Below are positions 1 to 60,276 of a stretch of 60,276 nt of DNA, one piece after another; position 1 is the first letter of the stretch, and every line of letters starts with the position of its first letter. The notes below the pieces were generated by a model, which was given only the letters and a program-made list of their open reading frames with translations, was not told where the DNA came from and searched no databases. This stretch comes from Methylophaga sp. Its GTDB lineage: Bacteria > Pseudomonadota > Gammaproteobacteria > Nitrosococcales > Methylophagaceae. The stretch covers positions 188,840 to 249,115 of the forward strand of contig NVUI01000001.1 of assembly GCA_002733105.1 (NCBI GenBank), given 5' to 3'. The position numbers and the translations under genes were made by a program.

Positions 1-411
1 GTCAAAATCGGCATTATCGCGTTAGTTACCAATATGGTATTAAATATTATTTTAATGATTCAATACGCACATGTGGGTCTTGCTTTAGCAACTGCCTTAT
101 CGGCGATGCTTAATGCTGGATTACTTTATGCCGGGCTGAGAAAAATAGGTGTATATCAGCCTGATGCTGGCTGGGGTAAATTTGCTATCCAACTATTGAT
201 TGCAAATGTTAGTTTGATATTGATGTTGGCTTGGCTAACACCTGACAATTCGCAGTGGGTCGATGGAACAGTGTGGTACCGATTTAGCGTATTATTTGGT
301 TTGATTGTGAGTACGGCGGTCGTTTATTTTTCTGTGTTGACGATGGCGGGCATCAAGCTTAACAAGCTATTAAAACCAAATACCGTTATTGAAAATGAAA
401 ACAATAGCTAA
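1..411 (+). CDS. murJ: MurJ lipid II flippase, C-terminal part (5' end outside window)
   Basis: The frame is open from base 1 and ends at a TAA at 409-411, giving the last 136 residues of a membrane protein. It contains the signature of the MurJ/MviN C-terminal helices (HVGLALATALSAMLNAGLLYAGLR-like) followed by two more hydrophobic segments and a short polar tail. MurJ flips lipid II, the peptidoglycan precursor, across the inner membrane. The first ATG (base 34) is internal, not a start. It is the last gene of its unit: a hairpin and the convergent ompW gene follow. Confidence 0.85.
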   Translation, partial: VKIGIIALVTNMVLNIILMIQYAHVGLALATALSAMLNAGLLYAGLRKIGVYQPDAGWGKFAIQLLIANVSLILMLAWLTPDNSQWVDGTVWYRFSVLFGLIVSTAVVYFSVLTMAGIKLNKLLKPNTVIENENNS

Positions 412-431
412 GCGATTCATGATCGATAGGC

Positions 432-459
432 AAAAAAAAGACCTTCTTTTGAAGGTCTT
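432..459 (-). terminator. Rho-independent terminator of the first ompW
   Basis: A 9-bp perfect stem (AAGACCTTC at 438-446, GAAGGTCTT at 451-459) closes a TTTT loop. Read on the minus strand it is followed by a run of eight T (432-439 complement), the classical terminator layout for ompW. It may also stop murJ transcripts, but the plus-strand T tract is poor. Confidence 0.8.
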
Positions 460-515
460 AAACAATTTGAGATAATGACAAGAGAGATTGATATCACTCA
501 AATTGGAGCTGAACC

Positions 516-1187
516 TTAAAAGCGGCGACCAATACCAATGCCCCAAACAATAGGATCGATATCGACGTTAACTTTAGCTGAACCAACAGCTGTACCTTTA
601 AATTTAGCGGTTGTGTCGATATCAATATACTTAACATCTAAATTCACAAACCAATCATTATTAAGCGCAATATCCACGCCTGCTTGTGCGGCTAATCCCC
701 AGGAATCATCTAGATCAACTTTGGCTCCAGGAATGTCTAAAACATCATCTACACTTTCATCAAAGAAATAGGTGTAGTTAATACCAGCACCAACGTATGG
801 ACGGATATTTGAATTTGGTGAAAAGTGATATTGTAAAAGTAATGTTGGCGGCAATGCCTTAGCATCAATGACGTTATTCAACGTCGAAAGCGTACCAGTG
901 GCATCCACATCATGGCTGGAAATAGCAGCAATAAGCTCCACCCCCCAGTTCGGACTTATCATATAAGTGATATCTATCTCTGGTACCGTATCCGAGTCAA
1001 TTTTTACACCACTTCCTGCTACATCGGTACCACCTACCGAGATAGCGCCACTACTATCGTCAGGGTTAACATTAATAATACGCCCTCGAACTAGCCAGTC
1101 ACCCGCTTCATATGCCAGAACAGGTGTCACAATAGTTGAAAGACCTGTGGCTGCTAATAGTGCAATACCAAGTTTTACTGTCTTCAT
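516..1187 (-). CDS. ompW: OmpW family outer membrane protein (first copy)
   Basis: This 223-residue protein has a cleavable signal peptide (about 1-25, MKTVKL..TPVLA) and then an OmpW-type 8-stranded beta-barrel, seen in the RGRIINVNPDDSSG-like start, the LQYHF..NIRPYVGAGINYTYFF block in the middle and a terminal Phe (GIGRRF) typical of BAM-inserted porins. OmpW forms a narrow hydrophobic channel in the outer membrane. It is a close paralogue of the next gene (1664-2338) in the same orientation, so this is a tandem duplication. An AAAGGAT ribosome site precedes the ATG. The two copies differ mostly in extracellular-loop regions. No FNR box was seen upstream of this copy. Confidence 0.9.
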   Translation of the reverse strand: MKTVKLGIALLAATGLSTIVTPVLAYEAGDWLVRGRIINVNPDDSSGAISVGGTDVAGSGVKIDSDTVPEIDITYMISPNWGVELIAAISSHDVDATGTLSTLNNVIDAKALPPTLLLQYHFSPNSNIRPYVGAGINYTYFFDESVDDVLDIPGAKVDLDDSWGLAAQAGVDIALNNDWFVNLDVKYIDIDTTAKFKGTAVGSAKVNVDIDPIVWGIGIGRRF

Positions 1188-1580
1188 TCTTGTTTATCCT
1201 TTAATTTAATTAAAATAACAGAGATTATTCTTTTCTCTATGAGTGTGTTTAGCAAAAAACATGCTCAAACCTTAAAAAAGCAGCTACATGCTCATTTTCA
1301 CTGTCTTTAAACGAGATTAAAGCGGTAAGAAAATATTGCTGTAGCGAGGACGAACTGGAAGGTTTCTTTCCTAAATTATCTTTATGTGGATGGATCTCTC
1401 TCGATTTTACTGGCTGGTCAGAGCCAATATCTGTGTCAACCTATGCTCAGAATGACTAAATTGTGCATGAAACAATATTGTGGAGATAAACGTATGGGGA
1501 AAGTGAGGTGACCGAACAGCTTATAAGAGCTGCTTTTGGCGTTTTTACTTTAAGTGCCAAGCTAAAATTTAAATAAGACA
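1188..1580. other. Gene-free region between the ompW paralogues
   Basis: No convincing ORF, RNA or repeat is visible in these roughly 390 bases. They should carry the promoter of the first ompW (minus strand). A short dyad (AACAGCT..AGCTGCTT near 1515-1536) is the only structure seen. No FNR-type box comparable to that of the second copy was found. Confidence 0.5.
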
Positions 1581-1606
1581 AAAAAAAGACCCTCAAAGGA
1601 GGGCCT
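1581..1606 (-). terminator. Rho-independent terminator of the second ompW
   Basis: GACCCTC (1588-1594) pairs with GAGGGCC (1599-1605) around an AAAG loop with one G-U pair. On the minus strand seven T follow (1581-1587 complement). Confidence 0.8.
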
Positions 1607-1663
1607 GTTAATTCGCGTTTAATACTTTAAGAGAGATTTACACGATATAAAGGTAATTCGTTA

Positions 1664-2338
1664 TTAGAAACGGCGACCAATACCGACGCCCCAAACAATA
1701 GGGTCAAGATCTGTTTTGATTGATGCCTTGCCAACAGCAGTGCCTTTGAAATGTGCCTCTGTATCCATATCAATATATTTAACATCTAAGTTCACAAACC
1801 AATCATCGTTAATAGCAACATCAACACCCGCTTGAGCAGCAAAGCCCCATGAACTATCAAGATCTATTTTAGCACCTGAGATATCTAATACATCGCCAGC
1901 TACTTTTTCATCAAAGAAGTAAGTGTAGTTAATTCCTGCACCAACATATGGACGGATATTTGAATCTGGAGCAAAATGATACTGTAACGTCAATGTAGGT
2001 GGCAATACTTTTGTATCAATAACATCACCCAATCCCGCGTAAGTTTTATTACCCTTAACAGTGTGTTCAGAATAACCTAAAATCAGCTCAACACCCCAGT
2101 TACGAGTGATCATATAGGTAATATCTAGCTCAGGAATAGTATCTGAATCTGTGGTAACACCTTTTGCGCCAGTGTCAGCACCAGCAACAAATAAGTTATC
2201 ACTACTATCATTAGGGTTAACATTGATAATACGGCCTCGAATCAACCAATCACCGGCCTCATATGCTATTACTGGCGTGGCAATAGCAGAAAGTCCTGTG
2301 GCTGCTAATAATGCGATAGCCAATTTTGTTGTTTTCAT
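1664..2338 (-). CDS. ompW: OmpW family outer membrane protein (second copy)
   Basis: 224 residues, with a signal peptide of about 25 residues (MKTTKLAIALLAATGLSA..), an OmpW barrel and a terminal GIGRRF. The start at 2338 is chosen because a strong AGGAGG site sits 7-12 bases upstream; the frame is open further upstream but without homology. It keeps the same NIRPYVGAGINYTYFF core as the first copy. A near-consensus FNR box lies about 80 bases upstream, and an FNR-type regulator gene is the next neighbour, so oxygen-dependent expression is likely. OmpW is a known member of the FNR regulon in enterics; applying that here is inference. Confidence 0.9.
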   Translation of the reverse strand: MKTTKLAIALLAATGLSAIATPVIAYEAGDWLIRGRIINVNPNDSSDNLFVAGADTGAKGVTTDSDTIPELDITYMITRNWGVELILGYSEHTVKGNKTYAGLGDVIDTKVLPPTLTLQYHFAPDSNIRPYVGAGINYTYFFDEKVAGDVLDISGAKIDLDSSWGFAAQAGVDVAINDDWFVNLDVKYIDMDTEAHFKGTAVGKASIKTDLDPIVWGVGIGRRF

Positions 2339-2390
2339 GTAACTATTCCTCCTACGGAAATACTCAAAAATGTATAAATTAATAGGACGA

Positions 2391-2396
2391 ATTTTA
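2391..2396 (-). promoter_or_regulatory. Probable -10 element of the second ompW
   Basis: The minus strand reads TAAAAT here. Its centre is about 31 bases downstream of the FNR-box centre, close to the spacing of class II FNR-activated promoters (box centred near -41.5). The transcript start would be near 2383, giving a leader of about 45 bases. TATAGT at 2396-2401 is an alternative -10. Confidence 0.45.
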
Positions 2397-2417
2397 CTAT
2401 AGTCAAAATAACTGACC

Positions 2418-2431
2418 ATGATCTACATCAA
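2418..2431 (-). promoter_or_regulatory. FNR box upstream of the second ompW
   Basis: The plus strand reads ATGATCTACATCAA, matching TTGAT-N4-ATCAA with one mismatch (first base). The regulator encoded next door has the E..SR recognition-helix residues of FNR, which read this motif. Confidence 0.6.
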
Positions 2432-2501
2432 CAAAGCAGTCATCACTTTAGATTAAGTTTTTGCTAGGATTTTAGGAATTATTGGGTATTTTTGTATGCT
2501 T

Positions 2502-3251
2502 TTAGCCACACAAAGCGTTGAGCCTGTCTATATTTCGCAACAACAACAGCTTTCCATTGATGGTTAACAAATCATCTTCTTGAAAACGTGAGAATAAACG
2601 ACTCACCGTTTCTACTGCCAAACCAAGATGATTAGCAATATCACTTCGGGACATGCTAAGTTGAAATTCAGTAGCGGAAAAACCCCGCTCTTTAAAACGC
2701 TTAGACAGCGATAATAAATAGGTTGCTAATTTTTCATCGGCTGTTTTTTTGCCTAATAACAGCATTAAACTTTTATCAACTGACAGTTCTTTGCTTAAAC
2801 GCATCAAAACTTTAACCTGCAACTCCGGCACAGACTTACCCAATTCTTGCAGATGATCAAAAGGCAATTCACAAACACTGCTGGTCTCTAGTGCTACCGC
2901 ACTGGATAAATAGGCTTGCTCGTGAATGGCATCTAATCCGACAAATTCACCTGGAAAATAGAATCCTGTTACTTGATCACGGCCATCACTAGCAGAAATT
3001 GTTGTTTTGAATGAACCTGAACGCACCACATAAAGGGAAGTGAAGTTACTTTTCTCAGTGAATAGCGGCTGACCACGCTTATAATTCTGGCTCCGTTTAA
3101 TGATTTTATCTAATTTTATCAAATCATTATTGTGTAAGCCTAATGGCAAACAAAGTCGAAAGAGCGAACAATCCTGACAAGCAATATTATGTTCATGCTC
3201 CATTTTAGCAAGCTCTTTAAATAGCGGTGTCACATTGTTCAGTTGCGCCAT
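2502..3251 (-). CDS. fnr: FNR/ANR-type oxygen-responsive transcription regulator
   Basis: 249 residues of the CRP/FNR family. It has the N-terminal Fe-S ligands C25-x2-C28-x5-C34 plus C127, matching the four cysteines that hold the oxygen-labile [4Fe-4S] cluster in FNR. A cyclic-nucleotide-like beta-roll follows, then a helix-turn-helix (EFQLSMSRSDIANHLGLAVE) whose recognition helix keeps E and SR as in E. coli FNR. It should activate or repress anaerobic/microaerobic genes at TTGAT-N4-ATCAA sites, one of which precedes the neighbouring ompW. It is transcribed divergently from hisB. The ATG at 3251 has only a weak ribosome site; a later Met (residue 17) is possible but leaves few residues before the first Cys. 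Confidence 0.92.
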   Translation of the reverse strand: MAQLNNVTPLFKELAKMEHEHNIACQDCSLFRLCLPLGLHNNDLIKLDKIIKRSQNYKRGQPLFTEKSNFTSLYVVRSGSFKTTISASDGRDQVTGFYFPGEFVGLDAIHEQAYLSSAVALETSSVCELPFDHLQELGKSVPELQVKVLMRLSKELSVDKSLMLLLGKKTADEKLATYLLSLSKRFKERGFSATEFQLSMSRSDIANHLGLAVETVSRLFSRFQEDDLLTINGKLLLLRNIDRLNALCG

Positions 3252-3278
3252 TACACTGCCCGTGTTGTCGAATTTATC

Positions 3279-3284
3279 TATAAT
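3279..3284 (+). promoter_or_regulatory. Probable -10 box of the his-tat unit
   Basis: A perfect TATAAT lies 66 bases upstream of the hisB ATG in the fnr-hisB divergent gap. No good -35 is visible at 16-18 bases, so the call rests on the -10 and position only. Confidence 0.4.
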
Positions 3285-3349
3285 ACCTCTTCAAACCCTC
3301 CACCGAAAGAGTTATTATGCTGCTTTGATAGCCCTATTCAGGAAAAAAC

Positions 3350-3943
3350 ATGACTTCACGTACCGCTACGGTAGCGCGTAATACACTTGAAACTCAAATT
3401 GAGGTGAGTATAAATCTCGATGGTAGTGGTCAATTTAAGGCAGAAACAGGTGTCCCTTTTCTTGACCATATGATGGAACAAATTGCTCGCCATGGCCTGT
3501 TTGATCTATCCATTAAGGCTAACGGTGATTTACAAATTGATGCCCATCACACGGTTGAAGACATAGGTATTACTCTTGGCCAAGCATTGAAAAAAGCCTT
3601 GGGAGATAAAATAGGCGTTGTTCGTTATGGCCATGCTTATGTACCCCTAGATGAAGCTCTATCAAGGGTTGTGCTAGATTTATCTGGCCGGCCTGGATTA
3701 GAATTTGATGTTCTTTTTACCCGCGATAAGATTGGTGAGTTTGATGTTGATTTGTTCTTCGAATTCTTCCAAGGTTTAACTAATCACGCCGGTATCACGC
3801 TGCACGTTGACTCAATAAAAGGGCGTAATGCTCATCATATTGCCGAGACTATTTTTAAAGCTTTTGGTCGCGCTCTTCGGATGGCTGTATCATTAGATCA
3901 ACGTGCATTAAAACAGTTGCCATCAACTAAAGGTGCTCTATAA
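3350..3943 (+). CDS. hisB: Imidazoleglycerol-phosphate dehydratase
   Basis: 197 residues, the single-domain dehydratase rather than the enteric phosphatase-dehydratase fusion. The manganese-binding histidine motifs are visible: [24 protein letters not shown] and, near the C-terminus, [19 protein letters not shown]. It converts imidazole glycerol phosphate to imidazole acetol phosphate (step 6 of histidine synthesis). It opens a tightly packed hisB-H-A-F-I-E unit; histidinol-phosphate phosphatase and other his genes must lie elsewhere. AGGAAA precedes the ATG. Confidence 0.97.
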
Positions 3944-3981
3944 AGAGTAAAATGAACATTTAGTTTGTACACAGGTTATTT

Positions 3982-4623
3982 ATGCATCGCGTAGTAGTGA
4001 TTGATTATGGCATGGGCAATTTGCGCTCTGTCTCAAAAGCATTGGAAACAGTTGGAGGCAATATTACTGTCGAAGTAACTGCCGACCCAGCAAAAATTCT
4101 TGCTGCCAGTCATGTTGTCTTTCCTGGCCAAGGAGCTATCGGTGCATGTATGTCTGCATTAAACCAACTAGATCTAGCAGGAGTCATCCAAACTGTGGCA
4201 GCAGAAAAACCTTTTTTAGGTATTTGTATTGGCATGCAATTATTACTCACTCGTAGCGATGAAAATGAAGGTGTAAATGGCTTCGATATTTTTTCAGGCA
4301 ATGTTCGTCACTTTGACCTACCTGTCGCCAATAATGGGCGCCATTTAAAAGTCCCTCATATGGGTTGGAATGAAGTACATCAAATGAATTCTCATCCTTT
4401 ATGGCAAAATATTGAGCAGGACAGTCGCTTTTATTTTGTGCACAGTTATTTTGCTGAACCTGAAAATAACGCTGTTATAGCAGCGACCACCGCTTATCCA
4501 GATAGCTTTACATCAGCTATCGCTAAAGATAACTTATTTGCAGTCCAGTTTCACCCTGAAAAAAGCCATCATGCTGGCCTGCAATTATTAACAAATTTTA
4601 TAAATTGGGATGGTCAGTCTTAG
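3982..4623 (+). CDS. hisH: Imidazole glycerol phosphate synthase, glutaminase subunit
   Basis: 213 residues, a class I glutamine amidotransferase. The oxyanion-strand region [10 protein letters not shown], the nucleophile elbow [10 protein letters not shown] with the catalytic Cys, and the His-Glu pair in [10 protein letters not shown] are all present. It releases ammonia from glutamine and channels it to HisF. The gene lies 38 bases after hisB and just ahead of hisA, with hisF next, so both subunits are made from one transcript. Confidence 0.97.
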
Positions 4624-4649
4624 TACTGGATCTATTTGGAGAAAGTTTT

Positions 4650-5414
4650 ATGTTATTAATCCCTGCTATTGATCTAAAAGAAGGCCATTGTGTCCGTCTG
4701 CGTCAGGGACGCATGGAAGATAACACGGTATTTTCTGAAGATCCTATTGCTATTGCCCGAAAATGGGTCGATGCTGGTGCAAAACGCCTACATATGGTCG
4801 ATCTTGACGGTGCCTTTGCTGGTAAACCAGTTAATGCTGATATCATTCACCAAATATGTAAAACTTTCCCTGAATTAGATGTACAAATTGGCGGTGGTAT
4901 CCGTGATGAGGATACTATCCAGACCTATCTTGATGCTGGGGTTCGTTATGTCATTATTGGTACCAAAGCCGTTAATGCACCTCATTTTGTTGGCGATGTC
5001 TGTGCCGAATTTCCAGGCCATATTATTGTCGGACTTGATGCAAAAAATGGCAAAGTAGCTATTGATGGCTGGTCAAAACTTTCTCATCATGATGTCACTG
5101 ATATTGCTAAACACTTTGAACAAGATGGGGTTGAAGCTATTATCTATACTGACATTAGTCGTGACGGCATGATGCAAGGCGTCAACCTTGAATCCACCCG
5201 AGATCTTGCCCGCGCCATTAAAATCCCTGTTATCGCATCTGGCGGTGTGACAAATTATGATGATATAAAAGCCCTATGCCATTATGAAAGTGAAGGAATA
5301 ACGGGGGCCATTGTAGGCCGAGCCATTTATGAGGGTACTATTGATCTCGCTGAGGGACAAGCGCTTGCTGATCAGCTTAATCCACCTCACAGTTATAATG
5401 AAATATCTGAATAA
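4650..5414 (+). CDS. hisA: ProFAR isomerase (phosphoribosylformimino-5-aminoimidazole carboxamide ribotide isomerase)
   Basis: 254 residues, a half-repeat (beta-alpha)8 barrel. The catalytic aspartates lie in [16 protein letters not shown] and in [14 protein letters not shown]; the phosphate-binding loops are QIGGGIRDE and VIASGGV. It performs the Amadori rearrangement before HisHF. The start at 4650 is chosen because TTGGAG lies 9 bases upstream and family proteins begin M-x-I/L-P-A-I-D-L; an in-frame ATG at 4605 overlaps hisH and adds non-homologous residues. Confidence 0.97.
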
Positions 5415-5417
5415 ATC

Positions 5418-6191
5418 ATGGGCCTAGCTAAACGTATTATTCCCTGTCTTGATGTTGATAATGGCCGTGTTGTAAAAGGTGTTCAATTTGTTGATATACG
5501 CGATGCTGGCGATCCTATTGAAGTAGCAAAACGTTATAATGAACAAGGTGCTGACGAAATTACCTTTTTAGATATCACTGCAACTCACCACAACCGAGAT
5601 ACAATGGTTGACGTTGTGGAAGCTGTTGCTAGTCAGGTTTTTATTCCCTTAACTGTCGGTGGTGGCATCCGTACTGTAGAAGATATCCGTCAAATGCTCA
5701 ATGCTGGCGCAGACAAAGTAGCGATCAACTCTGCTGCTGTGACTAACCCAGAGTTTGTCCGAGAAGCCGCCAAAAAATTTGGTTCTCAGTGCATTGTTGT
5801 CGCCATAGATGCCAAACGTGTTTCTGCTGAAGGTGAAGCTGCAAAATGGGAAATATTTACCCATGGTGGTCGCAAGCCAACAGGAATAGATGCGGTTGAA
5901 TGGGCAAAAAAAATGGTCGATTTTGGTGCTGGAGAAATCTTATTAACTAGCATGGATCGTGACGGCACTAAATCTGGTTTTGATTTAGAGTTAACACGCT
6001 CGGTGAGTGATGCTGTTGTGGTACCGGTAATTGCTTCTGGAGGCGTGGGTAAATTACAAGATCTAACGGATGGTATTAAAATTGGTCGAGCAGATGCTGT
6101 TCTTGCTGCCAGTATATTTCACTTTGGAGAACATACTGTTCAAGAAGCTAAACAACAAATGGCTTCTCAAGATATTGAGGTTAGACTTTAA
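5418..6191 (+). CDS. hisF: Imidazole glycerol phosphate synthase, cyclase subunit
   Basis: 257 residues, a (beta-alpha)8 barrel paralogous to HisA. Catalytic Asp residues are in [17 protein letters not shown] and [14 protein letters not shown]; phosphate loops are VGGGIRT and VIASGGVG. It uses HisH-derived ammonia to form IGP and AICAR. It begins 3 bases after the hisA stop and its TAA overlaps the hisI start, so translation is probably coupled. Confidence 0.97.
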
Positions 6192-6571
6192 TGGCTTGGA
6201 CAGATCAAGTTAAATGGAATGATGCAGGTCTAGTACCTGTTATCACTCAAGAGTTTGAATCTAAGCAAGTACTTACCCTCGCCTGGATGAATAAAGAGGC
6301 TCTACAGCTTACTTTTGAAATAGGTCATGCTGTTTACTGGTCACGATCTCGTCAAAAACTATGGCATAAGGGTGAGCAATCTGGCAACGAACAACAGATC
6401 AAATCTATTCGTTTAGATTGTGATAATGATGCTATTTTACTTGAAGTAGTACAAAAAGGCGGTATTGCCTGCCATACTGGTCGCCATCACTGTTTCTACC
6501 AACAACTACAAAATGGTGAGTGGCAAACAACTGAATCAGTATTGAAGGATCCAAAAGAGATATACAAATGA
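6191..6571 (+). CDS. hisI: Phosphoribosyl-AMP cyclohydrolase
   Basis: 126 residues, a stand-alone cyclohydrolase (not fused to HisE as in enterics). The zinc/magnesium motifs are [10 protein letters not shown] and the C-terminal [10 protein letters not shown]. It opens the adenine ring of PR-AMP (step 3). The start overlaps the hisF stop by one base and the end overlaps hisE by four (ATGA). Confidence 0.96.
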
Positions 6572-6888
6572 GTGATGTATTAAGTAAACTAGCTGAAGTC
6601 CTTGAAGCAAGGAAAAAAGCCGATCCTGACAGCTCATATGTAGCCAGTCTTTATCGTGATGGTGGCGATAAAATTCTTAAAAAACTGGGTGAAGAAGCTA
6701 TCGAAACAGTAATCGCAGGTAAAGGCGGTAACCGAGATGAAATTATCTATGAAACAGCCGATCTTTGGTTTCACAGCCTAGTATTATTAGCCCACAACAA
6801 TATCGATTTTCAAACTGTCTTGGATGAACTTGATCGACGTTTTGGTTTATCTGGACTTGAAGAAAAAGCCCATCGAGGTAAACAATAA
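6568..6888 (+). CDS. hisE: Phosphoribosyl-ATP pyrophosphatase
   Basis: 106 residues, all-alpha MazG-type fold. The metal-binding pattern [13 protein letters not shown] and [13 protein letters not shown] is intact. It hydrolyses PR-ATP to PR-AMP (step 2). It is translationally coupled to hisI through an ATGA overlap; its stop directly abuts the next start. Confidence 0.96.
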
Positions 6889-7227
6889 ATGTCCGATTGT
6901 CTTTTCTGTAAAATTATAACGGGAGAGATCCCTTGTTCAAACGTTTTTGAAGATAATAAAATTTTTGTCTTTAAGGATATTAACCCTAGAGCAGCTGTAC
7001 ATTTACTGGTGATTCCTAAAATACATATCGATAGTTTGGATGAACTTTCAAGTGATCATCAAGCTCTAATTTCACATATAATGCTTCAACTGCCTGACCT
7101 TGCTCGTTCACAAGGTCTAGACAATGGTTTTCGCACTATTATCAATACCGGCCCCGATGGCGGCCAAGAAGTTGGACATCTACACATACATTTACTGGGT
7201 GGAAAAGATCTGCCTAGCTTTAATTAG
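6889..7227 (+). CDS. HIT family (HINT-like) nucleotide hydrolase
   Basis: 112 residues. It begins with the CLFCKIITGEIP zinc-associated motif of HINT proteins and has the histidine triad VGHLHIHLLGG near the C-terminus. HINT-type enzymes cleave purine nucleoside phosphoramidates and adenylated lysines; the physiological substrate is not clear. It starts at the base after the hisE stop, and this his-HIT-tat order recurs in many Gammaproteobacteria. Confidence 0.92.
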   Translation: MSDCLFCKIITGEIPCSNVFEDNKIFVFKDINPRAAVHLLVIPKIHIDSLDELSSDHQALISHIMLQLPDLARSQGLDNGFRTIINTGPDGGQEVGHLHIHLLGGKDLPSFN

Positions 7228-7236
7228 GAGAAAGAT

Positions 7237-7488
7237 ATGGGATTTGGCGGAATAAGTATTTGGCAATTATTGATTGTTTTAGCCATCATCATATTATTAT
7301 TTGGTACCAAAAAATTACGCTCTTTAGGAGGTGATTTAGGTAGTGCCATTAAGAGTTTTAAACAATCTGTTCGTGAAGGGGAGGATAACGTAGCTGAGGA
7401 TACCCATACCGATACATCAACAAATATCGAACAAAGTGCTAATACTCAACAGCAAACCTCAACTGAAAAAGACAAACAGTCGAGTTGA
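7237..7488 (+). CDS. tatA: Sec-independent translocase subunit TatA
   Basis: 83 residues: a short periplasmic start (MGFGGIS), one membrane helix (about 6-21), the [10 protein letters not shown] hinge, an amphipathic helix ([12 protein letters not shown]), and a polar, Gln/Thr-rich tail. TatA oligomers form the pore of the twin-arginine pathway, which exports folded cofactor-containing proteins. AGGAG lies 6-10 bases upstream of the ATG. Confidence 0.95.
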
Positions 7489-7494
7489 TCAACC

Positions 7495-7776
7495 ATGTTT
7501 GATATCGGTTTCTGGGAATTACTCATTATTGCTATCGTTGCATTGGTGGTGGTTGGGCCTGAGCGCTTACCAAAGCTTGTTCGTGTAACAGGACTATGGA
7601 TTGGACGAGCCAATGCTTCTCTTCAATCTATTCGCAGTGAAATATCTAGCGAATTACGGGCTGAAGAACTCAAGCAAGCGTTAAATAAACCACTTAGTGA
7701 AGTGGCTGACTTTAATAAAATTATGCCGATAGACGCTGACAAAACTGAATCAAAGGATAATGATGGAAACGGATAA
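7495..7776 (+). CDS. tatB: Sec-independent translocase subunit TatB
   Basis: 93 residues. [20 protein letters not shown] is the N-terminal helix with the conserved Glu; [11 protein letters not shown] is the TatB-specific hinge, followed by a long amphipathic helix. TatB forms the substrate receptor with TatC. It is short for TatB (E. coli 171), having lost most of the disordered tail. It overlaps tatC by 14 bases. Confidence 0.94.
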
Positions 7777-8506
7777 TCAACAATCGTTGATATCTCATTT
7801 GATAGAACTTCGTGATCGGTTATTAAGAGGGATTTTAGTCGTATTAATTATTGCTGCTTGCCTGCTACCTTTTTCCAATGATTTGTATCATTTTTTAGCA
7901 GAGCCACTGCTGCAACACTTACCTGAATCTAGCACTATGATTGCCACAGAAGTGGCATCTCCTTTTCTAACACCCTTCAAATTAACTCTTAGCATCGCTA
8001 TTCTATTGGCAATACCGATATTACTGTATCAATTGTGGGCTTTTATTGCCCCAGGCTTATATGACAACGAGCGAAAAATTGTTTTTCCTTTATTATTTGC
8101 CAGCACCTGTTTGTTTTTTCTCGGTATTGTCTTTGCCTATTATGTCGTATTTCCTTTAGTGTTTGGCTTTTTGACTCAGGCAGCACCAGAGGGTGTTGCT
8201 GTTATGACAGATATCAGCAGTTATTTAGATTTTGTACTGAAATTATTCTTTGCTTTTGGCTTAGCATTTGAAGTGCCTATTGCTACCCTACTATTAATTT
8301 GGACAGGGGTATCTACCGTGGAGAGTTTGGCTGAAAAACGGCCTTATATTATTGTCGGTGCCTTTGTGGTAGGTATGTTACTAACACCACCTGATGTGGT
8401 ATCACAGACCTTATTAGCGATACCCGTCTGGTTATTATTTGAACTGGGCTTGTTTTGCTCGCGCTGGTTACCCAAAAAACAGACTTCTGATACAGACCAA
8501 ACTTAA
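7763..8506 (+). CDS. tatC: Sec-independent translocase subunit TatC
   Basis: 247 residues with six membrane helices. The conserved [12 protein letters not shown] start binds the twin-arginine signal; further family marks are [12 protein letters not shown] and [14 protein letters not shown]. The second of two adjacent ATGs is chosen because AAAGGA lies 5 bases before it; the ATG at 7760 would be 2 bases from that site. It is the last gene of the his-HIT-tat unit and faces a convergent gene 26 bases on. Confidence 0.95.
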
Positions 8507-8532
8507 CACAAATTTATTTAGCTAGATTCAGA

Positions 8533-8892
8533 TTATTTAGGCATGTTGATATTGCCATAACGCAACCGTGTCCCATGCTCTAAAGACAACAATATCTCTT
8601 CCGCACGCATTTCCCCTGGAAAATAAGTCCCAGATATTTTAGCGGCATGAATACTGGCGCCTTCCATGCTTTTGCAAGGCGAAAAATCAACCCCCCGTAA
8701 ATCCGCTTGGCGAAAATAACTGTCGGTAAAATCTAACCCTTCGGTATTGATACCTTGCAAATTAATATGACGAAAATCACACCCTGCTAACACCGCTGTT
8801 TCACCCGCTAAAATTCGCTGATTAAACTCAGCAACTTTACCTTCTCTCAATAATCGGTAGAGTGGATCATCTGAAATAACGGGTGCTGTCAT
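8533..8892 (-). CDS. Small pentapeptide-repeat protein
   Basis: 119 residues, cytosolic, with no signal peptide or membrane helix. Residues about 35-90 show repeated A(D/N)LxG/F-type pentapeptides (GCDFRHINLQGINTEGLDF, ADLRGVDF, GASIHAAKI), a short right-handed beta-helix; the N-terminus looks helical (DPLYRLLREGKVAEFNQRI). The C-terminus reads EEILLSLEHGTRLRYG. Function is unknown. It lies 12 bases downstream of the next entry, so the two are probably co-transcribed. Confidence 0.75.
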   Translation of the reverse strand: MTAPVISDDPLYRLLREGKVAEFNQRILAGETAVLAGCDFRHINLQGINTEGLDFTDSYFRQADLRGVDFSPCKSMEGASIHAAKISGTYFPGEMRAEEILLSLEHGTRLRYGNINMPK

Positions 8893-8904
8893 ATTTGTTG
8901 TTCC

Positions 8905-9153
8905 TTATACTATTACGTCTAGATTCGTACCAGAATTATTGGCATCAAAACCCGTCCCGCTAGTTTCATCTACTTGACTAACCACTTCAACAGTCGATGT
9001 ACTACTCGGCGCTTGCTCTCTTGCTGTCACGGTACTTTGAGTCTCAGTATTATTTTGCGCTTTTGTTTCTCTTCCAACCAGTAAACTATCTGAAGATAGT
9101 GGGTTTGTTACTGTTGGTTGTCCGCTAAATGGTGCTGTTCCTGGAATTTCCAT
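8905..9153 (-). CDS. Small Ser/Thr-rich hypothetical protein
   Basis: 82 residues, rich in Ser, Thr, Asn, Gln and Val, almost certainly disordered, with a fairly hydrophobic end (NLDVIV). There is no signal peptide. An AAAGGAGC ribosome site sits 6-13 bases before the ATG, which supports real translation. It sits upstream of the pentapeptide-repeat gene in one apparent two-gene unit. No family is recognised. Confidence 0.55.
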   Translation of the reverse strand: MEIPGTAPFSGQPTVTNPLSSDSLLVGRETKAQNNTETQSTVTAREQAPSSTSTVEVVSQVDETSGTGFDANNSGTNLDVIV

Positions 9154-9385
9154 AGCGTGCTCCTTTGTGAGGATTTATCTAGTTAGCTTACAAGGTGTTG
9201 ATCATTATGTAAAATAATCACATATTAATTACAAATATTCTGTGCTACTGCTCACACTATAGAATAATAAATATCCAATACATACCCAATAAGTCGCTAA
9301 ATTTACAACCTGATTATTTACCCATGCTAATTGTAAAAAATCCGTGTAGGATTAATACTAATCCAATCTACAGCAAGAGAATATT

Positions 9386-9625
9386 ATGCCCATTAAACAA
9401 GCATTAATTGATGAAATAGAAGTCTTACTCCGTTATAACCTAGAAAGTACGCAAGAAGGTATTAAAGTCCACCACACAGCTCGTGAAGAGCTTGTTGCCG
9501 CGACAACACGGCTACACGAAAAAGGTTTGGTTAACCAACCCGATGGTGGTTATTTAACAGATTTAGGTCATGAAGCTGCTAAGCACACTCAAGCTGCTCT
9601 CCGAATTTTAACCTCTAAAAGCTAA
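9386..9625 (+). CDS. TIGR02647-type conserved hypothetical protein
   Basis: 79 residues, mainly helical, with a winged-helix-like layout (IDEIEVLLRYN .. AREELVAATTRLHEKGLVNQPDGGYLTDLG). It resembles the TIGR02647 family of small gammaproteobacterial proteins of unknown function. The LTDLGHEAAKH part looks like a wing, so DNA binding is possible but unproven. Its stop overlaps the convergent folA stop by four bases. Confidence 0.75.
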   Translation: MPIKQALIDEIEVLLRYNLESTQEGIKVHHTAREELVAATTRLHEKGLVNQPDGGYLTDLGHEAAKHTQAALRILTSKS

Positions 9626-10107
9626 ATACGTTCATATTCAATAAAACTATAGGGATGATCATTCTTTTCATCAGCAGAATGATCTTCTCTACCTATCTCA
9701 TTCCAAGCAGATAGATCCCAGTCTGGAAACCACGTATCACCCTCTAGTTTTGCATGCACTAACGTTAAATATAACTTATCGGCTTCGGGTAGAAGCTGCT
9801 TATATAATGAAGCCCCTCCCATCACCATCACCTCATCAACATCTCGACACAACTGTAGAGCTTGTTTAATTGAATTAACTACCGTACATCCTTCCGCCAA
9901 ATAATCTGCATTTTTAGTGACAATAATATTATGCCTTCCTGGTAGCGCTCTACCGATAGATTCATGAGTATTCCGCCCCATGATCAGAGGTTTACCCATC
10001 GTGACACGTTTAAAATATTGAAGATCTGCAGATAATTTCCAAGGTAAATCATTATCTTTACCAATTAAACCTTGTTGATCTGTCGCTACAATAATGGCTA
10101 ATTTCAT
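9622..10107 (-). CDS. folA: Dihydrofolate reductase
   Basis: 161 residues, typical chromosomal DHFR. Motifs: IGKDNDLPWKLSADLQYFK (substrate/NADPH pocket with the catalytic acidic residue), GKPLIMGRNTHESIG (NADPH), PGRHNIIVT, and VMVMGGASLYKQLLPEADKLYLT. It reduces dihydrofolate to tetrahydrofolate for thymidylate, purine and methionine synthesis. It is transcribed away from a gene-free stretch with DnaA boxes and from priA. Confidence 0.96.
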   Translation of the reverse strand: MKLAIIVATDQQGLIGKDNDLPWKLSADLQYFKRVTMGKPLIMGRNTHESIGRALPGRHNIIVTKNADYLAEGCTVVNSIKQALQLCRDVDEVMVMGGASLYKQLLPEADKLYLTLVHAKLEGDTWFPDWDLSAWNEIGREDHSADEKNDHPYSFIEYERI

Positions 10108-10220
10108 TTATAAAACTCTAAAAAACTAATACATAGCATAACATCTGTCCACCGACACTTTATCAGGTAGAATTAACTTTATAATGTGCTGTTTTTTTAA
10201 GTCAATTAACCATAAAGTAC

Positions 10221-10404
10221 TGTGTATATCTATTGTATAAACAGCCTGATAAAACAAAGGATAATCTGTGGATAACTTTTCCTGTGGATAAGTCAGCATT
10301 TTATCCACAAGAGATCAACCTGATTAACATAAAACTATACCAGATTGAAGATATCCTAAGTTAATGAAATCACGCTTAAATAAACTGTTATCCACATATC
10401 CACA
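10221..10404. other. DnaA-box cluster between folA and priA (candidate replication-origin-like or DnaA-titration site)
   Basis: Four perfect TTATCCACA boxes lie at 10267-10275 and 10283-10291 (minus strand), 10301-10309 and 10388-10396 (plus strand). One-mismatch boxes lie at 10221-10229 (minus) and 10396-10404 (plus). The orientation switches between the second and third perfect boxes. An AT-rich tract, about 10405-10457, follows directly and reaches the priA ATG, resembling a DNA-unwinding element. The whole folA-priA gap (10108-10454) has no convincing gene. No dnaA, dnaN, gyrB or mnmG is in the window, so this may be oriC, a secondary cluster that titrates DnaA, or DnaA control of folA/priA. 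Confidence 0.7.
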
Positions 10405-10454
10405 GGCATTAATAAACAACAACATAATCTTATATATTTAATAATATTAATATA

Positions 10455-12638
10455 ATGACATCTATCGTACACATCGCTATTCCTTGTCCATTAAGACAAG
10501 GATTTGATTATCTAAGTGACTTGCCATCAACTGCTTGGTCAAAAGGTATCCGAGTTAAAGTTCCTTTTGGATCACGACAAGTAATAGGTATCGTGTTAAA
10601 TAGCCATGATAATTTAGATAAACAACCCATATCTAAATTAAAAGTGATTATTGAGAAACTAGATGAGCAACCACTTATTACAGTTGAATTGTTCAATTTA
10701 ATCCAGTGGGTAAGCCATTATTACCATCATCCTATTGGCGAATGTTTTCAAGCAGCATTGCCTAAAAAACTGCGACAAGGGGAAAGTGCTGAGTTATTAA
10801 CTGAAACGATTTGGAAAATAACATCATTAAAAAAGGAAGATAATCTCGGTATTAAACAACAGAAAATCATTGATCTTCTTGTGCAAAATGCATCTGGTTT
10901 AAATCAACAACAAATAACACAACAATTAGGCCAAAGTCGTTCGTCTTTGATTAGTTTAGAAAATAAACAGAAAGTTGTTCAACAACAACAAATAAAATTA
11001 CCTTCAACAACACAAATTTTATCAACAGCCTGTCAACTTAACGACGAGCAGCAATGTGCAGTGGATACTGTTTGGAGTCAGCGATCATCTTTTTCAGCTC
11101 ATTTACTTCAAGGTATAACCGGGAGTGGTAAAACAGAAGTTTATATTCACCTGACACAGCAAATGTTGGCTGACAATAAACAAGTATTGATTCTAATTCC
11201 CGAAATTGGCTTAACCACACAGTTTGTTGAACGTTTTCGCCAACGTCTTGCTGCGCGTATCGTGGTATTAAACTCTTCTATTTCTGCTGGAGAGCGTAAA
11301 CAATCATGGTTACTTGCAAAAGAGGGATTAGCTGATGTGGTGATAGGCACGCGTTCAGCCGTGTTTACCTCATTAAAAAAAGTTGGGCTAATTATCATTG
11401 ATGAAGAACATGATAGTTCCTATAAACAACAAGACGGGCTACGTTATCATGCACGCAATATTGCGCTAGTTAGAGCAAAGCGACTTTCTATCCCTATCGT
11501 ATTAGGAAGTGCGACACCCTCACTAGAAAGTCTATATCACGTTCAACAGGGGCGTTATAAGCTATTAACTCTAAATAAACGTGCCACAGGTGCTTCTTTA
11601 CCTAAAGTGAAGATGGTGGACACTGCAGGGCCGACAGCGAATAGTGGCATTACCAGTGAATTATACCAAGCGATTCAAACCCAAATAGCAGCAGGAAATC
11701 AAGTGCTATTGTTTATTAATCGCCGTGGTTTTGCGCCTGTTTTAATGTGTCATGAATGTAACTGGCAGGCCACATGCTCACATTGTGATGCCAGAATGAT
11801 AGTGCACCATCGTCGACATATTTTAATGTGTCATCATTGTGGTTTTATTCAACGATTACCTCAGCAATGTCCTCAATGCAAAACAACTGACTTAAATACC
11901 TATGGTGCAGGCACTGAACAAATAGAACAAACCTTGCAAGGTTATTTTCCTGATACACCCGTATTAAGAATTGATCGTGATAGTACCCAGAGAGTGAATG
12001 CTTTTGCTGATGTAGTGAAATATATTCAGCAGGGGGGTGCCAAAATATTGGTGGGCACTCAAATGTTAGCGAAAGGTCATGACTTTCATAATGTTACCTT
12101 AGTAGGGGTGATCGATGCTGACCAAGGCTTATTCAGTGCAGATTTTCGTGCAACTGAAGTATTAGCGCAATTGATAACACAAGTAACAGGGCGAGCTGGC
12201 CGGGGTAAAAAAGCAGGTAAAGTGTTGATTCAAACTAGCCAACCACAGCATCAGCTTTGGCAAGATTTAATTGGTAAAGGATATTCATATACCGCAAAAA
12301 AACTGCTGCAACAACGGCAAGAAATTAGTTTACCTCCAGCAGGATCGTTATGCATGATTAGAGCTGAGGATAAACAGCAGCAACTTGCCATTCAGTTTTT
12401 AACAGAAGTGCTCGCAATATTTAATCAGCACAACCAGCAACAAGTGATGGTCATGGGGCCTGTACCGGCAATTATGGAAAAAAGAGCAGGCCGTTATCGC
12501 GCTCAATTATTATTATCATCACCACAACGAAAACCAATACATCAATTATTAGATCAATATATCGATGTTATTTCAAGGTTGAAATTAGCGAGAAAAGTGA
12601 GATGGTCGATCGATATTGACCCTTTGGATTTAATGTAA
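10455..12638 (+). CDS. priA: Primosomal replication restart helicase PriA
   Basis: 727 residues, full length for PriA. The N-terminal 3'-DNA-binding domain (CPLRQGFDYL..GIRVKVPFG) is followed by a superfamily 2 helicase core with Walker A GITGSGKTEVY and the DEEH box IIIDEEHDSSYKQQ. Eight zinc-binding cysteines lie in CHECNWQATCSHC and CHHCGFI..CPQC. PriA rebuilds replisomes at collapsed forks. The ATG has no evident Shine-Dalgarno sequence and lies at the end of the AT-rich tract adjoining the DnaA boxes. Confidence 0.97.
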   Translation: MTSIVHIAIPCPLRQGFDYLSDLPSTAWSKGIRVKVPFGSRQVIGIVLNSHDNLDKQPISKLKVIIEKLDEQPLITVELFNLIQWVSHYYHHPIGECFQAALPKKLRQGESAELLTETIWKITSLKKEDNLGIKQQKIIDLLVQNASGLNQQQITQQLGQSRSSLISLENKQKVVQQQQIKLPSTTQILSTACQLNDEQQCAVDTVWSQRSSFSAHLLQGITGSGKTEVYIHLTQQMLADNKQVLILIPEIGLTTQFVERFRQRLAARIVVLNSSISAGERKQSWLLAKEGLADVVIGTRSAVFTSLKKVGLIIIDEEHDSSYKQQDGLRYHARNIALVRAKRLSIPIVLGSATPSLESLYHVQQGRYKLLTLNKRATGASLPKVKMVDTAGPTANSGITSELYQAIQTQIAAGNQVLLFINRRGFAPVLMCHECNWQATCSHCDARMIVHHRRHILMCHHCGFIQRLPQQCPQCKTTDLNTYGAGTEQIEQTLQGYFPDTPVLRIDRDSTQRVNAFADVVKYIQQGGAKILVGTQMLAKGHDFHNVTLVGVIDADQGLFSADFRATEVLAQLITQVTGRAGRGKKAGKVLIQTSQPQHQLWQDLIGKGYSYTAKKLLQQRQEISLPPAGSLCMIRAEDKQQQLAIQFLTEVLAIFNQHNQQQVMVMGPVPAIMEKRAGRYRAQLLLSSPQRKPIHQLLDQYIDVISRLKLARKVRWSIDIDPLDLM

Positions 12639-12775
12639 GATATTGTTTGGTAAATAGGAAAATAAATAATAGAATAACATTATTAAATTGCACGGACATA
12701 TAGGACTATCAGCGTTGTTTAAGAAGAATTATGCTTTTTTAGTAGCCATCCTGACATACAAAGTAAAGCGATCTT

Positions 12776-13228
12776 ATGTTCAGTACTGAAGTAAATATCG
12801 GCGATGTGGCGTATGCGGTCCAACTCGCGCTGACCCCTGTGTTTCTACTCACTGGTATAGCCGGAATTCTAAATGTAATGACAGGCCGGCTCTCGCGTAT
12901 TATCGATCGAGGTCGTTACCTGACAGAGAGCGTTTCTGGCATAAATAACACGCTTGAGGCATTACAAAAAGAACGATTAAGTCTGGAACGACGACGACAT
13001 ATCGCAAGTACTGCCATAACCATGAGCACCTTTTCTGCGTTACTGGTGTGCATGGTGACGGCGACGCTATTTTTGGAAGCTTTGCTTCAACTCAGCTTAA
13101 AGTGGTTGGTCGGGCTATTCTTTACTGGCTCGACATTAGCATTAGTTGTTGGGTTGGCGTATTTTTTGTGGGAGGTGCGTTTAGCGACCAGTTCTGTGCG
13201 TATTCCAGAGTTAACAGAGAAGTTGTAA
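12776..13228 (+). CDS. DUF2721 membrane protein
   Basis: 150 residues with three likely membrane helices: about 15-35 (LALTPVFLLTGIAGILNVM), 80-100 and 110-135. The cytosolic loop between helices 1 and 2 holds the family pattern TGRLSRIIDRGRYL followed by a charged coiled-coil-like stretch. This matches DUF2721; function is unknown. It sits alone between priA and argS with more than 100 bases on each side. Confidence 0.8.
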   Translation: MFSTEVNIGDVAYAVQLALTPVFLLTGIAGILNVMTGRLSRIIDRGRYLTESVSGINNTLEALQKERLSLERRRHIASTAITMSTFSALLVCMVTATLFLEALLQLSLKWLVGLFFTGSTLALVVGLAYFLWEVRLATSSVRIPELTEKL

Positions 13229-13346
13229 GCTGAATACTGAAAGTGCAACCTAACAAGGCATGAGCTTGTAAACTTAAATTATTCACAGATTTTTATATCA
13301 GATCGGTTAAAATACGCAGATTAATTATTTTGTAGGTTTATCGACA

Positions 13347-15107
13347 TTGAAGGCTCAGCTAGTAAAAGTGCTTGAACAGGTTTTATCTGATTTAATTTCT
13401 CAGGGAAAACTCCCCGAAATCACCTTGCCAGAAATTCAAATTGATCGCACGAAAGATAAGATACACGGCGACTTTGCATGTAATGTTGCGATGATGTTGG
13501 CGCGATCTGCCAAAATGAATCCTCGCCAAATTGCCAAGCTGATTGTTGATGCTTTACCGGATGTTGATTTTATTACTCAGGTTGATATTGCTGGCCCTGG
13601 TTTTATTAACTTCACTTTATCTGCTGATTCAGCGCAACAAATTGTTAAAGAGGTATTAGCAGCAGGCGATCAATTTGGCCGTAGTAAGTTAGGAAAAGGC
13701 AAACGAGTACAAGTTGAGTTTGTGTCTGCAAACCCCACAGGTCCACTGCATGTTGGCCATGGTCGAGGTGCAGCCTACGGCTCGGTAGTGAGTAGTTTAT
13801 TAGCTGCTGTTGGTTTTGAAGTACATCGTGAATATTATGTCAATGATGCAGGCCGACAGATGGATATTCTTGCCACCAGTGTGTGGTTACGATATCTAGA
13901 AGCTTGTGGTGAAAAATTTACTTTTCCTAGTAATGGCTACAAGGGAACCTATGTTAGCGAGATTGCTGCAACGATAAAAGCAGATCAGCAAGATAAGTTT
14001 CATCATGCTGCTACCGCTGTTTTTGCTGATATTCCGGCTGATGAACCTCAAGGCGGTGATAAAGAACAGCATATTGATGCTTTAATTCAACAAGCAAAGA
14101 AATTATTAGGTGAAACAGCCTATCGCCATGTGTTTGATATGGGGTTGAATTCTATTCTGGCAGATATTCGAGATGATTTGGCTGATTTTGGCACTGATTA
14201 TGATGAATGGTTCTCGGAACGATCCTTAATGGAATCTGGCGATGTTGATAAGGCGATAGAGCAATTAAAAGCGTCCAAGATGCTTTATGAAAAAGAGGGG
14301 GCATGGTGGTTTAAGTCAACAGATTTTGGTGATGAAAAAGATCGTGTAGTCGTGCGTGATAATGGTCAAACCACTTACTTTGCTTCTGATATTGCTTATC
14401 ACTTAAATAAATTTAACCGTGGTTTTGATACCGTAATCGATATTTGGGGTAGTGACCATCATGGTTATATTCCAAGGGTAACAGCCTCATTAACCGCTAT
14501 GGATCAAGATGCAGATAAGCTAAAAGTATTGTTGGTGCAATTTGCGGTACTTTATCGTGGTACAGAAAAAATTGCTATGTCGACCCGTAGTGGTCAATTC
14601 GTGACTCTACGTGAGTTGCGTGAAGAAGTAGGTAAAGATGCAGCACGATTCTTTTATGTGATGCGGGGTGCAGATCAGCATATGGATTTTGATCTGGAAT
14701 TGGCAAAATCACAAAGCAACGATAACCCAGTCTATTATGTTCAATATGCTCATGCTCGTGTATGCAGTGTGTTTAGACAGGTAGCTGAACGTGGATTGGC
14801 TTGGGACCAGAATCAAGGTGAACAAAATTTAAATCGTTTAACTGAGGATCACGAGCAGGCCTTATTGACGGTGTTAGCACGTTATCCTGAAGTGTTAGAG
14901 TCAGCCGCGATGAATCACACACCACATATTTTGGCTCATTATTTAACTGATTTAGCTCGCGACTTTCATACCTACTATAATGCTCATCACTTTATAGTGG
15001 ATGATATCGAGCTTTGCCAAGCACGATTAACATTGATTACAGCTGTTAAACAAGTCATCGTAAACGGCCTAAGTGTGATAGGTGTATCGGCTCCGGAGAC
15101 CATGTAA
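13347..15107 (+). CDS. argS: Arginyl-tRNA synthetase
   Basis: 586 residues, class I synthetase. Features in order: N-terminal tRNA D-loop-binding domain, the HIGH-type motif in [17 protein letters not shown] (about 130-145), the KMSKS counterpart [10 protein letters not shown], and the alpha-helical anticodon-binding domain at the C-terminus. The start is TTG at 13347, with GTAGG 10 bases upstream; no in-frame ATG fits before the conserved GDFACN region. The SPOR gene begins at the base after its stop, as in pseudomonads. Confidence 0.96.
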
Positions 15108-15683
15108 GTGGCAGAAAGAAGAAACAAACGAAATAGAAGAAAAACGGTAGCAAAAAGCTCATTACCATGGGGGCCAATGTTGATCAGTTTTGCTGTGGGT
15201 GCTTTTGGAATGTTTTTATTACACCTTAAAGATAACGTGCCAGCAGATAGTCAAAGTAAGGTGGTCGAGAAAAAAGTCGAGAAAAAATCAAAGGCCATTG
15301 AACCAACATTTGATTTTTATACTTTACTGCCAGAAATGGAAGTACTGGTTGATGTGCCTAAAAAGTCACAAAAAGCCATTGTAACTTCTCCAGCGCAAAA
15401 ATCGGTTGATCAAGCGACCACCACGATTAAGGCAGTAGAAAAAACCAGTTATATAGTGCAGGTTGGATCGTTTAGAAATTTATCAGATGCAGATGGTTAT
15501 AGAGCCCGCTTAGCGTTACTAGGAATTGAGTCAAAAGTACAAACGGTGACGATTGATAATAAAGATACTTGGCATCGTGTTCAGGTAGGCCCCATCATTG
15601 GTCGAGATAAGGCCGATGCACTGCAAAAACAACTCAAACAAAACGCAATTGATTCACTATTAATGCGTGCTAAGCATGGATAG
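15108..15683 (+). CDS. SPOR-domain cell-division-type protein (FtsN-like)
   Basis: 191 residues with a GTG start directly after argS. A basic cytosolic start (AERRNKRNRRKTV) precedes one membrane helix (about 24-40), a charged Lys-rich linker, and a C-terminal SPOR domain (SYIVQVGSFRNLSDADGYRARL..WHRVQVGPIIGRDKADALQKQL). SPOR domains bind denuded septal peptidoglycan, so it probably localises to the division site. The layout is FtsN-like but too short to name confidently. Confidence 0.88.
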   Translation: MAERRNKRNRRKTVAKSSLPWGPMLISFAVGAFGMFLLHLKDNVPADSQSKVVEKKVEKKSKAIEPTFDFYTLLPEMEVLVDVPKKSQKAIVTSPAQKSVDQATTTIKAVEKTSYIVQVGSFRNLSDADGYRARLALLGIESKVQTVTIDNKDTWHRVQVGPIIGRDKADALQKQLKQNAIDSLLMRAKHG

Positions 15684-15734
15684 ATAGTCAAGACTGTAGT
15701 ATGCTCAAAACGTTCAATCAGCGGAGATACAATC

Positions 15735-16109
15735 ATGTCTGAGCAAGGCGAAAAAACATATTCTGAAGCAGAAATAGCGGATAAATTAACGGCTGAATTA
15801 CCGCATTGGTACTTTGAAAATGGCTGGATACGACGGAAATATAAAACCAGCGGTTGGAAGGGCACCTTGATGGTAATTAATACCGTAGGTCATCTAGCTG
15901 AAGCAGCATGGCATCATCCCGATATTGCAGCATCTTATGCCTTTGTGGTGGTTAAATTAACCACACACAGTGCTAAAGGTATCACCGATAAAGATTTTGA
16001 ATTAGCCAAGAAAATTGAACAAGTTGTGCAATGGCAGCCTGGTAATGAAGGAGGCCCCTTTGAAGGCACACCATCGGATCAACGTTTTAAATATATTAAG
16101 TACGATTAA
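15735..16109 (+). CDS. Pterin-4a-carbinolamine dehydratase-like protein
   Basis: 124 residues with the PCD/DCoH fold. The catalytic His pair and partner lie in AAWHHPDIAASY (H60, H61) and KLTTHSAKGITDKDF (H78). Classical PCD recycles 4a-hydroxytetrahydrobiopterin for phenylalanine hydroxylase (phhA), but no phhA is nearby. Instead it is 11 bases upstream of fhcB and seems to open the fhc operon, so a role linked to the methanopterin cofactor is the more natural reading (inference). GGAG precedes the ATG. Confidence 0.85.
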   Translation: MSEQGEKTYSEAEIADKLTAELPHWYFENGWIRRKYKTSGWKGTLMVINTVGHLAEAAWHHPDIAASYAFVVVKLTTHSAKGITDKDFELAKKIEQVVQWQPGNEGGPFEGTPSDQRFKYIKYD

Positions 16110-16120
16110 GGATTCACAAT

Positions 16121-17395
16121 ATGACTGAAATGACGGAACCGGGAATTTGGCAAGATGTACCTAGCCCTTTTTGTGGCATTGCTGTTGATGATCTTAAGAT
16201 TAAAGTTGAAGGCGACACGGTATCTATTTTGGAAAATGAAGATGTCGTCACTAAAGCAGGGTTTGAAACACCGATTACAGATACTTCGCCTCGGGTGAAA
16301 GGTAAAGAAGTCTCTTTAGAGCAGGCGATTTCTTATGTGGCAGATTTGCTGAGAGAGAGTAAGCAGCCAGTTATTGCTGGCATGGCAACAGATTTAAATG
16401 GTGTCCGTTCGGCCATGGCATTAGCAGATAAAAGCCGTGCCACGATTGATAATATGGATTCAGCGGCAGGGTTTAGAAATACTTTAGTATTACAAGATAC
16501 TGGCTGGATGGTGACAACATTAACAGAAGTAAGAAACCGAGTAGATCTTTTGCTGGTTGTTGGCAGTGATATTGAAGCTGACTTTCCTCGCTTTTATGAA
16601 CGGATGGTGTGGAATAAAGAAAGTATGTTTAATCAAGATATAGAATCACGAGAAGTGGTCTATCTTGGCAAAGCACCTTCTGGAGATGTATCAACTTCAC
16701 CGCAAGGTAAAAAGGCGCAAGTTTTGGCCTGTGATAATGCCGATTTACCAGAGGTTTTGTCCATACTACGGGCTTTGGTCAATGGCAAAATGATTCAAGC
16801 CAAACAAGTCGGCGGCATTGCCATCAGTACATTGGCTACTTTGGCTGAACAATTGAAGCAAGCTAAATATTCAGTCGTGGTGTGGTCAGCAGAAAATCTA
16901 GATTTTGATCATGCAGAAGTCTCTGTGCAAATGATGTGTGAAATGGTCAAAGACCTTAATTTAACGACACGTTCAAGTGGTTTACCTTTAGGTGGCAAAG
17001 AGGGCAGCATAACGGCAAATCAAGTATCAGCTTGGCAGTCTGGTTATCCTATGCGGACTAATTTTAACCGTGGTTTTCCAGATTATGACCCCTATTTATC
17101 GGATACCCAGCGTATGTTAGACAATGATGAAGTTGATACCTTATTGTGGATTTCTAGTTTTAATATTGAAAGAACCCCTCCAAAGTCCAATGCGACGACG
17201 GTAGTACTGGGTCGATCAGGTATGGCCTTTGAAACCGAACCAGAAGTCTTTATTCCGGTAGGTACACCGGGAATTGATCACGCCGGACGCGCTTTTCGTT
17301 GTGATGGCGTGGTATCAATACCATTAAGAAAATTACGTGACAGTGGTTTGCCTAGCACTTTTGATGTGTTAACTGCTGTTGAACAAGAATTATGA
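16121..17395 (+). CDS. fhcB: Formyltransferase/hydrolase complex subunit B (formylmethanofuran dehydrogenase B-like)
   Basis: 424 residues, homologous to the molybdopterin subunit FmdB/FwdB of methanogens. The archaeal N-terminal CPFCGxxCDD cluster site is degraded to SPFCGIAVDD (S15, V22), so the [4Fe-4S] cluster cannot form, as expected for bacterial Fhc, which hydrolyses formyl-methanofuran analogue instead of oxidising formate. Later motifs: VVGSDIEADFPRFYERM and GLPLGGKEGSITANQVSAWQSGYPMRTNF. It is the first fhc gene; AAGGA lies upstream of the ATG. A 138-base gap with a palindrome separates it from fhcA. Confidence 0.93.
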   Translation: MTEMTEPGIWQDVPSPFCGIAVDDLKIKVEGDTVSILENEDVVTKAGFETPITDTSPRVKGKEVSLEQAISYVADLLRESKQPVIAGMATDLNGVRSAMALADKSRATIDNMDSAAGFRNTLVLQDTGWMVTTLTEVRNRVDLLLVVGSDIEADFPRFYERMVWNKESMFNQDIESREVVYLGKAPSGDVSTSPQGKKAQVLACDNADLPEVLSILRALVNGKMIQAKQVGGIAISTLATLAEQLKQAKYSVVVWSAENLDFDHAEVSVQMMCEMVKDLNLTTRSSGLPLGGKEGSITANQVSAWQSGYPMRTNFNRGFPDYDPYLSDTQRMLDNDEVDTLLWISSFNIERTPPKSNATTVVLGRSGMAFETEPEVFIPVGTPGIDHAGRAFRCDGVVSIPLRKLRDSGLPSTFDVLTAVEQEL

Positions 17396-17405
17396 TTAAA
17401 TTATC

Positions 17406-17505
17406 TTTTTGCTCAATTTCGGCGTTGGATTATTTTTTCCGATCCTCGTGTATTGATATACATTCCGGTTGTCAAAAAGAAGCCGCCTTGAACTTAAGCA
17501 AAAAT
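17406..17505. repeat. Imperfect palindromic element in the fhcB-fhcA gap
   Basis: About 100 bases form nested inverted repeats. The outer arms share TTTTTGCT-AA-TTC-GGCG (17406-17424 against 17484-17505). Inner arms pair CCG (17439-17441) with CGG (17466-17468), and TGTAT (17449-17453) with ATACA (17458-17462) around a 4-base loop. It occupies most of the gap between two co-oriented genes of one operon. It resembles a dispersed intergenic palindrome or a stem used for transcript processing. No second copy was noticed in the window. Confidence 0.55.
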
Positions 17506-17533
17506 CCTAATTTAATAGGGGTTGAATAGAACT

Positions 17534-19201
17534 ATGTTAATGAAACTAACCGGTGGTAAAATTTACGATCCGGCCCATGGTATAGATGGTGAGATTCGCG
17601 ATATTTATATTCGTGATGGTCGTATAGTTGATAAGCCTATCGATGAAAAAATTACCACAGAAATAGATCTGCGTGACAAAGTTGTTATGGCCGGTGCCAT
17701 TGACATGCACACCCATATTGGTGGCGGTAAGGTCAATATTGCTCGTACCATGTTGCCAGAGGATCATGCTGCGGATGTCGTCGCTCGTACAGAATTAATG
17801 CGCTCGGGTTGTGGCCATGCTGCACCGAGTACATTAACTGCTGGTTATCGTTATGCTGAAATGGGTTATACCGCTGGCTTTGAACCGGCTATTTTGCCGG
17901 TCAATGCGCGTCAGGCTCATATGGAAATGGGCGATACACCGATTATTGATAAAGGAGGCTATGTCATGTTGGGAAGTGATGACTTCCTGCTTCGTATGAT
18001 GGCCGCTAACGATGATCAAGAGGCGATTAATAATTATGTCGCGTGGACAATTCACCATAGTCAGGCGATTGGTGTCAAAGTAGTTAATCCAGGGGGCATT
18101 AATGCGTTTAAATTTAATCAACGCAAATTAGACCTTGATGAGAAAAATCAATATTACGGTGTTACACCACGCGACATTTTATTACGCTTAGCAACAGCAG
18201 TAAAAGAGTTGGGCATACCACACCCTTTACATGTTCATGGCTGTAATCTAGGTGTGCCGGGTAACTTAGCCACCACGATAGATACGATGGAGGGCATTAA
18301 CGGTTTACCGATGCATATGACCCATATTCAGTTCCATAGTTATGGTACAGAAGGTGACTATAAGTTCTCATCGGGTTCGGCAGAAATTGCTGAGGTTATT
18401 AATAAACACAAAAATATTACCGCAGATGTGGGCCAAATATTATTTGGTCAAACAGTCACTGCATCGGGTGATAATATGCGTCAACACGCCGCCCATCCAT
18501 TTGCTAGCCCTAATAAATGGGTCTGTATGGATATTGAATGTGATGCCGGTTGTGGGGTGTTGCCCTTCAAATATAAAGATCAAAGTTACGTCAATGCACT
18601 GCAATGGATGATCGGCTTGGAAACCTTTTTAATGGTGGATGATCCTTGGCGAGTATTCTTAACAACCGATCATCCCAATGGCGCGCCATTTACCAGTTAT
18701 CCACATTTAATCAGATTATTGATGGATAAAACGTTCCGTAATGATGTGCTATCAACCATACACCCAGAAGCACAGAAAGCAGGACATTTAGCCTCACTCG
18801 ATCGTGAATATTCTTTATATGAAATTGCCATTATGACTCGAGCAGGTGCAGCTAAGTTGGTTGGGCTGGCAGATCGTGGTCACTTGGGTGCTGGCGGTGC
18901 AGCGGATATTACTGTTTATACCGATAACGCTGATCGTGAGAAAATGTTTAGCAAACCTGACTATGTGTTTAAAGATGGCACCATGGTCGTTAAAAATGGT
19001 GAGTTAATTGAAGTCACTTGGGGCACGACTCATGTGGTTAAACCAGAATATGACCACAGTATTGAAAAAGAATTAAAACCTTATTTTGATCGTTATCACA
19101 CCATGAAAATGGGTAACTTCAAAATCAGTGATGATGAAATTGTTGATGATGGCAGAGGAAGTTTGACCGTGCAGCCGTTACATAAAGGAGGCACAATATG
19201 A
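17534..19201 (+). CDS. fhcA: Formyltransferase/hydrolase complex subunit A (amidohydrolase)
   Basis: 555 residues, amidohydrolase fold, homologous to FmdA/FwdA. The metal-site motifs are visible: IDMHTHIGGGK (His-x-His), NPGGINAFKF (candidate bridging Lys), HVHGCNLGVPGN, HMTHIQFHSYG and the late Asp in FLTTDHPNGAPF. It hydrolyses formyl-methanofuran analogue to formate, the last step of tetrahydromethanopterin-dependent formaldehyde oxidation. The start is set at ATG 17534 (MLMKLTGGK), 12 bases after AGGGG; a second ATG at 17540 is close behind, and the TTG at 17522 abuts the ribosome site. The stop overlaps fhcD by four bases. Confidence 0.94.
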   Translation: MLMKLTGGKIYDPAHGIDGEIRDIYIRDGRIVDKPIDEKITTEIDLRDKVVMAGAIDMHTHIGGGKVNIARTMLPEDHAADVVARTELMRSGCGHAAPSTLTAGYRYAEMGYTAGFEPAILPVNARQAHMEMGDTPIIDKGGYVMLGSDDFLLRMMAANDDQEAINNYVAWTIHHSQAIGVKVVNPGGINAFKFNQRKLDLDEKNQYYGVTPRDILLRLATAVKELGIPHPLHVHGCNLGVPGNLATTIDTMEGINGLPMHMTHIQFHSYGTEGDYKFSSGSAEIAEVINKHKNITADVGQILFGQTVTASGDNMRQHAAHPFASPNKWVCMDIECDAGCGVLPFKYKDQSYVNALQWMIGLETFLMVDDPWRVFLTTDHPNGAPFTSYPHLIRLLMDKTFRNDVLSTIHPEAQKAGHLASLDREYSLYEIAIMTRAGAAKLVGLADRGHLGAGGAADITVYTDNADREKMFSKPDYVFKDGTMVVKNGELIEVTWGTTHVVKPEYDHSIEKELKPYFDRYHTMKMGNFKISDDEIVDDGRGSLTVQPLHKGGTI

Positions 19202-20094
19202 TTATCAATGGCGTGACAATTGATAAGACCTTTGCTGAAGCCTTTCCAATGAAAGGTACACGGTTAATTATCACTGCTCTTAATGCCAAATGGGCGATGA
19301 TCTCAGCACAAACCTTTACTGGCTTTGCCACCTCGGTTATTGCCTGTGGTTGTGAGGCAGGTATTGAAAAAGTACTAGACCCTAGTGAAACACCTGATGG
19401 TCGGCCTGGTGTCTCTATCTTGATCTTTGCTATGGGGGGTAAAAGTCTGGCAAAACAAGTTGAAACCAGATCAGGCCAGTGTGTGCTTACCTCGCCTACA
19501 TCAGCATTATTTTCAGGATTAGAAAGTGAGACTGAAATAGCCTTAGGTCAAAACCTACGTTATTTTGGTGATGGTTTTCAGATTTCAAAAATGATTGATG
19601 GCAAACGTTATTGGCGTATTCCGGTGATGGATGGTGAGTTTTTAACGCAAGAAAAAACAGGTGTTCAAGCTTCAGTTGGTGGTGGTAATTTTTTGGTATT
19701 AGCCGAATCACAAGCACAAGCCCTAACAGCATGTGAAGCTGCCATTGAACAAATGAGAAAATGCCCTAACGTGATTATGCCATTCCCTGGTGGTGTTGTT
19801 CGCTCAGGCTCTAAAGTGGGCTCAAAATTTAAAGCACTTAATGCTTCAACCAATGATGCTTTCTGCCCTACCTTAAAAGGCCAAACGAACAGTGATTTAT
19901 CGCCTGAGATTGAGTCGGTGATGGAAATCGTGATTGATGGTTTGACCAAAGAAGATATTGATAAGGTAATGCGAGTAGGTATACAGGCGGTCTGTGATTT
20001 GGGTGCTGAAAATGGTATACGTCGAATTAGCGCCGGTAACTATGGCGGTAAGCTCGGTCCCTTCCACTTCCACTTGCAGGAGATCATGGCATGA
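19198..20094 (+). CDS. fhcD: Formylmethanofuran:tetrahydromethanopterin formyltransferase-like subunit D
   Basis: 298 residues, the size of archaeal Ftr. Family marks are the N-terminal INGVTIDKTFAEAFPMKGTRLIITA, FATSVIACGCEAGIEK, NVIMPFPGGVVRSGSKVGS and the terminal GGKLGPFHFHLQEI. It moves the formyl group from tetrahydromethanopterin to the methanofuran analogue bound in the Fhc complex. Both ends overlap their neighbours by four bases (ATGA), so A, D and C are translationally coupled. Confidence 0.95.
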   Translation: MIINGVTIDKTFAEAFPMKGTRLIITALNAKWAMISAQTFTGFATSVIACGCEAGIEKVLDPSETPDGRPGVSILIFAMGGKSLAKQVETRSGQCVLTSPTSALFSGLESETEIALGQNLRYFGDGFQISKMIDGKRYWRIPVMDGEFLTQEKTGVQASVGGGNFLVLAESQAQALTACEAAIEQMRKCPNVIMPFPGGVVRSGSKVGSKFKALNASTNDAFCPTLKGQTNSDLSPEIESVMEIVIDGLTKEDIDKVMRVGIQAVCDLGAENGIRRISAGNYGGKLGPFHFHLQEIMA

Positions 20095-20906
20095 GCTCAT
20101 TAACGTTTACGCTTAAATCGGCACCTGCACAACGGATTGATTGTTCACCGCTAACACCTGAAGGATTAGCAGATAAAACAAGCGCCGATATTGCTGCAAT
20201 TGAATTAGTAACAGGCAATCGCACTGAACGTGTTGATAGTTTGTTTGATATTTCTGGTGATGATAGCTCGAATATTACCATTGCCAATAGTGCTGATAAG
20301 TTGGATTTTATTGGCCGTAATATGATGTCGGGCCAAATTTCAGTTGAAGGTAATGTCGGTGGCTACTTGGGACTATTTTTAGATGGTGGCCAGATTGAAG
20401 TTACCGGGGATACAGGGATCTATACCGCCTGTGAGATGAAATCAGGCCAGATTAAAATAAACGGCAATGCGGGTGAATTTGTGGGTGGTGCTCGTCCAGG
20501 TTATAAAAACGGAATGACGGGCGGAACAGTCATTGTGACCGGCAACACGGGTGCTCGTACAGGCGATCATATGCGACGAGGTATAATTTTAATTGAAGGT
20601 AATGCGGGTGATTATTGTGGTGGCAGAATGATTTCAGGCACCATCGCAGTGTTGGGTCATGTGGGGGCTCATTTAGGTTATGCGATGAAACGAGGCACAT
20701 TATTACTTACACAGGTACCACAACAAGGGATCTCTGCTAATTTTAATGACTGTGGATCTCATACCTTGGCATTTTTACCTTTATTGTTTGCTTCGTTCTC
20801 TAAATTAGACAGTCAATTTTCTAAAGTAGAGCCCTTCTCTCGAGTGCAGCGATATGCGGGTGATTTAGCCGGTATTGGTATGGGCGAAATTCTGGTAAAG
20901 ATATAA
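20091..20906 (+). CDS. fhcC: Formyltransferase/hydrolase complex subunit C
   Basis: 271 residues with a right-handed beta-helix built from GxxGxxxGxxM-type turns (IGRNMMSGQISVEGNVGGYLG, GMTGGTVIVTGNTG, HMRRGIILIEGNAGDYCGGRM, HLGYAMKRGTLLL). This is the GXGXG fold shared with the C-terminal domain of glutamate synthase GltB, also encoded at the end of this window. It is the structural subunit of the Fhc complex. It ends the fhcBADC unit, with fbp 64 bases on. Confidence 0.93.
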   Translation: MSSLTFTLKSAPAQRIDCSPLTPEGLADKTSADIAAIELVTGNRTERVDSLFDISGDDSSNITIANSADKLDFIGRNMMSGQISVEGNVGGYLGLFLDGGQIEVTGDTGIYTACEMKSGQIKINGNAGEFVGGARPGYKNGMTGGTVIVTGNTGARTGDHMRRGIILIEGNAGDYCGGRMISGTIAVLGHVGAHLGYAMKRGTLLLTQVPQQGISANFNDCGSHTLAFLPLLFASFSKLDSQFSKVEPFSRVQRYAGDLAGIGMGEILVKI

Positions 20907-20970
20907 ATATATAGGCTAGAATCAAGACTGTTTTTGGCTGAAATATGAACACAAAATTAGAGGGCATATA

Positions 20971-21978
20971 ATGTCAAAATTAGGCACATCAATTACACAG
21001 TTTATCACCGAACAACAACGCACTTATGCGGGATCAACAGCTGAAATGACCAGCTTGTTGAGTGATATTGTCAGCGCTTGTAAACAAATATCTCATCTGG
21101 TTAACCGTACAGGAATAATGGGACTGGGTGGTTATGCCGAGTCAGAAAATATTCAAGGTGAAGTGCAGAAAAAATTAGATATCATTACCAATGATGTGAT
21201 GGTTGATCATTTGAATTGGACCGGCCATTTTGCAGCAATGGCCTCGGAAGAGATTGAAGAGATTATTCAGATCCCGGATGATCAGCCTAAGGGACAATAT
21301 TTAATTGCCTTTGATCCTCTGGATGGCTCCTCTAATATTGATATCAATTTGTCTGTGGGCACCATTTTTTCAATATTACGCTGCCCTGAAGGCATTACGG
21401 AACCCACCGTTAAAGACTTTATGCAAAAAGGAACAGAGCAAGTTTGTGCTGGTTTCTGTGTTTATGGCCCTAGTACAATGATGATCTTAACCACGGGCAG
21501 TGGTGTGAATGGTTTTACCTTGGATAGTCATGTGGGGGAGTTTATTCTGACCCATCCAAATATGACGATTCCAGAAGATACTGCAGAGTTTGCAATTAAT
21601 ATGTCGAACTACCGGTTCTGGGAACAGCCCATGCAGCGTTATATCGATGAATGCATAGAGGGTGTTGATGGTAGCCGTGAGAAAAACTTCAATATGCGAT
21701 GGGTTGCATCGATGGTAGCAGAAGTCTATAGAGTGCTGACCCGAGGCGGTATCTTTATATATCCTATTGATAATAAAGCATCAACTCAGGGTGGAAAGTT
21801 ACGTTTGATGTATGAAGCAAATCCGATGAGTTTTATTGTAGAGCAGGCTGGTGGATTAAGCTCTACAGGTCGTGAACGAATTATGGAGATCCAGCCAGAA
21901 GGTGTTCATCAGCGTGTCCCGGTTATTTTAGGCTCTAAGAATGAAGTTGAGCGTGTAATTTCATATCATAAAAGTTAG
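20971..21978 (+). CDS. fbp: Fructose-1,6-bisphosphatase, class I
   Basis: 335 residues, usual length. Metal-binding motifs ASEEIEEII and FDPLDGSSNIDINLSVGTIFSI are intact, as is the substrate loop region GGIFIYPIDNKASTQGGKLRLMYEANPMSFI. It makes fructose 6-phosphate, which feeds gluconeogenesis and, in a ribulose monophosphate methylotroph, regeneration of the formaldehyde acceptor. It lies just after fhcC with AGAGGG before the ATG, so it could be read from the fhc transcript. Confidence 0.96.
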   Translation: MSKLGTSITQFITEQQRTYAGSTAEMTSLLSDIVSACKQISHLVNRTGIMGLGGYAESENIQGEVQKKLDIITNDVMVDHLNWTGHFAAMASEEIEEIIQIPDDQPKGQYLIAFDPLDGSSNIDINLSVGTIFSILRCPEGITEPTVKDFMQKGTEQVCAGFCVYGPSTMMILTTGSGVNGFTLDSHVGEFILTHPNMTIPEDTAEFAINMSNYRFWEQPMQRYIDECIEGVDGSREKNFNMRWVASMVAEVYRVLTRGGIFIYPIDNKASTQGGKLRLMYEANPMSFIVEQAGGLSSTGRERIMEIQPEGVHQRVPVILGSKNEVERVISYHKS

Positions 21979-22009
21979 ATGTTATGACGATCTTAGTAAA
22001 GAAAAAAGG

Positions 22010-24613
22010 TTATTTTTTTAACAGTAACCATGGGGAACGTTGATTAGAAGAAAGTGTAATTTCATAACTGTTATTCTGATATTTAACTGATTTTAAAAGC
22101 TTTTCCCCTTTTTTTGTCAACTGATATAGCTTAAGCCCTTCTTTAGCACGGATGATTACTTTACCTTCAACTGGCTCAGATAAAAAGGCTGACAATTTCT
22201 TTTTGATAGGGTTACTACGAGCCGTTTTAGATATCAATATTTTGGTTGAGTCTGACAGGGGCTTATTATCCAGACTTTGAACAGCAATAACAGCAGATGG
22301 CGTGTCAATTTCAAATCTGACATCTCTAAGATCAATAACTTGTTGGCCTATTTTCCCCGAAATTATTTGTGACTTGGCCGTATTGATGGTTTGAATGCCT
22401 TTAATCCAGTTACGACTTAATTCTTTAGTGTCTGAAATTACAGCTTCTTGATTAGGCGGAATAAAATCAATATTGGGATCATTCACAATATGATGAGCAG
22501 GATCTCTGGGAGAATAACTCGCATTCATTTCATCTTCATGTGATTGTAACCACGGTAAAGTGGAGCCATAAGGAAGATCAATATTGATTTTACTTTGCTC
22601 TACTAGGGTTCTTAGTGAAGCCGAGGTGTCAGGATTGGTGGCTTTACCAAAAAAATCATCTTCCGTTAATCTGAAATGATAGGTATTGATGGCCTCGGAC
22701 ACATGGGCTTGACGATAGAGTAAGGCACTTGCTGGCATCATTGCCATAATGGCAGGATCATTGTATACCGAGTAATTATGACCACTGCCCACTCGGTTAA
22801 GAGGATACTGGGCATAGCCATATATCATTAACGAGTCCCATCCTTGTAAAGCGGCAATACTTGCCATATAAGTAGGTGTGGTAAAGCGATCAGCAACCGG
22901 GAACCATTCGACATTCCATTCGGTAACGGATAATGGTTTATTGGTAACTTGTGCAGCCCCTAGCCAAGAGATGAAGCCTGCACGAAACCGAGGATTAAAC
23001 GTTAATTCGCCTTTACGGCCATAACTATGGGCATCAATAATATCGCCATCAGTTAACGAAGGTAAGCTTGCTAAGCTCATGCGGCCCCATGTGTTACCGG
23101 GCACAAGCGTATTATTAACACCAAGGTGATGAAGATGTTGTAACATTTTTTGGTTGTAACGGTGTTCTGCGTCATTGAGATATACCTTTGAGTCGCCATA
23201 CTCCCAAGAACGCCAGGCTTGTTTTGGGTTCAAGCTTAAGCGTTTTGATGCCTGTTTTACATCAGCGCTATAAATTTTATTGTGTTCAGGCACGTTTTTA
23301 TTAGGTAATAGGCGGCTGCCAAAATGGTGTGTTAAGTCATTTTCATTGAGTAATAAGGTGGTCACAATGGCGGGGTTATCTTTATAGGCGAGCTTGGTGA
23401 AATGATTAATATGATTTAAATAGGCAGCATTAAAATCCATTATTTTTTGCTGGATAGATTTGTTGTAGTAATTAAAGCCTTGAAGAAGATGAGTGTTTTT
23501 ATCTTTAGCTATTTCAGCAAAATTATCGATACCATCTTTAGCGGTGTAAGCTCTGCCAACCTGTAAGTCGAGCCATATATATATTCCTTCATCTTCTAAA
23601 CATTTTATCCACCAATCTAGTTTTTTTAGCGAAGAATCATTTAGAACCAGAGTGTTTTTTGGCGATGAAAATTTAAAAACATTAGGTTTTACCCACTCAG
23701 AATCATGATGATGAATTCGGACTAAATTAAAGCCCATACGAGACAAGCGTTTGGCTTGTTTTTTTATATTGGAATTTGTTGTTTTAAAAAGAGCAGATGC
23801 TTGTATATTGGCGCCCCAAAATCGAGCGGGCGTTCCGTCATCAAATACCAGTGCATCTCCATCAGCCTTTAGAAAGCCATGTTTACCTGCTGGTTTATGA
23901 GATGAGTTTAGAAATGAAATATCAACGGGTGAAGAATTCCACGGAATTTGATCTTTATACCAATCCTCTAAGTTATCTTTTAGGACAACGGTTTTCTTCG
24001 TTAAGCTAATATTGCTCGTGCTAACAAGATTAAGTTGCATATCAAATTGGTAAGTACCACGTTTAATTGGGCCAAAAAATAAAACACGAAGCTCATTTTT
24101 TTTGCCTTTTTCAAAATGTATTTTTGATATATTAGAAGAAAAATGAAGCTCAATTATTTCTGTAGGTGAAATTTGCCAGCGCCAGCCCGTGTTGTTAGAT
24201 AATAATTCAGGACTTTTAGCCAAGCCTTCAAAGCTAGCAGAGTCAATTTTTAGTTTGAAACGGATGCCGTAACCAATGGCATCGGGATGATTTTTTGAAG
24301 CCATTATTTTGTATTGCCAATGTTGCTTGTTTTTGTCTGAAGAGGTGTGTCCAGTCAACTTAAGGTCTAGTCGGTTTACGCTACCTTTAAATCCTTGAAT
24401 ATCATTATTAATTTGTGAGCGGATCTTGGTGTCAGCCCATTTCCAGTTTGCTGCCCAACCGATAAAATCTGCTGATACAATGGGTACCGATTGGTGGTTT
24501 AAAGTGAATAATGCTCCTTTATTTTTTGGTTCAATTTGCCATGACACAGCAAATAAAGAATAGCTATAACAAGCAAAAAATAGCAGAAAAAATAATGATA
24601 GTCTTTTTTTCAT
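22010..24613 (-). CDS. Large secreted glycoside hydrolase-like protein (clan GH-A TIM barrel)
   Basis: 867 residues with a signal peptide (about 1-22, MKKRLSLFFLLFFACYSYSLFA). Residues about 25-210 look like a beta-sandwich. From about 245 a TIM barrel follows (RFWGANIQASALFK, LSRMGFNLVRIHHHDSEWV, GIYIWLDLQVGRAY). Two glutamates fit clan GH-A retaining catalysis: E424 in LLNENDLTHHFG (acid/base) and E565 in SVTEWNVEWFP (nucleophile), 141 residues apart. A C-terminal beta-rich domain follows (about 720-867). It should act on an extracellular or periplasmic polysaccharide, but substrate and family are not clear. It stands alone, convergent with fbp and divergent from the DUF2235 gene. Confidence 0.75.
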   Translation of the reverse strand: MKKRLSLFFLLFFACYSYSLFAVSWQIEPKNKGALFTLNHQSVPIVSADFIGWAANWKWADTKIRSQINNDIQGFKGSVNRLDLKLTGHTSSDKNKQHWQYKIMASKNHPDAIGYGIRFKLKIDSASFEGLAKSPELLSNNTGWRWQISPTEIIELHFSSNISKIHFEKGKKNELRVLFFGPIKRGTYQFDMQLNLVSTSNISLTKKTVVLKDNLEDWYKDQIPWNSSPVDISFLNSSHKPAGKHGFLKADGDALVFDDGTPARFWGANIQASALFKTTNSNIKKQAKRLSRMGFNLVRIHHHDSEWVKPNVFKFSSPKNTLVLNDSSLKKLDWWIKCLEDEGIYIWLDLQVGRAYTAKDGIDNFAEIAKDKNTHLLQGFNYYNKSIQQKIMDFNAAYLNHINHFTKLAYKDNPAIVTTLLLNENDLTHHFGSRLLPNKNVPEHNKIYSADVKQASKRLSLNPKQAWRSWEYGDSKVYLNDAEHRYNQKMLQHLHHLGVNNTLVPGNTWGRMSLASLPSLTDGDIIDAHSYGRKGELTFNPRFRAGFISWLGAAQVTNKPLSVTEWNVEWFPVADRFTTPTYMASIAALQGWDSLMIYGYAQYPLNRVGSGHNYSVYNDPAIMAMMPASALLYRQAHVSEAINTYHFRLTEDDFFGKATNPDTSASLRTLVEQSKINIDLPYGSTLPWLQSHEDEMNASYSPRDPAHHIVNDPNIDFIPPNQEAVISDTKELSRNWIKGIQTINTAKSQIISGKIGQQVIDLRDVRFEIDTPSAVIAVQSLDNKPLSDSTKILISKTARSNPIKKKLSAFLSEPVEGKVIIRAKEGLKLYQLTKKGEKLLKSVKYQNNSYEITLSSNQRSPWLLLKK

Positions 24614-24749
24614 TAGAGTAGGCTTTTATTGTCGGCTATAAAAAGTAATGGTTTATAGTACCGCTTGTCGGTGAGCCAGTAAATTAATCACATCAGGAAA
24701 AGGGAGTTTAAGGTACACAAAAGTACTTAACAATCAACAGGAGAGTGAT

Positions 24750-25766
24750 ATGAAAAGAATCGTAATATTTACTGATGGTACATGGAATTCACCAGAAGAC
24801 GGTGTTGCCACCAATGTGTTACAAATGGCGAGGGCCGTTCAACCAGAAGTGAATGGTATCGAACAAATAGCCTTTTATGATTGGGGTGTGGGGACCGATA
24901 GGAAAAAACTTTCGGGTGGTATTACCGGAGCAGGAATTGATAAGAATATTATGGATTGTTATCGATTTATTGTGCATAACTATAATGATGGTGACCAGCT
25001 ATTCTTTTTTGGTTTCAGCCGAGGCGCATATACTGCACGATCATTGGCTGGCTTTATTCGTAACTGTGGCTTGCTTAAGCGAGAACATGCAAATAAGATC
25101 CCTACAGCATATAAGCTTTATCGAAAACGTTCCAAATCAACGGGTCCAAATGAAGTAACAGCAGAGCAATTTCGACAAGATTTTGCGGTGGCAGATATCA
25201 CGCCGATTGAATTTGTAGGGGTGTGGGATACAGTGGGTGCTCTAGGGATCCCGATTCCTTTTTGGGGCACATTAGGTGAACGAGAATTTTTATTCCACGA
25301 TACCGAGCCTAGTAAAATTATTCAGCATGCACGTCATGCACTAGCGATAGATGAAAATAGAATAGACTTTGAACCAACCCTTTGGAGCAATAAGCCAGGG
25401 CTTGATTTACAACAAGTCTGGTTTTCTGGTGTGCATTCTGATGTGGGAGGGGGGTATTCGGAGGCAGGCTTGAGCCATATTGCCTGTCAATGGATCCTTC
25501 AACAAGCGAAGCTATTGGGTCTAGAGTTTGAACAGCATTTTACCGATACTCTCCGGCCAGATCCAAGCGATAAACAACATAATGAACGCAAAGGAATTTA
25601 TCGGGCTCGTAAGCTATTTGTTCGAGATATTACGGGGCCATTACACAAAATGGTTAAAGAAAGATGGGAGCTGGACATTGATGGCTATCGTAAAAAAAGT
25701 AAGGCACTGCTCCGTTTATTACAATCAAAAAATGGTGATTGGTCGCAGATCGCGTTAGTGGGCTAA
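24750..25766 (+). CDS. DUF2235 alpha/beta-hydrolase-fold protein
   Basis: 338 residues. It begins RIVIFTDGTWNSPEDGVATNV and has the nucleophile elbow FFGFSRGAYTARSLAGFI (S90) and the downstream acid/His regions EFVGVWDTVGALGIP and FSGVHSDVGGGY, the marks of DUF2235, the fold of Tle1-type phospholipase effectors. No signal peptide and no type VI genes (vgrG, hcp, PAAR, immunity lipoprotein) are nearby, so an orphan cytosolic hydrolase is more likely than an effector. AGGAG precedes the ATG. Confidence 0.85.
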   Translation: MKRIVIFTDGTWNSPEDGVATNVLQMARAVQPEVNGIEQIAFYDWGVGTDRKKLSGGITGAGIDKNIMDCYRFIVHNYNDGDQLFFFGFSRGAYTARSLAGFIRNCGLLKREHANKIPTAYKLYRKRSKSTGPNEVTAEQFRQDFAVADITPIEFVGVWDTVGALGIPIPFWGTLGEREFLFHDTEPSKIIQHARHALAIDENRIDFEPTLWSNKPGLDLQQVWFSGVHSDVGGGYSEAGLSHIACQWILQQAKLLGLEFEQHFTDTLRPDPSDKQHNERKGIYRARKLFVRDITGPLHKMVKERWELDIDGYRKKSKALLRLLQSKNGDWSQIALVG

Positions 25767-25828
25767 AAGTTAGCAGGCACTTTGTTGATAGAAGGGTAAA
25801 TTAAAATAATGAAGAGAAGTAATATCAA

Positions 25829-26278
25829 ATGAAAATATGGGTTGATGCCGATGCTTGTCCAGTGGTGATTAAAGATATTTTATTTAGAGCCGCAGAACGA
25901 AAATCACTAGAGATGACACTAGTTGCCAATCATTTTATGCGAACACCACCATCACAATATATTAAATTTCTACAGGTCAGTTTTGGATTTGATGTTGCAG
26001 ATAATGAGATTGTAAGAAGAATGGAAGCGGGTGATCTTGTTATTACGGGTGACATTCCTCTTGCTGCAGAAGTGATTGAGAAGGGGGGCATTGCGCTTAA
26101 TCCTCGTGGCGAGCTTTATACCACAAGCAATATCAAAGCCCGACTTAATATGCGAGATTTTATGGAAACGATGCGTGCTAGTGGTGTAAATACGGGTGGG
26201 CCGCCAGCATTAAGTCAAAGTGATAGGATGGCTTTTGCCAATCAGTTGGATAAATTCTTAACTCAAAATACAACTTGA
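25829..26278 (+). CDS. yaiI: YaiI/YqxD family (UPF0178) protein
   Basis: 149 residues. The start [24 protein letters not shown], the block [23 protein letters not shown] and the ending [22 protein letters not shown] identify the UPF0178 family. The Asp-rich motifs (DADACP, TGDIPLA) resemble PIN/NYN nuclease acidic sites, so RNA cleavage is plausible but not shown. It follows the DUF2235 gene by about 60 bases. Confidence 0.9.
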
Positions 26279-26348
26279 TGTAGGATGGTATGTTGAAAGA
26301 ATAGCGTATAAAGTGATTATTCCACATTATAAAATTATGGAGAAAAAT

Positions 26349-26549
26349 ATGTCAGTAGCAAGAGTTACCGAAGTAATAGCAAGTTCACCCAAAAGTTTTG
26401 ATGATGCGTTGCAAGAAGGTATAAAACGAGCCACACAAACACTTGAAAATGTCACTTCAGTCTGGATTAAAGACCAATCTGTGGATATTAAAGATAATAA
26501 AATAGTGGGTTATAAGGTGGCATTAAAAGTCACTTTTGTACTTAAATAA
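26349..26549 (+). CDS. Dodecin (flavin-binding storage protein)
   Basis: 66 residues, typical dodecin size. Pattern: VTEVIASSPKSFDDALQEGIKRATQTLENV..VWIKDQSVDIKDNKIVGYKV; the Trp in VWIKDQS is the residue that stacks on flavin. It forms a dodecamer that stores or buffers FMN/riboflavin. ATG 26349 is chosen because TGGAG lies 6 bases upstream; a longer frame from 26313 has no homology. Confidence 0.92.
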   Translation: MSVARVTEVIASSPKSFDDALQEGIKRATQTLENVTSVWIKDQSVDIKDNKIVGYKVALKVTFVLK

Positions 26550-26563
26550 ACTAGGATAATTTG

Positions 26564-27136
26564 ATGGATATTCTCGGAATGATTTTGAGTGCGAGTAAAG
26601 GTGATGCACTCAGCAAGTTAGCTAATCAGTATAATATTTCTACGGATCAAACAAGTGCCGTTTTATCGCAATTGATGCCCGAACTTACCAATCGTGTAGA
26701 AGGTAATGTGCAACAAGAAAATGGACTAAATTCGTTATTAGCAGCTTTGAGCAAAGGCAATCATCAACGGTATATGGATGAACCTGACTTATTGACTGAG
26801 AATAGCTCTTTGCTTGAAGGTAATAAGATATTGGGGCACTTATTAGGCAGTAAAGAGGCGAGTCGTCAGATTGCTTCTCAAGTGGAAGGTTCAACAGGGG
26901 TGAGTGCAGGCATTATTAAAAAGCTATTACCTATGGCAGCAACAATGCTCATGGGTGCACTGAGCAAAGGTTCACAATCAAATGGTTTGCTGGATCAACT
27001 AACTAGCAGTTTGAGTGGCAAAGGGCAAAATGATTTACTCGGCTCGCTGTTAGGTTCTTTGACCCAAGGAAGCAAAAGAGAGCAGTCAAATTCAGCAGAT
27101 CTGGTCGGTAGTTTATTGAAAAACTTTTTGAAATAA
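26564..27136 (+). CDS. DUF937 family protein
   Basis: 190 residues, helical, low complexity in the second half. The N-terminus (DILGMILSASKGDALSKLANQYNIS..AVLSQLMPELTNRVEGNV) and GVSAGIIKKLLPMAATMLMGALSKGS match DUF937, a widespread cytosolic family of unknown role. The C-terminal half is Gly/Ser/Leu repeats (LLGSLLGSLTQGS). Start at ATG 26564 with AGGAT 6 bases before it; the upstream TTG is less good. It lies 14 bases after dodecin, so is probably co-transcribed. Confidence 0.82.
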   Translation: MDILGMILSASKGDALSKLANQYNISTDQTSAVLSQLMPELTNRVEGNVQQENGLNSLLAALSKGNHQRYMDEPDLLTENSSLLEGNKILGHLLGSKEASRQIASQVEGSTGVSAGIIKKLLPMAATMLMGALSKGSQSNGLLDQLTSSLSGKGQNDLLGSLLGSLTQGSKREQSNSADLVGSLLKNFLK

Positions 27137-27172
27137 TAAAGCGTTTTTTGTTAATGATATAAAAGAAATTAA

Positions 27173-28093
27173 ATGGTTAGAATAGTAAATTTTTTTCTAG
27201 TATTAATGCTAGTTTTTATGACCCCGATACAAGCGAATTCATCGTGTTCTGATAACGATGTTATTTTACAAGTTCTGGGCTCAGGTGGTCCGGAGCTGGG
27301 TGACCAGCGCGCTTCAAGTAGTTATTTAATTTGGCTTAATGATAAGGCGACGATACTGGTAGATACTGGCGCCGGAAGTAGTTTGAATTTTGAAAAATCT
27401 GGTGCCAAATTTGAAGATCTTAAAGCCATTTTATTTTCACACTTTCATGTGGATCATAGTGCTGATTTTCCTGCTTTTATTAAAGGTTCTTTTTTTACCT
27501 CGCGCAGGCAAGAGTTACCTATTTATGGTCCGGATGGTAATCATTTAATGCCCTCAACGTCTGAGTTTGTGCAAAATTTGTTGGGTAAGAAAGGCGCCTT
27601 TCGTTATTTAAAAGATTTTATTGAACCTTCTTCTGCTAGTGACTATCACCTGAAAACAATTGATGTATCTCTAAAACCACATAAGGTAGAGATATTTCAG
27701 TTAAGTGAGAAGATTAAACTTAGTGCCGCGCCTGTACACCATGGTCCAATTGCAGCCGTGGCATGGCGTATAAATATAGCAGGCTGTTCGATCACGTTTT
27801 CAGGAGATATGAGCAATAAGTATCAAACTTTAGCTGTTTTAGCGAAAAATACCGATATTTTAGTACTGCATAATGCTATTCCTGAAGCCCTTGGCGGTGT
27901 TGCGGCCAGACTTCATATGCCCCCTTCAGTGATGGGTGAAATAGCAAAAAATGCACAAGCTAAAAGGGTTATTATTTCGCATCGAATGTTACGTACTTTA
28001 GGCAAAGAGCGAGAGACTAAAAATTACATGGCACAATCATATTCTGGCTCTATCATCTTTGCCAATGATTTGGAGCGATTTGTTGTTAAGTGA
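27173..28093 (+). CDS. Exported metallo-beta-lactamase-fold hydrolase
   Basis: 306 residues with a signal peptide (about 1-22, ..TPIQANS). The metal motif FSHFHVDHSAD gives H90, H92, D94 and H95; further ligands fall in APVHHGPIAAVAW, FSGDMSNKYQT and VIISHRM. The fold and GSGGPELGDQRASSSYLI start resemble the RNase Z/arylsulfatase-like branch, but the export signal argues for a periplasmic phosphodiesterase or related hydrolase. Substrate is unknown. It ends convergently with the PhnA-like gene 14 bases away. Confidence 0.82.
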   Translation: MVRIVNFFLVLMLVFMTPIQANSSCSDNDVILQVLGSGGPELGDQRASSSYLIWLNDKATILVDTGAGSSLNFEKSGAKFEDLKAILFSHFHVDHSADFPAFIKGSFFTSRRQELPIYGPDGNHLMPSTSEFVQNLLGKKGAFRYLKDFIEPSSASDYHLKTIDVSLKPHKVEIFQLSEKIKLSAAPVHHGPIAAVAWRINIAGCSITFSGDMSNKYQTLAVLAKNTDILVLHNAIPEALGGVAARLHMPPSVMGEIAKNAQAKRVIISHRMLRTLGKERETKNYMAQSYSGSIIFANDLERFVVK

Positions 28094-28107
28094 AGAAAAC
28101 GCAGTCT

Positions 28108-28683
28108 TTAATTTACTTTCTTTAAGAACTTCGTTAGTAACACAATACGAGTACCATTGACGCGACCCTCAATTTGTTCAGGGTTATCCGTGAGTGAAAT
28201 ATTTTTTACCATAGTGCCACGTTTCGCGGTGAAATTTGCACCTTTGACATCTAGATCTTTTATCAAGGTGATATTGTCTCCAGCTTGTAATATTGCACCA
28301 TTACTGTCTAGAGGTGATTTCAAATCATCAGTATCGGCCGTGTCTGCTGATTCTGCCCATTGTTGAACATCATCGTCTAAATAAAGCATATCAAGCAGAT
28401 CTTGAGCCCAGCTTTCAGTATTTAAGCGATTCAGTAATCGCCAAGCCATTACTTGTACGACAGGCTGTTGATTCCACATAGAATCATTCAAGCAACGCCA
28501 GTGGTTGACGTTTGTTTTATCAGGATCATTAATTTGCTCACTGCATGTTTCACAAATTAAAATGCTTTTGTCAACACTAGAATCTGTCACAGGCGGTACT
28601 TCATATACGGATAAGCCTGATTCAGAAGAGCATAATTCACATGTTGAGTTGCTGCGTTGTCGTAGTACTTGTTCCGTGGACAT
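28108..28683 (-). CDS. PhnA (YjdM)-like zinc-ribbon protein
   Basis: 191 residues. The N-terminal zinc ribbon has C15-x2-C18 (TCELCSS) and C44-x2-C47 (ICETCSEQ); a helical middle with Trp-rich segments follows; the C-terminal SH3-like PhnA domain has ILQAGDNITLIKDLDVKGANFTAKRGTMVKNI. Despite the name, E. coli PhnA/YjdM is not required for phosphonate use, so the function is open. No phn genes are nearby. Confidence 0.87.
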   Translation of the reverse strand: MSTEQVLRQRSNSTCELCSSESGLSVYEVPPVTDSSVDKSILICETCSEQINDPDKTNVNHWRCLNDSMWNQQPVVQVMAWRLLNRLNTESWAQDLLDMLYLDDDVQQWAESADTADTDDLKSPLDSNGAILQAGDNITLIKDLDVKGANFTAKRGTMVKNISLTDNPEQIEGRVNGTRIVLLTKFLKKVN

Positions 28684-28786
28684 ATTAATTTGTGCCTATC
28701 TTTTAGCCATATTGATTAAATAAAAAATAATTATCTCATATTGAAGCAAGTGCACGATGATTCATTACCTTGCATTACATGCGGTT

Positions 28787-28816
28787 TTTACAGCGATAAA
28801 CATGGGCAAATGTTAT
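28787..28816 (+). promoter_or_regulatory. Candidate sigma-70 promoter of the pseudoazurin-like gene
   Basis: TTTACA (28787-28792) and TGTTAT (28811-28816) are separated by 18 bases, about 36 bases upstream of the ATG. Confidence 0.4.
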
Positions 28817-28852
28817 TATTACTCCATTGTGTTAGAAAGATAGAGGATAAAA

Positions 28853-29611
28853 ATGAATAAAACTAAAATGATACTGGCTATTCTTGCTCATGTTGCATTG
28901 GCTATTTTTATTGTTGTCATACTCTGGCCAACCCTAAAAGGTGGCAGTGAAGGATATAACACCAAAACTACAGGCGTTATTGTTACTCAGCCTACTGAAG
29001 TAGTCACTGAGCCAATAGCTGAGTATGGTGAAGATGTACTTGTAGATGTACCCGGAATATCTGAAGCGGAAATTGTTCCTGAGCTAGAGTCAGTCGTTGA
29101 ATCTGATAAAGAATTGCCAGCAAATACAACTGAAATGATGGATGAGGAAGTCGTCACTGAACCTGTATCCGCTGTAGAGTCTGAGGTTACAGAACCTGAA
29201 GTTGTTGAACAGGTAGTTGTTCCAGCAGAGCCTGTCTCAACAGCTGAAGCAACCATTCATGAAGTCACAGCACAAGTGACCGCCTTTAACCCTCTAGTTG
29301 TCTTTATTCAGCCCGGCGACATGGTGTCATGGAGTAATATGAACGGTCATGATACGCAATCATTAGCAGGGTTAATCCCAGAAGGTGCAGAGCTTTGGCA
29401 TTCAAAATTAGGTGAAAACTACCAACGTACATTTACTATAGAAGGTGTGTATATCTATAAGTGCACGCCACATTTTGGTACCGGTATGGGCGGTGTTATT
29501 ATCGTGGGTAATCCTACAAATATGGAAGCAATTGTGGCAACAAACCAAAAAGGTGCAGCAAAACGATTAGTCAAAAAAGGACTTAAAGCGATTGAAGCAC
29601 ATACCTTTTAA
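28853..29611 (+). CDS. Membrane-tethered pseudoazurin-like cupredoxin
   Basis: 252 residues. One N-terminal helix (about 7-26) lacks a clear signal-peptidase site and so probably stays as an anchor. Residues about 45-132 are an acidic linker rich in Glu, Val, Thr and Pro with recurring VTEPV-type units. Residues about 134-222 are a type I copper domain of pseudoazurin type: H166 (NGHDT), C204 and H207 (YKCTPHFG) and M212 (GMGG) form the expected His-Cys-His-Met site. Pseudoazurin is normally a free periplasmic electron carrier; the tether and spacer are unusual. The partner is unknown. ycaO follows, behind a terminator. Confidence 0.85.
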   Translation: MNKTKMILAILAHVALAIFIVVILWPTLKGGSEGYNTKTTGVIVTQPTEVVTEPIAEYGEDVLVDVPGISEAEIVPELESVVESDKELPANTTEMMDEEVVTEPVSAVESEVTEPEVVEQVVVPAEPVSTAEATIHEVTAQVTAFNPLVVFIQPGDMVSWSNMNGHDTQSLAGLIPEGAELWHSKLGENYQRTFTIEGVYIYKCTPHFGTGMGGVIIVGNPTNMEAIVATNQKGAAKRLVKKGLKAIEAHTF

Positions 29612-29641
29612 TTTATCATTATTTAACTGAATAATGATAAA
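29612..29641 (+). other. Perfect 12-bp AT-rich hairpin after the cupredoxin stop
   Basis: TTTATCATTATT (29612-29623) and AATAATGATAAA (29630-29641) form a perfect stem with a 6-base loop, starting at the base after the stop codon. It shares three bases with the terminator stem that follows, so the two hairpins stand back to back. It may protect the mRNA 3' end. Confidence 0.6.
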
Positions 29642-29679
29642 CCCCTTATTGAGCAAGGCTTAATGAGGGGTTTATTTTT
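29639..29679 (+). terminator. Rho-independent terminator between cupredoxin and ycaO
   Basis: AAACCCCTTATT (29639-29650) pairs with AATGAGGGGTTT (29662-29673), 12 bp with one G-U pair, followed by ATTTTTG. The ycaO ATG is only 10 bases beyond, so readthrough rather than a separate promoter may feed ycaO. Confidence 0.85.
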
Positions 29680-29689
29680 GGATGAGACT

Positions 29690-31432
29690 ATGACCGAAAA
29701 AACGTTTATCAAAGGTAAAGATCGTGATCTTGAATCAAGTATTGCTTCGATGCAAGATAAGTTGAAATCTTTTGGTTTTGATATTGAACAAGCCTCGTGG
29801 CTGAATCCTGTCAGCCATGTTTATTCAGTACATATTCGAGATAAAAGCTGCCCGATCATGTTCACCAATGGAAAAGGTAGCAGTGAAAAAGCTTGTCTAG
29901 CAAGTGCTTTGGGAGAATATTTTGAGCGGTTAAGCTGTAATTATTTCTTTGCAGATTTTTACCTTGGCGAACATCATAGTGCTAGTGAATTTGTACATTA
30001 TCCAAATGAGCGTTGGTTTGAAATTGATGGTGACAAAATGCCAACAGGACTTATGGATGAATCACTGTGGGCACATTTTGACCCCAATAACGAATTGACC
30101 CCAACGATGTTATTTGATACCAATTCGGGTGTGGGTGAGCGAGGAATTTGTGCTGTCCCATATCAACGATTAAAAGATGATAAGACGGTTTATATCCCTA
30201 TCAATGTGATTGGTAATATTTTTGTTAGTAATGGAATGTCGGCAGGTAATTCTAAAAATGAAGCACGTGTTCAGAGTTTATCTGAAGTGCTTGAACGCTA
30301 TGTTAAAAACAAGATCATCGCCGAGGGTATTTGTTTGCCTGATGTGCCTGATGAGGTTTTAAATCGATATCCTAAAATTAAACAAGCGATCGAAGAGCTT
30401 GAAGATCATGGTTATTCTCTTAAGATTGCCGATGCCTCATTAGGCGGAAAATATCCTGTGATGAGTGTGACACTGATTAACCCGAAAGACGGTTCCGTGT
30501 TTGCTTCATTTGGCGCTCATCCGAGCTTTGAAGTGGCATTGGAACGCACGGTGACAGAGTTATTGCAAGGCAGAGAACTGGATCAGCTTGATGTTTTTCA
30601 TCCACCAATATTTGATTTGGATGAGGTGGCATCACCCCAGAATTTGGAAATGCATTTTATTGATTCCAGCGGTTATATCTCTAATGACTTTTTCCGAAAA
30701 ATACCGGATTATCCATTTTATGATTGGGATCATGATAGCAATACCCAAGATGAATTCACGTATTTAACAGAGCTTATTCATCAGCATGGTTTTGATATTT
30801 ATATCTCTGATTATGAGCATTTAGATGTATACGCTTGCCGAATATTGGTACCGGCAATGTCCGATATTTACCCCGTAGATGAATTGGTGTGGGAAAATAA
30901 TAATGAAGGGGCCCTCTTTCGAGAAGATTTTTTAACACTGTCGAGTGGAGATAAGTCACAATGGCAAGATGTGTTAGATCGGTTAGATGAGGGTAGTTAT
31001 AATGATCAAACACCGGTAGCCCCTTTTATTGGTTTAGCGCCTGATCCAAGCACTTTATGGGCTGATATTCGCTTAGGTGAAATTAAAGCAATGTTGTGTT
31101 TGGCGTTGCAGGATGAGCAAGCAATGGATTGGATTGATTGGTGTTTGGCGTTGGATCAGGCAAATGAACAGACACTTCGATATTATCGATGCTTAAAGAC
31201 CTTGCTGGAAATTAAATGGCATGAACAACGAGAATATGCCGACTATCAACAAGGCTTGGTGTTAATGTATGGCCAACAGAATGTAGAAGATGGAATGGCT
31301 ATTGTTGAAGGCCAAAAGCTATTTCATAACTTGCATTGTCCAGGATTAAGCCTAGATGGTTTTGAAAGGCATAATCAATTACTAGCGGGTTATGAAAAAC
31401 TTCAAATAGCTAAGAAGAGTAAATTAACGTAA
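29690..31432 (+). CDS. ycaO: YcaO domain protein (ribosomal protein S12 methylthiotransferase accessory type)
   Basis: 580 residues, the same length and order as E. coli YcaO: MTEKTFIKGKDRDLESSIA start, SVHIRDKSCPIMFTNGKGSSEKACLASALGEYFERLS with the ATP-site Glu residues, a second ATP/Mg block QSLSEVLERYVKNKI, and a helical C-terminal domain. YcaO enzymes activate amide backbones with ATP; E. coli YcaO is tied to RimO-dependent beta-methylthiolation of S12 Asp88. No peptide precursor or dehydrogenase gene is adjacent, which argues against a RiPP cluster. The start is at 29690 (GGATGAG upstream); an in-frame ATG at 29663 lies inside the terminator. Confidence 0.9.
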   Translation: MTEKTFIKGKDRDLESSIASMQDKLKSFGFDIEQASWLNPVSHVYSVHIRDKSCPIMFTNGKGSSEKACLASALGEYFERLSCNYFFADFYLGEHHSASEFVHYPNERWFEIDGDKMPTGLMDESLWAHFDPNNELTPTMLFDTNSGVGERGICAVPYQRLKDDKTVYIPINVIGNIFVSNGMSAGNSKNEARVQSLSEVLERYVKNKIIAEGICLPDVPDEVLNRYPKIKQAIEELEDHGYSLKIADASLGGKYPVMSVTLINPKDGSVFASFGAHPSFEVALERTVTELLQGRELDQLDVFHPPIFDLDEVASPQNLEMHFIDSSGYISNDFFRKIPDYPFYDWDHDSNTQDEFTYLTELIHQHGFDIYISDYEHLDVYACRILVPAMSDIYPVDELVWENNNEGALFREDFLTLSSGDKSQWQDVLDRLDEGSYNDQTPVAPFIGLAPDPSTLWADIRLGEIKAMLCLALQDEQAMDWIDWCLALDQANEQTLRYYRCLKTLLEIKWHEQREYADYQQGLVLMYGQQNVEDGMAIVEGQKLFHNLHCPGLSLDGFERHNQLLAGYEKLQIAKKSKLT

Positions 31433-31545
31433 CTGCCTAGTTCAAATATAGCCACTCACGCTGAGTTAAGACCGTGGGTAGAAAGATGTTAAGTTGTTCT
31501 CAAATAGCCAATGCAGGGCTTTTATAAATTTATCATGTTATATAT

Positions 31546-32934
31546 TCAAATTTTGCCGATAATTCTATTCAGTTTTTCCTGGTCATAAATATTAGCAATG
31601 TTAACGGTAAAGAATAATTCATTACTTCGGATTGCTCTTTTATAGTAACTATTGCCATTTCCCCTAATATCTCTTTTAATATTGGCAAAGACATTTTTAA
31701 TCGCCCCTTTAGAGGATCTCCACTCAGTATCTGGTCTTAAATCATGCATTGCTTCTAAAGCAAATATTTTGTCCTGTTGGTTAGTAATAGATAGAGTGTG
31801 AGACTTAATACTGTCAAAATATATGGTTTTCTCAAAATTTGGGGGAAGGGATACTATCCCACCGATTTTCCCGTAGGGATAATATTCATTCAACGTAAGA
31901 TGATTTGTGTAGAGGTACAAATCCCCTGATTTTATCCCCAACTTTTTTATGGCTTCAAATAATGCAATGGAAGTCATTTTATGGTCGTGGTGATCATCTA
32001 AGGCAGGATACGGTGTTACTATCACATCAGGTTTTATGGTTGTTAGAAGGTATTCAAAATTTTCTACTAAGGAATTCCAGTCAGCACCTCCAGATAGGCC
32101 TTGGCTAAGGCTAGAAATATTTTGCTTTCGAAAAGTGTCTATATCCAATGCTTCTGTATACAATCCTTTTACAGGCTTAGATTTATTCTTAAACATAGTT
32201 TCTAAAGTGCCATCAAAAAAACCAAGATTTAAGGTTTGTTCGGGAAGTATTCCACCCAACATCGGTACAGTAATACTATTCCACGTTCTTAGAACCCCTT
32301 TTTTCAAATATTGTTTTACTTTGCTTTTATAGATTTCATCATATTTATTTTCGCCAGCCTCTCCGGCTGTAACTGTAATAACAAACGAATGTTTATTACT
32401 ACTATAAAGCCCATAGGCAGCGATCTCTGCATCATCAGGATGAGGCGCTATAACAAGTACTTTTAATTTACTTAAGTCTTGATTTTCAAAGGTGACTAAT
32501 TGCACGATTTGATCATCAATTGAAATACAGTCCCCTTTAAAATTGATTTCTGTTTCCGTTTCTGACATTAGAGCGCTTATATTTAAATACCGACTCCCTT
32601 TTGCACCATGCTCGAAATATTGAATAAAGGAGGATTTTCCACTTGATATTTCTATGCTAGGTAGAGAATATTTACCCATTAATGTTGTACTAACATTTAT
32701 CTTGATGAATGTAGTTTGATAAGAACTATATTTTTTAGGTAGAGTAATTTTCCCATTTTTTAAATTCAGACTTATAGATCGTGCATTAGTTTGATCGAGG
32801 GGATATTCATAATTTTTGTCTGTTTCATATGGATAAATGGAAGTTCTGTTTATTATAATGAGAATGGAGGCCGTTATTAACAACGCAATCATCACAATGG
32901 TAACGGATAAGACTATCTTTTTTTTAGCGAGCAT
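31546..32934 (-). CDS. Membrane-anchored PIG-L/LmbE family deacetylase
   Basis: 462 residues. One membrane helix (about 7-28), then a beta-rich N-terminal domain (about 35-155) and a PIG-L domain with the zinc motif APHPDDAEIAAYG (H165, D167, D168), VTAGEAGENKY and the second His cluster PALDDHHDHKMTS. PIG-L enzymes N-deacetylate GlcNAc-type sugars; the anchor places this one on the outer face of the inner membrane, suggesting a cell-envelope glycan substrate. ATG 32934 is chosen (AAGAGAAG upstream). It lies alone between ycaO and tRNA-Asp in AT-rich DNA. Confidence 0.82.
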   Translation of the reverse strand: MLAKKKIVLSVTIVMIALLITASILIIINRTSIYPYETDKNYEYPLDQTNARSISLNLKNGKITLPKKYSSYQTTFIKINVSTTLMGKYSLPSIEISSGKSSFIQYFEHGAKGSRYLNISALMSETETEINFKGDCISIDDQIVQLVTFENQDLSKLKVLVIAPHPDDAEIAAYGLYSSNKHSFVITVTAGEAGENKYDEIYKSKVKQYLKKGVLRTWNSITVPMLGGILPEQTLNLGFFDGTLETMFKNKSKPVKGLYTEALDIDTFRKQNISSLSQGLSGGADWNSLVENFEYLLTTIKPDVIVTPYPALDDHHDHKMTSIALFEAIKKLGIKSGDLYLYTNHLTLNEYYPYGKIGGIVSLPPNFEKTIYFDSIKSHTLSITNQQDKIFALEAMHDLRPDTEWRSSKGAIKNVFANIKRDIRGNGNSYYKRAIRSNELFFTVNIANIYDQEKLNRIIGKI

Positions 32935-33283
32935 ATCTTCTCTTTCACGTATAGCGGAATTGTTACCGCCGGAGACAAAAATTGGTTTTTCACAGACAAG
33001 TAAGTTGCCAAAAAAAGGTTCTGCAAAACCGCTAAACAACTTAATGGTTCCATTATACGGGTATTCTCATATACCCAAGTTAACAGAGCAGAAGTATGGG
33101 GGAGAGCGTACATTATTCAATGAAATAAGAGTGAAACGGTCTGTATCATATGAATCTATAAAGATTTCAATTTTATTGTATAAATAATTAGAAAGATAAC
33201 ACTAACACCTTTTAAAGATTTACTGTATTCTTCACGCTTCTTCAAATCAATCAGTTTGTTCTAAAACTAAATTTGAAGAGTGT
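32935..33283. other. Gene-free leader region between the PIG-L gene and tRNA-Asp
   Basis: It should hold the minus-strand promoter of the deacetylase and the plus-strand promoter of the tRNA. The only clear structure is an inverted repeat just ahead of the tRNA, CTTCAAAT (33240-33247) with ATTTGAAG (33271-33278) and an inner AGTTT/AAACT pair, which may be a pre-tRNA leader hairpin. No convincing ORF. Confidence 0.5.
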
Positions 33284-33360
33284 GGAGCGGTAGTTCAGCT
33301 GGTTAGAATGCTGGCCTGTCACGCCGGAGGTCGCGGGTTCGAATCCCGTCCGCTCCGCCA
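33284..33360 (+). tRNA. tRNA-Asp (GTC)
   Basis: 77 bases with encoded CCA. The acceptor stem GGAGCGG/CCGCTCC is perfect; D-arm AGTTCAGCTGGTTAGAAT, anticodon loop CTGTCAC (anticodon GTC) on a CTGGC/GCCGG stem, and T-arm CGGGTTCGAATCCCG are all standard. Confidence 0.98.
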
Positions 33361-33584
33361 TTTTTATGGCTGATCCTACTCAGGATTAAGTAGAAAAGTT
33401 ATTTTTTATTTTGACTGATTTCAACAAGCATGTTTTGAGTGATAGAGCCAGACTTATTATAAAATATTGAATTGCTAACAATCAGAGCTATTTTACATTA
33501 GCCAAAAACATGATCTATATCGCCGATCAGCCTATGTTTATATGTCACTTTGAAAGTGTTATCTAGAATAATGATAACCAAGGG

Positions 33585-34337
33585 TTATAGCGCAAGCATT
33601 TGTTCAAGGTTAAGACATGTTATTGGGCGAAGAGCACTCGCGGCTTGTTTGTCTTGCTGAGTATTGTAGCCCCAAGTAGCAAAAAATAATTCCACGTCAT
33701 TTAAGCGATGATCGTTAATAACATCTACTAATGTAGGTAGGCGATCTTCAATAAATAACAGTGTAGATCTCGGATGCATGTTAAGTAAGTTATATAAAAC
33801 TTGAGCTTTACTTAGCTTTCGATCTAAACCAAAAATACGCTCGGGCGACAAAGAAATATTATTAGCATTAAGAATGTGGCTGACAAAACGTTCTTGTTTG
33901 GTGGTAATAATGACACATTGTTCAGGGTTTAATAGGCGTAACTTGTTGGCGATACCCTCAAATAAAGGATTCATAGCTATCCAATGCTTGAGATCTTTAC
34001 TTATCCAATGATCTCGGGTTTCACCAAACTTTTTTTTGAGTTGATCAATGGCCAGTTTTTCTCGATTGAGAATCATCGCAATAACAGTAGAAAAATCATC
34101 AAGTAGACTTTGGACTGTGACACCTTCAAACAATAAACGCATGATTAAGATAGCTTCATAGCCGGTTTCCATAACGGGTCTAACTTGCCGAAATAGCGCA
34201 ATCATTTCGGCCGGCGTTTGTGCCGGCATTTCCTGCCATATTTGGTGGGCCACTTTCCAGCCAGTAATACCTGTTTCAACAGCACTATCACAGATAACAC
34301 CATCAAAATCGAGCGCATAAATTTTTGAATCAGACAT
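33585..34337 (-). CDS. HAD superfamily hydrolase
   Basis: 250 residues. HAD motif I is ALDFDGVICDSAVETG, motif II is VIITTKQERFVSHIL, motif III has the Lys in LDRKLSKAQVLYNL, and motif IV is TLLFIEDRLPTLVDVI. The all-helical cap between motifs I and II suggests a small phosphorylated metabolite such as a sugar phosphate or phosphoglycolate. It is the last gene of the long minus-strand block, 14 bases after the DUF3012 gene. Confidence 0.85.
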   Translation of the reverse strand: MSDSKIYALDFDGVICDSAVETGITGWKVAHQIWQEMPAQTPAEMIALFRQVRPVMETGYEAILIMRLLFEGVTVQSLLDDFSTVIAMILNREKLAIDQLKKKFGETRDHWISKDLKHWIAMNPLFEGIANKLRLLNPEQCVIITTKQERFVSHILNANNISLSPERIFGLDRKLSKAQVLYNLLNMHPRSTLLFIEDRLPTLVDVINDHRLNDVELFFATWGYNTQQDKQAASALRPITCLNLEQMLAL

Positions 34338-34351
34338 GATGGTGACCGTTT

Positions 34352-34534
34352 TTATAACAAGCAGTGTTTGGTAAAATTGCCAACTTCATTAACAGCCCAT
34401 TCACTTTTTGGCTTGTCTTTCATATTGGTACACCATTGATCACTGCCCATTTCTGGCGAGCAGGCCGTTAATGTCGTAATAAATAGCAAGATGAAACTGC
34501 TTAAAGATAGTTTTTTGAGGAATGTCATAGTCAT
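34352..34534 (-). CDS. DUF3012 small lipoprotein
   Basis: 60 residues. A signal sequence ends in the lipobox LTAC (lipidated Cys at about residue 25). The mature part SPEMGSDQWCTNMKDKPKSEWAVNEVGNFTKHCLL matches DUF3012, with two further cysteines that could form a disulfide. Function unknown. It sits 13 bases after pyrC-like. Confidence 0.8.
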   Translation of the reverse strand: MTMTFLKKLSLSSFILLFITTLTACSPEMGSDQWCTNMKDKPKSEWAVNEVGNFTKHCLL

Positions 34535-34547
34535 AGTTAAGGTTTTA

Positions 34548-35843
34548 CTATTTTAAAGTTGATGCCTTTGTATTGGTGAAGACGAGTTGGCCATTAAAGA
34601 TAGTATGACTGACTTCATGGTTAAATAACCAGCCAGCAAAAGGACTGTTTTTACCAGCACTAATCATCTTATTTGGCTGGCATTCATTATGTGCATTTGG
34701 GTTGATAATACAAAGATCAGCTTGGCCGCCAACTTTCAATTGCCCGGCATTAATATTCAAGATTTTCGCTGGGTGATATGTTAAGTTGGCAATCGCTTGT
34801 TGAAGAGATATCTCGTCTTCATCAACCAGTTTCATCGTTAATGGCAGCAGCGTTTCTAGCCCAGAAATACCCGGTGTAGTTTCGGCAAAGGGTCCCAACT
34901 TAGCATCATTATCTAGCGGTTGATGGTTTGAACATATTGCGGAAATAACACCATCACGTAGACCCTGTTGTAGTTGTTCTCGATCACGGATACTTCGTAG
35001 TGGTGGCAGAACATGGCTAAAACTATCATAGTTGCCTATATCGTGCTCACTAAGATGCAGATGATGAGCGCTGACGTCGGCTGTAACAGGAATTCCACGG
35101 TTTTGGGCATCCCTAATCATTTCGACAGCCTTTCCTGTCGATAAATTATGGAAGTGTGCGCTTACTCCTGTTTGTTCGATTAGTAATAGATCTCTTGCTA
35201 CCATGATGGTTTCAGCTGTTTCCGGTATGCCACCAAGCCCAAGTCTGGCACTCACCGTTCCTTCATGGATGCAGCCTTGATCTTGTAACCATGGATCGGA
35301 GGCATTGATAAACACAGTTAACTTTAGCGTAGCAGCATATTCCATTGCACGCCGTTGAATAAGAGTACTTTTAATGGGGGTTAGCCCGTTGCTTACACCA
35401 ACGCAGCCGGCTTGCTTTAATGCTGCCATCTCACTAAGAAATTTACCTTGGAGTTTTTGAGTCAGAGCACCAATCGTGTAAACATTAGCTCGTCCAGCCG
35501 TTTTAACGCGATCCTCAATAAGCTCAATAACGGCTTGAGTGTCAATAACCGGCTCGGTATCTGGGGGTATGCAAAGAGTGGTAATTCCACCAGCAACAGC
35601 GGCTCGGGTTTCACTGTTAATCGTTGCAGTATGTTCTTGCCCAGGTTCCCTGAGGCGAGCATAAATATCAACAAGACCAGGACAGACGATGAGCCCAGTA
35701 GCATCAATCGTCTGGTCAGCAGAGAAATCATAATCATGATTTACAAGAGCAATAATATTGCCATTTTCAATGCAAATATCTAGTGGCTCATCTAATTGGC
35801 TGGCAGGATCAATAACACGACCATTACTTATGCGGAGCTTCAT
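34548..35843 (-). CDS. pyrX: Catalytically inactive dihydroorotase (PyrC'/PyrX-type)
   Basis: 431 residues, type I dihydroorotase fold, but the zinc motif DxHxHxREPG reads [10 protein letters not shown], so both ligand histidines are lost; the late catalytic Asp is also replaced (CSNHQPLD instead of DHAP). Such dead homologues are known to form the dodecameric shell of aspartate carbamoyltransferase in pseudomonads. The four-base overlap with pyrB fits that role. A true dihydroorotase must be encoded elsewhere. Confidence 0.9.
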
Positions 35844-36817
35844 GCAACGACCTCAGGTTGTGCACCGAGAGCCATAGACATAACAGCCATTCGAATAGCA
35901 ATACCATGGGTGACTTGTTCTAGAATAACGGACTGTGGGCCATCAGCAACAGATGAAGCAATTTCTACACCTCGATTAATGGGACCGGGGTGCATGACAA
36001 TAGCATCAGGTTTGGCAAGCTGAAGTTTGTCCTCCGTTAAACCGTAACATTGAAAATACTCTCGAGCACTAGGTATTAACGCACCTTCCATCCGCTCAAG
36101 CTGTAGACGAAGCATAATAATGACATCTACATCTTTAAGGCCTGCTTCCATATCATGATAGATATGGATGCCCAAGGTTTTACAATCGGTCGGTAAAAGT
36201 GTTCTAGGGCCAATCACTCGAACTTCACCAACCCCTAGAGTCGCTAGCGCTTGAATCTGAGAGCGAGCAACCCGAGAATGAAGAATATCGCCTACAATAG
36301 CGACACGCAGATCAGCAAAATGTTGTTTATGACGGCGGATGGTAAACATATCAAGCATGGCTTGTGTTGGATGGGCATGACAGCCATCACCTGCATTAAT
36401 AACGCTAACGTGAGGAGCAACATGTTGGGCGATAAATTCAGCAGCGCCGCTTTCACTATGGCGAACAACAAACATGTCGGTATGCATTGCTTCTAGATTG
36501 TGTAATGTGTCTAGCAGGCTTTCACCTTTAGAAGTGGCTGAAGTACTAATGTTAAGGTTCATTACATCAGCAGAAAGTCGCTTGGCAGCTAATTCAAAGG
36601 TAGTACGGGTGCGGGTACTATTTTCGAAAAACAGATTCATAATCGTTTTGCCGCGGAGTAGAGGTACTTTTTTAACCTGTCGGTTTGAGACGCTAGAAAA
36701 CTGTTCGGCACGATCCATAATTTCGGTTAATAATGATTTTTTAAACCCTTCTATGGTCAGAAAATGGTGAAGTTGACCGCTTTCGGTAAGTTGATTATTA
36801 CTCATGATCTGTACCAT
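35840..36817 (-). CDS. pyrB: Aspartate carbamoyltransferase catalytic subunit
   Basis: 325 residues. Carbamoyl phosphate site [15 protein letters not shown]; aspartate site region [20 protein letters not shown]. It commits carbamoyl phosphate and aspartate to pyrimidine synthesis in the cytosol. There is no pyrI; the partner is the inactive dihydroorotase next door. The N-terminal stretch before the core is slightly extended, as in class A ATCases that pair with PyrC'. ATG 36805 (MSNNQ) is an alternative start. It overlaps pyrR by 20 bases with the start given. Confidence 0.95.
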
Positions 36818-37325
36818 TGGATCTCAGCATTAATTGTAGGCCGTCATCATTGGTTAATTTAATCTGTTGGTTTTCAGTCAAGTTAATAGATTGGCCAATA
36901 ATGTCAGCTTGTATAGGAAGATCGCGACCGGTACGATCAATAAGTACTGCTAAGGTAACGCTGGCAGGACGACCATAATCAAAAATTTCGTTGAGGGCCG
37001 CGCGGATAGTTCGACCGCTATGCAGTACATCATCAACCAGTAATAAATTTTGGTCATCGACGCTAAAAGGTAGATCTGAAGGCATGACTTGGGGATGCAT
37101 GCCTCTACGGGTGAAATCATCTCGGTAGTAAGCAATATTTAAGGTACCAAGGGGGGCGTTAAAGAAGTTTGCGCCTAGTCGGTCAGCCAATTGCTGGGCA
37201 ATCCAGGCACCACCAGTATGAATACCTACAAGTAAGGGCTGGGAACCTTCTAATGCTTGGCGAATTTCCTCTGCCATAGCATCTAATAAAAGCTGAATAT
37301 CTGCTGGTGTGGATGGAATTGTCAT
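36798..37325 (-). CDS. pyrR: PyrR bifunctional pyrimidine regulator / uracil phosphoribosyltransferase
   Basis: 175 residues from ATG 37325 (37340 would add five). The PRPP motif is [18 protein letters not shown]; the N-terminal [20 protein letters not shown] is also typical. In Gram-positives PyrR binds pyr mRNA leaders; in Gram-negatives the role is less clear, and salvage of uracil is the sure activity. No pyr leader can exist here, as ruvX overlaps the start, so control by attenuation in cis seems unlikely. Confidence 0.9.
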
Positions 37326-37741
37326 TGTTGATTTAACCATGATTGAAGAATAAGTTGTGCCGAGATGCGATCAACATCACCGCGCTTATTAGACTGCATT
37401 TTGTTACGAATGCCAAGTTGTTCAAGTGCTTCATAGGTGCTTAAGCGTTCATCCTGCCATTCAACAGGAATTCCAAAGCGGCCGTTTAGCCTATTGCCAA
37501 AGCGCCGAGAGGCAACCGTCATTTCTTGTTCAGACCCATCCATCTGGAGTGGCAGGCCGACAATAAGTAGCTGTGGTTGCCACTGTTCTAATAGTATTTT
37601 TATATCATCCCATCTAGGGATTCCGTCACGAGCTTTAATCACCGTGAGAGGATTGGCAGACAAAGTCAGCTCTTGGCCAACAGCAACACCAATATTTTTA
37701 AGCCCAAAATCAAAACCGAGTAGTGTTCGTGGAGAGGCCAT
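37322..37741 (-). CDS. ruvX: RuvX/YqgF pre-16S rRNA nuclease
   Basis: 139 residues, RNase H-like fold. LLGFDFGLKNIGVAVG holds the first catalytic Asp; IVGLPLQMDGSEQEMT and the late WQDERLSTYEAL complete the site. It matures the 5' end of 16S rRNA. It shares one base with the yqgE stop and overlaps pyrR by four. Confidence 0.94.
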   Translation of the reverse strand: MASPRTLLGFDFGLKNIGVAVGQELTLSANPLTVIKARDGIPRWDDIKILLEQWQPQLLIVGLPLQMDGSEQEMTVASRRFGNRLNGRFGIPVEWQDERLSTYEALEQLGIRNKMQSNKRGDVDRISAQLILQSWLNQQ

Positions 37742-38310
37742 TATGCATGCCCCACGGTATCAGTCATTAAGTTTATATCAATTCCTAATAATTGTGCGGC
37801 TGCTTGCCAACGTTTATCTGCAGAAGTATTAAACAGTATACTAGTATTGGCAGGCACAGTAAGCCAGCTATTTTCAGCCAGTTCTTGCTCTAATTGCCCT
37901 TTGCCCCAGCCAGCATAACCTAACGTTATCAGCGTATGATCCGGTCCTTCTGAAGTCCCTATTGATTCAAGGATATCGGTAGAGGTAGTGAGAAACATAT
38001 TATCTGCAAGTTGTATGCTGCTATTCCAGTTAGCTGGGCTGTCATGAATAATCATCCCTTGGCCTTTTTGTACTGGCCCACCAAATAACACAGGTAGTTT
38101 TTGGGGCAGTTTTGATGGGTTTTGAATGTCTAAATGAGACAATAATTCTTCCAGCATAATTTGAGTAGGCCGGTTTACGATAAGCCCCATGGCACCATTT
38201 TTATCGTGCTCGCAAATGTAGACCAGAGAGCGGTAAAAAAAAGAATCTGCTAAGGAGGGCATCGCAATCAGAAAATGATGTTGAAAAGAGGATTCCATAG
38301 TGAGATTCAT
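37741..38310 (-). CDS. yqgE: YqgE/AlgH family protein
   Basis: 189 residues. HHFLIAMPSLADSFFYRSLVYICEH, GAMGLIVNRP, LFGGPVQKGQG and ALGYAGWGKGQLEQEL... are the family signature (here TLGYAGWGKGQLEQELAENSWLT). Function is not established; the yqgE-ruvX pair is conserved across proteobacteria. A second Met at residue 5 is an alternative start. Confidence 0.92.
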   Translation of the reverse strand: MNLTMESSFQHHFLIAMPSLADSFFYRSLVYICEHDKNGAMGLIVNRPTQIMLEELLSHLDIQNPSKLPQKLPVLFGGPVQKGQGMIIHDSPANWNSSIQLADNMFLTTSTDILESIGTSEGPDHTLITLGYAGWGKGQLEQELAENSWLTVPANTSILFNTSADKRWQAAAQLLGIDINLMTDTVGHA

Positions 38311-38315
38311 TTAGG

Positions 38316-39689
38316 TCAAAAAAAGCTGAAACCAACCTGGAATAAGCGTTCTACTTCAGGAATATACCGCTTGTTGGTTAAAAACAGGATGACATGATCT
38401 TCTGCTAAGATAACAGTATCATGGTGTGCGATGATCACTTCATCATTACGAACCAAAGCGCCGATAGTGGTGCCAGGAGGCAATTTAATTTCACCAATTT
38501 GCCTGCCTACCACCATAGAAGAGTTTCTGTCGCCATGGGCAATGGCTTCTAGCGCTTCAGCTGCTCCTCGACGTAGGGAATGAACAGCAACGATATCACC
38601 GCGACGGATATGGGCAAGTAGACTACCAATAGTGGCTTGTTGAGGAGATAGAGCAATATCAATACTGCCACTTTCGACCAGATCTACATAAGCTGCCCGG
38701 TTGATGAGTGAAAGCACTTTGCGAGCACCTAAACGTTTGGCAAGCATGGATGATAAAATATTAGCTTCATCATCATTGGTCAGTGCACAAAATAAATCTA
38801 TTTGGTCTATGTTCTCTTCTCTAAGCAAGTCTTCATTTGCCACATCACCATGTAAGACGATAGTGCAGGATAACTCTTCAGCTAAAAATTCTGCCCGTTG
38901 GGCATTTGCTTCAATGAGCTTTAGTTGATATGAGCCTTCTAACGCTTTTGCTAGTCTCATACCAATGTTGCCACCACCAGCAAGCATGATCCTCTTATAG
39001 GGCTTATCTAAGCGGCGTAATTCTCCCATCACGGACCGGATATCTTTACTTGCTGCAATAAAGAAAACTTCATCATCAGCTTCAATAACAGTGTCGGCTT
39101 TAGGGATGATAGGGTGACCCTTTCTAAAAATGGCAGCCACACGTGTTTCAGTTTTAGGGATATGAGTACGTAGCTCTCGCAGCGGATTGCCAACAAGCGG
39201 GCCACCATGAAAAGCTTTTACAGCGACCAGCTTTACGCGTCCATCAGCAAAATCCATCACCTGTAAGGCGTTAGGATGATTGATGAGTCGCTCAATATAA
39301 TCGGTCACAATTTGTTCAGGACTAATTAACATATCGATGGTGAGCGAATCATTGTTAAACAGTGTGGGGTCAGCCAGATATTCATTACTACGAATACGGG
39401 CAATTTTAGTGGGTGTGTGATAGAGCGTTTGGCAAATTTGGCAGGCAATCAGGTTGACTTCATCACTATTAGTGACCGCCAGAACAAGATCAGCATCTTC
39501 GGCCCCGGCACGAGCTAGTACGTCAGGGTGGGATGGGTGGCCATGAACAGTGCGGATATCAAACAGATCTTGAAGATGATCCAATAGCTCACTGTTAGAG
39601 TCGACAACGGTGATATCGTCATCTTCCCTAGCTAGGGTGGATGCAACAGAGCTACCAACTTGACCTGCTCCGAGTATAAGAATCTTCAT
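38316..39689 (-). CDS. trkA: Trk potassium uptake regulatory subunit TrkA
   Basis: 457 residues, two tandem RCK units. Each has an NAD-binding Rossmann start: [20 protein letters not shown] and [19 protein letters not shown] (about residue 233), each followed by a TrkA-C domain. It sits on the cytosolic side of TrkH/TrkG and gates K+ uptake with NAD(H) or ATP. The rsmB-trkA neighbourhood is conserved, but here a two-component pair is inserted between them. Confidence 0.95.
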
Positions 39690-39698
39690 ATTGTTATC

Positions 39699-40973
39699 CT
39701 AAACCTGTTTGCTATCGATATCTAAGGAACGTAGCTTACGATAAAGGTGTGTACGCTCCATGCCCGCTAGTTTGGCGGCTTTTCCCACATTACCTTCAGT
39801 TTCTTGTAGCTTTTGTAATAAATAAATCCGTTCAAATTGTTCCCGTGCTTCTCGTAGAGGTAAGTCATAATTAATCGTGTTGATACTTTGTGTTGCTATC
39901 TCGTTTCCAGAGTGTAGCGCCTGATCAATCTCTGCAACATCAATATCTTCTGCATCACTTAAAACAAGTAATCTCTGGATAACATTTTTTAACTCAAGAA
40001 CGTTACCGGGCCAAGGATGGTTGCGAAGACGATTTTGAGCCGCCACAGAAAAGTGGCGATAAGGTAATTGAGCCTGTGTCGTTTGCTGATCAACAAAATG
40101 GCGCACTAATTCAGGGATATCTTCTATATGCTCTTTTAGGGGAGGAATGGCGAGCATAATACTATTAATTTGATATAATAGACCTTCGGAAAAAGTGCCT
40201 ATACCAATCTTTTTCTCAAGAGAGTGTTGAGTCGCACAAATGAGTTTGCAATTATTGAGTTTTTTGCTTTCAAGTAAATGCAAAAGTAATGATTGAGCCT
40301 CTTTTGACAATAAAGCAATATCACTAATAAATAAACAGTTATTGTTGGCTAAAGATGTCAGCTTGAAACTGTCGAGAGGAAAGCTTTCTGGTGTGAGTTC
40401 AATAAATTTTCCATTACTGAATTTACCCAATGTATAAAGATAGTGGGCAAAACAATGTTTTCCTGAGCCGCCTTCGCCAACGAGTAAAATAGGCATATCA
40501 TGCATGGCAACACGTTGAGATTGTTCTCGGAGTAGTGTTATTTGAGTGCTTTTACCAACGGGTTCTTGTGCAAATTGTTGTTGTGTCGCAACATGCTTAT
40601 CATGGTTTTCAAGTGCCAGTTCAATTCCTCGGATAAGCTTGGCCATTGATAGCGGCTTTTCTATAAAATCAGTGGCTCCTAACCGAGTTGCTTCCACAGC
40701 CGTTTCGATAGTGCCGTGGCCTGACATCATAATGATGGTGGTATCATGGTTCTGTTGCTTAAACTCTTTAAGCAGACTGATGCCATCAATATCAGGCATC
40801 CAAATATCTAACAGAACAAGACTAGGGTTTTGAGAAGAAAATGCGGCACGAGCTTCTTTACCATCTCCAGCAATAATGACCTGATACCCTTCATCATCTA
40901 AAATATCTTTGATGAGTTCTCGTATGTCTGGTTCGTCATCAACAACCAAAATTAATGGCTTGTCATTGCTCAC
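39699..40973 (-). CDS. ntrX: NtrX-like response regulator lacking the sigma-54 contact loop
   Basis: 424 residues: a receiver domain (D56 in LVLLDIWMPDIDG), a shortened AAA+ domain (Walker A GEGGSGKH at 166-173) and a C-terminal Fis-type helix-turn-helix (VGKAAKLAGMERTHLYRKL). Only about 16 residues separate FIELTPE from NNCLFISDIA, where sigma-54 activators carry some 45 including GAFTGA; that loop is gone and the Walker B acid pair DE reads SD. It therefore probably does not activate sigma-54 polymerase and may act as a plain DNA-binding regulator. Its start overlaps the kinase stop by four bases. Confidence 0.85.
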   Translation of the reverse strand: MSNDKPLILVVDDEPDIRELIKDILDDEGYQVIIAGDGKEARAAFSSQNPSLVLLDIWMPDIDGISLLKEFKQQNHDTTIIMMSGHGTIETAVEATRLGATDFIEKPLSMAKLIRGIELALENHDKHVATQQQFAQEPVGKSTQITLLREQSQRVAMHDMPILLVGEGGSGKHCFAHYLYTLGKFSNGKFIELTPESFPLDSFKLTSLANNNCLFISDIALLSKEAQSLLLHLLESKKLNNCKLICATQHSLEKKIGIGTFSEGLLYQINSIMLAIPPLKEHIEDIPELVRHFVDQQTTQAQLPYRHFSVAAQNRLRNHPWPGNVLELKNVIQRLLVLSDAEDIDVAEIDQALHSGNEIATQSINTINYDLPLREAREQFERIYLLQKLQETEGNVGKAAKLAGMERTHLYRKLRSLDIDSKQV

Positions 40974-43132
40974 AGTTTACTGTCCTCTAGTGGTAATAAT
41001 ATTATTATACTCGCTCCTGAAGGATCAAGGTTTTCTGCCCATACATTGCCGCCATGTTCCTCAATAATTTTTTTAACAATGGCAAGGCCAAGACCCGTAC
41101 CTTTAGTTTTATTGGTGGCATAAGGTTCAAATAATTTGTTGGCTATTTCAGCTGAAAGACCGGGTCCGTGATCGTTAATCGTCATTTCAAGCCATGGGCT
41201 ATTGTTATGTGTCACCATATGATAGCTCAATACAATATCAACTTGTAAGTTTGCATTTTCACTTGCTTCAATCGCATTTTTTAGTAAATTATGTAGCACT
41301 TGCCGGAAGCGGTTACGATCAATATTTATAGTGATATCTTGTTTGCTATTGAGCAGCGTAAATTGATGATTGGGATTACTTTGGTATAACGCTAATACTT
41401 CACGAATTAAATGGCCGATAGAATGCATTGATAATTGTAAGCCTGGGTTGCGGGCATAGTCTGAAAAATCATTCACCATGCTTTTCATTGCTTCAACTTG
41501 CTGCACGATGGTGTTGGTAAGCTTGGTTAATGTACCCGATTGATCTGCCGGTAATAAGGGCAAATATTTGTGTTGTAAACGTTCGGCTGATAATTGGATC
41601 GGTGTTAACGGGTTTTTTATTTCATGGGCTAATCGGCGAGCTACTTCCCCCCATGCCGCATTGCGTTGTGCTTGTAATAGTGTCGTGATATCGTCAAAAA
41701 CAATGACCCATCCATCATCATTTGGTAACGGCGTACCGCGGCACATCAAGGTTTGCTGACCTCGTTGTTGTAGATTGAGTTGCTGTTGCCAGCCAGTCGT
41801 TAAGAGTGATTGTTGTTCAATTAGTTGCACAAAAGCCTGTAGGTTTTGATGTTGTGAACTGAGCTCTTCAATCGGCTTTTTAATATGATGTTGCAAATTA
41901 ATATTAAGAATTTTACTGCTGGTAACATTGGCTGTGCGTAAATATTTTTTATCATCTATGGTAATAACACCGCTAGAGAGGCTGCCAAGAACAGTCGTGA
42001 GATAGTTTGTTTGCTTCTCTAACTGACGATGGCTACGTTGCGTTGCGTTGCGTGATTGTGTCAGTCGTTGGGTCATTTGATTAAATGATCGGACTAAGAA
42101 ACCAATTTCATCGTGGCCTGAGGCGGTTAATTGAGTATTGTAATTTCCCGATGCAACTGCTTGGGTTCCTTCCGATAGCTCTTGTAATGGCTCCACTATT
42201 CTGCGCGCGATCCAAATAGCAAACCAAATCGAAGCTAGCACGGTTAGCAGTACAATAAGACTCAGGGTTAGAGTAAAGATAGTGACTAGTGGTTTGCGTA
42301 AATAGCTGAGTTCCTTGTAGTCTGTATAGGCTTTTTGTACGGTTTTTCCGAGAGTGCTGAGATGGTCGTTAACGGGGAACAGTACGTGTAAAAAAAGAGC
42401 TTGTTGAAAGGGCCTTTTTAAGGGTAACTGTACTGCAGCACGCAATTGCAGGCGATCATTCTCACCTGGATCCAGACTAATATAATCTTCTTTTTGTTGT
42501 AGTTGGCGAAAAACAGATTCACTGGGTTTGTCAGGGATAATGATGGCCTGGTTTTCAATACTTGAAGAGATTAGCTTTCCATCCATTGTCCATAAACTGA
42601 GTTCTAAAGCACCACTTAGTTGACTGAGTTCGCGTAGGTTATGGTTAATGTCGCTCACAGGCAATTCACTTAGCACGCCAGACATCATCCTTGTTTGTCG
42701 TAGTAGGGAACGCATTCGGATGCTAAAAGCGGTACGACTTAATTCGAGTGAATCGTTAAGAGCTTGCTCTACTTTTACATCAAACCAACTATTGATACCA
42801 CGATGTAAAAAATGCATGGAAAAGCCATAAACAATAAGGGTTGAACCTAAAATGAGCAAAACAAATAAGCTGACCAATCGAATGGTGAGTCGAGAGCCTT
42901 CTTCTTTGTTTTTGAAATCTCTATAAAGGCGATATAGGCTACGGCCGAGTATTGCTGTGAGTAAAATCAGACTGACTATTCCTACGCCAAAAATAAGCAG
43001 GAATAGGTCATTGAGACGGGAGCTATCTTGGGTTGCTGCGCTTAGTAAATAGGCAAGCACCAATAAAAGGATAGCGAGTGAAATATAGGGTGCCACACCA
43101 GAACTAAGGTGTTTAACTAGCTTTAAAACCAT
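40970..43132 (-). CDS. ntrY: NtrY-like sensor histidine kinase
   Basis: 720 residues from ATG 43132. N-terminal membrane helices (about 10-110), a periplasmic sensor part (about 115-275), another helix near 290, a HAMP segment (WIARRIVEPLQELSEGTQAVASG), a PAS domain, then HisKA with LAHEIKNPLTPIQLSAERL (phospho-His) and HATPase with NLLKNAIEASENAN and NDHGPGLS. It is the partner of the adjacent NtrX-like regulator. NtrYX systems respond to nitrogen or redox cues; the cue here is unknown. It overlaps the DUF4390 stop by ten bases. Confidence 0.88.
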   Translation of the reverse strand: MVLKLVKHLSSGVAPYISLAILLLVLAYLLSAATQDSSRLNDLFLLIFGVGIVSLILLTAILGRSLYRLYRDFKNKEEGSRLTIRLVSLFVLLILGSTLIVYGFSMHFLHRGINSWFDVKVEQALNDSLELSRTAFSIRMRSLLRQTRMMSGVLSELPVSDINHNLRELSQLSGALELSLWTMDGKLISSSIENQAIIIPDKPSESVFRQLQQKEDYISLDPGENDRLQLRAAVQLPLKRPFQQALFLHVLFPVNDHLSTLGKTVQKAYTDYKELSYLRKPLVTIFTLTLSLIVLLTVLASIWFAIWIARRIVEPLQELSEGTQAVASGNYNTQLTASGHDEIGFLVRSFNQMTQRLTQSRNATQRSHRQLEKQTNYLTTVLGSLSSGVITIDDKKYLRTANVTSSKILNINLQHHIKKPIEELSSQHQNLQAFVQLIEQQSLLTTGWQQQLNLQQRGQQTLMCRGTPLPNDDGWVIVFDDITTLLQAQRNAAWGEVARRLAHEIKNPLTPIQLSAERLQHKYLPLLPADQSGTLTKLTNTIVQQVEAMKSMVNDFSDYARNPGLQLSMHSIGHLIREVLALYQSNPNHQFTLLNSKQDITINIDRNRFRQVLHNLLKNAIEASENANLQVDIVLSYHMVTHNNSPWLEMTINDHGPGLSAEIANKLFEPYATNKTKGTGLGLAIVKKIIEEHGGNVWAENLDPSGASIIILLPLEDSKL

Positions 43133-43698
43133 TTTATGTTTACCCAGGGGCTTGCAAGCTGCCATTTCGATGAAAGTAGTGCACCGGGACGCATAGGCGT
43201 TGGTAATGCATGTATATCAAGCTCTGTTCGCAAATAGAGTTTTAAATTATCAAGATCGGATAGATGTTCAGGAGGTAGCGCTAAATTCACTATCAGCCCG
43301 AGGGCGCGTAGTGCATCATTAAGAGTCGTGAAGTTTCGACGGTTATGGGTACCACTTGATAACAAGACATATTGTTGTGCTAAGGCATGATAGCGTAATT
43401 CATAGCGCAGCTCTGTTGACCACTGTGTTTGCTTCCAATGCCAATACTTTCCTAATATTGGTATTTCATGAACAAGTTCTAATTGTTGAACAAAGGTAAT
43501 CGGCACACCATTTTCTATTGCCTCAATAACTCTTGGGGTAAGAGGATAATTTATATTGGCATTAAGCACATAGCCATTACCGATTTTATTAACTTGAGCA
43601 GAGGTTATAGTGAAATTGCCTGCATGTACCAGAGGGCTAATCAGCAATATTAGCCACCCCAGAGAATAAAATAATTTAACGATAACGGAGGCAGGCAT
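43123..43698 (-). CDS. DUF4390 exported protein
   Basis: 191 residues from ATG 43698, with a signal peptide (PASVIVKLFYSLGWLILLISPLVHAG). The mature part is beta-rich, with NANINYPLTPRVIEAIENGVPITFVQQLEL typical of DUF4390. Function unknown; the gene is regularly found between rsmB and ntrY-like kinases. It overlaps rsmB by 23 bases; the frame is open further upstream but that would lie deep in rsmB. Confidence 0.85.
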   Translation of the reverse strand: MPASVIVKLFYSLGWLILLISPLVHAGNFTITSAQVNKIGNGYVLNANINYPLTPRVIEAIENGVPITFVQQLELVHEIPILGKYWHWKQTQWSTELRYELRYHALAQQYVLLSSGTHNRRNFTTLNDALRALGLIVNLALPPEHLSDLDNLKLYLRTELDIHALPTPMRPGALLSSKWQLASPWVNIKWF

Positions 43699-44998
43699 AA
43701 TAAAAACCATCAAGTATGTCATCGCCTGGAAGGCGTTGATAACCAACAGGTCGCCTTGGTGCTGGTGGCGTTTCAGGCTTGTGTTCTATGGCTTCAGGAT
43801 GTTGCTGTAAGAACGTGATCATTTGTTGTTCATTTTCCTGTTTTAGTGCTGAGCATGTGGTGTACACCAGTAAGCCGTTAGTATTGAGTAATGGCCACAA
43901 ATTTTCCAGCAACCTTTGTTGCTGGGCTGCTAAATTAACAATATCTTCAGGCCGCCTAAGTGTCTTTATATCAGGGTGTCGACGTATAACGCCCGTGCCT
44001 GAGCAGGGTGCATCAATCAAAATACGATCAAATTTTTGACCATCCCACCAACTGGCTACATCACTGGCATCCGCACTAAAGAGTGTAGCATTCAATTTAA
44101 GTCGATCGGTATTTTGCTTAATGGAGAGTAATCGCTTAGGGTCAATATCAAGAGCAACAATGTCATTGTCTGGCTGTGATTCTAAAATATGGCAGGTTTT
44201 ACCACCAGGTGCCGCACAAGCATCTAGAATACGTTGACCTGTTTTAATGTCGAGGATGTCAGCCACTAATTGGGCTGCACCATCTTGTACTGATACGTCA
44301 CCATTTTCAAACCCCGGTAGTTGAAAAACATCACATGGCTTAGCTAATAATATGCCCTCCGAACAAGCTGATATTACTTCAGCTTCTATACCAATCTGTT
44401 TTAACTGATCTAAGTAGTTATTACGGGGGGTATGTTGCTGGTTGGTACGTAATATCATGGGTGGCTGCTGGTTATTTGCTTCCATAATCGCTGGCCATTG
44501 ATCTGGCCAGTCTTGTTTGAAACGTTTGATCAACCAATCTGGGTGAGCATATTTTGCTGATTGTTGTTGTTGGATTTTTTCTTCTATATCATGCTGTTTT
44601 CTTTGGTAATTTCGCAAACAGGCATTTATCAATCCCTTGGCCCATTGTTTATTCAGGGTTTTACTGGCATTCACTGTTTCAGAAATAGCCGCATGTGCCG
44701 GGATACGCATATCACGCAGTTGATACAATCCACACAACAGTAATGCAGTGATATCACTATCTTTAGCTTTTAACGGCTTTGTCAGGATGTGTTGACTAAT
44801 AGCTTGAAGTTGTAAGTGCCAACGGATCACGCCATAGCAAAGTTGTTGACACAGGCTTCGTTCCTTTTCCGGTAGTTGAGTGAGTGACGTTGCTAGTACG
44901 GCATTAAGTGAAAGTTGTTGGTTAAGGACTTTAGCGATAACTCGTGCAGCCGTGGCGCGCGCACTATGTTTTAGTTTGATGCTAGCCAAGATGTTCAC
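43676..44998 (-). CDS. rsmB: 16S rRNA (cytosine-967-C5) methyltransferase
   Basis: 440 residues: an N-terminal NusB-like RNA-binding domain (about 10-140), then a Rossmann methyltransferase with ILDACAAPGGKTCHILE (SAM), the catalytic PCSG in RILIDAPCSGTGVIRRHPDIK and the second Cys in LVYTTCSALKQENEQ. It forms m5C967 in 16S rRNA. It overlaps fmt by 17 bases. Confidence 0.96.
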   Translation of the reverse strand: MNILASIKLKHSARATAARVIAKVLNQQLSLNAVLATSLTQLPEKERSLCQQLCYGVIRWHLQLQAISQHILTKPLKAKDSDITALLLCGLYQLRDMRIPAHAAISETVNASKTLNKQWAKGLINACLRNYQRKQHDIEEKIQQQQSAKYAHPDWLIKRFKQDWPDQWPAIMEANNQQPPMILRTNQQHTPRNNYLDQLKQIGIEAEVISACSEGILLAKPCDVFQLPGFENGDVSVQDGAAQLVADILDIKTGQRILDACAAPGGKTCHILESQPDNDIVALDIDPKRLLSIKQNTDRLKLNATLFSADASDVASWWDGQKFDRILIDAPCSGTGVIRRHPDIKTLRRPEDIVNLAAQQQRLLENLWPLLNTNGLLVYTTCSALKQENEQQMITFLQQHPEAIEHKPETPPAPRRPVGYQRLPGDDILDGFYYACLRYR

Positions 44999-45911
44999 CC
45001 ACCATCACTTGGTGTGCATTAAGGAAATTAGCGACCGGCATGGCTCGCTTACCAGGAAGCTGTACTTGTGTTAAGCGTAATATCCCTTGCCCGGTTGCAA
45101 CGTCAATACTGTCATGATTGATAGCGATGATCTCTCCGGGTGTGGCAGCATGTTCTTGTTCAATAGGTGAGGCTTGCCATATTCGAAAAACATGGTCTTG
45201 CCAGAGAGTTTGGGCTACAGGCCAAGGGTTAAAAGCATGCACTTGACGGGCAAGTTGTTGACAAGATTGCTGCCAATCAATAGTGGCTTCCTGCTTGTGT
45301 AATTTGTCAGCATAACAAGTCAAAGCATTATCTTGAGCGCGCGCATTTTGCTGTAACTTTTTAATGTCTGACAATGTTTTCAGCAGTATTTCACTGCCTA
45401 AAATAGCAAGACGATCATGAAGTATTTGAGCGGTATCGCCTTCATCAATAGGGCAAGTTATTTTTGCTAGAACAGGCCCAGTATCAAGGCCTTTTTCCAT
45501 TTGCATAATACAGATCCCTGTTTCTGTATCTCCCGCTAATATTGCGCGTTGGATGGGGGCTGCACCCCGCCAGCGAGGTAGCAATGAAGCATGGATATTG
45601 ATACAACCTAACGAAGGTGTATCTAGTACAGACTGAGGCAGTAATAAACCATAAGCAACGACGATCATTAAATCTGCTTGATAGTTCGCTAATATTTGAA
45701 CAGCATCAGCTGATTTGAAGTTTAAAGGCTGTTCAATAGGAATTTGGTGCGCTAGGGCAATCTGTTTGACGGGACTAGCGGTTAATTTTCGACCACGGCC
45801 AGAAGGGCGGTCTGGCTGAGTATAAACTGCACAGACTTCATGATCAGAGGTTAATAAGGCTTTTAGGTTTTCTGCAGCAAATTCTGGTGTACCTGCAAAG
45901 ATGATCCGCAT
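44982..45911 (-). CDS. fmt: Methionyl-tRNA formyltransferase
   Basis: 309 residues. The formyl-transfer site has INIHASLLPRWRGAAPIQRAIL and the Asp in MEKGLDTGPV; the N-terminus MRIIFAGTPEFAAENL and the C-terminal OB-like domain are typical. It uses 10-formyltetrahydrofolate to formylate initiator Met-tRNA. It lies 8 bases after def, the deformylase acting at the other end of the same cycle. Confidence 0.97.
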   Translation of the reverse strand: MRIIFAGTPEFAAENLKALLTSDHEVCAVYTQPDRPSGRGRKLTASPVKQIALAHQIPIEQPLNFKSADAVQILANYQADLMIVVAYGLLLPQSVLDTPSLGCINIHASLLPRWRGAAPIQRAILAGDTETGICIMQMEKGLDTGPVLAKITCPIDEGDTAQILHDRLAILGSEILLKTLSDIKKLQQNARAQDNALTCYADKLHKQEATIDWQQSCQQLARQVHAFNPWPVAQTLWQDHVFRIWQASPIEQEHAATPGEIIAINHDSIDVATGQGILRLTQVQLPGKRAMPVANFLNAHQVMVGEHLG

Positions 45912-45919
45912 TTTTAGTT

Positions 45920-46423
45920 CTAGCCTTGTTGTTTTTGTTGTTTTTCGAGACGTTTCCTAATCCTTTGACGTTTTAAATTGCTTAAATAATCAACAAACAA
46001 TTTACCATCTAAATGATCAATTTCGTGCTGTATACAAGTAGCCAGTAGATCGTCCGCATCAAACTCTATGGTGTTACCGTTAGCATTCAATGCCGTTATG
46101 CGTACTTTATCTGCTCGGGTAACAAGTTCATATGCTTCAGGCACTGACAAGCAGCCTTCCTCACTTTCTCGTTCACCTTCTCGCACCAATATTTCAGGGT
46201 TAATAAGTATTAAGGGCTGATCTTTATCTTCTGAAATATCAAGCACAATGATCCGTTTTTGTACATTAACTTGGTTGGCTGCAAGACCAATCCCCGGTGC
46301 ATCATACATAGTTTCAAGCATATCATCCGCTAGCTTCTGGATATCATCCGTTACTTTGGTGATCGGTTTTGCTTTCTTACGTAAGCGAGGATCGGGAAAA
46401 TGAAGAATATTAAGTAGTGCCAT
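45920..46423 (-). CDS. def: Peptide deformylase
   Basis: 167 residues. All three metal/catalytic motifs are intact: [18 protein letters not shown] (Cys ligand) and QHEIDHLDG (two His and catalytic Glu). It removes the formyl group from nascent proteins. It is the first gene of the long minus-strand block. Confidence 0.97.
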
Positions 46424-46480
46424 GTTGCTGCCTGAAATATTTTAACAAAGTGCTTGTTTGTCACTTTGAGACCAGTGAAT

Positions 46481-46486
46481 ATTATA
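46481..46486 (-). promoter_or_regulatory. Probable -10 box of the def-fmt-rsmB... unit
   Basis: The minus strand reads TATAAT 58 bases upstream of the def ATG. No strong -35 is seen at the usual distance (TTTACA occurs at 21 bases). Confidence 0.4.
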
Positions 46487-46605
46487 GAAGGTTGCCTATT
46501 ATGACATTGTAAACGGGCTTGAAGTGAAACTACTAATCTTGAATCGTTTTGTATGGGAATTTATTTGAGTTAATAGAGCCATGTTAGTTGGCAAGATATT
46601 GCTAG

Positions 46606-47544
46606 CTATGGAGATTGGGCAATAAATTTTGCATGGACGTAGCCAAGTTGGCCATCGGCCATTTCTACCTGTAACCATGGAGAGCTTTTATCATCTAATA
46701 GCGCAAGCTTTTCATTTTGATTTAAAACATCCATCGCTTTGAATTTTTTACCAGGGCCTGAGCGTAAAAATAATTTCTCGGCAGTGACATAAAGTGGGAA
46801 TTTGTTATTTTCTGCTATTACAATCCCTTCGGTCGGTTCTGTAGGTGATGTTTTCCAAGTTTGTAATAAGCGTCTAAACAGATCATCGGCCACGCGTATA
46901 ACTTGTTGCTCACTGACATTTTCAGTAGCGGAATATAGACCGACAGCAATATCTACGGGAGTAATAGGGATGCTTCCTGCATGGCTTTTGGCAACATGTC
47001 TTGCCTCCCACAGTATTAAACTATCTTTAGCTCGGAGTAATTTTAGTTCTACACCAATAGCAGTTTGAGAATAAAAACCGAAAAAATCTGAATGATAATC
47101 AGTGACTTTGCCAATTAATAAGGCATCACAGTTTAAAACGGAGCCAATATTGCTAATCGTTTTCTGGCTGTAGTCTGTGGAGCTTACAATTCTATTAACT
47201 TGCGCTAATTCTACATCCCGGTAGGGAAAGGGAGCGAGGTGTGAGTATAAGATCCAGCGCAAATGTTGCAGATTTTCAGCTGTTAAAGTCAGAATGTCTT
47301 GAGTTGCTGATATTTTTTGTTTGGCTAATTTGTCATCACTAACATAGAGAGGGAGTACGGCAATGCATGAGGGAGGCGAATGGATAAAAATTTGATCGTG
47401 CTTAAAATATACGGTGTCGGTGGTTAATGAAGATTGTTCTTGGTTGGCATCATTTTCATTGATATAAGTGGGAGAAGAAGCGCAGCCTGTAAGCACGATT
47501 AACACCGTGCTGAAAACAAAAATAAGCTTGAACCCACGTAACAT
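46606..47544 (-). CDS. Lipoprotein with CsgG/GNA1162-like domain and C-terminal SH3 domain
   Basis: 312 residues. The signal ends in lipobox LTGC (about residue 21). The middle (about 55-220) has IAVLPLYVSD, LNCDALLIGKVTDYHSDFFGFYSQTAIGVELKLL and LWEARHV, a layout like the GNA1162/CsgG-type periplasmic lipoproteins. The last 70 residues form a bacterial SH3 domain (LFLRSGPGKKFKAMDVLNQNEKLALLDDKSSPWLQVEMADGQLGYVHAKFI in shape). An outer-membrane or wall-associated role is likely; the exact function is unknown. It is transcribed divergently from the LysM gene. Confidence 0.7.
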   Translation of the reverse strand: MLRGFKLIFVFSTVLIVLTGCASSPTYINENDANQEQSSLTTDTVYFKHDQIFIHSPPSCIAVLPLYVSDDKLAKQKISATQDILTLTAENLQHLRWILYSHLAPFPYRDVELAQVNRIVSSTDYSQKTISNIGSVLNCDALLIGKVTDYHSDFFGFYSQTAIGVELKLLRAKDSLILWEARHVAKSHAGSIPITPVDIAVGLYSATENVSEQQVIRVADDLFRRLLQTWKTSPTEPTEGIVIAENNKFPLYVTAEKLFLRSGPGKKFKAMDVLNQNEKLALLDDKSSPWLQVEMADGQLGYVHAKFIAQSP

Positions 47545-47872
47545 TACTTTTCACCATTTTTATCTAGGAGTTATGATTATAGGGATGCAGGTGGCGATGC
47601 CTAATATAAATCTAGATTATTTGTGAGCAGATTCAAGTTTTTAACTTATTGTTTAGTGAAAGAGAGGCTATCAAAAGGAAGATAATAATTTTAATAGCAC
47701 AACAAATTTCGATACAAAACATTAATTGAGGAGTGCAAACTGTTAAATATTCGACTATTTTTGTATTTTACAGTTGCCAGATAGCTTACTTACCGTTTAG
47801 GCTTATAGCAGTCACTATTTGTGTTTTGGTCTGGATTAGGCCGTGAGTTATATTGCCCATGAGGATATGTCG
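47545..47872. other. Divergent gene-free region between the lipoprotein and the LysM gene
   Basis: About 330 AT-rich bases that should contain both divergent promoters. No clear promoter pair, terminator, repeat or small gene was identified. Confidence 0.4.
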
Positions 47873-48949
47873 ATGATACGCCGCATCTTTTTAAGTTTAT
47901 TATTTGTGTTGTTTAGTTTTTCCTTAGCCGCTGAAGAAGTGGTATTGAACCCGGATCATCCGCAAAGCTATGAAGTTATTAAAGGTGATACTTTATGGGA
48001 CATTTCCGGTAAGTTTTTAAAATTCCCCTGGCATTGGCCAAATATTTGGCAGGTCAATCCTCAGATTGAGAACCCGCATTTGATTTATCCGGGAGATCTT
48101 CTTTCCTTAGTTTACCGTGATGGTCGTCCAGTATTGGAATTAACACGAGGAAACAGAACATACGTCATGTCGCCAGAAGTGCGAGAGATTATGTTAGAAA
48201 AAGCAATTTCTACCATTCCTTTATCTGCAATTGGACCTTTTTTATCTAAGCCACAAGTAGTGGGCGCTGAGACGTTAGATTCTGCTCCTTATATTGTTGC
48301 GAGTGCTGATGAACGATTGCTCTCTGGCGCGGGTGATATTGTCTATGTCCGTGGTGTTGAAGAGAGTCAAGGTAAAAATTACAGTGTGTTCCGAGGTGGT
48401 AAGGTTTATCAAGATCCTGATACCGAAGAAGTTTTAGGATATGAGGCTATTTATACTGGTGACGCGTTACTTCGACAATTTGGCGATCCTGCAACAGTAG
48501 AGTTAACCAAGACTAATCGTGAAGTAAGGATAGGTGATCGCTTACTGTATATTGAAGATCAAAGCTATGATTTGAACTTTATCCCTAGATCACCAGATCA
48601 AGATATTGACGGACGCATTATTTCGGTATTTGATGGTGTATCCCAAATAGGACAGTATCAAATTGTTGTTCTAAATCGTGGTGCTCGAGATGGCTTGGAA
48701 ACCGGACATGTTTTATCAATCTTCCAAGCAGGTAATACAGTAAGAGATACTGTGATATCAAAAAAATATGATGAAGATTATTTCAACACAAAGAATAAGG
48801 ATGTTGATAGAAACGCGATGATCACGCTACCAGATGAATATGCCGGTGTAGCGATGATCTTTAAGATTTTTGACAAAGTGAGCTATGCCATTGTTATGAA
48901 AGCAACGCGTGCGATTCATTTGGATGACAGAGTGACTTCAGCTGAATAG
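47873..48949 (+). CDS. LysM-domain exported protein
   Basis: 358 residues. Signal peptide (about 1-20, MIRRIFLSLLFVLFSFSLAA), then a LysM domain SYEVIKGDTLWDISGKFLKFPWHWPNIWQVNPQIENPHLIYPGD-like at about 30-80 that binds peptidoglycan; the remaining 270 residues are beta-rich with no known catalytic motif. It is the conserved gene upstream of dprA/near def in many Gammaproteobacteria. ATG 47873 is chosen: GAGGAT is 7 bases before it but only abuts the ATG at 47867. Confidence 0.88.
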   Translation: MIRRIFLSLLFVLFSFSLAAEEVVLNPDHPQSYEVIKGDTLWDISGKFLKFPWHWPNIWQVNPQIENPHLIYPGDLLSLVYRDGRPVLELTRGNRTYVMSPEVREIMLEKAISTIPLSAIGPFLSKPQVVGAETLDSAPYIVASADERLLSGAGDIVYVRGVEESQGKNYSVFRGGKVYQDPDTEEVLGYEAIYTGDALLRQFGDPATVELTKTNREVRIGDRLLYIEDQSYDLNFIPRSPDQDIDGRIISVFDGVSQIGQYQIVVLNRGARDGLETGHVLSIFQAGNTVRDTVISKKYDEDYFNTKNKDVDRNAMITLPDEYAGVAMIFKIFDKVSYAIVMKATRAIHLDDRVTSAE

Positions 48950-49003
48950 AGAGCTGTTGAACCAATCTGGGGAAGCTTAGTTTAGTTATAAAGGGACATT
49001 GTT

Positions 49004-50122
49004 CTGAATAGATTTTCAGGCGAACAACAGTTATTAGCATGTTGGTTGGCCCTGCACCGGACTCCCGGTGTGGGGCCAGTTACATTTTCACGTTTACTCA
49101 CACAATTTGTTGATCTTTCAGCACTTTTCAATGATCCTAAGTCTGCTCAAGGTGTATCAGAACGCTCACGATCTGCGTTACTTACTCCAAACTGGGATCA
49201 AGTAGAGCAAGATTTAAGCTGGTTTTCAGAGCCAAACCGACATATTGTCACTCTTTATGATCCTCACTATCCTGAGCTGTTAAAGCAGATTACAGATCCT
49301 CCTAGTATTTTATTTGTACAAGGTGATGTCAGTTTACTATCACAATGGCAAATGGCTATCGTGGGGAGCAGAAACCCTTCAGCTTCTGGTCGTGATATGT
49401 CCTATGATTTTTCTCGTTATTTAGCTCAAGGTGGCATTACAATTACCAGTGGATTAGCAATGGGTATTGATGCTGCTGCACATCAGGGAGCATTAGCTGC
49501 TAAGGGTAAAACAATAGCTGTCGTTGGAACAGGTTTAGATCGTGTTTATCCTGCCATGCATAGAGATTTAGCACATAATATTGCTAGCCATGGTGCGATA
49601 GTGTCTGAATTTTCATTGGGAACACCGCCACGTGCAGAAAACTTCCCTAGGCGGAACCGAATTATTAGTGGTTTATCACTAGGAACATTGATTGTTGAGG
49701 CTGCAATTCGCAGTGGCTCATTGATTACTGCGCGCATGGCTTTGGAGCAAGGTAGAGAAGTTTTTGCTATTCCTGGATCGATACATAACCCGCTTGCACG
49801 AGGTTGCCATCAATTGATTCGAGAGGGCGCTAAACTGGTAGAAACAGCCAATGATATTATAGAAGAGCTGGGAGCCCTTGCGGGGGTTAAAGCACAAAAG
49901 GAAGTGGTACAAGAACAAGCAACTAGTACAGAAATTGATGTTGATGAGGATTATCAGATCCTATTTAACAATTTGGGTTATAACCCGATAGAAATAGATC
50001 TACTAATAGACAGATGTGGATTGACGGCAGAGACTGTTTCCTCCATGCTATTATTATTAGAATTAAAAGGCCAAGTAGAATCTCTACCTGGTGGACGTTA
50101 TGTCCGAACAGGTGAGCTCTGA
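49004..50122 (+). CDS. dprA: DNA-processing protein DprA (Smf)
   Basis: 372 residues if read from CTG 49004. Rossmann-fold core: IVGSRNPSASGRDMS, TITSGLAMGIDAAAHQGAL, AVVGTGLDRVYP, FPRRNRIISGLS, VVEAAIRSGSLITARMALEQGREVFAIPG; the C-terminal winged helix is at about 315-370. It loads RecA on incoming single-stranded DNA during transformation. No ATG fits: CTG 49004 has AAGGGA 7 bases upstream and restores the usual short N-terminus, whereas TTG 49046 has no ribosome site. The start is uncertain; the rest is firm. Confidence 0.9.
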   Translation: MNRFSGEQQLLACWLALHRTPGVGPVTFSRLLTQFVDLSALFNDPKSAQGVSERSRSALLTPNWDQVEQDLSWFSEPNRHIVTLYDPHYPELLKQITDPPSILFVQGDVSLLSQWQMAIVGSRNPSASGRDMSYDFSRYLAQGGITITSGLAMGIDAAAHQGALAAKGKTIAVVGTGLDRVYPAMHRDLAHNIASHGAIVSEFSLGTPPRAENFPRRNRIISGLSLGTLIVEAAIRSGSLITARMALEQGREVFAIPGSIHNPLARGCHQLIREGAKLVETANDIIEELGALAGVKAQKEVVQEQATSTEIDVDEDYQILFNNLGYNPIEIDLLIDRCGLTAETVSSMLLLLELKGQVESLPGGRYVRTGEL

Positions 50123-50142
50123 ATCCGCCGATAAGGGGAAAA

Positions 50143-50625
50143 ATGAAAGAAAACGTATTCGATGTGTTGCTGTATTTGTTTGAAAACTACATTGACACAG
50201 ATGAAATGGAAAAGCCGGACAAAGATGCTTTGGAGATTGAGTTAGAGCGTGTTGGCTTTCCAGAGCTAGAAATTGATAAGGCATTTGAATGGCTGGAAAG
50301 TATGACTGTGGTGGTTGATGATGCATCAATAAATGAAAAGCGGATGGCTGAATTAGCCATGCGTTTTTATACACAGCAGGAAATGGAGCGGTTAGATGTA
50401 GAATGCCGAGGCTATTTGTTATTTTTAGAGCAGGTTGGCGTATTAGACTCTGGTACTCGAGAAATAGTCATTGAGCGAGTATTAGCTTTAAATACAGATG
50501 AAATTGATTTGGAACAAATGAAATGGGTGGTGTTGATGGTCTTATTCTACCAGCCTGATCGAGAAGTCGCTTATGCTTGGATGGAAGATTTAGTATTTGA
50601 AGATATGGAAGCGATTGTTCACTAA
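50143..50625 (+). CDS. smg: Smg family protein (DUF494)
   Basis: 160 residues, acidic, helical. MKENVFDVLLYLFENYIDTDE is the family start, and LVLMVLFYQPDREVAYAWMEDLVFE-like closes it (here WVVLMVLFYQPDREVAYAWMED). Function not established; it regularly follows dprA and precedes topA. It begins 20 bases after dprA with GGGGAAA upstream. Confidence 0.93.
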   Translation: MKENVFDVLLYLFENYIDTDEMEKPDKDALEIELERVGFPELEIDKAFEWLESMTVVVDDASINEKRMAELAMRFYTQQEMERLDVECRGYLLFLEQVGVLDSGTREIVIERVLALNTDEIDLEQMKWVVLMVLFYQPDREVAYAWMEDLVFEDMEAIVH

Positions 50626-50652
50626 ATTGATAGTAAGCACTATGATGTATGT

Positions 50653-50681
50653 TGCCTGCATGACGCAGGCATTGTTGTTTA
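50653..50681 (+). terminator. Probable terminator between smg and topA
   Basis: TGCCTGC (50653-50659) pairs with GCAGGCA (50665-50671) around a 5-base loop, followed by TTGTTGTTT. Confidence 0.65.
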
Positions 50682-50705
50682 TGAAAGATTGTTTTGGAAA
50701 AAAGA

Positions 50706-52991
50706 ATGGGTAAAAAATTAGTCATTGTAGAATCACCAGCGAAGGCAAAAACAATAAAGAAGTATCTTGGTAAAGATGTTGAAGTATTAGCTTCTTATGG
50801 CCATGTTCGTGATTTATTACCGAAAGAAGGTGCGGTAGATCCTTCTAATGATTTTGCGATGAAATATCAAGTCATTGATCGCAATAGCAAGCACGTTGAT
50901 GCGATTGCTAAAGCAATGAAAAAAGCTGACACCTTGTACCTCGCAACAGATCCGGATCGTGAGGGAGAGGCGATTTCATGGCATTTGTACGAACTACTAA
51001 AAAAACGCGGTGTACTTAAAAATAAAGAAACTCATCGAGTTGTCTTTCATGAGATCACTAAACAAGCCGTTAATGACGCGGTAGCAAATCCACGTGAATT
51101 ATCAATGGATATGGTCAATGCTCAGCAAGCACGACGAGCATTAGATTATTTAGTGGGTTTTACCTTATCTCCACTGCTATGGAAAAAAGTACGCCGAGGG
51201 CTGTCAGCAGGACGCGTTCAGAGCCCTGCATTAAGAATGATTGTTGAGCGTGAACTTGAGATAGAAGCTTTTATCCCCCAAGAATATTGGACAATAGAAG
51301 CAGATGCTGCGGTTAAAAAAGAAAAATTTGAAGCTAAATTAACCCATTATAAAGGCGATAAACTTTCTCAGTTCACCGTCAATAATGCCGAGCAATCAGC
51401 AGAAATCTCTGCGACATTGAGCAAGGCTGCTGAGGGTAAATTATTAGTCACCAAGGTAGATAAAAAGCAGCGGAAACGTAATCCAGCTGCACCGTTTACA
51501 ACATCTACACTACAACAAGAAGCCTCACGAAAGTTAGGTTTTGGCGCCCAACGAACAATGAGTGTTGCCCAGCAATTATATGAAGGTGCTGATACCGGAG
51601 AAGGTGCCGTCGGTTTAATCACGTATATGCGTACTGATTCTGTGACATTAGCTTCAGAAGCCGTTGAAGAAATTCGAGGCTTTATTGCGGATAAATATGG
51701 TGCTAGCTCGGTGCCGACCAAACCACAGATTTATAAAACCAAATCTAAGAATGCTCAAGAAGCACATGAAGCGGTACGTACAACATCAATTCTACGTACG
51801 CCAGAGTCCTTAAAAGCATATTTATCGTCAGATCAATTGAAGCTATATACTTTAATTTGGCAGCGTACTATTGCCAGCCAAATGATCCATGCGACCATGA
51901 ATACGGTGGCTGTTGATTTAGCTTGCGGTGCGGGTAATACCTTCAGGGCAAATGGTTCTACTGTTGTTAACCCTGGTTTTATGAGTGTTTACCTTGAAGG
52001 TAAAGATGATACGGCCAAGTCAGATAAAGATGAACGATTACTACCGGCAATGGAAGTGGGTGATATTGTCAAACTTAAAGCAATTCGTCCAGAACAACAC
52101 TTTACTGAGCCACCTCCACGCTTTAGTGAGGCCAGCCTAGTTCGTAATTTAGAAGAGCATGACATTGGTCGCCCTTCGACTTATGCCAGTATTATTTCGA
52201 CTTTATTACAGCGCGAGTATGTTGAGTTAGAGAAAAAACGTTTTCACCCAACCGATGTTGGTCGTGTGGTAGGTAAATTCTTGGCGCAACATTTCACCAA
52301 ATATGTTGATTATGATTTCACCGCAAAACTAGAAGATGAGTTAGATGCGGTCGCGCGAGGTGAAAAAGAGTGGGTACCATTGCTACGTAAGTTCTGGGGC
52401 CCCTTTAAAGAACAGGTTGAAACTAAAGATAAAGAAGTACAACGCAGTGATGTTACCCAAGAATTATTAGATGAAGATTGCCCTAAATGTGGTAAAAAGC
52501 TATCTAGTCGCCTGGGTCGCAGTGGTCGTTTTATTGGTTGTACTGCTTACCCAGAATGTGATTACACTCGTAATATTGATGGTGAAGAAACGACGGCTAG
52601 TGAACCCGAAGTGGTGGCAGATCGTAAATGCCCCAAATGTGAATCAGACTTATGGGTTCGCATAGGTAAATATGGCAAATTTATAGGATGTAGTAGCTAT
52701 CCGAAGTGTAAGCATATTGAGTCACTAGAACAACCTACCAATACCGGTGTGACCTGTCCGCAGTGTAATAAAGGTGAAATTCTTACCCGTAAATCTCGCC
52801 GGGGAAAAATATTCTATTCCTGCTCAGGTTACCCTGATTGTGACTATGCTTTGTGGAATGAACCATTGAAAGAAGAGTGTCCAAATTGTAAGTGGCCTAT
52901 TCTGACGATGAAGACCACCAAAAGCCGAGGTACCGAAAAAGTTTGCCCACAAAAAGAGTGTGGCTATAGTGAAAAGGTTGAGTCTGCGTAG
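50706..52991 (+). CDS. topA: DNA topoisomerase I
   Basis: 761 residues, type IA. TOPRIM domain (KLVIVESPAKAKTIKKYLG, LATDPDREGEAISWHL), active-site Tyr307 in VGLITYMRTDSV, and LEEHDIGRPSTYASII. The C-terminus carries four zinc-ribbon units beginning CPKCGKK, CPKCESD, CPQCNKG and CPNCKWP, three with paired CxxC/Cx4-5C and the last ending VCPQKEC. It relaxes negative supercoils. ATG 50706 is chosen (GGAAAAAAGA upstream; family start MGKKLVIVESP). Confidence 0.97.
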   Translation: MGKKLVIVESPAKAKTIKKYLGKDVEVLASYGHVRDLLPKEGAVDPSNDFAMKYQVIDRNSKHVDAIAKAMKKADTLYLATDPDREGEAISWHLYELLKKRGVLKNKETHRVVFHEITKQAVNDAVANPRELSMDMVNAQQARRALDYLVGFTLSPLLWKKVRRGLSAGRVQSPALRMIVERELEIEAFIPQEYWTIEADAAVKKEKFEAKLTHYKGDKLSQFTVNNAEQSAEISATLSKAAEGKLLVTKVDKKQRKRNPAAPFTTSTLQQEASRKLGFGAQRTMSVAQQLYEGADTGEGAVGLITYMRTDSVTLASEAVEEIRGFIADKYGASSVPTKPQIYKTKSKNAQEAHEAVRTTSILRTPESLKAYLSSDQLKLYTLIWQRTIASQMIHATMNTVAVDLACGAGNTFRANGSTVVNPGFMSVYLEGKDDTAKSDKDERLLPAMEVGDIVKLKAIRPEQHFTEPPPRFSEASLVRNLEEHDIGRPSTYASIISTLLQREYVELEKKRFHPTDVGRVVGKFLAQHFTKYVDYDFTAKLEDELDAVARGEKEWVPLLRKFWGPFKEQVETKDKEVQRSDVTQELLDEDCPKCGKKLSSRLGRSGRFIGCTAYPECDYTRNIDGEETTASEPEVVADRKCPKCESDLWVRIGKYGKFIGCSSYPKCKHIESLEQPTNTGVTCPQCNKGEILTRKSRRGKIFYSCSGYPDCDYALWNEPLKEECPNCKWPILTMKTTKSRGTEKVCPQKECGYSEKVESA

Positions 52992-53036
52992 CAAAAATTT
53001 CAATCGCTATTTCTTTTCGTAGGCTTAATTATTTTG

Positions 53037-53558
53037 TTATTTGGCTGATTCAAGCACGGTTGCCACAATTTTTTTATCGTGATCAATTTCGGCGAAGGTT
53101 TTGTCCATTAAATCTTGGTTATCATCTAAGAATGCATGCTTTAAATTAATGCCAATATAAATTAGATTTTCGAATCGATCAAATAAGGGCTTAATGGTTG
53201 TTTTAGAGAGATAAGACTGGTTTTTTTGTAAAACAGCCTGGTAAAAGTTTTTACTCTTGATATATTTGGGTGTCCAAATATTATTCCTGTAGTGGACAAA
53301 ACCAAATTGATCATTGGCCTGTTGGTACTTATTAAGTGCTTTAACCAGAGCCTCTAATTGTGTGTAGTAATCATGGCCAAAGTTAAGGGTAAACGCATCA
53401 CTATTTTTTTCATTGAGAGTGGGTATTGCTACGGGTTCAGCTGTTTTTTTGTCAGCATCTTTATCGCCACAAGACATGATGGCAAGACTAATGCAGAGCC
53501 AGAGAAATAACGATTTTATAGTGAGCATTGATCTTGTATTCGGGGTATATTTAATCAT
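53037..53558 (-). CDS. Hypothetical lipoprotein
   Basis: 173 residues. A strong GGAGG lies 6 bases before ATG 53558. A hydrophobic segment (about 11-28) ends in an IMSC lipobox with GDKDADKK following (no Asp at +2, so outer-membrane sorting is expected). The mature part is helical and polar, with no recognised family. It stands alone between topA (convergent) and another orphan. Confidence 0.65.
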   Translation of the reverse strand: MIKYTPNTRSMLTIKSLFLWLCISLAIMSCGDKDADKKTAEPVAIPTLNEKNSDAFTLNFGHDYYTQLEALVKALNKYQQANDQFGFVHYRNNIWTPKYIKSKNFYQAVLQKNQSYLSKTTIKPLFDRFENLIYIGINLKHAFLDDNQDLMDKTFAEIDHDKKIVATVLESAK

Positions 53559-53748
53559 GACGAACCTCCATATGATGCTGAAACTTGTCTGGCATCGTGA
53601 GTTCAGAGTTGAGTATTAGATAATTTTACCGGCATCTAACAGAATCAAGAGAGACCTATTTCACATATTTTGTTAACTAAAGTATTAAGCTGCTTTGCAA
53701 AAGATCATCGGTTATTTTGACTGAGCGCTGGTGGCATGAATTAAGAGA

Positions 53749-54147
53749 TTAATTTATATTGGGATTGTTTGAGTTAGTCGCAGTATTGTCCAATGAGGCA
53801 CCATCGGCGTTTTGTTCTGTAATATCCTCATAATAACTTTCAGCCACTTCATATACTAAAGTAGCCACTTCATCGGCATATTGTTGAGGAGTACCATCAG
53901 GATTATCTTGTTTCCACTCTTCATATTCTAGTTTTTCAAACCAGCCAACGGCAATTAGCCCAACAATAGGGATGGCTGTCACCACTCTTTTGCCGCGTTC
54001 TTTTATCTTGGTTTTGAGGAGTTTTTTCTGATGCTTGATTTGCAGTGTCGTGATAGTGGATTTGAGTAGATTAATGGTATTATTTGCTAAATAACCACCC
54101 ATGGACAAACCACATAACAGAATAAGAATAATAAGGTTTTTAAGCAT
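53749..54147 (-). CDS. Hypothetical single-pass membrane protein
   Basis: 132 residues. One N-terminal helix (about 3-25, NLIILILLCGLSMGGYLAN), a basic stretch (HQKKLLKTKIKERGKRVVT), a second short hydrophobic part (AIPIVGLIAVGWF), and an acidic C-terminus (DEVATLVYEVAESYYEDITEQ). No family is recognised. It lies 51 bases upstream of purK on the opposite side, i.e. downstream of purEK in transcription, and could be the tail of that unit. Confidence 0.6.
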   Translation of the reverse strand: MLKNLIILILLCGLSMGGYLANNTINLLKSTITTLQIKHQKKLLKTKIKERGKRVVTAIPIVGLIAVGWFEKLEYEEWKQDNPDGTPQQYADEVATLVYEVAESYYEDITEQNADGASLDNTATNSNNPNIN

Positions 54148-54198
54148 ATTTGCTAGCCTCTATTTTTCTGATTACTACGCATTTAGACTATGTAAGAG

Positions 54199-55347
54199 TT
54201 AATCTGCCTTTAAATCTTCAAAGGATTGTTTGGCCATTTCCATTGCTTGCTCAGTATGATTGGCAAGGACATTAAAATGGCCCATTTTACGGCCAACACG
54301 GGCTTCTTTCTTGCCATATAAATGTAATTTATTTTGTGGCTGTGACAGTAATTTATCCCAATGTGGTCGCGTTTTTCCCCATACATCGCCTAATAAATTA
54401 ATCATCACGACTGGTGATGTAAGATTACAGCTACCAGAGGGTAGACCACATAACATCCTAACTTGCTGTTCAAATTGTGAGGTTTCACAAGCATCAAGGG
54501 TAAAGTGGCCAGAGTTGTGCGGTCTGGGAGCAATTTCATTAGTCAGAATATCACCTTCAGTGGAGATAAAAAATTCTACCGCCATGGTGCCAACATAATC
54601 TAGACCATCAGCAATGGTATCGGCTATTTTGAGGATGTTTTGTGCCTGTTGTTCGGGGATGTTGCTGGGTACGGTAGTAGAATGTAATACACCATTGATA
54701 TGTACATTTTCAGCGATGGGGAAATGAGTGATCTCACCTGATTGACCGCGCGCTAAGATGGTTGAAACTTCACGTTCTAGGTTGATGCGCTGTTCCAGCA
54801 CACATTCCACACTGTTTAGTGCTGTAAAGGCACTGTGGACATCATCAGCATGGTTACAAACGACTTGTCCTTTACCATCATAACCAAAGCTGGCTGCTTT
54901 TAGGATGGCGGGGAAGTGAAAGGTATTAGCGATGGCATCAATGTCAGCAGCAGAGCGAATAGCAGCATAGGGTGCGACTTTAATACCTAATGATTCAATA
55001 AATTGTTTTTCAATAATGCGATTTTGCGTTTGTGCTAGTGCTTTTGACGACGGGTGGACCGTTGTTTTGGCTTCTAAATAGGATAAAGTCGTTGCAGGGA
55101 TATTTTCAAACTCAGTGGTTACTGCATCGCATAATTCTGCCAACTGATTAAGGGCTGCTTCGTCGGTATAGTTAGCACAGATATGTTGATCTGCAATAAT
55201 GCCTGCTGGGCTATTAGTGTCAGGATCTAATACAACAACGTTATAACCCAGTGTTTGAGCTGCGGTGGTGAACATGCGACCAAGTTGACCGCCGCCAAGC
55301 ATGCCTAATGTAGCGCCAGGCAGTATTGGGTTTTTATTTGTCATCAT
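54199..55347 (-). CDS. purK: 5-(Carboxyamino)imidazole ribonucleotide synthase
   Basis: 382 residues, ATP-grasp fold. LGMLGGGQLGRMFTTAAQ start, ILKAASFGYDGKGQVV (ATP loop), VECVLEQRINLEREVS, and the metal site NEIAPRPHNSGHFTLDACETSQFEQ. It carboxylates AIR with bicarbonate and ATP. It begins 2 bases after purE, whose last codons supply the AGGG ribosome site. Confidence 0.97.
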   Translation of the reverse strand: MMTNKNPILPGATLGMLGGGQLGRMFTTAAQTLGYNVVVLDPDTNSPAGIIADQHICANYTDEAALNQLAELCDAVTTEFENIPATTLSYLEAKTTVHPSSKALAQTQNRIIEKQFIESLGIKVAPYAAIRSAADIDAIANTFHFPAILKAASFGYDGKGQVVCNHADDVHSAFTALNSVECVLEQRINLEREVSTILARGQSGEITHFPIAENVHINGVLHSTTVPSNIPEQQAQNILKIADTIADGLDYVGTMAVEFFISTEGDILTNEIAPRPHNSGHFTLDACETSQFEQQVRMLCGLPSGSCNLTSPVVMINLLGDVWGKTRPHWDKLLSQPQNKLHLYGKKEARVGRKMGHFNVLANHTEQAMEMAKQSFEDLKAD

Positions 55348-55349
55348 GG

Positions 55350-55841
55350 TTACCCTGGGGGAAGCGTCATTGCTAATACATTTTTGTGCTGGTCTTTTCT
55401 GAACTGTTCTAACTTGTCTGCAAGTTGTTCATTTGTCATTGCAAGTTGAGCAATCGCAAATAATGCCGCATTTGCAGCACCTGCTTCACCAATAGCAAAA
55501 GTAGCGACCGGAATGCCTTTAGGCATTTGTACGATAGAGAGTAAAGAGTCCTGACCTTTCAGGTATTTTGAGGGTACCGGTACACCAAGGACGGGTATTG
55601 TTGTATTCGCTGCTAACATGCCAGGTAAATGTGCAGCACCACCCGCGCCAGCGATAATACAAGCTAACCCTCTGTCTTTGGCTGTTACAGCATATTCTGT
55701 GAGTAAGTCTGGTGTGCGATGGGCAGAGACAACTTTTGTTTCATAAGGCACACCAAAGGCTTCCAGCTGATCGACTGATTTTTGCATAATAGGCCAGTCA
55801 CTGTTGCTACCCATGACGATGCCGATGATAGGTTTATTCAT
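55350..55841 (-). CDS. purE: N5-CAIR mutase
   Basis: 163 residues. [28 protein letters not shown] (catalytic His), [17 protein letters not shown] and [29 protein letters not shown] are the class I PurE motifs. It converts N5-CAIR from PurK to CAIR. First gene of the purEK pair, divergent from gltB. Confidence 0.97.
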
Positions 55842-55946
55842 GATCTATCCGTTGTGTTTTTTCAAAACAACGCACTATTTTAGCCATTTAATTGAATTTA
55901 GGGAAATTTGTATATTATTTCTTCTATTCAAAAGATATTGAGAATA

Positions 55947-55975
55947 TTGAACGGCATGAGATCAATCGCTATAAT
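55947..55975 (+). promoter_or_regulatory. Sigma-70 promoter of gltB
   Basis: TTGAAC (55947-55952) and TATAAT (55970-55975) are separated by exactly 17 bases. Transcription should start near 55982. The leader contains a stem CTCCTC (56015-56020) / GAGGAG (56036-56041) with a 15-base loop that would bury the only strong Shine-Dalgarno-like sequence. Confidence 0.65.
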
Positions 55976-56059
55976 AGCCGATCCATTTAGCCTTCTTTAA
56001 TGATAAAGATAGAGCTCCTCATGGTCGTTGATAACGAGGAGACAGGCGCTAACAGTAAT

Positions 56060-59000
56060 ATGAAGGTATATGACGTGAGTCAGCCAACAGAATTAGAACA
56101 AGGCCTATATCGGTCTAAATTTGAAAAAGACAACTGCGGTTTCGGATTGATGGCGCAGATGGACGGTAAGGCTAGCCATTGGCTAATTTCAACGTCCATC
56201 GAAGCGCTTGGCAATCTAACCCATCGTGGTGCGATTGGTGCGGACGGTAAAACCGGGGATGGTTGTGGTTTGTTAATGCAAAAACCAGATGGTTTTTTCC
56301 GTGCTATTGCGAAAGAGTTAGATTTTTCTTTGACAGCTAATTATGCTGTCGGAATGGTATTTTTATCGCAAGATAATACCAAAGCAACGGCTAATCAAAA
56401 TGTAGTGACGAAGCAATTAACTGCGCAAGGGCTTGAAGTGTTGGGCTGGAGAGATGTGCCGGTAGATGCTGAATCTGCTTGTGGTGCACAAGCGATGAAA
56501 TCAATGCCGATCATGCGTCAAGTATTTGTTAACGCAGCAGAAAACATGGATGAGGCTACATTTGAACGCCATCTGTATATAGCTCGTCGCTTGGCAGAAA
56601 AGGCCGTGACGGATGATAACGCATTTTATATTCCAACATTATCATCACGGGTGGTGTCATATAAAGGCTTGGTAATGCCTGAATATTTGTCCGTTTTTTA
56701 TAAAGATTTACATGATCCGCGAATGGAAACAGCTATTTGTGTTTTCCACCAACGATTTTCTACCAACACTTTACCTGAGTGGCGCTTGGCTCAACCATTC
56801 CGCTACTTAGCGCATAATGGTGAGATCAATACCGTTGAAGGTAACCGTAACTGGGCCTTGGCTCGTGGTGCTAAATTCTCAACACCACTCATTGAAAATA
56901 TGCAGGATATTCGTCCGCTGGTGGGTACAACAGGATCTGATTCATCAAGTATGGATAATATGCTCGAAGCCTTAATGGCGGGTGGCGTCAGCATGTTCCG
57001 TTCAATGCGTTTATTGATCCCACCTGCATGGCAACATGCTAATACAATGGATCCCGAATTACGTGCATTTTATGATTTCAACTCCATGCATATGGAACCA
57101 TGGGATGGCCCTGCGGGTGTGGTATTAACGGACGGTCGTTATGCAGCGTGTACACTGGATCGAAATGGTCTGCGACCAGCACGTTATATCATTACCAAAG
57201 ATCGCCACATAACGATTGCATCCGAAGTGGGTGTTTACCCCTACAAACCAGAAGACGTGGTTGCTAAAGGTCGTCTAAAACCTGGTGAAATGCTAGCGGT
57301 TGACACAAAAACAGGTGAGTTTTTATTGCCTAAGCAAATTGATGATCAGCTTAAATCTGCTCACCCATATAAACAGTGGGTTGATGATAATTTACAGCAT
57401 TTAGATGATACAGAAGTCGAAGTGCCTCATGCGATGGATGCATTGCAGTTTGCTGCTCACGAGAAATTATTCCAAGTCAGTTTTGAAGAGCGTGACCAAA
57501 TTATTCGCGTTTTAGGTGAGGCTGGTCAGGAGGCAACGGGATCGATGGGTGATGACACGCCATTCCCAGTGCTATCCCAACAAGAACGTTCTTTATTTGA
57601 TTACTTCCGTCAACAGTTCGCTCAAGTAACCAACCCGCCAATTGATTCATTACGTGAAAGCATCGTAATGTCATTAGAAACGTGTTTTGGTCGAGAGCAT
57701 AATTTGTTTGAAGAAGGTGAAGATCATGCTGCTCGTTTAGTAGTTGATTCACCGATTTTGTCAGAAAACCGTTTCCAACAGTTAATGGCTAAAGGTAGCG
57801 ACGACGATCAATATCAATCAATTAATTTATCTTTGCATTATGACATTGGTGCTGATTTAGCCGATGCGATTGATGCGATTGCTGACCAAGCCGAAGCGGC
57901 AGTACGCGCTGGCACAGTCATTATTGCCTTATCTGACCGCGGTATTGCTGAAGATACGCAAACGATGCATGCTTTATTAGCAACAGGCGCTGTGCATCAT
58001 CGCTTGATCAAAGAAGGATTACGTTGCGATGCTAATATTGTGGTTGAAACAGCAACAGCACGCGACGCACACCATTTCGCAGTATTAATTGGTTATGGCG
58101 CAACGGCTATTTATCCTTATCTTGCTTACGAATGTTTGTATGACATGGTTGAAATCAATGTTATTAAAGACATGGATTATGGGGTAGTTTGCAAAAACTT
58201 CCGTAAAGGTATCAATAAAGGCTTATTTAAAGTCACCTCAAAAATGGGCATTTCAACCATTGCCAGCTATCGTGGTGCACAATTGTATGAAATTGTTGGC
58301 TTACATGAAACGGTGGTGGCTAAATGTTTCAAAGGCACAACAAGTCGTATCAGTGGAACAGGGTTTGAAGAATTGCAAACGGATCAACAAGCTGTTGCGG
58401 CACGTGCGTGGAATAAACGCAAAAAACGTGAGCAAGGCGGTTTGCTTAAATATGTTCACGGTGGCGAATACCATGCCTATAATCCAGATGTTGTCGGTGC
58501 TTTGCAAAAAGCAGTGCAAGGTGGCAGTTATGATGCCTATAAAGAATATGCAACATTAGTAAATGAACGCCCAGTAATGAGTTTGCGTGATTTGCTTAAA
58601 CTTAAATTAGCCGATAAGCCATTAGCATTAGATGAAGTGGAAGATATCGGCAAGATTTTATCGCGCTTTGATAGTGCCGGTATGTCATTAGGTGCCTTGT
58701 CACCCGAAGCACATGAAGCGTTAGCAACCGCGATGAATCGCCTTGGAGGTAGGTCGAACTCTGGCGAAGGTGGTGAAGACCCTGCTCGCTTTGGTACCGA
58801 ACGTGTGTCTAAAATCAAACAAGTTGCTTCTGGTCGTTTTGGTGTGACACCGCATTATTTAGTCAATGCCGAAGTATTACAGATCAAAATTGCCCAAGGC
58901 GCCAAGCCGGGTGAGGGTGGTCAATTACCGGGTGCAAAAGTAAATCAAATGATTGCGACTTTGCGTCATTCTGTGCCTGGTGTAACTTTGATTTCACCGC

Positions 59001-60276
59001 CACCGCATCATGATATCTATTCAATTGAAGATTTAGCTCAGTTAATTTTTGACTTGAAACAAGTGAACCCTGATGCATTAGTATCAGTGAAACTTGTATC
59101 AGAAGCAGGTGTGGGAACAATTGCAGCAGGTGTGGCAAAAGCCTATGCTGATTTGATCACTATTTCGGGTTATGACGGTGGTACAGCAGCAAGCCCTCTG
59201 ACATCTGTTAAATATGCTGGTGGCCCGTGGGAATTAGGTTTAACTGAAGCGCATCAAACATTACGTGCCAATGATTTGCGTGACAAAGTTCGCTTGCAAA
59301 CAGATGGTGGATTGAAAACAGGTTTAGATGTTATTAAAGCGGCGATTTTAGGTGCAGAAAGCTTTGCCTTTGGTACCGGCCCGATGGTGGCATTAGGCTG
59401 TAAATTCCTCCGTATTTGTCACTTGAATAACTGTGCAACCGGTGTTGCAACTCAGAATGATGTATTGCGTAGCCAGCACTTTATTGGCTTGCCACAAATG
59501 GTGATGAACTACTTCCAGTTTGTTGCTCGTGAAACCCAAGAATGGTTGGCTGCATTGGGTGTGAGCAACATGGCTGATTTGATTGGCCGTGTTGATCTGC
59601 TTGAAATCTTGCCAGGCACAACCGACAAGCAACGCAAACTGGATTTATCGCCATTGCTGTCAACAGCGGGCATTCCAGCTGACAAACCACAGTATTGTGC
59701 TGGGCCTAAAAATGATCCTTATGATAAAGGTGAGTTAGCAGAGCAAATGGTTGATGATATGCGTGACGCGATTGTCAATAAATCAGGCGGTCACTTCAGC
59801 TATGATGTACGTAATATCCATCGTTCGATGGGAGCCCGTATTTCGGGTGAGATTGCCCGTCATCATGGCAACTACGGCATGGTTGATAAGCCAATCAGGC
59901 TGCAACTAACCGGTTCTGCTGGTCAGAGCTTTGGTGTCTGGAATGCCGGTGGTTTAGAAATGCGTCTTGAAGGTGATGCCAACGATTACGTAGGTAAAGG
60001 TATGGCGGCAGGTAAATTAACCATTTACCCTCATACAGAAAGCACTTTTGAAAGCCAAGATGCCAGCATCATGGGTAATACCTGTTTATATGGTGCAACA
60101 GGCGGTCATTTATATGCAGCAGGTCGAGCAGGTGAACGATTTGCCGTGCGAAACTCGGGTGCAACCGCTGTAGTTGAAGGCGTGGGCGATCACGGTTGTG
60201 AATATATGACGGGTGGTGTTGTCTTAGTATTAGGCGAATCAGGCTTGAACTTCGGTGCAGGTATGACCGGTGGTTT
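56060..60276 (+). CDS. gltB: Glutamate synthase (NADPH) large subunit, 3' end outside window
   Basis: 1405 codons are present and the frame runs off the window; about 80 are missing. In order: class II amidotransferase domain with the N-terminal nucleophile C26 ([10 protein letters not shown]) exposed by propeptide removal, central domain, FMN domain ([25 protein letters not shown]), a 3Fe-4S site C1114-x5-C1120-x4-C1125 ([12 protein letters not shown]), and most of the GXGXG beta-helix. With GltD it makes two glutamates from glutamine and 2-oxoglutarate, the main ammonium route with glutamine synthetase. The start is uncertain: in-frame ATGs at 56000 and 56021 and a GTG at 56075 (AAGG 8 bases upstream) are alternatives. 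Confidence 0.95.

Follow-up and report, generated by a model that had tools for sequence, protein, structure and literature searches.

A probable oriC beside priA, rather than dnaA, in a Methylophaga-like family

DnaA boxes between folA and priA

The window, by which we mean the whole stretch of Methylophaga sp. DNA analysed here (60,276 nucleotides), contains a gap of 347 bp (72% AT) between folA and priA, with argS downstream of priA (Table 1). We take the family concerned to be the GTDB Methylophagaceae, within the order Nitrosococcales; Methylophaga is placed in Piscirickettsiaceae by NCBI. The window's own genome (G000) is a draft assembly of 22 contigs and 2.06 Mb, 82.5% complete, in which the window belongs to contig C17.

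Table 1. Coordinates of features in the folA-priA-argS region of the window
Feature	Position	Strand	Basis or remark
folA, dihydrofolate reductase	9622-10107	-	DHFR_1, E 8.7e-64
folA-priA gap, proposed oriC	10108-10454		four perfect boxes, AT tract, GC3-skew change-point
left half-box array (ATAA; TTAT on the other strand), spacing ~11-12 bp	10226-10264	-	proposed weak DnaA sites
three-box module: reverse box, 7 bp, reverse box, 9 bp, forward box	10267-10309		0 mismatches in the window
perfect TTATCCACA DnaA boxes	10267-10275, 10283-10291, 10301-10309, 10388-10396	-, -, +, +	pattern scan
right-hand overlapping forward box pair, TTATCCACA and ATATCCACA, 8 bp apart	10388-10404	+	columns conserved in alignment
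one-mismatch box ATATCCACA	10396-10404	+	overlaps last perfect box
conserved tract then AT-rich run, proposed unwinding element	10405-10454		ends at priA start codon
priA, replication-restart helicase	10455-12638	+	TIGR00595 and PriA domains
argS	13347-15107	+	TIGR00456

The initial annotation had described this gap as gene-free, with four perfect and two one-mismatch DnaA boxes within about 185 bases, an inversion of orientation midway and, after the boxes, a tract of about 50 bases of almost only A and T. The flanking genes matched the DHFR_1 and PriA profiles, all four perfect boxes were located in the gap, orientation changes from two reverse to two forward perfect boxes, and positions 10408-10454 and 10428-10454 are 91.5% and 96% AT, respectively. 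A single one-mismatch box was found rather than two, and the boxes span 138 bases rather than 185.

The same description had called the cluster non-random, and our counts agree. The genome holds 38 perfect boxes in 2.06 Mb, compared to 20 matches for a reversed-pattern control, and four of the 38 fall within 130 bp at the folA-priA gap, whilst no other pair less than 500 bp apart was found among the 38 boxes listed. By a simple Poisson estimate, four perfect boxes in 138 bp would arise by chance at approximately 2e-12 per placement. With up to one mismatch allowed, the whole window contained 30 boxes against 20.0 expected, a number reached in one of 100 shuffles. This excess is mild, and what stands out is how closely the perfect boxes are packed.

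A layout conserved around priA

To define the distribution of this cluster we used a set of 59 genomes, comprising 36 of the Methylophaga-like family, 6 of a second family in the same order and 17 other members of the class. Of the 36 family genomes, 31 yielded a PriA N-terminal domain, and 30 of these had a readable upstream region (G014 has just 71 bases before the match). All 30 regions hold two to four perfect boxes at nearly fixed places, no more than 260 bp from the domain. The three-box module (≤3 mismatches) was present in 32 of the 36 family genomes and in none of the 23 others, with zero matches to its reversed-pattern control in every genome row; across the class it occurred in 5 of 369 genomes, namely four family members and one stray (G242). 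In G014 and G031 the module lies on contigs where no priA was seen. It was missing from G002, G017 and G023, which are incomplete genomes likewise without a priA match, and from G029 (1.1 Mb, rated 100% complete), where we detected neither a PriA match nor a perfect-box cluster; the 1.5 kb upstream of argS in this genome (L349) contained no perfect-box cluster and no ORF of at least 50 codons.

Named loci gave a similar picture. The best PriA matches (L023-L028) were 59-74% identical to the PriA of the window, and the Methylophaga-like loci L024-L028 show the same layout upstream of priA, in whole or in part, with the boxes of the Methylophaga loci L026 and L027 at the same places as in the window. 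Of 80 named loci, nine had a perfect box less than 700 bp upstream of priA (L024-L028, L029, L075, L090 and L099), 70, mostly Pseudomonas, had none within that distance, and L023 offered only 53 bases upstream of priA. A check for the boxes in close relatives had been proposed alongside the initial description, and the boxes are indeed kept. That the cluster arose by chance, which this conservation already contradicts, or is an artefact of assembly, for which the fragmented draft would leave room, has a very small probability given that the layout recurs in 32 of 36 family genomes and in L024-L028, with the reversed pattern matching nowhere in the set.

The region upstream of dnaA (up to 1200 bases) held no perfect box in 29 of 34 family genomes and one in the other five, a count that excludes G017 and G027 and covers fewer than 1000 bases in G005 (81), G010 and G031. 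Scanning for a rival box cluster, another check suggested at the outset, thus revealed none upstream of dnaA and left the folA-priA packing as the sole one in G000. Judging from this loss of boxes (for example L001:739-1170), dnaA may be under little or no box-mediated self-control in the family.

Alignment of 30 family gaps, with offsets counted from the first box, resolved the anatomy of the region. ATAA half-boxes stand at offsets -40, -29, -18 and -6 in 19, 20, 27 and 19 of the 30 gaps, respectively, and between -120 and 220 no other ATAA offset reaches 10 gaps, barring the boxes' own at +5 and +21. Read by eye, the window departs from this pattern in its outermost half-box, which is ATAT, and in the next, which sits one base out of place. 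Between the module and the right-hand boxes the sequence varies; 12 of the 30 gaps share TTAT at +68. Column counts to the right of the overlapping forward pair give a tract near CAGGCATTAATCATCAACATC, then ATCTTTTAAATA, then the priA start. By eye, the conserved tract after the last box is triplet-like, approximately TTA ATC ATC AAC ATC with the first base mostly A. It occupies the same position as the DnaA-trios of other bacteria, as described in PMC8235120, but gave no clean match to the consensus of a canonical DnaA-trio (a run of 5'-YTR-3' triplets).

Nearest-neighbour stability identified the AT end as the least stable 30-mer and 40-mer within 260 kb of G000 and 180 kb of G019, with about eight other places less stable in G000 when 60-mers were used. 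In the 220 kb of G033 the AT end ranked fourth for 30-mers and 40-mers, three to four other places being weaker, and over 400 kb of G034 the tract was not exceptional, with 14-37 other places less stable depending on window size.

Box clusters outside oriC serve other roles in E. coli, according to the portions of PMC5835720 and PMC4245941 consulted, and the initial annotation had accordingly allowed that the gap might be a DnaA-reactivating (DARS) or DnaA-titrating (datA-like) site rather than an origin. E. coli DARS1 and DARS2 likewise consist of a conserved DnaA-box trio upstream of a DNA-metabolism gene, whose order and spacing differ from those of the family module. The DARS core trio, defined here as two tandem boxes 12 bp apart with an inverted box 14 bp further on, is fitted by DARS1 and DARS2 with three and five mismatches, and had no match in the window at up to four; the reactivating option thus fails on box geometry. 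The IHF consensus, relevant to datA, was present in 8 of the 30 family gaps and absent from that of the window. Neither type of site would be expected to mark a switch in strand bias of the kind described below. We consider a DARS or datA site in place of an origin extremely unlikely, the box geometry and the missing IHF consensus both speaking against such a function.

DARS-type trios do occur elsewhere. At up to two mismatches, 188 of 369 genomes from the class contained one, whilst the E. coli oriC stretch contains none. The only such trio in G000 at up to three mismatches lies on contig C4 (44904-44938; L351), downstream of a 399-aa ORF. In other families it is the upstream region of priA that shows the DARS geometry, in whole or in part (G042, G045, G049, G050, G052 and G054; L029, L075, L090 and L099). 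The priA upstream region of other gammaproteobacterial families is a possible, undescribed third DARS location.

In five relatives (G001, G006, G007, G009 and G028; L339, L340, L341, L342 and L343), the layout occurs twice, the interval separating priA from argS holding a second copy 2.4-2.6 kb away from the first. These second copies retain the half-boxes, the module, the right-hand boxes (some mismatched), the conserved tract and the AT end, with no priA start after it. Between G001 and G007 the second copies agree at 93%, against 62-63% for the two copies within each of these genomes, which indicates that their duplication predates the split between G001 and G007 and that the layout has been kept since. 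In addition, G021 (L344) has a degenerate second copy, whose module carries two mismatches, and in G033 an extra copy lies approximately 320 bp upstream of the main one; G000 has a single copy, and no second one was found in the window.

The twin copies bear on a further proposal, that the boxes are an operator through which DnaA controls priA, and perhaps folA, with the origin elsewhere. Across the 30 readable family genomes the boxes keep a nearly constant distance to priA, including where a gene other than folA lies upstream, and in other families a DnaA-box trio also precedes priA, in G054 without a skew switch; both are as an operator would predict. However, the presence of the whole layout, including its unwinding-type tract, downstream of priA argues against simple priA control, and DnaA control of priA alone, as raised by the initial annotation, fails to explain it. 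These copies provide the strongest argument that the block would be a self-contained element rather than a priA operator. Furthermore, the G000 assembly, at 82.5% completeness, holds no other perfect-box cluster that could be the origin.

Position of the strand-bias switch

A change-point was fitted to GC skew at third codon positions (GC3) across predicted ORFs of 120 codons or more, and gene strand entered the model as a covariate. This strand-corrected fit was adopted since raw cumulative-skew minima were blunt, lying 1.5 kb (G033), 7 kb (G000 and G034) and 28 kb (G019) from the boxes. Four of the 36 family genomes (G000, G019, G033 and G034), picked for their long contigs, were fitted, at a resolution of gene midpoints only and with approximate intervals. 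In all four, the change-point fell on the box cluster or no more than about 4 kb from it. On contig C17 of G000 (260 of 276 kb covered), skew was negative to approximately 192-199 kb and mostly positive beyond, with the change-point at 199,544 (approximate interval 194,929-199,544) and the boxes at 199,106-199,235. The change-point of G019 was at 528,270, with boxes from 528,693. In G033 it was at 305,480 (303,431-305,480), with the boxes (303,140-303,182) just outside the interval and 2.0 units worse, and in G034 at 366,584 (362,362-367,258), with boxes from 362,793 that fitted 0.8 units worse.

In G019, G033 and G034, dnaA and priA share a contig, 75, 119 and 213 kb apart, and dnaA is strongly rejected as the switch point, with likelihood-ratio deficits of 208, 128 and 149 units, respectively. 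The one full DnaA match of G000 is on contig C12, not on C17, and no lasting skew switch was detected on C12 over the 134 of 154 kb covered. The GC-skew analysis recommended in the initial annotation therefore places the switch at the cluster and not at dnaA. This weighs further against the boxes acting as an operator with the origin elsewhere, an explanation that we regard as very improbable, although DnaA may affect priA as well.

One outgroup from the other family of the order (G040) was fitted and behaved differently. Its change-point (842,040) lies inside the gap between a dnaN-like ORF (840,708-841,853, named by eye) and dnaA (842,118-843,479), where perfect boxes occur at 842,005, 842,096 and 842,108, whilst its priA is 24 kb off, 41 units worse as a switch point and without boxes upstream. 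Recovery of a classical origin here indicates that the change-point method locates such origins where they are present, and the contrast between a switch at dnaA-dnaN in G040 and at priA in the Methylophaga-like family implies that origin location differs between the two families. For G054 the fit was weak (likelihood ratio 9.9, interval 31,425-247,041); dnaA (32.7 kb) lies close to the raw skew minimum (35.9 kb), and no switch was seen at the priA trio, 187 kb away, under this weak fit. G052 gave no clear skew switch in the 160 kb covered.

A probable origin outside the dnaA neighbourhood

The folA-priA gap is very probably oriC, and in the Methylophaga-like family the origin would adjoin priA instead of dnaA. 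This reading draws on the skew switch, the G040 control, the sole packing of perfect boxes, their conservation, the bare region upstream of dnaA, the twin copies and the AT tract. It was reached by computation, from the position of the skew switch, the box layout and its conservation, and the weakness of the AT tract in G000. Features looked for in an oriC were found at the gap, namely a box cluster in a non-coding gap, a skew switch, an AT-rich element by sequence, and conservation. The initial annotation had included an oriC in an unusual place among its options, and the switch, the bare dnaA upstream region and the boxes kept in relatives support that option.

From these features we infer DnaA binding, melting and initiation at the gap. 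DnaA would occupy the strong boxes, both in the three-box module and in the right-hand pair, and, when ATP-DnaA is plentiful, would also fill the phased half-boxes. The resulting assembly is predicted to melt the AT-rich tract adjoining the right-hand boxes, upon which the replicative helicase would be loaded and two forks would depart in opposite directions.

Origins of the DnaA-dependent kind are known; what looks new is the place of this one and its occurrence as twin copies in some relatives. PMC4285127 describes oriC as usually flanked by dnaA but located elsewhere in many bacteria, including E. coli, with a gene context conserved within groups. Part of DoriC 10 records a cyanobacterium with an origin far from dnaA and dnaN, and an extract of PMC5859110 lists priA, dnaA and recA among genes near the predicted origin of Francisella. 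In an origin at dnaA-dnaN or rpmH-dnaA, as in G040, TTATCCACA boxes likewise cluster in a gap where the strand bias switches, whereas the proposed origin of the family adjoins priA, 75-213 kb from dnaA in the three genomes with both genes on one contig. The E. coli oriC (mnmG-mioC) is likewise away from dnaA, but its neighbours and box order differ from those of the family, and, judging by the class sample (369 genomes), E. coli lacks the three-box module. As outlined in PMC4451416, the E. coli oriC combines strong boxes with weak sites phased at 11 bp, which the family half-boxes resemble, and the sites of its weak arrays are two base pairs apart. The same paper describes bipartite origins in Bacillus, Helicobacter and Mycoplasma; in five relatives of the window two box clusters likewise flank one gene, but each cluster is a full copy of the layout and the gene between them is priA, not dnaA. 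We found no origin beside priA reported for Methylophaga in the open PubMed Central literature, among the matches listed, and an unremarked entry in DoriC or BOriS is possible; the words Methylophaga and priA are absent from the text of PMC7174414 and from the main text of DoriC 10.

How bacterial origins change place is an open question, on which a same-order outgroup with its origin at dnaA-dnaN and a whole family with its origin at priA may throw light, the two-copy members resembling intermediate states. Tentatively, the origin might have left dnaA-dnaN in the family ancestor for a position on the promoter side of priA, perhaps through recruitment of a DARS-type site like those that other families have there, and some members might then have duplicated the whole origin, with both copies kept by selection, tying initiation physically to restart. 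Two observations make descent from a DARS site less certain: the box orientation differs, and the six same-order outgroup genomes have no boxes upstream of priA. Comparing these genomes would also reveal the boxes, spacings and unwinding tracts that an origin has to retain. In practical terms, taking dnaA as the origin would misplace annotation starts and read-depth estimates of growth rate in such bacteria.

The gene neighbourhood of the boxes varies among relatives. A Na/Pi-cotransporter gene, identified by a Pfam match at L339 (389-2047) and by eye at L026, L027 and L343, either separates folA from the boxes or replaces it as their neighbour, with the boxes remaining beside priA. In G031, a 384-aa ORF adjoining the box module (L345:492-1646) fuses dihydrofolate reductase and PNPOx_N domains. 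Between priA and argS, L025 (7189-8211) and L028 (7190-8479) carry a reverse-strand gene that appears, by eye, to be glutamate dehydrogenase-like.
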